From assembly GCA_947499885.1 (NCBI GenBank), contig CANMQB010000005.1:1-32994 (forward strand): a stretch of 32,994 nucleotides of DNA, written 5' to 3'. The first letter of the stretch is position 1. The number at the start of each line of letters is the position of its first letter. Shown here piece by piece: positions 1 through 32,994 of this stretch. The position numbers and the translations under genes were made by a program. Under the pieces are notes generated by a model. That model was not told where the DNA came from, searched no databases, and saw only the letters and a program-made list of their open reading frames with translations. The stretch is from Spartobacteria bacterium. Its GTDB lineage: Bacteria; Verrucomicrobiota; Verrucomicrobiia; Chthoniobacterales; Terrimicrobiaceae.

Positions 1-1
1 C

Positions 2-301
2 CAATACCTGCGCATGGGCATCACCGAGTGGATTCACTCTTGGCGAACAAGAGGCTGGCTCACCGCCAGTCGCCAACCGGTTAAAAATGCTGACCTCTGG
101 CGCAGCCTCGATGCCGCTTCCAAGCCCCACCACATTGAGTGGAAGTGGCTCAAGGGCCATGCCGGACATCCGGAGAACGAACGCTGCGATGCACTGGCTG
201 GTGCCGAAATCGAAAAAATCCAGAAATCCCACACGCGTGAAGAATTTGCCGAGCTTCTCAAGCAATTCCGCGAAGCCGACAACGAGCCGCAACTCATCTG
301 A
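2..301 (+). CDS. rnhA: Ribonuclease HI, C-terminal part (5' end outside window)
   Basis: Translation [51 protein letters not shown] matches the RNase HI C-terminal half; the frame is open to the window start. Confidence 0.93.
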
Positions 302-369
302 AGCTTCCCCTTCACCTAGCGGAGGGAAAAAATTGATCTCTAACGACTCTGCACTACTCTAGTCAGCCA

Positions 370-1275
370 ATGAATGATTTTAACCGCACCCCATTTCGCT
401 TTTTGATTCCACTTGGCATCTTTGTTTTCGCATCTTTTGCCGTCTTGTCTTCCATGATGGTAATCGTGGAGGCTGGCAATGTCGGGGTTGTCACGACGTT
501 GGGGGCGGTGCAACCGAATGCCCTCCCCGAGGGTTTCCACTTCAAGAAGCCCTTCATTGACCAAGTGGAGCAAATCGATGTGCGTCTCACGGCAAGCCAT
601 GCGCAAGCCACGGCTGCTTCAAAAGATCTCCAGTCCGTCAGCACTCAGGTTACGATGCAGTATTCGCTGAATGGAGTCCTGGCGCCGCTCATCTACCAAC
701 GGGTCGGTACTTTGAAAAAAGTTTCTGCATCGCTTGTTGAACCTGCCATCCAAGAGTGTGTGAAAGGTGTAACGGCTAAATTTACCGCAGAGGAATTGGT
801 CACAAAACGCGAGCTGGTTAAGCAACAAATCCAAGAGGCTCTCAGTCATTTTCTCGACAGTACTCTCAAGGAAAAAGGCCTCTCGAATGCCGTTGTCATC
901 GCTAACCTTGCTATCACGGACTTTAATTTCTCACCCGAGTTCAACCGAGCGATTGAGGCCAAAGTGAAAGCCGAGCAAATGGCTCTGCAGGCCAAGAATG
1001 AGAAGATCATGCGTGTTACTCAAGCCGAGGCTAGCGCCGAGGAGCGCAAGCTCTCAGCCTCTGCTGAGGCTTACTCCACCGAGATTCAGTCAAAGGCTCG
1101 AGCCGATGCCATCCAGCGCGAGGCCCTCGCGCTTAAGCAAAGCCCGGAGATCATTCAACTCCGCTCGATTGAAAAATGGGACGGCGTCCTGCCGCGCATC
1201 AGTGGCGGCGGAGTCGTTCCCTTTCTTAATGTCGGCGATGTTCCGGGGGCCTCACCAATGGCTCCGACGCGCTGA
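370..1275 (+). CDS. SPFH/prohibitin (band 7, HflC-like) membrane protein
   Basis: N-terminal TM segment, then VEAGNVGVVTTLGAVQPNALPEGFHFKKPFID..., with a coiled Ala/Glu/Lys-rich C-terminal region typical of prohibitin-like proteins. Confidence 0.88.
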   Translation: MNDFNRTPFRFLIPLGIFVFASFAVLSSMMVIVEAGNVGVVTTLGAVQPNALPEGFHFKKPFIDQVEQIDVRLTASHAQATAASKDLQSVSTQVTMQYSLNGVLAPLIYQRVGTLKKVSASLVEPAIQECVKGVTAKFTAEELVTKRELVKQQIQEALSHFLDSTLKEKGLSNAVVIANLAITDFNFSPEFNRAIEAKVKAEQMALQAKNEKIMRVTQAEASAEERKLSASAEAYSTEIQSKARADAIQREALALKQSPEIIQLRSIEKWDGVLPRISGGGVVPFLNVGDVPGASPMAPTR

Positions 1276-1395
1276 ACGCTGCAAGAAGCCTTTCTCGGTA
1301 GAAGATTGGCTCGATCGAGTTTTGGGAATTTATTTTGAGGTCTCACGAGCAGGGAAGAATTGAATCTCGCTGCTAGCACTGACTGTTTGTTCGGC

Positions 1396-1971
1396 ATGAA
1401 CATTACGACCGACTTTTTCCGACGCGACCCGGTTTCCTGTGCGCGTGAGTTGGTTGGCTGCGAACTTTTTTGGAAGGGGTGTGGTGGTGTGATTGTTGAG
1501 ACGGAGGCCTATTCGGTTTTGAATGACGAAGCTTGCCATACATTCTCCAGGCCATCGTCGCGGGAGTTTGTGTCAAAAATGCCGCCTGGTGCTGCTTACG
1601 TGTATTTGAACTACGGGGTGCACTGGTTGCTGAATTTTCTGGTGAGGGGAGGGAGTGAGGATGGCTTTGTTTTGATTCGAGCCCTGGAACCCAAGAAAGG
1701 CATCTCGGAAATGACCCTCCGCCGCAATACGCAGCGGCTCAAAGGGCTTTGTTCTGGTCCGGGTAAACTCACTCGAGCTCTTGGGATGGACGGCGGTCTT
1801 CACGGCCGAGACCTTCTTTCTGAAGAGGGAAGCTCGCTTCACCTTCCGGCGAATACTCCAAAAATCTTGGCCTGCCCGAGAATCGGCATCACTCGTTCTG
1901 CTGAGCTGCCGTGGCGGTTTGTCGCTGCTGGCAGCCGGTTTCTCAGCGTGCCTGCAAGTCCGCGTCCGTAG
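1396..1971 (+). CDS. 3-methyladenine DNA glycosylase (AAG/MPG family)
   Basis: ARELVGCELF...GVIVETEAYSVLNDEACHTF...GAAYVYLNYGVHWLLNFL...VLIRALEP...GPGKLTRALG motifs. Start chosen at MNITTDFF inside the ORF starting at 1360. Confidence 0.9.
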   Translation: MNITTDFFRRDPVSCARELVGCELFWKGCGGVIVETEAYSVLNDEACHTFSRPSSREFVSKMPPGAAYVYLNYGVHWLLNFLVRGGSEDGFVLIRALEPKKGISEMTLRRNTQRLKGLCSGPGKLTRALGMDGGLHGRDLLSEEGSSLHLPANTPKILACPRIGITRSAELPWRFVAAGSRFLSVPASPRP

Positions 1972-1987
1972 GGAACGCTCAGAAAAA

Positions 1988-2443
1988 TCAGGCTGGGAGG
2001 TGCTTTTGAACTTCGGCGCTGATGGTGCGTCCATCGGCGCGCCCTGCTGCTTTTTCGTTCACGATCTTCATGACAGCGCCCATTTCCTTGCGGCTGGTAG
2101 CGCCGGCTTCGGCGATGGCAGATTGGACGAGTGCCGAAATTTCCTCAGCGGAGAGTGGATGTGGGAGGTAGGTGTTGAGGATATCGATTTCGGCTTTTTC
2201 AGTGGCAGCCATTTCTGGGCGTCCGCCTTTTTCGAATGCCTCGACGGAGTCTTGGCGCTTTTTCACTTCTTTGCGGACGATAGCGAGCGCATCGGCATCC
2301 TCGAGTGTGCTTCCGGCTCCACCTTTTTCGATGGCCGAGTTCATGAGAGCAGTTTTCAGCATGCGGAGAACGCCGAGTTTCGCAGACTCACGGGCTAGCA
2401 TGGCGGCTTTGATGTCTTGGTTGATTTGGTCTTGGAAGCTCAT
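1988..2443 (-). CDS. GatB/YqeY domain protein
   Basis: Full-length ORF MSFQDQINQDIKAAMLARESAKLGVLRMLKTALMNSAIEK... typical of YqeY family. Confidence 0.9.
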   Translation of the reverse strand: MSFQDQINQDIKAAMLARESAKLGVLRMLKTALMNSAIEKGGAGSTLEDADALAIVRKEVKKRQDSVEAFEKGGRPEMAATEKAEIDILNTYLPHPLSAEEISALVQSAIAEAGATSRKEMGAVMKIVNEKAAGRADGRTISAEVQKHLPA

Positions 2444-2490
2444 AGGTAGTTTTAAGTTTCGCGGGGCGGTTGGACCTCGCTAGGAGGACG

Positions 2491-2970
2491 TCAGTCCCGG
2501 CGGAGTTGTTTTTGTTTCGTGAAGGAATTGTCGATGATGTCGTAAATCCGCTGGGCGGGGAGGACTCGAGTGCTGAAGCAGTCTAGGTTGCCGTCCTCTC
2601 CGATAACAGCAATGGCAAAGCCTTGAGGCACATCGTAGGTCGCCGCGGTGCTGGCGCCATCGGGAACGGTGAGGAACGGAATGTTTGAGCGGATCACATC
2701 CTGTTGTTTTGAAAAAGCAGCGATGCAGAGGACTTCTTCTGCCGCAAAGCGTTCGTAGATTTTTTGCAACTGAGCGACCTGAGAGCGGAACGCGCCTTGG
2801 CGGGGGCTGTCGGCGATGATGAGAACCACAGGTTGGCCCCGAAGATTTTTGAGTGGCTTTGCTGAACCTGTCGAGTCTGTCCAATTGAAAGCTGGAGCCT
2901 CGCGCACGACTTCAGCGCAGAGCGGCATGGTCAGACTTAGGGCGATGAGTAGAGCAAGGAGGGCTTTCAT
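2491..2970 (-). CDS. Secreted thioredoxin-fold-like protein lacking a CXXC motif
   Basis: Signal peptide MKALLALLIALSLTMPLCA; APAFNWTDSTGSAKPLKNLRGQPVVLIIADSPRQ resembles redoxin/DUF4174-type folds. Overlaps the frr stop by 4 nt. Confidence 0.6.
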   Translation of the reverse strand: MKALLALLIALSLTMPLCAEVVREAPAFNWTDSTGSAKPLKNLRGQPVVLIIADSPRQGAFRSQVAQLQKIYERFAAEEVLCIAAFSKQQDVIRSNIPFLTVPDGASTAATYDVPQGFAIAVIGEDGNLDCFSTRVLPAQRIYDIIDNSFTKQKQLRRD

Positions 2971-3527
2971 ATTTTCATTAATTCCACTTCTTTGGCTTCG
3001 GTGTGCTTGTCGATGTCGGCAACGAACCGATCGGTGAGTTTTTGGACTTCGCCTTCGGTATCCCGGAGTTCATCTTCGCTCATTTTGCCGTCCTTCTGAG
3101 TTTTCTTTGCGGTATCCATCGCGTTGCGGCGGCTTGATCGCACACGCACGCGGGATTCTTCAGCGATCGATTTGACGGTTTTAGTCAGGTCGCGTCGGCG
3201 CTCCTCGGAAAGCTCTGGAATAGGCAAGCGAATGAGTTTGCCATCCACCGCGGGGTGAATGCCGATGCGGGATTCGTTGAGGGCGCGCTCGATATCTCGC
3301 ACAGTTGCCGCGTCGAATGGTTGGATCACAAGCAAGCGGGGCTCTGGCGTGGTGATGAGAGCGAGTTGTTTGAGCTTCATCGTGGAGCCGTAGGCTTCGA
3401 CATCGATGTTTTCGACAAGGGCGGGGGAGGCTTTGCCTGTACGGATGGCAGCAAACTCGTGCGTCATGAAGGATACGGCTTTTTCCATGCCGTCCTCGGC
3501 TTCAAAAAGAATTTCTTCTGTTGTCAT
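2967..3527 (-). CDS. frr: Ribosome recycling factor
   Basis: 186 aa: MEKAVSFMTHEFAAIRTGKASPALVENIDVEAYGS...RVRVRSSRRNAMD; next to pyrH. Confidence 0.97.
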   Translation of the reverse strand: MTTEEILFEAEDGMEKAVSFMTHEFAAIRTGKASPALVENIDVEAYGSTMKLKQLALITTPEPRLLVIQPFDAATVRDIERALNESRIGIHPAVDGKLIRLPIPELSEERRRDLTKTVKSIAEESRVRVRSSRRNAMDTAKKTQKDGKMSEDELRDTEGEVQKLTDRFVADIDKHTEAKEVELMKI

Positions 3528-3532
3528 TGTAG

Positions 3533-4270
3533 CTATTGGGATTTTTCAGAAACCAGTGTGCCCACCTCTTCGCCAGCGATGGCGAGTCGGATATTATCGG
3601 GCTTGTTCATGTCAAAAACGATGATCGGCATTTTGTTATCCATGCAGAGGCTGAAGGCCGTCGAGTCCATGACCTGCAAGCGGCGCGAAAGGGCATCGCT
3701 GTAGGTGATGTGGGTGAAACGCTTCGCGTCCGGATTTTTCAAGGGATCCGAGTCGTAGATGCCATCGACTTTGGTGGCTTTCAAAATGAGCTGTGCGCCG
3801 ATCTCGGCGGCACGGAGCGCGGCGGTCGTGTCGGTTGAGAAGAACGGGTTGCCGGTTCCTGCGACAAAAATAACCACGCGTCCCAGTTCGAGGTGGCGAG
3901 TGGCTCTACGGACGATGAAGGGTTCAGCGAGGTTCTGCATTTCGATGGCGGTCTGCACGCGCACTTCAATGCCTTGGGCTTCGAGTGCAGCCATGAGGGC
4001 AAGGCCGTTGATGACTGTGGCCAGCATGCCCATATAGTCGGCTGTAGTGCGGTTCATCCCTCGATGGCTGGCCGTTAGGCCGCGCCATATGTTGCCACCA
4101 CCGATGACGATGGCCAGTTCGACGCCGAGCTTTCGAGCCTCTGCAACCTGAGAGGCTATTTTTTGTACGACTTCCGGGCTGATGCTGTCGCGGCTACCTG
4201 GCTCGCGGAGAACTTCTCCGCTGAGTTTGAGCACGACCCTTTTATAGCGGACATGGGATTGTTGAGACAT
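3533..4270 (-). CDS. pyrH: UMP kinase
   Basis: [13 protein letters not shown]...[10 protein letters not shown]...[15 protein letters not shown]...[13 protein letters not shown]...[13 protein letters not shown]. Start placed at MSQQSHV. Confidence 0.97.
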
Positions 4271-4295
4271 GGGCAAGTTGCCACATAGAACCGCA

Positions 4296-5243
4296 TTAGG
4301 GTTGCGGAGAAAAGGACAAATCAAATACCGCTCCTTGATCCAGCGGAAAGCCCCTCAGAAATTCAGCAGCGGCTAGCCTTTTGCGGCCTTCGAGCTGGAC
4401 GTTCAGAAGATTCAGCGAACCCGTTCCACAGGCGACAATGAGGCCGTTGGGATCAGCTTGCAGCACGGTTCCCGGAGTGCCTGAGGAGGTATGTTCACGG
4501 GCGGAGTGGATTTTTAAAACATGTCCCGAGATGCGCGTGAAAGCTCCAGGCCAGGGTGACATCGCGCGGATTCTGCGGGCAAGGTCGTAGGCTGGCTTAT
4601 TCCAATCCAACCAACCATCGATTTTCTTCAACTTTGGCGCGTAGGTTGCATTTTGGGAATTCTGGCTCGTGCGGGGTGCTTGGCCTGAAGCGAGCAGGTC
4701 TAAAGCGCGAAGGAGGCAGGGGGCGGCGAGATCCGCCAAACGGTCGTGGAGTTCGCCAGAGGTCTCTTCGGAACCGATTTCGAGTTTTTCTTCCAAGAGC
4801 ACATCCCCGGTATCGAGGCCTTCGTCCATATACATCACCGACATTCCTGTCGTGGGATCGCCCGCCAGAATTGCAGCGTGGATTGGTGATGCGCCCCGAT
4901 GTCGGGGCAGGAGGGATGCGTGGAGATTGAGACACCCGAGACGGGGTAAATCCAGCACAGCTTTTGGAAGAATCTGGCCATAGGCCACTACGATCATCAC
5001 GTCGGGTCTCAGGCCGTGGAGCATTGCGAGGGATGCTTCGTCGCGGAGTTTTGGGGGCTGGTAAACGGGAATTCCGCGTTCGAGTGCGACGTGTTTGATT
5101 GCCGAGGCGCGTGGCTTTAAATCGCGGCCGGCTGGCTTGTCTGGTTGAGTGACCACGCCAGCAAGGTCGTATTTTCTGGAATCGAGCAGGGCCTTCAGTG
5201 CGGGAACTCCGATCTCCCCAGTGCCGCAAAAAACAATGCGCAT
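4296..5243 (-). CDS. fmt: Methionyl-tRNA formyltransferase
   Basis: [20 protein letters not shown]...[10 protein letters not shown]...[25 protein letters not shown]...[16 protein letters not shown]. Confidence 0.96.
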
Positions 5244-5248
5244 AAAAC

Positions 5249-5479
5249 TTAAAACCCGATTCGTGGCATCGCAGGCCGGCGTGCGGTTTGTGACCGGGCC
5301 ATCATGAGTTCTCCGGCAGTGACCTCTCGTTGGCCGAGTGATGCGGCGCAATTGGGGCAAAGGTAATCGTAAATTTCCTTGTCGGGCAGGACGAGGAGGA
5401 GTTTCTCGCGCACCGGCATCGCTGCGGCGCATTTCTTGCAATAGAGCGACGAGGCGCGAAGGCTTTCAAATTGCTTCAT
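5249..5479 (-). CDS. Small zinc-ribbon-like protein (two CXXC motifs)
   Basis: 76 aa with YCKKC and LCPNC; 5 nt upstream of the fmt start on the same strand. Confidence 0.6.
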   Translation of the reverse strand: MKQFESLRASSLYCKKCAAAMPVREKLLLVLPDKEIYDYLCPNCAASLGQREVTAGELMMARSQTARRPAMPRIGF

Positions 5480-5485
5480 GGTTGA

Positions 5486-6931
<1,446 letters not shown>

Positions 6932-6945
6932 AAAAGTCGCATCGT

Positions 6946-8304
6946 TTATTCATCAAGGCGAGGGGCGCGATCTTTGATCGTGCCCCTTGCTCTTTCTACC
7001 TCTGCTCGCTGCGAGGGTGTCAAATCTCCCTTGAGGGCGGCCGTATAGTTTTCCAAGGCTTGGGCTGCGAATCCCTTTTTGGCCCAAGCTTGCGCCAAAT
7101 GGATATGAATAATGGCAGGGTCAGCCATTCTTTTTTTTGAAATGGCGAGAAGTTTTTCGAGTGCAGAAATTTCAGTGGTGGGGTCATTGGCTTCGCGGGC
7201 AATCCGAGCCTGGAGAAGGAGCACAGAGGGGGAGTTCGAGTTGAATGATGCTAGGACACCTGATTCCTTAGCGGCGGCAGGAATGTTGTTCATCTCAAGG
7301 AACGCAAGGGCGAGAAGGTAGTGGGCCTGGAGGGAGGCGGAGTTCTCTTTTAGGGCTAGTTCGGAGGCTTCCCTTACGCGTTGCCATTGTTTGAATGAGG
7401 CCGCAAGCGTTGCCGATTGCGTGAGCACTAACGGATCTCTTGGTGCGATGCGGCGGGCCATATCCATAAACTCGCGGGCATCTTGGTTTTTTCCCAGAAA
7501 GTGCAGGATCATTGCCAACTGTGCGTTTCGAAGGGCCTCGTCTCGGCTATTAGCAAAGTGGGTTTGGCTAATTGGGTTGGTGGATTCTTTTTGTCCTCGT
7601 TTATAAAGAACTCCCATGTTGTCGATGCGTGCCAACCGCCACTCGGGTGAACTGGAGAGCAGATCGACAAGTGGGCGGCAATCATCCAGCGGAGTTGCAA
7701 GAAGGACTGCTGAGAAGGGGTTGCTTCGATCCTCTTCGCGCCAAAGCACAGGCGCGGAGGACAACGCTTGAGCGGATGCGGAATCGGGTGCTTGGGGTAT
7801 GAGTCCTGAAGCAAGAAGACGAGATGCTGCGAGGGCCGAGGGGTTCATAAAAATCCGGCCCCCGCTTTTTTCTCCCTCGCGCAGGAGCTCGATAGGCGCC
7901 AGAAGGCGGATGTCGCGCAGTTGGTGTTGCCGAGCCTCCACACTTTCGTATGCTCCGAAGGAGATAATGCCGAGCGCAGCGATAGTTAGCGCACCTCGGG
8001 CACCGAGTTGCAGATAGGGGGGGAGCTTTCCTACAAGTCTTCCCAATGCGAAAAATAAAACAACAATTGGCAGGGCCACACAGGCAGCTCGCGCGAGATC
8101 CGCAGCTGGCAATCCTCCGATTCCAAAGGCTGAGGCGATAAAGCGATCTATGAGATTGGCATGGTCTGCATGACCTGCCATGGCCGACCGCAGGCTCTCT
8201 TGTCTCGAAAAAAAACACGGAGTGGCCGCCGCCACTGCGGCAAGGAGGGCGATAGCGGCTGAGAGTTTTGGTTCTTTTCCTGCAGTTGAATGATCAGTTG
8301 CCAT
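6946..8304 (-). CDS. Membrane protein with C-terminal TPR-like repeats
   Basis: Hydrophobic N-terminal segments (ALPIVVLFFALGRL; GALTIAALGIISFGAY), then helical repeats with alternating A/L patterns (AQLAMILHFLGKNQDAREFMDMARRIAPRDP...). Confidence 0.7.
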   Translation of the reverse strand: MATDHSTAGKEPKLSAAIALLAAVAAATPCFFSRQESLRSAMAGHADHANLIDRFIASAFGIGGLPAADLARAACVALPIVVLFFALGRLVGKLPPYLQLGARGALTIAALGIISFGAYESVEARQHQLRDIRLLAPIELLREGEKSGGRIFMNPSALAASRLLASGLIPQAPDSASAQALSSAPVLWREEDRSNPFSAVLLATPLDDCRPLVDLLSSSPEWRLARIDNMGVLYKRGQKESTNPISQTHFANSRDEALRNAQLAMILHFLGKNQDAREFMDMARRIAPRDPLVLTQSATLAASFKQWQRVREASELALKENSASLQAHYLLALAFLEMNNIPAAAKESGVLASFNSNSPSVLLLQARIAREANDPTTEISALEKLLAISKKRMADPAIIHIHLAQAWAKKGFAAQALENYTAALKGDLTPSQRAEVERARGTIKDRAPRLDE

Positions 8305-8333
8305 GTGCTTTTGAGCCGTTAGATTATTTTTTC

Positions 8334-8855
8334 ATGCATGGTAAAACAGCGCTCGTCGCATTAACTATTATGAGTTTTTTTGGATTTGGCAGCAAAGTAA
8401 AAGCCCTAGAAGTCGGCTCACCGGCCCCCGTGCCCACTGCAATAGACCAAGACGGCAAGGGATTTGTCTTCGCCGATGCTTATGCAAAGGGTCTGACACT
8501 GGTTTATTTCTACCCCAAGGCTGACACTCCTGGCTGCACAGCACAGGCCTGTTCCCTCCGTGATTCCTTTGAATCGCTTCAAGCCGAGAACTTGCAGATC
8601 ATCGGAGTGAGTCGTGACACGTCCGCTTCGCAGAAAAAATTTCAACAAAAATACAATCTCCCCTTTTGCCTTATTGCCGATTCAGACGGGAAAGTTGCTG
8701 AGGCATTTGGAGTGGGAGGCGTGATGGGGCTGCCAGTGAGCAAGAGGCAGTCTTTTCTGATCAAGGACGGCCAAGTTGCGTGGATATCCCTTTCTGCGAA
8801 AACCGGCGAACATGCCGCAGAGGTTCAAGCAGCGATTGATTTGTTGAAAAAGTAG
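8334..8855 (+). CDS. Peroxiredoxin, Bcp/PrxQ type, with possible signal peptide
   Basis: VYFYPKADTPGCTAQACSLRD (C-X4-C), IGVSRDTSASQKKFQQKYNLPFCLIADSDGKVAEAFGV. Confidence 0.9.
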   Translation: MHGKTALVALTIMSFFGFGSKVKALEVGSPAPVPTAIDQDGKGFVFADAYAKGLTLVYFYPKADTPGCTAQACSLRDSFESLQAENLQIIGVSRDTSASQKKFQQKYNLPFCLIADSDGKVAEAFGVGGVMGLPVSKRQSFLIKDGQVAWISLSAKTGEHAAEVQAAIDLLKK

Positions 8856-8861
8856 GGTTGT

Positions 8862-9608
8862 TTAGTTTCCTTTGCTGTTGAGGACTCGAGCCAGATCGGC
8901 TTCAGAGCCCTCAACGATAACGAGGAAGCACATGCCTTTTTCTTGGCTTAGAGCTACAGAAAATCGCTGATTCAATTGTGCCGTGCGCCATTCCCCATCG
9001 GGCATTGTGATGTCCAGTGGAGCTGCGTTGAAGACCACAAGCTGGGCATTCAGTGAGGGAAAGCGCACGATGGCCAGGCGTTGTTTTTCAAACTCCAATA
9101 GACCGGCTGAATGGGCTTTTTTCTCCAAAAAAAACGAAGGCGTTCGGAATCCATCGAATCCCTTCAAAACAAACCAATCCTCCAATTCCTCTGTGGGAAC
9201 TGTGGCTGGTTGAAAAGTCGAGTCATCTGCATCTAAGGCTGCCTCGGCCACCTCTAAGCCATCCGGTGGAAACGATGCTGGTCGTCCCAGGAAATTCCAT
9301 GTCACCACGAGAACGAGCAGGACGAAGCCGATCATCACTGCAATTATTGCGGGATCGCGCGGATTGAAATGCCTCGTCGGGATGGCATCCACTTGGGATG
9401 CGAAGCTGGCCAGAGCATCCTCAGGCACCGAGGCGTCTTTGAATGCGGCGCGCAGGTTTGAGTCGATGAGTGACTGCTTCGCGTAGTTGGCTTTGAGTTC
9501 TGGTGATTTTTCCAAGGCCCTCAAGGCGCTTTTCATCATGGGTGGAATATCACCGTTGGGGTCCTCCACATGGCAGGCGAGAATGCTGCGAGCGGTTGCT
9601 GGTTTCAT
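8862..9608 (-). CDS. Single-TM protein, anti-sigma-factor-like
   Basis: Cytoplasmic N-terminal part, one TM (AIIAVMIGFVLLVLVVTWNFL), C-terminal extracytoplasmic domain; overlaps the preceding sigma-like gene as ATGA. Confidence 0.5.
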   Translation of the reverse strand: MKPATARSILACHVEDPNGDIPPMMKSALRALEKSPELKANYAKQSLIDSNLRAAFKDASVPEDALASFASQVDAIPTRHFNPRDPAIIAVMIGFVLLVLVVTWNFLGRPASFPPDGLEVAEAALDADDSTFQPATVPTEELEDWFVLKGFDGFRTPSFFLEKKAHSAGLLEFEKQRLAIVRFPSLNAQLVVFNAAPLDITMPDGEWRTAQLNQRFSVALSQEKGMCFLVIVEGSEADLARVLNSKGN

Positions 9609-10018
9609 GTGTTGGGGGGCGAAAGTTTTGAAAAATCTTCCCGCGCACTTGTAAGGATGGCAGGGAGTTCTTTCTCTGTGGTCCCGATGATGACTGCGAT
9701 CTGATCCAGATCAAATAGTCTCAGGTGGAGAAGGGCGAGGGCGCTGCGACCCGGTTCAGAGAGGCCGTGCAAGCAAGCCAACCTCGCAGGATTTGTCTCA
9801 GCGACTTCGGTGATGCGTGGGATTTTTTGTCCCTCGCGGAAAAGCATCGCAAAAAACAAACGCCGTCTGCGCGTGGAACCAACGAGGTCATTCCGCTCGA
9901 CGAGCGATCGAAGGGACTTGGATACCATTTCGGTGGCGGTCGCCTCCCGACCCGTTAGCACCAAGGCATAAATCCAGCCTGAGCGCAGGAATCGCCATTC
10001 TTTCGGGAGCTGGGTCAT
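9605..10018 (-). CDS. Short sigma-70/ECF-like protein (degenerate region 2, region 4-like HTH)
   Basis: C-terminal LHGLSEPGRSALALLHLRLFDLDQIAVIIGTTEKELPAILTSAREDF resembles ECF region 4; only 137 aa. Confidence 0.5.
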   Translation of the reverse strand: MTQLPKEWRFLRSGWIYALVLTGREATATEMVSKSLRSLVERNDLVGSTRRRRLFFAMLFREGQKIPRITEVAETNPARLACLHGLSEPGRSALALLHLRLFDLDQIAVIIGTTEKELPAILTSAREDFSKLSPPNT

Positions 10019-10077
10019 TGAAAAATCTTCTAAGGGGACAGCAGGCTCACATCAAGCTCGCAATCATTTGACGAGAG

Positions 10078-10151
10078 TGGCTGCCCCGCATGGACTCGAA
10101 CCATGAATAATGCCTCCAAAGGGCACTGTGTTACCATTACACCACAGGGCA
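10078..10151 (-). tRNA. tRNA-Gln (anticodon UUG), CCA encoded
   Basis: Minus strand TGCCCTG-TG-GTGT-AATGGTA-ACAC-A-GTGCC-CTTTGGA-GGCAT-TATT-CATGG-TTCGAGT-CCATG-CGGGGCA-G-CCA folds as a 74-nt cloverleaf with loop CTTTGGA. Confidence 0.95.
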
Positions 10152-10341
10152 ATTTTAATTTCTTTAAATGAAGCACTTGGATATAACTCCTGCGCTGCTC
10201 CCTCAAATTTCTTTGCGATGCCAGCGTGCAACATTTGCCTATTCTGCATGCGTGGCGGGACTGGGCAAGGGAAAATTTCACGGGCTTAGAGCAAAGTAGC
10301 GCCTACTAGGCTGTGTGAGGGTTAATGTTTTTGGAGGAAGT

Positions 10342-11691
10342 ATGAATTTTACTTGGTCACAGGAGATGTCCACCTCTGGATTTCTTTGGTATTTCCCTCC
10401 CCAAGTCCAAATAGGGATTGCTCAGAGGGCGTCAGGTACGCAAATGTTTTCTATGAACAAAAAAACGCGCAATCGCCTTTTGGCTCTCGGATGCCTTTTA
10501 GTTTTTCTGGCACTTGGCGCTCTCTTTTACATCAACTGGGTTGTCCAACGCCCTTTTGCGGTGATTGTTTTTTTAGCTGATAATCTCACTCCCTCTGTTT
10601 TGACACCGGCTCGCAATTACCAAGGTGGAGCGGATCACCGCCTGCAGCTTGAACAACTGCCAAATTTTTCTCTGCTTGCGACCCATGCCAATGACTTTGC
10701 CGTTGCCGATGCGGCTGCAGCTGCAAGCTCGATTGCAACTGGCCAGAAGGGGAACAACGGGGTTCTTGGAGTCAATCAAGGCAACGGCGCACTTCCCAAT
10801 CTCATCGCGATCGCCCGCCAACGTGGACGGGCCACCGGCATCGTCTCCAATGCCTCGATCACCGATGCCACGGCGGCCGCATTTTATGCCGGGACGGCTG
10901 ATCCGCTTGACTACTCAGTGATTGCCCGCCAACTCGTGGAGGGGTCGGGAGTGGATGTGATTCTGGGCGGCGGCGCGGCGGATTTTTTGCCCGCGGAGCA
11001 GGGAGGTCGTCGTGCTGATGCACGTGATCTTCTGCAGGAAATACGAGGTAACGGTTATGATATTGTCCGTTCGGAAACTGAACTTGATGGTATTCCATCG
11101 TGGAAGACTCCCAAGACTCTGGGTTTATTCAGTATGGGAAACTTGAATTTTGCAGATGAATTCGGAGTCGATCCGGGACAGCCCACCCTGGCCACCATGG
11201 TTCGAAATGCCATCCGCCTGCTTCAATACAATACCCGCGGTTACCTGCTGATTGTCGATGCCGGCTTGGCGGGAAAATCTGCCACGCAGAATGAAGGCGA
11301 GCGCACGCTTCGGGAAATCCTTGCTCTCGATGATGCCGTGGCCGAGGCCATGCGCTATGCGGGACCAAAGGCGCTCGTTCTCGTTGTTGGCAAACGCAAT
11401 GTTGGTGGGCTCCGCTTGAACGGATACCCCTTTCGAAATGATAAAGGGGCCGGGTTGCTTGGAATCAATGCCCAAGGGGCCCCCTCCATCACTTGGTCCA
11501 CCGGTCCCGAGTCTGGCACGCGCACGAGCCCCGAGGGGCCAGTTTCAACAGAGCCATCAGCCAGCAAGCGGGCTGCTGCCATTGGGGTGGCCGAGGATGC
11601 GGTTGCAGTCGGTAGCGGTCCAGGTTCCGAAGCGCTCAAGGGGTTTCAGGATAACACGGTGATTTTCCAGATCGTTCAGAAACAGCTTTAG
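10342..11691 (+). CDS. Alkaline-phosphatase-fold protein, predicted catalytically inactive, N-terminally membrane anchored
   Basis: Global alignment by eye to PhoA family (VIVFLADNLTPS..., VADAAAAASSIATGQKGNNGVLGVN, NASITDATAAAFYAG, AEDAVAVGSGPGSEALKGFQDNTVIFQIV). Start uncertain: GGAGG precedes ATG 10342; alternatives are 10444 and 10453. Confidence 0.8.
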   Translation: MNFTWSQEMSTSGFLWYFPPQVQIGIAQRASGTQMFSMNKKTRNRLLALGCLLVFLALGALFYINWVVQRPFAVIVFLADNLTPSVLTPARNYQGGADHRLQLEQLPNFSLLATHANDFAVADAAAAASSIATGQKGNNGVLGVNQGNGALPNLIAIARQRGRATGIVSNASITDATAAAFYAGTADPLDYSVIARQLVEGSGVDVILGGGAADFLPAEQGGRRADARDLLQEIRGNGYDIVRSETELDGIPSWKTPKTLGLFSMGNLNFADEFGVDPGQPTLATMVRNAIRLLQYNTRGYLLIVDAGLAGKSATQNEGERTLREILALDDAVAEAMRYAGPKALVLVVGKRNVGGLRLNGYPFRNDKGAGLLGINAQGAPSITWSTGPESGTRTSPEGPVSTEPSASKRAAAIGVAEDAVAVGSGPGSEALKGFQDNTVIFQIVQKQL

Positions 11692-12101
11692 TGCGCCCGT
11701 GCTGGAAGCCGCTTCTCCAGTGTGAGTCTGGTCCCACGGGCCTGTGGGGCGTAGTCAACGCGGTCAAAAACTTTTCCAATAATAAAAACGCCTAGCCCCC
11801 CGGGCATGGTGGGGTTGATATCTTTGGTTTCGAAGGTGGGTGGTTGGAAGGACCTCCCGTAATCTCGCAGAACGAATCTTGTGCGGTCTCTCAGCCATTT
11901 CATTTCAAGTCTTATGGGCTTCGCCAAGCCGACATAGGCATGACGGATAATGTTTGTGCAGGCTTCATCAATCGCCATTACGATCTTCGCTGCCTCTTCC
12001 TCAGGAAATGCCGAGTCTTTTAAAAACGCTCTCACGCAATCTCTCACCTCGGCCATGTAGGAGGCATCGCTTGAAAAGATGATTTTGCAGGCAGTATTCA
12101 T
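11688..12101 (-). CDS. RsbW-like anti-sigma regulatory factor (HATPase_c_2 / serine-protein kinase)
   Basis: IVMAIDEACTNIIRHAY (N-box), LRDYGRSFQPP, MPGGLGVFIIGKVFD. Confidence 0.85.
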   Translation of the reverse strand: MNTACKIIFSSDASYMAEVRDCVRAFLKDSAFPEEEAAKIVMAIDEACTNIIRHAYVGLAKPIRLEMKWLRDRTRFVLRDYGRSFQPPTFETKDINPTMPGGLGVFIIGKVFDRVDYAPQARGTRLTLEKRLPARAH

Positions 12102-12140
12102 TTTTCACCTTGAAGGTCAGGCACTCTCATTCTCCTTTGC

Positions 12141-13096
<956 letters not shown>

Positions 13097-13109
13097 GCCC
13101 CCGGTAATT

Positions 13110-13898
13110 TTGCCTCTCCCAGATTGGATTATCATCATCATCCTCGGCGCAGTCGAGGGGGCTACCGAGTTCATCCCTGTCTCATCCACAGGCCACTTGC
13201 TCATTTTTCAGGAGTGGCTTGACTATCGTCAAAGCGACCTTTTTACCATCGTGATCCAGAGCGGTGCGGTCCTTGCCGTTTTGCCATTGTTCACCCAGCG
13301 TCTTCGAATGATGGCCGATTGGCGGAATCCAGAGAGTCTGGCCTTCAACTTAAAAATCTTTGTTGGATTCGTTATCACTGTCATCGGTGGACTGACTCTC
13401 GATAAGTTGGGAATCGAACTTCCCGATACATTGCTGCCTGTCGCAGGGGCGCTGATCCTTGGCGGCATTGTTTTCATCGTAGTCGAAAAAAAATTGAGGA
13501 ACCAGCGACTCTCCGACCATATCACTTGGCCGGTCGTATTCATGGTAGCCAGCGCTCAAATTCTTGCAGCGGTCTTTCCTGGGACCTCGCGTTCTGGGGC
13601 CACGATTATTTTCGCCATGCTCTGCGGGCTGAACCGTCCCGTTGCAACAGAGTTTTCCTTCCTCATTGGTATTCCAACTTTGCTTGCTGCCGGGGCCTAC
13701 AAAATTCTCAAAGCGCTTAACGCAGGCGTCGAAGAAAACTGGGGTCTCATTTTTCTCGGAACGATTGTTTCTGCAGGTGTTTCGTTCATCGCTGTGAAGT
13801 GGCTTTTGCGTTACGTTCAGTCCCATTCGTTCATTGGTTTTGGTGTCTACCGAATTCTTCTCGGTCTTGCGCTGCTATGGATGTTTTTTTCACGCTGA
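13110..13898 (+). CDS. uppP: Undecaprenyl-diphosphatase (BacA/UppP), TTG start
   Basis: GAVEGATEFIPVSSTGHLLIF and VFPGTSRSGATIIFAMLCGLNR motifs, multiple TM segments. Confidence 0.96.
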   Translation: MPLPDWIIIIILGAVEGATEFIPVSSTGHLLIFQEWLDYRQSDLFTIVIQSGAVLAVLPLFTQRLRMMADWRNPESLAFNLKIFVGFVITVIGGLTLDKLGIELPDTLLPVAGALILGGIVFIVVEKKLRNQRLSDHITWPVVFMVASAQILAAVFPGTSRSGATIIFAMLCGLNRPVATEFSFLIGIPTLLAAGAYKILKALNAGVEENWGLIFLGTIVSAGVSFIAVKWLLRYVQSHSFIGFGVYRILLGLALLWMFFSR

Positions 13899-13972
13899 CG
13901 GCTTAGAATGCCTCCATTTATTGACTTGAAGGTATCGCTCTCGTAGATAGTCCTTCCCACCTTCTCACCCAC

Positions 13973-15664
13973 GTGTCCCAGAATGATGAATTCACAGTTG
14001 AAGTTCTCCGCGACTTAGGTTTGCTAACCAAGTCGCAGATTGATCACGCTCGTGCCGAGATGGGTGAGGGTGGTCTGCTGCAAACTTTGCTTCAAAGTGG
14101 AGTGCTGACTCAGCAAGACGTGAGCCGTGCCTTGGCGGCTCAGAATAGTATGGAGTTTGTGGATCTCGCCCAGATCCAAGTCGAACGCAGTGTCGTCGAA
14201 CTCATGCAAGAAGAGGATACTCGTCGGTACCAGGCTGTGCCCATAGCCTTGCGCGAGGGCGTGCTCATTATTGCTCTTGCTGATCCCATGGCGATGCAGA
14301 CCATGGATGACCTCACATACAAGTTGAGGCGCGATATGGAGTTTGTCTGCGCCACACCAGAGGCCATCCAAAAACTCATTATCAGGTTTCATGGGGATGC
14401 CGACGATGCTGCGTCGGGTCTACTTAAATCCATGGGCGATGTCGAAGGTCAGGATGTGGTGCGCGATGAGGAGGGCGGGCAAGCCGAAGGCGATGCGCCT
14501 GTGATCAAGCTCGTCTCGATGCTGCTCTTCGAGGCTTATACGAACCGCGCGAGTGATATCCACATCGAGCCGCTTGAAACCAAGCTGCGCGTGCGTTTCC
14601 GAATCGATGGCGTTCTTCAAGAAATGCAGGCGCCTCCCAAGCGGCTTCATGGAGCGATCGTGAGCCGACTCAAGATCATGTCCCGGTCCATGAGCATCGC
14701 TGAGAAGCGACTTCCGCAGGATGGTCGCATCCAAATTCGACTTGGCGAAAAATCAGTCGACCTGCGTGTGTCTACGATTCCTACCGTACATGGTGAAAGC
14801 GTGGTCATGCGTATTCTTGATAAAACTTCACTTATGTTGGGTCTGCCCGATCTTGGCTTTCTGTCCGATGATCAGGCTAAATTTGAGCAGTGCATCAATC
14901 TTCCCGATGGGATCATTCTTGTGACAGGTCCAACTGGCTCTGGAAAGACCACCACGCTTTACGGTTGCTTGAACTACATGAACAAGCCGGATCGCAAACT
15001 CATCACGGTTGAGGATCCTGTCGAATACCAGATGAACGGCATCAACCAAGTGCCAGTCAATGCCAGCATTGGAATGACATTTCCAGCAGCTCTGCGTTCT
15101 ATTTTGCGTCAAGCGCCCAATATCATCATGATCGGTGAGATTCGTGATAACGAAACGGCAAGCATCGCGGTGAATGCCTCGCTCACTGGTCACCTTGTGC
15201 TCTCAACGCTGCACACGAATGACGCGCCAAGTGCGATTGCGCGTCTTGTCGATATCGGAGTGAAGCCATTTCTGGTTTCAAGCTCCGTCCGAGCAGTCGT
15301 CGCCCAGAGGCTTGTCCGCCGTCTTTGCCCAGCTTGTAAGCAACCCGGAGAGCTCTCGGAATACGAGATGAGTGCTTTGCAAATCGAGCCCGGCATGCTC
15401 TCCCAAGCCCGTGTCATGCAGCCTGCTGGTTGCGAAGCCTGCAGGGGCAAAGGATTCAAGGGTCGCATGGGTATCTTTGAGATGTTCCTCGTGGATGACG
15501 AGGTCAGAAACATGGTGAACAACAACGCTTCTACGATCTCGCTGCGTCAGCGAGCGCGTGAACTCGGGATGAGGACGCTCCGGGAAGATGGCGTACGCAA
15601 AGTGCTCGCGGGTCTCACCACTGCTGACGAAGTGATCAGTTCAACAATGGCCGATCTGGATTAA
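13973..15664 (+). CDS. GspE/PilB-type secretion/pilus ATPase, copy 1 (GTG start)
   Basis: RASDIHIEP, IILVTGPTGSGKTTTLYG (Walker A), VEDPVEY, GEIRDNETA, SLTGHLVLSTLHTNDA, CPAC...CEAC; MshEN-like N-terminus. Confidence 0.95.
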   Translation: MSQNDEFTVEVLRDLGLLTKSQIDHARAEMGEGGLLQTLLQSGVLTQQDVSRALAAQNSMEFVDLAQIQVERSVVELMQEEDTRRYQAVPIALREGVLIIALADPMAMQTMDDLTYKLRRDMEFVCATPEAIQKLIIRFHGDADDAASGLLKSMGDVEGQDVVRDEEGGQAEGDAPVIKLVSMLLFEAYTNRASDIHIEPLETKLRVRFRIDGVLQEMQAPPKRLHGAIVSRLKIMSRSMSIAEKRLPQDGRIQIRLGEKSVDLRVSTIPTVHGESVVMRILDKTSLMLGLPDLGFLSDDQAKFEQCINLPDGIILVTGPTGSGKTTTLYGCLNYMNKPDRKLITVEDPVEYQMNGINQVPVNASIGMTFPAALRSILRQAPNIIMIGEIRDNETASIAVNASLTGHLVLSTLHTNDAPSAIARLVDIGVKPFLVSSSVRAVVAQRLVRRLCPACKQPGELSEYEMSALQIEPGMLSQARVMQPAGCEACRGKGFKGRMGIFEMFLVDDEVRNMVNNNASTISLRQRARELGMRTLREDGVRKVLAGLTTADEVISSTMADLD

Positions 15665-15669
15665 CCGAC

Positions 15670-17361
15670 ATGGATTCACAGCAAGTCACTGATTTTTTTG
15701 TTGAGCGCGGCTATCTCACTCCAGAGCAGGCGGAGGCATTGATCGTAGCTGCTCAGGCCGGTTCCAAGCCCATTGAGGAAGTTTTTATTGAATCCCAACT
15801 TGTCGATGAGGCCGGTTTTGAAGCTGTTCTTGCCGAGGCCATAGGGGCTGAGGCGCATAACTTGGCTGGATTCTCTCCCGACGCATCCACTCTCAGCCTC
15901 ATCCCGTCTGGCCTGGCGCGGTTGCACGGTGTCCTTCCAGTGGCGGCTTCGGGAAACACGATTTTTGTGGCCCTCGCGGACCCCTTGAATTCGCACCCGC
16001 TTGAAGACATCCGTTTCGCACTCGGTCGCGAGATCGTGCAGGTGGTCTCTTTCCCCCCTCTTGTCCGTGCTCTCATTCGGGAGCATTACGGTTCAGAAGA
16101 TTCGAATATCCAAGAAATTCTGGCTCAACTCGGTGGGGGAGACATCTCTGTCGATGAGGGGGCGGAAGACCAATTCAATCTGCAGGCAGTCACGGCCGAA
16201 GCCAACGCTGCCCCTGTTATCAAATATGTCGACCTCATACTCGACAAGGCTGTTTCGGCTAGGGCGAGTGACATTCATTTCGAGCCGTTTGAGACTGAGT
16301 TTAAAATCCGTTATCGTGTGGATGGTGCCCTTTACGAATTGGATCCTCCACCATTTCGTTTGGCTTTGCCGGTTATCTCTCGAGTGAAGGTGATGTCGAA
16401 TTTGAACATTGCGGAGAGGCGCTTACCCCAAGATGGACGCATTCAGCGTATTGTTAACGGCCGCCAGATCGATCTGCGCGTCTCGACCCTCCCGACGGCT
16501 TTTGGCGAAAGTGTCGTGCTGCGCGTGCTCGACAGGTCGAGTGTGAACCTCGAGCTGGAGACGCTTGGGATGCCGCCGGATATCATGTCCCATGTCTTGG
16601 AGGTGATTGAAAAACCCAATGGGATTTTTATTGTCACGGGTCCCACTGGTTCTGGAAAAACGACCACGCTTTACTCATGTTTGCGCAAGATCAACACGAT
16701 TGATTCGAAACTCCTGACCGCTGAAGATCCCGTTGAGTACGAGATCGACGGCATCATCCAGGTTCCCATCAATGAAGGTGTCGGCCTCACATTTTCACGC
16801 GTCCTTCGAGCTTTCCTGCGTCAAGATCCCGATCGCATTCTCGTTGGCGAAACGCGCGATGCGGAAACTGCGCAGATTGCGATTCAAGCCTCGCTTACCG
16901 GTCACCTTGTATTCACCACCCTGCATACCAATGATTCGACTGGCGCGGTGACCCGTCTCATGGACATGGGGATCGAACCGTTTCTGATTTCTGCATCCCT
17001 TGAGTGCGTGCTCGCACAGCGTCTGATTCGCAAAATCTGCACCTCGTGCCGCACTGCCTACGAGCCAAGCGAGCAGATACTGGCCTCGCTCGGCTTGAGT
17101 ATTCATGATATCGGAGACAAAAATTTTTATTATGGCAAAGGTTGTGAGGCATGCAACCAGACCGGATACAAGGGCCGTAAAGGCATTTATGAGCTCCTTA
17201 AAATCTCCGATCCTGTTCGAGAAATGATTAACGACCGCGCCCCTGGCATTCTCATTCGCCAAAAAGCCATCGAGCTTGGCATGACCACGCTTCGAGAGGA
17301 TGGGTTGCGTTCGATTTATGACGGGCTCACGACGATCGAAGAGGTCGTGAAATACACGTAG
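15670..17361 (+). CDS. GspE/PilB-type secretion/pilus ATPase, copy 2
   Basis: RASDIHFEP, FIVTGPTGSGKTTTLYS, AEDPVEY, FLRQDPDRILVGETRD, SLTGHLVFTTLHTND, CTSC...CEAC. Confidence 0.95.
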   Translation: MDSQQVTDFFVERGYLTPEQAEALIVAAQAGSKPIEEVFIESQLVDEAGFEAVLAEAIGAEAHNLAGFSPDASTLSLIPSGLARLHGVLPVAASGNTIFVALADPLNSHPLEDIRFALGREIVQVVSFPPLVRALIREHYGSEDSNIQEILAQLGGGDISVDEGAEDQFNLQAVTAEANAAPVIKYVDLILDKAVSARASDIHFEPFETEFKIRYRVDGALYELDPPPFRLALPVISRVKVMSNLNIAERRLPQDGRIQRIVNGRQIDLRVSTLPTAFGESVVLRVLDRSSVNLELETLGMPPDIMSHVLEVIEKPNGIFIVTGPTGSGKTTTLYSCLRKINTIDSKLLTAEDPVEYEIDGIIQVPINEGVGLTFSRVLRAFLRQDPDRILVGETRDAETAQIAIQASLTGHLVFTTLHTNDSTGAVTRLMDMGIEPFLISASLECVLAQRLIRKICTSCRTAYEPSEQILASLGLSIHDIGDKNFYYGKGCEACNQTGYKGRKGIYELLKISDPVREMINDRAPGILIRQKAIELGMTTLREDGLRSIYDGLTTIEEVVKYT

Positions 17362-17446
17362 AAAGTCATTCGCTCCCCAAACACGGAGTTCTGGGGTGTT
17401 CACCCGCTTTTGCTGGATACGCCACAGATGCGCGTATGTTTGATTC

Positions 17447-18115
17447 ATGAAACCGCCACTCATACTTGGAGAGGAGATCGTTTTGCTTTCGTTGGATGAC
17501 TCGACCGGAGCGCACCTGCCACTCATGCCTCAGGCTTTAGGGTACGGATTGGCGGGCGCCATGCTTGCGGACTTGGAATTGGCTGGACGTATTGCGACAC
17601 AAACGAAGTGTGTCGAGGTAATCGATCCCGCGCCGACCGGGAATCCGCTGCTCGATCCTTGGCTACACCAAATTGCCGCCGATAAAAAGTGTCACCCAAT
17701 CGCCCATTGGCTCCAGACTTTATCTGATGAAAAAGGCGCCATCGAACAGGCGGCACTCGACCACCTTATCGAGCGGGGCATTCTCAAGCGGCAGGACAAA
17801 AAAATCCTTTGGGTTATTGGTCTGCGTCGGTATCCCACGATTCACAACGAAGAGCGCGTGGAGGTCAAAACCCGCCTCGCTCAATTGATTCAAGGCGACG
17901 AACAACCAACGCACTTTGATGCCACGCTCATTAGTTTGCTGAGCGGATGCTACCTGCTCTCTGAGATTTTGGGAGCTGAGACTCTGGAGGGCCGCTCGGC
18001 CCGCATTGCTGGAATCGCGGATACCGATCCTGTCGGGCGCGAGGTTGCGGCAGCTTCGCGAGAGGCGATCGATGCTCTCATGCTCGCTCAGTCTTCCAGT
18101 ACGGCCCCCTTTTGA
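17447..18115 (+). CDS. GPP34/GOLPH3 (Vps74) family protein
   Basis: GEEIVLLSLDDSTG...LGYGLAGAMLADLELAGRI...VEVIDPAPTGNPLLDPWL...LIERGILKR...RRYP follows the bacterial GPP34 pattern. Confidence 0.82.
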   Translation: MKPPLILGEEIVLLSLDDSTGAHLPLMPQALGYGLAGAMLADLELAGRIATQTKCVEVIDPAPTGNPLLDPWLHQIAADKKCHPIAHWLQTLSDEKGAIEQAALDHLIERGILKRQDKKILWVIGLRRYPTIHNEERVEVKTRLAQLIQGDEQPTHFDATLISLLSGCYLLSEILGAETLEGRSARIAGIADTDPVGREVAAASREAIDALMLAQSSSTAPF

Positions 18116-18163
18116 TTTGGGCTTCCCTCCAGGCGGGCGGGGGTGTTGAGTTTGCAGTTATCC

Positions 18164-19153
18164 ATGATTGCCGACGCCGACGTGATTTCCTTAACCAATG
18201 AACGCTTTCCAAAAACCGGAAACGGGAGTGCGGCGGTAACGCCTCTTGAAAAAGGCGGGTCGGAACGCAAATTTTACCGCATCCGATTTGGCGAGGAGTC
18301 GATGATCTTTGTGAAATACTCCAGCCACAAAGTGGAAAATCGGCACTACGTGGATATCGCCCGATTCCTAAGCGGCGCTGGAGTGCCCGTGCCAGAGATT
18401 TATCGCCATGATCCGGATGAGGGATTGATCTGGATGCAAGATTTAGGCGAGCAGGATCTCTGGAGCTTTCGAAATGCCTCCTGGTCGCCACGCCGAGCCC
18501 TTTATGAGTCCACTCTCGATGGCGTGTTTCGCATGCACCGCGAGGCGACAGCGATTGCGACAGATGCAGATTTGCGCTTGGAGCGAGTCTTTGATGCCGA
18601 CCTCTACCTCTGGGAACAGGCCTATTTTTTTGAGAACTGTCTTGGAAATTATTTCCAAACCTGCCAAGTCGAACTTGATGAGTTGGCGACATTGCCTGCC
18701 CTGCGCCAAATTGCCGAGAATCTATCTGCCCGTCCTCGCGTGCTGGTGCACAGGGACTTTCAGTCGCAGAATGTCATGATTAGTGATGGCCAAGCTTGGC
18801 TCATTGATTTTCAAGGTATGCGCTACGGTCTCGCCCAATACGACATCGCCTCGCTTCTCTACGATCCTTATGTCTTTCTTACCTCCGGTGAGCGGAGCGA
18901 CCTATTGGCCTTCTATAAAAAGCGCCTTCAGGAAAACGGGTTCCCAGTTGATTCCGATTTCGATGAGATTTTCCTCTGTTGCGCCCTGCAAAGGCTCATG
19001 CAGGCCCTTGGTGCCTACGGTTTTCTTGGCCTCAAAAAAAACCGTCCCGATTTTCTTGCTCACACGCCAGTCGCCCTGAGGTCCCTCCTCGAGGTCGCCT
19101 CCGCGCTTGATGGGCTCGCCCCGCTGGTGAACAAACTCAAATCCCTGACATGA
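18164..19153 (+). CDS. Aminoglycoside-phosphotransferase-fold sugar kinase (COG3178/AmgK-like)
   Basis: LEKGGSERKFYRIRFG..., IWMQDLGEQDL, VLVHRDFQSQNVMI, AWLIDFQGMRYGLAQYDIASLLYDPYV. Confidence 0.82.
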   Translation: MIADADVISLTNERFPKTGNGSAAVTPLEKGGSERKFYRIRFGEESMIFVKYSSHKVENRHYVDIARFLSGAGVPVPEIYRHDPDEGLIWMQDLGEQDLWSFRNASWSPRRALYESTLDGVFRMHREATAIATDADLRLERVFDADLYLWEQAYFFENCLGNYFQTCQVELDELATLPALRQIAENLSARPRVLVHRDFQSQNVMISDGQAWLIDFQGMRYGLAQYDIASLLYDPYVFLTSGERSDLLAFYKKRLQENGFPVDSDFDEIFLCCALQRLMQALGAYGFLGLKKNRPDFLAHTPVALRSLLEVASALDGLAPLVNKLKSLT

Positions 19154-21147
19154 CCAAAAGCCCTGAAACAGTCGTCATTCGACGCATCACTCCCTCGCTG
19201 GACAATGCCCGCTATGCCATTAAGCGCTCTGTGGGTGGAGATATCACGGTGGAAGCCGATATTTTTAAGGAGGGTCACGATGAATTGTCTGCACTTCTCA
19301 AGTGGCGCCGGCTTGGTGACAAGGCTTGGAGTGAAGTGGCAATGCGCCCGCTGGAGAACGACCGATGGACAGCCACTCTTTGCGTCACCGCCGAGGGCGG
19401 TTGGGAGTACACCATCGAGGCTTGGGGGGATGTCTTTTTTTCGTGGCAGCATGAGTTGGAGAAAAAATTTGCCGCAGGGCTCCGTGATCTGCAGAGCGAG
19501 ATTCTCGAGGGGGCAGCCTTCATCGAGTCTGCTGCTCTCCGTGCCGGTAAGACTCCTGATGGGGAGGCGTTGAAAAAAACCGGAGCTGCGATGCGTGTGG
19601 CTGACGTGCAGCAAGCTCATGATCTCGCCCATGACCCCATACTGTGTGCTCTCATGCGAGTCTATGCCGACCGCTCGCTCTCCACGATCGCCGAGCCGTA
19701 TCATCCGGTTTGGGTGGATCGTGAACGGGCCGCATTTGCGGCTTGGTATGAGTTTTTTCCGCGTTCGGCGGAGGGTAAGGCGGACTCAGGCTCGACTTTT
19801 CGCCAGTGCCTGCCGCGCATCGACGATGCGAAGTCGATGGGATTTGATGTGATTTACTTTCCACCCATCCACCCTATTGGCACCACGAAACGCAAGGGGC
19901 GAAATAATTCTCTCACATGCGAATCCGGCGAGCCTGGCGTTCCTTACGCCATTGGCAACAACAAGCAGGGAGTGAATGGCGGGGGTCACAAAGACGTTGC
20001 GCCTGAGCTCGGCTCGCTCGAGGACTTCGATTGGCTCGTTAACGAAATTCGCAATCGAGGCATGGAGATCGCGCTCGATTTTGCCATCAACTGCTCGCCC
20101 GACCATCCCTACGTGCACGCGCATCCGGAGTGGTTTTTCAAGCGTCCAGATGGATCGATCAAATATGCCGAGAACCCGCCAAAGAAATACGAGGACGTCT
20201 ATCCTCTGAATTTTCATAACGCCAACTGGCGCGAGCTCTGGGACGAGTTGCGGGATGTCCTTCTCTTCTGGTGCCGGCATGGGGTGGGTATTTTTCGCGT
20301 GGATAATCCCCACACGAAACCGGTTGCATTCTGGGAATGGGTGATCGCCGAGGTGAAGGCTGAATTCCCTAGTACCATCTTTCTCAGTGAAGCCTTCACG
20401 CGGCCTAAAATGATGCAAGAACTTGCCAAGGTCGGATTCACTCAGAGCTACACGTATTTCACGTGGAGAAACACGAAGTACGAACTCTCAGAGTATCTCA
20501 CCGAACTCACCACGCCTCCACTGCGGGACTTTTTCCGTGCAAATTTTTTCGCCAACACTCCGGATATTCTTCCCGAGTACCTGCAACATGCAGGTCGCCC
20601 GGGTTTTTTGATTCGCGCCGTGCTGGCCTCGATGTCGGTGCCTGTCTATGGCATCTACAGCGGTTTCGAGCTTTGCGAAAATGCACCGGTTCCTGGCAAG
20701 GAGGAGTATATCGACTCCGAGAAATATCAGTTCAAAGGTCGAGACTGGAATGCTCCCGGCAATATTAAGGAATACATGACGCGCCTAAACCAAATCCGTA
20801 GGCAGAATCGTGCTCTCCGCGAATACGACAACCTTCGCATCCACACGGCCGAGAACGACCAGGTCCTCTGCTTCAGTAAATCTACTGCGGCACTCGATAA
20901 CATCATTGTCGTTGTTGTAAGCCTCGATCCTCGGAACTCCCAAAGCTCGATAATCCACCTTCCGCTCGAGCAATTCGGCATCGGTCCGGATGAAGAATAC
21001 CAGATGGATGATCTTCTCGCCGGGGAAAAATTTTTCTGGCGGGGTGCTCGCAATTTCATTGCCCTCGACCCACACAGCCGTCCAGCCCACGTTTTTCGAG
21101 TGCGGCGTTCCATCGGCCGCGAAGCTGGTGAGACGCTTTATGCGTGA
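19150..21147 (+). CDS. glgE: Alpha-1,4-glucan:maltose-1-phosphate maltosyltransferase (GH13, GlgE)
   Basis: AAWYEFFPRSA, GFDVIYFPPIHPIGTTKRKGRNN, NCSPDHPYVHAHPEWF, GIFRVDNPHTKPVAFWEWVI (nucleophile Asp), IFLSEAFTRPKMM (acid Glu). Start ATG overlaps the upstream stop. Confidence 0.95.
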   Translation: MTKSPETVVIRRITPSLDNARYAIKRSVGGDITVEADIFKEGHDELSALLKWRRLGDKAWSEVAMRPLENDRWTATLCVTAEGGWEYTIEAWGDVFFSWQHELEKKFAAGLRDLQSEILEGAAFIESAALRAGKTPDGEALKKTGAAMRVADVQQAHDLAHDPILCALMRVYADRSLSTIAEPYHPVWVDRERAAFAAWYEFFPRSAEGKADSGSTFRQCLPRIDDAKSMGFDVIYFPPIHPIGTTKRKGRNNSLTCESGEPGVPYAIGNNKQGVNGGGHKDVAPELGSLEDFDWLVNEIRNRGMEIALDFAINCSPDHPYVHAHPEWFFKRPDGSIKYAENPPKKYEDVYPLNFHNANWRELWDELRDVLLFWCRHGVGIFRVDNPHTKPVAFWEWVIAEVKAEFPSTIFLSEAFTRPKMMQELAKVGFTQSYTYFTWRNTKYELSEYLTELTTPPLRDFFRANFFANTPDILPEYLQHAGRPGFLIRAVLASMSVPVYGIYSGFELCENAPVPGKEEYIDSEKYQFKGRDWNAPGNIKEYMTRLNQIRRQNRALREYDNLRIHTAENDQVLCFSKSTAALDNIIVVVVSLDPRNSQSSIIHLPLEQFGIGPDEEYQMDDLLAGEKFFWRGARNFIALDPHSRPAHVFRVRRSIGREAGETLYA

Positions 21148-21203
21148 GATTGGTGGTACGAGGCTTGACTTGTCCGTCCCTGAACTCCGAACATGATCCG
21201 TTC

Positions 21204-21719
21204 ATGACAGCGACTGAAATTTTTGGCCGTCTCAACGGCGTGCAGGCAGGTGAAGTTTTAAACTGGCTCGCCGAAAACGACCGCAACGCCTACAAAAGTG
21301 CGGCTTCCATGCTGGCCACTCGCCGCAAACTTCGTCCCATCTTTGTCGAGCGCAAACCGAGGGAGGAGCGCAACCAGTGGATCAAGGATTCCTTGTCACG
21401 TCCCGCCAATGCGGATCTCGCGCTCGAAATCCTCCAAGTCTGGACGCTGGGATCTAATGAAGCGATGGTTTGCGACTTTTTGGATGCTCTCGCCATTCCC
21501 CATAATGGAAAGGGTCTGATTGACGATTTACCGTCCGAGCCGGATGGCGAACGTGTTTCAAAGGCTGTGGACGCCATCCTTGCAAAATATCCTGCCTCCT
21601 CTGTTTTTGTGTATCTACATCTTTTCAGTGGCATGGATTCGGTGGGCTGGCCTGTTCTCAAAGGCCTTCTTGAGACGCATTCGGAGCTGACAGCCGACAA
21701 GGCGCTCTCTCTTTCATGA
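21204..21719 (+). CDS. Conserved-looking hypothetical protein
   Basis: 171 aa ORF MTATEIFGRLNGVQAGEVLNWLAENDRNAYKSA...; stop overlaps the gmhA start (ATGA). Confidence 0.6.
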   Translation: MTATEIFGRLNGVQAGEVLNWLAENDRNAYKSAASMLATRRKLRPIFVERKPREERNQWIKDSLSRPANADLALEILQVWTLGSNEAMVCDFLDALAIPHNGKGLIDDLPSEPDGERVSKAVDAILAKYPASSVFVYLHLFSGMDSVGWPVLKGLLETHSELTADKALSLS

Positions 21720-22282
21720 GCCCATTTACCGATTCTCTCAACTCGGCTTTGGAAACGCTGCAGTCCCTCCGTGTCTTAGAGCCGAAAATCACCGAAGCCG
21801 CCGATCTTGTTCTGGCCTGCTTGAAGTCAGGCGGGAAACTTCTCGTTTGTGGCAATGGTGGCAGTGCAGCCGATAGCGGCCACATCGCCACCGAGTTCAC
21901 CTGCCGTTTTCAAGGTGACAGGCGACCATATCCCGCGATCGCCCTGAGTTCAGATGGAGGGCTCCTGACTGCCATTGGAAACGACTACGCTTTTCAGGAT
22001 ATCTTCGCCCGCCAAGTCCGGGCTTTTGGGAAACCGGGGGATGTCTTTATTGGGCTCTCCACCAGCGGAAAGTCACGCAACGTCCTTTCTGCCATCGAGG
22101 AAGCCAAGCGCCTTGGCGTTCGGAGTATCGTTCTGCTGGGCAAGGGTGGGGGATTCACCAAAGGTGCCGCTGACATTGAAATTCACGTTGCAGGCACCGT
22201 CACTGCTCGCATTCAAGAAGCCCACAAGTTCTTACTTCACGTCATCTGCGAACTGGTCGAACCGGGCCTGGAGAAGGAATAA
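21716..22282 (+). CDS. gmhA: SIS-domain phosphoheptose isomerase
   Basis: GGKLLVCGNGGSAADSGHIATEFTCRF...LSSDGGLLTAIGNDYAFQDIFARQVRAFGKPGDVFIGLSTSGKSRNVL. Confidence 0.93.
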   Translation: MSPFTDSLNSALETLQSLRVLEPKITEAADLVLACLKSGGKLLVCGNGGSAADSGHIATEFTCRFQGDRRPYPAIALSSDGGLLTAIGNDYAFQDIFARQVRAFGKPGDVFIGLSTSGKSRNVLSAIEEAKRLGVRSIVLLGKGGGFTKGAADIEIHVAGTVTARIQEAHKFLLHVICELVEPGLEKE

Positions 22283-22343
22283 ATCGAGTTTCCGCGCGGC
22301 CTGAATGTCCGCCTCACCTCGTGTGTGATGATTTGGCTGCGGT

Positions 22344-23603
22344 TCAGGCTTTGACGCGTTCGATTTCGGCGCCGAGTTCATTCAATTTCTCATCAATCGA
22401 TTCATATCCGCGGTCGATGTGATACACACGATTCACCTCGGTGACGCCATCCGCTTGGAGGCCTGCTAGGACGAGTGCAGCAGAGGCTCTGAGGTCACTG
22501 GCCATGACCGGGGCACCGCTGAGCTTGGGCACTCCGGTAATGACTGCAGTGGGGCCTTGGAGATCGATATTTGCGCCCATACGTTTGAGTTCAGCCACGT
22601 GCATGAAGCGGTTTGGAAAAACATGTTCGCTGACGACGCTGATTCCCTCTGTGGTTGCGAGGAGGGCACACATTTGAGCCTGCATGTCGGTTGGGAAGCC
22701 AGGGTAGGGGACCGTGTCCAATTTGAGCGCGCGGCGCTTGGTTCCTGGAGAAACGGAAACTTTATTGCCGTTTACGGTAATCTGAAAACCGGCCTCACGC
22801 AGTGGGGAAGTGACGGCAAGAAGGTGGTCGGGGTTGACTCGGCTTACGGTCACTTCGTCCCCAGAAATCGCGCCGGCGACGAGAAAGGTGCCGGCTTCGA
22901 TCCTGTCGGGGATGACTTCATGCTTTGCTCCATGGAGTTCTTTCACGCCTTCGATGGTGATTCGACGAGTTCCAGCGCCATCAATTTTCGCTCCCATGGC
23001 GATGAGGAAATTCGCCAGATCCACGACTTCGGGTTCCTCGGCAGCCCCGTCAATGATGGTTTCCCCGTCGGCAAGAACTGCTGCCATCATCACGTTTCCT
23101 GTGCCAAGGACAGTGGATCCAAACGTGCTGCGGAGTGAAATGGTCGCGCCAGTCAGTTTGGGCGCGAGAATCATGACATTGCCGTTGCTGACTTTCACCG
23201 CTGCGCCGAGGGCTTCAAATCCCCGCAAGTGGAGATCAATCGGGCGATCACCAATCACGCATCCGCCTGGAAGGGAGACAGTGGCCTGGTGTTCGCGTCC
23301 CAGGAGTGGGCCGAGAATGCAGACCGAGGCCCGCATCTTGCGTACGATATCGTAGGGAGCGTGTGTTTTGACTTTTTCTGCGCGGATTTGAACCATTCCG
23401 CTCGCCCGTTCCACTTCGCACCCCAGTTCGCTCAGGATCGTGAGCATGTAGTGGATGTCGCTGAGGTCTGGAACTCGTGAGATGGTGCACGGTTCCTTCG
23501 TCAGGAGTGTGGCTGCGAGTATTGGTAGGGCGGAGTTTTTTGAACCGCTAATTTTAACATTGCCGCGAAGACGGCGTCCGCCGTGAACCAAAATTTTATC
23601 CAT
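22344..23603 (-). CDS. murA: UDP-N-acetylglucosamine 1-carboxyvinyltransferase
   Basis: LVHGGRRLRGNVKISGSKNSALPILAATLL; active-site Cys context LPGGCVIGDRPIDLHLRGFEALGA. Confidence 0.97.
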   Translation of the reverse strand: MDKILVHGGRRLRGNVKISGSKNSALPILAATLLTKEPCTISRVPDLSDIHYMLTILSELGCEVERASGMVQIRAEKVKTHAPYDIVRKMRASVCILGPLLGREHQATVSLPGGCVIGDRPIDLHLRGFEALGAAVKVSNGNVMILAPKLTGATISLRSTFGSTVLGTGNVMMAAVLADGETIIDGAAEEPEVVDLANFLIAMGAKIDGAGTRRITIEGVKELHGAKHEVIPDRIEAGTFLVAGAISGDEVTVSRVNPDHLLAVTSPLREAGFQITVNGNKVSVSPGTKRRALKLDTVPYPGFPTDMQAQMCALLATTEGISVVSEHVFPNRFMHVAELKRMGANIDLQGPTAVITGVPKLSGAPVMASDLRASAALVLAGLQADGVTEVNRVYHIDRGYESIDEKLNELGAEIERVKA

Positions 23604-24435
23604 GTCTTGCTAAAACGAATCGTTGCACGCCTTGATAATCGCGATGGGCTTCGATGTCTCGATAATTGTTGGCAGCAAGGAGTGCCATCACGCGCTCGGC
23701 TTGGTCATGGCCGATTTCCATGGCCAAGAGGCCGCCACTTGTGAGTCGTAATTTGGATTCGGCGATCAGACGCTCGACGAGTACGAGACCGTCTGGACCG
23801 CCGTCGAGCGCAGAGAGCGGATCATTTTGCACCTCGAGGGAGAGATTTAAAATCTCGGCACTCGGGATATAGGGCAGATTTGCCACGATCACATCAAAGG
23901 CACCTGGTACCTCCAGGAGGAGATCGGATTTTATCAATCGCACGCGCTCGTGGAGATCGTGCCGGGTCGCATTTTCAGCAGCGATCGCAAGGGCATCTGA
24001 GGCAAGGTCGCAGGCGGAGACATGCGCCATGGGGAGCTCGAGTGCAAGCGTAAGTGCTATAATCCCGCTACCGGTGCCAACATCGAGGAAGCTTTTTGCT
24101 GCAGACGATGTCTTCAGGATCAGCTCTACGAGTTGTTCAGTCTCCGGGCGAGGAATCAATGCTCGGGCGTCGCACGTAAAAGTGTGTCCACAAAATTCGG
24201 CTGTCCCGAGCAGATGCTGGAGTGGAATTCCCTTTGAGCGGTTTTTTACCAACTCGCGCAGTGGGGCGCGCTCGCTTTCTCCAAGCGGGTGTTCAAACTC
24301 CAGATAAAGATCTATGCGTTTGCGCTTCTTGAGAACGTGCGCGAGCAGGTACTCGGCATTGAGGCGTGGGCTTTCCACGCGGTGCTTCTCAAGGTACGAG
24401 GTGGCCGCATTGAGGACTTCCAGCGTGGTCATCAA
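23596..24435 (-). CDS. prmC: Release factor glutamine methyltransferase
   Basis: ARALIPRPETEQLVEL, FLDVGTGSGIIALTLAL, VIVANLPYIPSAE (NPPY-type motif as NLPY). Overlaps murA by 8 nt. Confidence 0.93.
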   Translation of the reverse strand: MMTTLEVLNAATSYLEKHRVESPRLNAEYLLAHVLKKRKRIDLYLEFEHPLGESERAPLRELVKNRSKGIPLQHLLGTAEFCGHTFTCDARALIPRPETEQLVELILKTSSAAKSFLDVGTGSGIIALTLALELPMAHVSACDLASDALAIAAENATRHDLHERVRLIKSDLLLEVPGAFDVIVANLPYIPSAEILNLSLEVQNDPLSALDGGPDGLVLVERLIAESKLRLTSGGLLAMEIGHDQAERVMALLAANNYRDIEAHRDYQGVQRFVLARHG

Positions 24436-24449
24436 AACGGCTCAGCCCA

Positions 24450-25463
24450 CTATTCGGGATTTTTGGCCTCGAGGGCTTTAACGCGGTTGTAGAGCTTGCG
24501 GATATTTTTGAGCAGAGCGTAATTCTCTTTATATTCGCGGATTGGTTGAGCTGGGGCACCAAACATTATCGTCTTGGATGGCACGTTTTTTGCCAAGCCA
24601 GACATGGCTCCGATCATGACCTGATCCCCGATTTCGATGTGGCCGCTGAGACCTACTTTACCAGCCAACGTGACATAATTGCCAATCCGAGTGCTGCCGG
24701 ATATCCCGACTTGTGCGCAGAGAATGCAGTGCTCGCCAATCGTCACGTTGTGTCCGATCTGAACGAGGTTGTCGATTTTTGTGCCGCGTTGAATCCAAGT
24801 GCGACCGAAACGGGCGCGATCAACAGCGGAGTTGGCACCGATTTCCACATCATCGTCGATTTGGACGCTGCCAGTCTGTGGGATTTTTTGCTGGCATCCG
24901 TCGCGGAATTCATAGCCGAAACCATCTGCTCCGATGACAACTCCGGAGTGAAGAACTACTCTGTTGCCGATGCGGCAACGCTCGCGGATCGTCACATTGG
25001 GATGGAGATGGCAGTGGCTTCCTAGTGTCACTTCTTGACCGATGAAGCATTTGGCTTCGATGGTTGCATGGCTTCCAATTCGAGCACCCTTTTCAATGAC
25101 AACAAGCGGTCCAATGGTGCATCCCTCGCCGATTACTGCCTCTGGCGAAATGACGGCGCTGGGATGAATGCCGGGAGCGTGCGTGATGGGTTGTGGGGTA
25201 AAGAGCGGGAGAATCTGAGCAAAGGCTGCACTGGGATCTTCCACATAGAGCCCATGGGCTGGAATCTGCTCCGTAAAAGACTCCGGGAGCAGGACTGCCG
25301 TGGCGCGCGTCTTGCGCAGTGCGCCTAGGTATTTCGGATTTCCAAAAAACGAGATATCACCCGGGTTGGCATCCGCCAAGGAAGCAACGCTGGAAATTTC
25401 GGCGTCTTCGGATTCCGGAGCGAGCCGGGCGCTTACACGCCCGGCGAGTTCACGGAGAGTCAT
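24450..25463 (-). CDS. lpxD: UDP-3-O-acylglucosamine N-acyltransferase
   Basis: ISSVASLADANPGDISFFGNPKYLGAL...; left-handed beta-helix hexapeptides; VVIGADGFGYEFRDGCQQKIPQTGSVQIDDDVEIGANSAVDRA. Confidence 0.95.
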   Translation of the reverse strand: MTLRELAGRVSARLAPESEDAEISSVASLADANPGDISFFGNPKYLGALRKTRATAVLLPESFTEQIPAHGLYVEDPSAAFAQILPLFTPQPITHAPGIHPSAVISPEAVIGEGCTIGPLVVIEKGARIGSHATIEAKCFIGQEVTLGSHCHLHPNVTIRERCRIGNRVVLHSGVVIGADGFGYEFRDGCQQKIPQTGSVQIDDDVEIGANSAVDRARFGRTWIQRGTKIDNLVQIGHNVTIGEHCILCAQVGISGSTRIGNYVTLAGKVGLSGHIEIGDQVMIGAMSGLAKNVPSKTIMFGAPAQPIREYKENYALLKNIRKLYNRVKALEAKNPE

Positions 25464-26068
25464 TAAGGCTTGCTGGTCTTGCTTGCGGCGGGCTTACCGG
25501 CGTCCTTGTTCAAAATTTCGATGATATCCTTACTGAAATCGAAATTTGGAGCAGAGAACAGCACGACTGGAACTTGGCCCATGCTGATGCCCGATTTATC
25601 AAGGACGAGGTCGTAAGCGGAGCTTTTGATCTTCTCGTTCACGATTTTCATGATGTCGTCGATGATGTCTTTGCGCATGCGGACGAATTGCTCTTGAAGT
25701 TGGCGTTCGCGGGTGCCACGGAATTCCGCGATTTCGCGGTCGAGATTACGGGCTTCGGCAACTTTTTCATCACGTCCCTTGGCAGCTTTTTCCTTGGCGT
25801 CTTTGCTGAGCTCGGGCTTTTCGAGGTCTGCGTTGACTTTGTTAATTTCCTCCATCGCTTTTTTGAGGGTCTCGAGGCGGTCGTCGAGTTCCTTTTTGGC
25901 TGCGGCGCGGGATTCGTTAAGCTTAGCCTCTGCGTCCTTCGTGCGGTAGTATTGAGTGAAGACGGCATTCATGTCGAGAATGCCCACCTTCATCTGGGCG
26001 TTCGCCGAAGGCGTGAACGCGAGCACTGCGGTGGTGAGGAGAGCGACTGTGAGTAATGATTTGAGCAT
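25463..26068 (-). CDS. OmpH/Skp family periplasmic chaperone
   Basis: Signal peptide MLKSLLTVALLTTAVLAFTPSANA, KVGILDMNAVFTQYYRTKDAEAKLNE, coiled-coil region; between bamA and lpxD. Confidence 0.88.
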   Translation of the reverse strand: MLKSLLTVALLTTAVLAFTPSANAQMKVGILDMNAVFTQYYRTKDAEAKLNESRAAAKKELDDRLETLKKAMEEINKVNADLEKPELSKDAKEKAAKGRDEKVAEARNLDREIAEFRGTRERQLQEQFVRMRKDIIDDIMKIVNEKIKSSAYDLVLDKSGISMGQVPVVLFSAPNFDFSKDIIEILNKDAGKPAASKTSKP

Positions 26069-26241
26069 TGTGGTTTGTATTTGGATTGTTGGGTTAAAAT
26101 GAAAAAGCCCGGTCGTAAATTGCACGGAAATCGAAATTGGTCAAGAGCCTTTGGTTGCCTCATGCGGGGCATCACAGCATCATAAGAAAAAGATTCGATT
26201 TCTTTTGGTTTGTATCTTTGCTGATTTCAGGCGGCTGAGAA

Positions 26242-28656
26242 TTAGAATTGATAGCCGATGTTGAAATTGAATTTCCCGGGAGGTCCATTCCAAGTATCGT
26301 AAACGACTGGAATGCCGTAGTCCACGCGGATGGGGCCGATTGGGAGATCGAGGCGGAGGCCAAAGCCTACGTCCACATTGGCAGTCGAGCTTCCGAAATC
26401 GTACGCATCTCCGTTGACAAAGCCGGCATCGGTGAAGACTGCGCCACGCACGCGGCTAATGATTGGGAAGGTAAGCTCCAGAGTCACATAGGCTAGGGAG
26501 TTGCCGCCGATAGGGTTGTCGTCAACATCAACGGGGCCGACCTCGCGGAAGTTGAAACCTCGCATGTTGTTGGCGCCACCGAGGTAGAGACGGTCGAAAA
26601 TGGGAACGCCGTTTCCGTAGCCGTCGTCTTCATTGGACTCTCCGCCACCCCAGCCATTGACTACGGCCAGTTGGCCTTTGGTCATAAAAATCATGTCCCA
26701 TGGAAGAGGGAAGTATTTCGAGCCTTCGAGCGAGATTCCGTAGTCTTGAACCGTGCCGCCGAGAAAGCCGCCGGAGAGGAAGCCGGTGAGTTCGAGGAGT
26801 TCTCCCTTGCGGGTGAGGAACAGGCTGTCGCGGGTGTCCCAAACGAGCGAGGTGGTGATGGCACTCTTGTAGTAGGTGCCTGCAGAGTCTTGGATGACCG
26901 GGCCATATTTTCCATTGCTGCTGGTTCCCCCGAACACGCCATCGGCACCATAATAATCGTTGTAGAGATCATCGCCCAAATCGTAAATCACGACGCGCTC
27001 GAAGCGGTATTCTGTGCGGGAAGATAGCGCGCGCCAGACTTGCTGGCGTGTCTGCAAGGCAAAACCCGCGTTTTCCTGGGCATAAACGTTTGAAAGGAAG
27101 TCCGCATTGCGGTAGTAGGCTTCAACGCCGGCCGAGAGTTTATAGCCCAGAAACCATGGCTCGGTGAGTGATGCCACAAAGTCTTGGCGAAGGATACCAT
27201 ACTGGGCACGTATGCGGAAGCGTTGGCCCCCACCGGTTAAGTTTGGCCAATTTGTGATATCGAAGTTGGATTGCTGGATTTCGGCGAATCCGATCAAGCT
27301 GTCGATGGTGCTAAAGCCAGCTCCAAAGTTGAAGGAACCGGTGCGTTTTTCTTCAACAATGACGTTGAGATCTTTGCGGCCCGGCACGACGGTGTTGGTC
27401 GGTTGAGTCTCCACCCGCGAGAAGTAATTGAGGTTTTCCAAGCGCTTTTTGCTGACATCCACCAGAGTTGTGTCATAGACCTCGCCGGGTTTCACCGCCA
27501 ACTCGCGGCGAATGACGCGATCTTGAGTTCTTGTATTTCCTTGGATATTAACAAGATTTATGTATGATTGAACTCCTTCATCCATGCGGTAGGTGAGGTT
27601 CACCGCGCCGGAACCTGCGGGGAGGACTTCTGGAGCCACCACGAGGTCCACGTAGCCACGGCTTCCATAAAAATCCCGAATGGCCTTGATGTCGGCACTC
27701 ATGCCTTTTGGAGTGAAAAGCTGACCGGCATTCATTTTGAGCATGTTGGAAATCTCGCCTGCAGGAACAATGTTTACCCCGTCAAGAGAGAGATTATTAA
27801 CCCTGTACTGAATGCCTTCTGTGATATTGACAACCAGTTCGACACCGCCTTTTTCCAAGGGCTGTGTTTCGATCTGAGAGACTTCGACATCGGCGAATCC
27901 ACGGTTTTGGTAAAGTGTGCGGATTTCGGCACGGTCTTCTTCAACTTGGGAGGGGGTGAGGCGTCCACTCTTGTTGAAGAACGTGAGGATATCCAGCGGC
28001 TTGGTCTTCATGACGGCCCGAAGGTCTTTGGAGAGGACCGAGTCGTTGCCGTTGAAGACGATTTTTTTCACGATAAGCTTTGGGCCTTCCGTGATGGCGA
28101 AGATGACTCGGGCACGATTCTTGCCTGAGATTTCTTCGACGCGGTACTGGACGTTCACATCGGAGTAGTTGCGATCTTCATAGAGGCTCAGGATTTTTTG
28201 GCGGTCTTGCTCGATTTTTTCATCGTTCACGACATCCCCCGGTTTCACCATGAGGTCACGACGTACGCGATTGAGCGGAATGTCCAGTGCGCCTTCGATG
28301 ATCACTTCTTCGACCACTGGGCGGCCTTGTATGAGTACTGTGACTTTAACGCCTTGGTCGAGGGGCTCCGCGAAAAGTCGCACGTTGGAAACGCCGCCGG
28401 TTTGGTAAAGTGCGCGCACATCCTGCTCTGCTGTCCGTTCGCTGTAGGGTTTGCCGACCTTCGTGGCAAGGTTCGCTAGAACGCGATCTTTGGAAATGCT
28501 GGGGGCGCCGACTGTCTCGACCGCGATCTCTTTAATGATCGGGCCGGTGGATTCTCCGGGGCTTTGGGCCTGCATGCTGGGGGAGCCCGCCGCGAGGACA
28601 AGGATAGGAAGCAGCAGGACGATAAGGAGGTTGTTGGCGTTTCGGAGAATTCTCAT
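26242..28656 (-). CDS. bamA: Outer membrane protein assembly factor BamA
   Basis: POTRA repeats (VRALYQTGGVSNVRLF...; NYFSRVETQP), C-terminal barrel GVGLRLDLPIGPIRVDYGIP...FNFNIGYQF with terminal Phe. Confidence 0.96.
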   Translation of the reverse strand: MRILRNANNLLIVLLLPILVLAAGSPSMQAQSPGESTGPIIKEIAVETVGAPSISKDRVLANLATKVGKPYSERTAEQDVRALYQTGGVSNVRLFAEPLDQGVKVTVLIQGRPVVEEVIIEGALDIPLNRVRRDLMVKPGDVVNDEKIEQDRQKILSLYEDRNYSDVNVQYRVEEISGKNRARVIFAITEGPKLIVKKIVFNGNDSVLSKDLRAVMKTKPLDILTFFNKSGRLTPSQVEEDRAEIRTLYQNRGFADVEVSQIETQPLEKGGVELVVNITEGIQYRVNNLSLDGVNIVPAGEISNMLKMNAGQLFTPKGMSADIKAIRDFYGSRGYVDLVVAPEVLPAGSGAVNLTYRMDEGVQSYINLVNIQGNTRTQDRVIRRELAVKPGEVYDTTLVDVSKKRLENLNYFSRVETQPTNTVVPGRKDLNVIVEEKRTGSFNFGAGFSTIDSLIGFAEIQQSNFDITNWPNLTGGGQRFRIRAQYGILRQDFVASLTEPWFLGYKLSAGVEAYYRNADFLSNVYAQENAGFALQTRQQVWRALSSRTEYRFERVVIYDLGDDLYNDYYGADGVFGGTSSNGKYGPVIQDSAGTYYKSAITTSLVWDTRDSLFLTRKGELLELTGFLSGGFLGGTVQDYGISLEGSKYFPLPWDMIFMTKGQLAVVNGWGGGESNEDDGYGNGVPIFDRLYLGGANNMRGFNFREVGPVDVDDNPIGGNSLAYVTLELTFPIISRVRGAVFTDAGFVNGDAYDFGSSTANVDVGFGLRLDLPIGPIRVDYGIPVVYDTWNGPPGKFNFNIGYQF

Positions 28657-28796
28657 GATGTAGGCAGCGACGCACAAATCGGCGGCGACGACTCAGGGAA
28701 TTACTGAAGCCCTCGGGTGAGGTCAAGAAAAGGGTGCGCGATTCGCCTTATGCCAGGCCGATTTTTACATTCCGAATCTCCCCGAAAATCGGGATT

Positions 28797-29492
28797 TTAA
28801 GTTCCTTTTTTGTTTCCGAAGAGGCGAATGTGCAATCGGTCGCAGTAGCGGTTGCCCCGCTTGGTGCAGACTTGTACGAGTTCCATTTGCCGTTCGGCGA
28901 TGCGCACATCACTTGTTCCCTCGGGCATCAGAAGGATTTTTGAAGGGGGGATCGGGATGCCGATGGATGCGACGAGTGAATCGATTTCTTCGAGATCGGT
29001 GTGTGCCGTGTAAACGAATTTGAGTTGGTATCCCCCGTTTTCAATCCATTGCCGGAGGACTTCCGGTTGCAGTCGGGTGTGGTTGTGGCGCTCGATCCAG
29101 TTCGGCTCGATTTCTCCGGATTCTGGGGTGGAGTTCGACAGCTTTGGACTCAGTGAGGCGAGGTCGCAGGCGATGCCTGCGGGGGGGACCGTTCCGGCGG
29201 TTTCGATGGTGATATGGTGTCCCTCGGCTTTGAGCGCTGCGGCGAGGTCATGGATACCTCGAGCGATCATGGGTTCGCCGCCGGTGAGAACGCAATGTCG
29301 GGCGGGATATTTTGTGACTTCGTGGAGGATGTCCTCGATGCTCATCTCCTCGCCTTCGGGCTTCCACGATGCATACGGCGTGTCGCACCAACGGCAACGC
29401 AGATTGCAGCCCGAGGTGCGAATGAAAACCGTCGGCACGCCCGTGAGCTCTCCTTCGCCTTGGATGGAATAAAAAATCTCGGAGATCCGCAT
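28797..29492 (-). CDS. queE: 7-carboxy-7-deazaguanine synthase (radical SAM)
   Basis: EIFYSIQGEGELTGVPTVFIRTSGCNLRCRWCDTPYASW (CX3CX2C), VLTGGEPM. Confidence 0.95.
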   Translation of the reverse strand: MRISEIFYSIQGEGELTGVPTVFIRTSGCNLRCRWCDTPYASWKPEGEEMSIEDILHEVTKYPARHCVLTGGEPMIARGIHDLAAALKAEGHHITIETAGTVPPAGIACDLASLSPKLSNSTPESGEIEPNWIERHNHTRLQPEVLRQWIENGGYQLKFVYTAHTDLEEIDSLVASIGIPIPPSKILLMPEGTSDVRIAERQMELVQVCTKRGNRYCDRLHIRLFGNKKGT

Positions 29493-29496
29493 GGTG

Positions 29497-30198
29497 TCAG
29501 GCTGGTTTCAGCGGCAGCGGGGCATTGCTGAGGTAGAAGGTGGGGTCGTTCAGCCCTGCCAAGAGGAAGGCTTCGCGGCGCTCAACGCAGGTTCCGCATT
29601 CTCCACAATGAGCCTCTCCGCCGACATAGCAGGACCATGTATTGAAAAAATCCACCCCCAATCCATGGCCTCGACTGGCGATTTCGGATTTTGTCATCGA
29701 GATGAAAGGTCGTAGGAGGCTGACATCGGCATAGGTTCCCAGTCTCATCGCATCCCCCATGGCTTGCATGAATTCCTCTCGGCAGTCTGGGTAGATCGCA
29801 TGATCGCCCGAGTGGGCTGCAATCACGACTCCTGATGCGTGGCGGCTCTCGGCCAAGCCTGCTGCCACGGCAAGCATGATTCCATTGCGGAAAGGCACCA
29901 CGGTTTGCTTCATCGTTTCTTCTTCGTAGTGGCCTTTGGGAATGGCTGCTCCCGATTTGAGGAGATGAGATTCAAAAAGTTGGCCCATGAAATCTAGCGA
30001 TATGGTGATGTGTTCGGTTTTTAGTAGGTTCGCATGGTGGCTTGCGAAGGGAATTTCCCGATCGTTGTGTTTTGATCCGTAGTGGAAACTCAAGGCTGCG
30101 ACGACCTCGTGGTCTCGGGCGGCTTGATGCAATGCAACGACCGAGTCCATGCCTCCGCTGCAGAGGACGATAACGCGTCTTTTAAGTGTGGCTGGCAT
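29497..30198 (-). CDS. queC: 7-cyano-7-deazaguanine synthase
   Basis: VIVLCSGGMDSVVALHQA, PFRNGIMLAVAAGLAE, CYVGGEAHCGECGTCVERREAF. Confidence 0.95.
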   Translation of the reverse strand: MPATLKRRVIVLCSGGMDSVVALHQAARDHEVVAALSFHYGSKHNDREIPFASHHANLLKTEHITISLDFMGQLFESHLLKSGAAIPKGHYEEETMKQTVVPFRNGIMLAVAAGLAESRHASGVVIAAHSGDHAIYPDCREEFMQAMGDAMRLGTYADVSLLRPFISMTKSEIASRGHGLGVDFFNTWSCYVGGEAHCGECGTCVERREAFLLAGLNDPTFYLSNAPLPLKPA

Positions 30199-30340
30199 GG
30201 TGGGAAGTTTTAACCAAGGTGGCATTTCCCCGCGAGAATTGTTTGTTTGGGATCAGGTTGTTTGACAATACGGCGTTCACCGCATGGTTGATCGGTCTGT
30301 GAATCCTTGATTGCACCGCTCACGCTGGGAGATTCTTTCT

Positions 30341-31765
30341 ATGAATCTGGGTGTATGGGTAAGGCGAGCCGCTCCTTGGCTTGGCGCGGCATTTTTGGTG
30401 TTTGTCCTGATGGCGCCTGCTCCCGCTGGGCTCTCCCTTGCAGGCTGGCGCACCTTGGGGATCACGGCACTCATGGGCTTGCTTTGGGTTTCGGAATCAA
30501 TTCCCTTTGCCGCCACGGCCTTGTTGCCCTTGGTGTTTTTTCCGATGTTCGGTATTTGCGGGATCGCAAGTGCGGCCGCGCCTTTTGCGAATCCGGTTAT
30601 TTTTCTCTTTCTTGGTGGCATTCTCATCGCGCAAGGAATGGAGCGTTCCCACATCCACACGAGGCTGGCGCTCTGCATCCTGAGGCTCGCGGGAACACGC
30701 AAGTCTTCCATCGTTGCAGCCTTTCTTGTGGCCTCTGCGCTGCTTTCCATGTGGATCAACAATACGGCGGTCGCCCTCCTGATGCTGCCGATCGCCATTT
30801 CCGCAATCCGCCTATTTCGGTCCGGTAATGAACAAGGTTTTTGCGCCGCTCTGGTTCTCTCCGTTGCTTATGGAAGCAGCATTGGAGGCATGGCCACGCT
30901 TGTGGGTACCCCCTCAAACGCGATTTTAGCAGGCTTCCTGCAGGAATCTTACGGCATCATTGTGGGCTTCCCTCTCTGGATGGCATTGGCTTTGCCGGTT
31001 TCATTGATCCTCCTGATCTTGGCATGGACTGTCCTTACGCAGGTGGTTTTTCGAATCGATGGGCATGTTTCAACCGGTGGTGATTTTCTTACGGTCGAAG
31101 CGAAAAAACTTCCTCCGCTGGGTGTCGGAGGCATCGGAGTGTTGGTTGTCTTTTTTGTGTCGGTCGCGCTTTGGATTTTGCGGGGATTTTTCGATGCTCG
31201 CCTGCCGTGGCTTTCGGATGCGGGCATTGCCATCGTTGGTGGACTCGCGCTGTTTTTTCTGCCATCCGGGGATGCCCAAGGTGAAGCGCTTCTCAATGCA
31301 AAGACTCTAAAAAAAATCCCGCTTGATGTGCTTCTGCTGATCGGCGGTGGGCTGAGCCTCGCCGCTGCGATGCAGTCCAGCGGACTTGCTGCATGGATCG
31401 GGACATTTGCTGCATCGCTTAGTGATTTGCCACCGCTCTTGGTACTGGGTTCGGTTTTGTGTGCTGCCATTTGCTTGGCTGAACTGACGAGCAACACGGC
31501 GACAACGGCGGCGTTTCTTCCCGTTGTGGGGGCAGTGGCTGTGGGGCTCGGTCATTCTCCGATGTCACTCAGCATTGCTGTGACTCTAGCGAGCGGTTGT
31601 GGATTCATGCTGCCCGTCTCCACCCCGCCGAATGCCATCGTCTATGGGAGTGGCCACGTGACGTTGCCGCAAATGCTGCGTGCGGGTTTCTTGCTGAACT
31701 TGGGTGCTCTGCTCATCCTCACGCTGTGGCTTGGGTGGGTGGTGCCGAGGCTCTTTGATTTTTGA
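30341..31765 (+). CDS. DASS/SLC13 family anion (dicarboxylate/sulfate-type) transporter
   Basis: MWINNTAVALLMLPIA, YGSSIGGMATLVGTPSNAILAGF, ELTSNTATTAAFLPVVGAVAVGLG, MLPVSTPPNAIVYGSGHV. Confidence 0.92.
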   Translation: MNLGVWVRRAAPWLGAAFLVFVLMAPAPAGLSLAGWRTLGITALMGLLWVSESIPFAATALLPLVFFPMFGICGIASAAAPFANPVIFLFLGGILIAQGMERSHIHTRLALCILRLAGTRKSSIVAAFLVASALLSMWINNTAVALLMLPIAISAIRLFRSGNEQGFCAALVLSVAYGSSIGGMATLVGTPSNAILAGFLQESYGIIVGFPLWMALALPVSLILLILAWTVLTQVVFRIDGHVSTGGDFLTVEAKKLPPLGVGGIGVLVVFFVSVALWILRGFFDARLPWLSDAGIAIVGGLALFFLPSGDAQGEALLNAKTLKKIPLDVLLLIGGGLSLAAAMQSSGLAAWIGTFAASLSDLPPLLVLGSVLCAAICLAELTSNTATTAAFLPVVGAVAVGLGHSPMSLSIAVTLASGCGFMLPVSTPPNAIVYGSGHVTLPQMLRAGFLLNLGALLILTLWLGWVVPRLFDF

Positions 31766-32560
31766 GCCCAAAATTTCTTTTGGTGCGTATTCACTCACGG
31801 CAAGAGGGGTGTCGTATCCTTTAGCGGCATACATGGCTTGGTCCGCAGTACGGAGCAGCGCAGCGAGGCTGGGGGCAGGTTGGGGATAAATGCTGATTCC
31901 GACAGCCGCTGTGACTTTGATATTTTTGGCGTCTCTAGCCAGTTGTTTGAAAGATGAGCGAAGGGCTTTTTTCAGGCGTGCCAGAGTTTGATCGCGGTGC
32001 GCCGCTGGGGCCACGAAGACCACCACAAACTCGTCCCCCCCATAGCGGGCGACCAAATCCTTTTCACGAACGTAGGCGAGCAGGCATTTTGCCACGTTTT
32101 TCAGTACGGTATCGCCTCGAGCGTGTCCAAAAATGTCATTGATGGCTTTAAATCCATTCAGGTCCAAAAATGCGAGAACTACGATTTCCTCTTGGGCCCT
32201 GGCTTTGTTGGTGACCTGCTTTAAATAGGAATCCAAGTAAGCTCGGTTCGCCAATTTTGTTAAGGGATCATGATAGAAACCTTTTTCTAGATCTGAGGAA
32301 CGACGTCTCTCCAACCAAAAGATTGCGGTGCTGCTCGCGGCAAATGTGGCGATGGCAAAGAGCAGTAAAAAAATCAGCCCCTCTGTCTGTTTCAGCGACT
32401 TTTCCTCAGCCAATCGGGTCCGCTTACTCATCATGAGCTGTGTCTCGTTGATCAGGTTGAGGATTTGGGCCTTGGTCGCGAGGTAGGACTCATCGGTGAG
32501 CATGGAGAGGGCTTTCAAAGAGGTCTCCCAGAGGCTGCTGCCTTGTCCCACATTCTCCAT
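31586..32560 (-). CDS. GGDEF-domain diguanylate cyclase, apparently lacking its N-terminus
   Basis: TM segment GLIFLLLFAIATFAASSTAIFWL, FYHDPLTKLANRAYLD, ARYGGDEFVVVF; I-site REKD five residues before GGDEF. The frame continues 5' as GFSPEESAKLELVQNLIRETIPIELAA up to a TAA at 32642-32644. Confidence 0.85.
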   Translation of the reverse strand: MENVGQGSSLWETSLKALSMLTDESYLATKAQILNLINETQLMMSKRTRLAEEKSLKQTEGLIFLLLFAIATFAASSTAIFWLERRRSSDLEKGFYHDPLTKLANRAYLDSYLKQVTNKARAQEEIVVLAFLDLNGFKAINDIFGHARGDTVLKNVAKCLLAYVREKDLVARYGGDEFVVVFVAPAAHRDQTLARLKKALRSSFKQLARDAKNIKVTAAVGISIYPQPAPSLAALLRTADQAMYAAKGYDTPLAVSEYAPKEILGSKIKEPRHHPPKPQREDEQSTQVQQETRTQHLRQRHVATPIDDGIRRGGDGQHESTTAR

Positions 32561-32965
32561 GGCGGCGAGTTCGATGGGAATCGTTTCGCGTATCAGGTTC
32601 TGGACGAGTTCCAGTTTGGCGGATTCTTCTGGGCTAAATCCTTAGTCATGAAAATGTTTAGGCTATTATTTTTTAATGACCCGTTCTGCTCGCTGGTGAA
32701 GCCTTGGGAGCTAGAGTTCCGAGGCGTGATGAATTTATCATTTATGTTGAGAATGTTATTATGGGCACTTTGAAAAATTTTGAATTCTAAATTTCGGCAT
32801 CAGCAAAAATCTTCATTTTAAAAAATCGGCAATTCTATTGTGGCGGAGACATAGGATTGACTGCTTGGAAAGATAAAAATCATGGGTCGGAAGTATTTTT
32901 TCTTCTTGTTTATGCAGGTTGAACTCGATTCAAACGAATCAGTTGGGCATAGCGGCAAATATTAT

Positions 32966-32994
32966 ATGTCAGGTTGGCCAATCCGATCTGACAT
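32966..32994. repeat. Imperfect 12-bp inverted repeat with 5-nt spacer at window end
   Basis: ATGTCAGGTTGG-CCAAT-CCGATCTGACAT; outer 7 bp (ATGTCAG/CTGACAT) perfect. Confidence 0.5.

Follow-up and report, generated by a model that had tools for sequence, protein, structure and literature searches.

The window, a stretch of 32,994 nucleotides that makes up one contig (C5) of the 277-contig genome of a Spartobacteria bacterium, carries a gene (10453 to 11691, forward strand) for a 412-residue protein of the PhoA family of alkaline phosphatases (APs) without the zinc sites, the Ser nucleophile and the Arg166 of that family. Comparison with its relatives gives good support to the reading of this protein as a maintained pseudoenzyme, and from it we infer a molecular role: with a probability of about two in three, it is a binding or adaptor protein that has no catalytic activity, is anchored in the membrane, faces the periplasm and goes back to a single ancient loss of catalysis. 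If this is true, one of the best-studied enzyme folds has given rise to an old pseudoenzyme family that spans a whole order, and natural sequences would show a bimetal site dismantled while the fold was kept. No relevant paper emerged from literature searches on pseudoenzymes or pseudophosphatases of the AP family, and, judged by the literature searched, a PhoA-family pseudoenzyme distributed at class level is new.

Gene structure and fold

The ORF scan of the window showed a frame open from 10315 to 11691 (forward strand). The most likely start is ATG 10453, with ATG 10444 as the alternative, because the first residues of the orthologs form a short basic motif (such as MNKKTRNR, VSKKLRNR or MKWRNQ). 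The 5' part of the frame (10315 to 10452, forward strand) is probably untranslated: it is absent from most orthologs, and a comparison of the window with the closest locus, which encodes a 98% identical protein, gives no sign of purifying selection on it, dN being about equal to dS (four nonsynonymous and one synonymous difference). The start at 10342 given in the sequence-only reading lies too far upstream, in this unconstrained DNA. With 412 residues, the protein is laid out as a short basic tail, a transmembrane (TM) helix and an AP domain. The nearest named relatives of the window genome are metagenome-assembled Verrucomicrobia/Spartobacteria.

The earlier recognition of a full-length PhoA-family framework was borne out. 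The PF00245 match spans residues 83-456 of the longest reading and almost all of the profile (4-419 of 423), with E=3e-47 and 162 bits, the gathering cut-off being 24.4 bits, and sequence comparison with solved APs gave E values down to about 5e-23. An AlphaFold2 model computed with the family alignment (pLDDT 89.5, pTM 0.89) shows the AP core preceded by a helix at residues 3-30; confidence is lowest at about residues 351-370, close to the former H412 segment. A Foldseek search of the PDB with this model returned shrimp AP (1k7h, E=5.7e-31, TM-score 0.81), placental AP (TM-score 0.82) and bacterial AP. The protein is homologous over its full length to the PF00245 enzymes, among them E. coli PhoA, the Antarctic TAB5 AP and the shrimp and placental enzymes, and shares their fold.

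Catalytic positions

In PhoA, Zn1 is bound by D327, H331 and H412, Zn2 by D51, D369 and H370 together with S102, and Mg by D51, T155 and E322. Aligned to E. coli PhoA (L036, NC_000913), the window protein retains D51 (as D43, 10579 to 10581), D101 (as D86), D153 and T155 (as D138 and T140, 10864 to 10872) and K328 (as K275), all on the forward strand, like the positions that follow. The nucleophile S102 is replaced by Ala (D86-A87 for D101-S102, 10708 to 10713) and R166 by Pro (P151, 10903 to 10905). In the Zn1/Mg segment (11257 to 11286) D269 stands for E322, G274 for D327 and T278 for H331; K314-R315 (11392 to 11397) take the place of D369-H370; and G378 (11584 to 11586), which adjoins the lower-confidence loop rich in Pro, Thr and Ser, is found at H412. 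A larger family alignment gave identical assignments for this protein. The substitutions of Ser102, Arg166, Asp327/His331, Asp369/His370 and His412 had all been called from the letters alone, and all of them hold. An alternative placement with intact ligands was looked for and not found, the fold matches being APs.

By this alignment both zinc sites are destroyed (G, T and G at the Zn1 ligands; D51 kept but D369 and H370 replaced by Lys and Arg in the Zn2 set), while an acidic cluster of the Mg type is left in modified form (D, T and D at D51, T155 and E322). The earlier statement that most metal ligands are lost is therefore right for the two zinc sites but too broad for the pocket, where D51, T155, the E322 to Asp exchange, K328, D153 and D101 remain. 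The "ADN" motif, which had been listed as framework, is present and is itself the D51 motif with its Asp intact. The partial Mg-type set (D51, T155, D322, D153 and K328) makes weak or altered metal binding possible in the window lineage. In E. coli AP, kcat/KM falls 6.3e3-fold with the R166S exchange alone and 8.8e4-fold with E322Y (PMC4438272); set against this yardstick, the window protein is missing the Ser, the Arg and five zinc ligands all together.

At ten core catalytic positions, 24 of 24 canonical relatives keep 10/10, a figure that is partly given by definition, as residues were the criterion for calling a sequence canonical, whereas the 67 members of the pseudoenzyme family, sampled across genera by profile score and without regard to catalytic residues, keep 0-4 (median 2). 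No sampled sequence fell between 4 and 10 except a His-less paralog, described below, with 6/10 in 8/8 sequences. Non-catalytic columns without any variation in canonical enzymes served as an internal control, and these persist together with D101 in 96-100% of the 50 members from the order (G112 50/50, G144 50/50, G207 49/50, G205 48/50, G423 49/50). R166 and H412, on the other hand, are lost in 67/67 members and thus in all 50 from the order, where D327 and H331 are each kept in 2/50. Judged from these alignments, the family is defined by its lack of R166, D327, H331, H370 and H412, and most members lack D369 too. The loss of the Ser, which had been noted from the letters, is real in the window protein (Ala) but not defining, since position 102 varies among the order members (A, S, G, T, D, Q, R or E).

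The former catalytic positions now rank with the most variable ones of the protein: their entropy reaches the 99th percentile at 331, the 84th at 370, the 83rd at 102, the 75th at 327, the 73rd at 166, the 64th at 412 and the 57th at 369, whereas entropy at the same sites is zero in canonical enzymes. Position 369 is Lys or Arg in 37/50 order members; another 8/50 combine Asp369 with Val370, seven of these 8 also with Arg327, a combination that may represent one lineage. Basic residues make up 0.22 of all lost sites, against 0.10 in whole proteins and 0.17 at these sites in canonical enzymes (there through R166), so the enrichment is modest over all lost sites and clear at 369. Basic side chains in place of the zinc charge would fit the pattern at 369; the pattern follows lineages and is no proof of this.

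The residual acidic cluster raises the question of an enzyme with new chemistry in the AP fold, which would use one metal at the Mg-type site D51/T155/D322 together with lineage-specific residues. Within the order the cluster is indeed widely kept (D51 position Asp or Glu in 50/50, T155 in 38/50, D322 in 48/50, D101 in 49/50), and for the periplasmic domain of YejM, initially considered an improbable catalyst, a later report describes Mg-dependent phosphatase activity (PMC7576196), which by analogy is a warning for the window family too. Outside the order, however, D51 is kept in just 2/17 members, R166 and H412 are lost in all 67 sampled members, and an alternative nucleophile at position 102 was considered and rejected, as the residues found there include no conserved candidate. 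We regard new chemistry as unlikely.

Distribution and co-occurring phosphatases

PF00245 is present in 25 of the 26 genomes of the window's family. The orthologs examined from three genera (g1, g2 and g4) share the substitutions R166 to Pro or Ala, E322 to Asp, D327 to Gly or Ala, D369 to Lys or Arg and H412 to Gly or Glu, whereas three genomes of genus g5 carry a canonical enzyme instead, with all residues intact (L013, L016 and L021). When the order was searched with a profile built from three pseudoenzyme members, 181 of its 213 genomes gave a match, in most cases at E below 1e-98; by our reading of the table, roughly 170 of the 213 have the pseudoenzyme once the weak and the canonical matches are set aside. 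Elsewhere in the class the profile gave intermediate matches, and the TM-anchored, catalytically broken type was sampled there in at least nine further families (f20, f25, f30, f37, f39, f44, f50, f56 and f62). Orthologs with the same substitutions thus occur across the order and beyond it. Family f14 has canonical enzymes (L086 and L088), and the matches sampled elsewhere in class and phylum were canonical, bar two copies of the His-less paralog. The two f14 enzymes are of similar length to the pseudoenzyme members and about 40% identical to them, but possess every catalytic residue and a short hydrophobic N-terminus of signal-peptide type without the conserved TM motif.

The window genome encodes a PhoD on contig C119 (E=1e-58), whereas neither PhoX nor a canonical PF00245 enzyme was found in its assembly, which is an estimated 87% complete. 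It has a second PF00245 gene (contig C116; locus L002, 1291-2664, reverse strand), and this paralog was also seen at fifteen other loci. In 8/8 aligned sequences it shows H331 to Asn, H370 to Ser and H412 to Asp while keeping Ser102, Arg166 and the Asp/Glu ligands, a composition that suggests an AP variant with a hard-metal site of Mg/Ca type.

PhoA-type enzymes are dimers, and an inactive subunit could in principle heterodimerize with an active AP and regulate it. Dead paralogs that activate their partners are known elsewhere, as in trypanosomatid deoxyhypusine synthase (PMC3663545). Regulation of a co-encoded PhoA is nevertheless unlikely because the window genome assembly holds no canonical PF00245 enzyme as a partner; the extra PF00245 copies examined in the family are the divergent His-less paralog, and genus g5, which has canonical enzymes, is without the pseudoenzyme. 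We rejected this candidate function and consider the heterodimer reading very unlikely. In some genomes of the order, the pseudoenzyme and an intact canonical AP do coexist (G068 with L081 and L104; G207 with L141), and therefore the two types are not strictly exclusive.

The transmembrane helix

The TM anchor noted earlier was recovered as an N-terminal helix (residues 8-30, 10474 to 10542, forward strand) behind a short tail rich in Lys and Arg; it lies within helix 3-30 of the AlphaFold2 model, and the N-terminal segment shows stronger conservation than the domain (mean entropy 1.13 vs 1.47). R6, N7, F18 and G22 are invariant in 50/50 order members, A11 is found in 49/50, C14 in 46/50 and W29 in 45/50, and F18 also in 17/17 members outside the order. 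The family would thus differ from its canonical relatives, which have ordinary signal-peptide-like N-termini, in a permanent TM helix. Under the positive-inside rule, a TM helix with a basic N-terminus predicts an N-in, C-out topology, and the AP domain is on this ground predicted to be periplasmic. Because a plain anchor needs no invariant residues, the conserved helix points to a specific membrane partner, though its conservation could in part be due to the needs of membrane insertion.

The same residues bear on the idea of a purely structural envelope protein, one that, for example, holds a lipid or a cell-wall precursor and does not signal via its helix. The old pocket varies between lineages, which makes one conserved small ligand there unlikely, and the fold core is conserved, as would be expected of such a protein; by itself, however, a structural role leaves the invariant TM residues without explanation, and we hold it to be highly improbable.

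Selection and phylogeny

Pairwise dN/dS (Nei-Gojobori; several dS values were above 1 and saturated) was 0.027-0.098 in 16 member pairs; two pairs of canonical APs gave 0.06-0.08 and a third, more distant pair 0.17. The catalytic site is no longer under selection and the rest of the protein still is. This strong purifying selection (0.03-0.10) and an ORF kept intact in well over 100 separate genomes, with common substitutions and a confidently predicted fold, leave virtually no room for a recently inactivated, decaying gene or an assembly artefact, which has nothing beyond the loss of catalytic residues in its favour; the earlier preference for a maintained pseudoenzyme over a decaying gene is upheld.

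Maximum-likelihood tree building groups the members from the order and those from outside it in a single clade (SH-aLRT 99). We rejected the possibility that this clade is an artefact of the catalytic columns, because it persists when the columns around the catalytic positions and the N-terminus are removed, though its support falls to 91. The simplest reading of the tree is a single loss of catalysis before the families diverged, after which the dead pocket would have diverged in its turn.

Proposed role and significance

The reading that we prefer, a TM-anchored, non-catalytic binding or adaptor protein, would work as follows. A single-pass inner-membrane protein would display an exported domain that keeps the AP fold but for which the two-metal, phospho-serine reaction of PhoA should be impossible, so that selection would act on non-catalytic binding. 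The exported domain would engage a ligand or an envelope protein, in a binding or scaffold role such as had been suggested before, and the invariant TM helix would engage a membrane partner, making the whole an adaptor or sensor. In the window lineage, the Lys and Arg at the old D369 and H370 positions may substitute for the zinc charge, keeping the pocket folded and possibly able to bind anions. A more specific version, which we offer tentatively and think rather doubtful, is a metal-free sensor or adaptor in which these basic residues replace zinc, an anion or a phosphorylated envelope ligand is read, and the signal passes via the invariant helix; if it were true, this would be a core function of a bacterial order.

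A precedent for such logic is YejM/PbgA/LapC of enterobacteria, an inner-membrane protein with a periplasmic AP-superfamily domain, likewise a TM-anchored regulator, whose TM part binds LapB and controls the proteolysis of LpxC, thereby protecting LpxC (PMC7240159). The window protein is not a member of that family, because its domain is of the PhoA type (PF00245) and it has one TM helix, whereas YejM combines five with a domain of the LtaS/EptA type; the precedent concerns the logic only.

For annotation, the pseudoenzymes score far above the Pfam AP cut-off, and counts based on PF00245 would call them phoA; such counts could therefore put the phosphatase potential of these bacteria too high. 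A genome survey of freshwater Verrucomicrobia lists alkaline phosphatase among the phosphorus genes (PMC5673642).

Genomic neighbourhood

The neighbourhoods of relatives, in which genes of GC-rich genomes were called with a codon-composition gene picker (antisense ORFs spoiled a plain ORF layout), showed no conserved gene order pointing to a partner, and order was shared only within the genus: P-II-like, BacA and T2SSE-type genes downstream, and a sigma-like/TM pair upstream. Families f11 and f5 show a divergent pair made up of the pseudoenzyme gene and gpmI (six loci); the product of gpmI, the cofactor-independent phosphoglycerate mutase, is a member of the alkaline phosphatase superfamily too. 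With only the within-genus order and this pair at hand, a function drawn from the gene neighbourhood was rejected.

In the window itself, the gene is flanked by a tRNA-Gln on the opposite strand (10078-10151), and its convergent downstream neighbours encode, by Pfam, an HATPase_c_2 protein and a DUF2062 protein. The HATPase_c_2 gene (anti-sigma kinase type; 11688-12101, reverse strand) and the pseudoenzyme gene share 4 bases where their ends meet. On the other side, the segment 8862-10018 (reverse strand) encodes a small protein with a weak match to the PhyR sigma domain (E 0.06), adjoining a protein with one hydrophobic segment and without a Pfam match; these two genes, conserved within the genus, look like a pair of the sigma/anti-sigma type.
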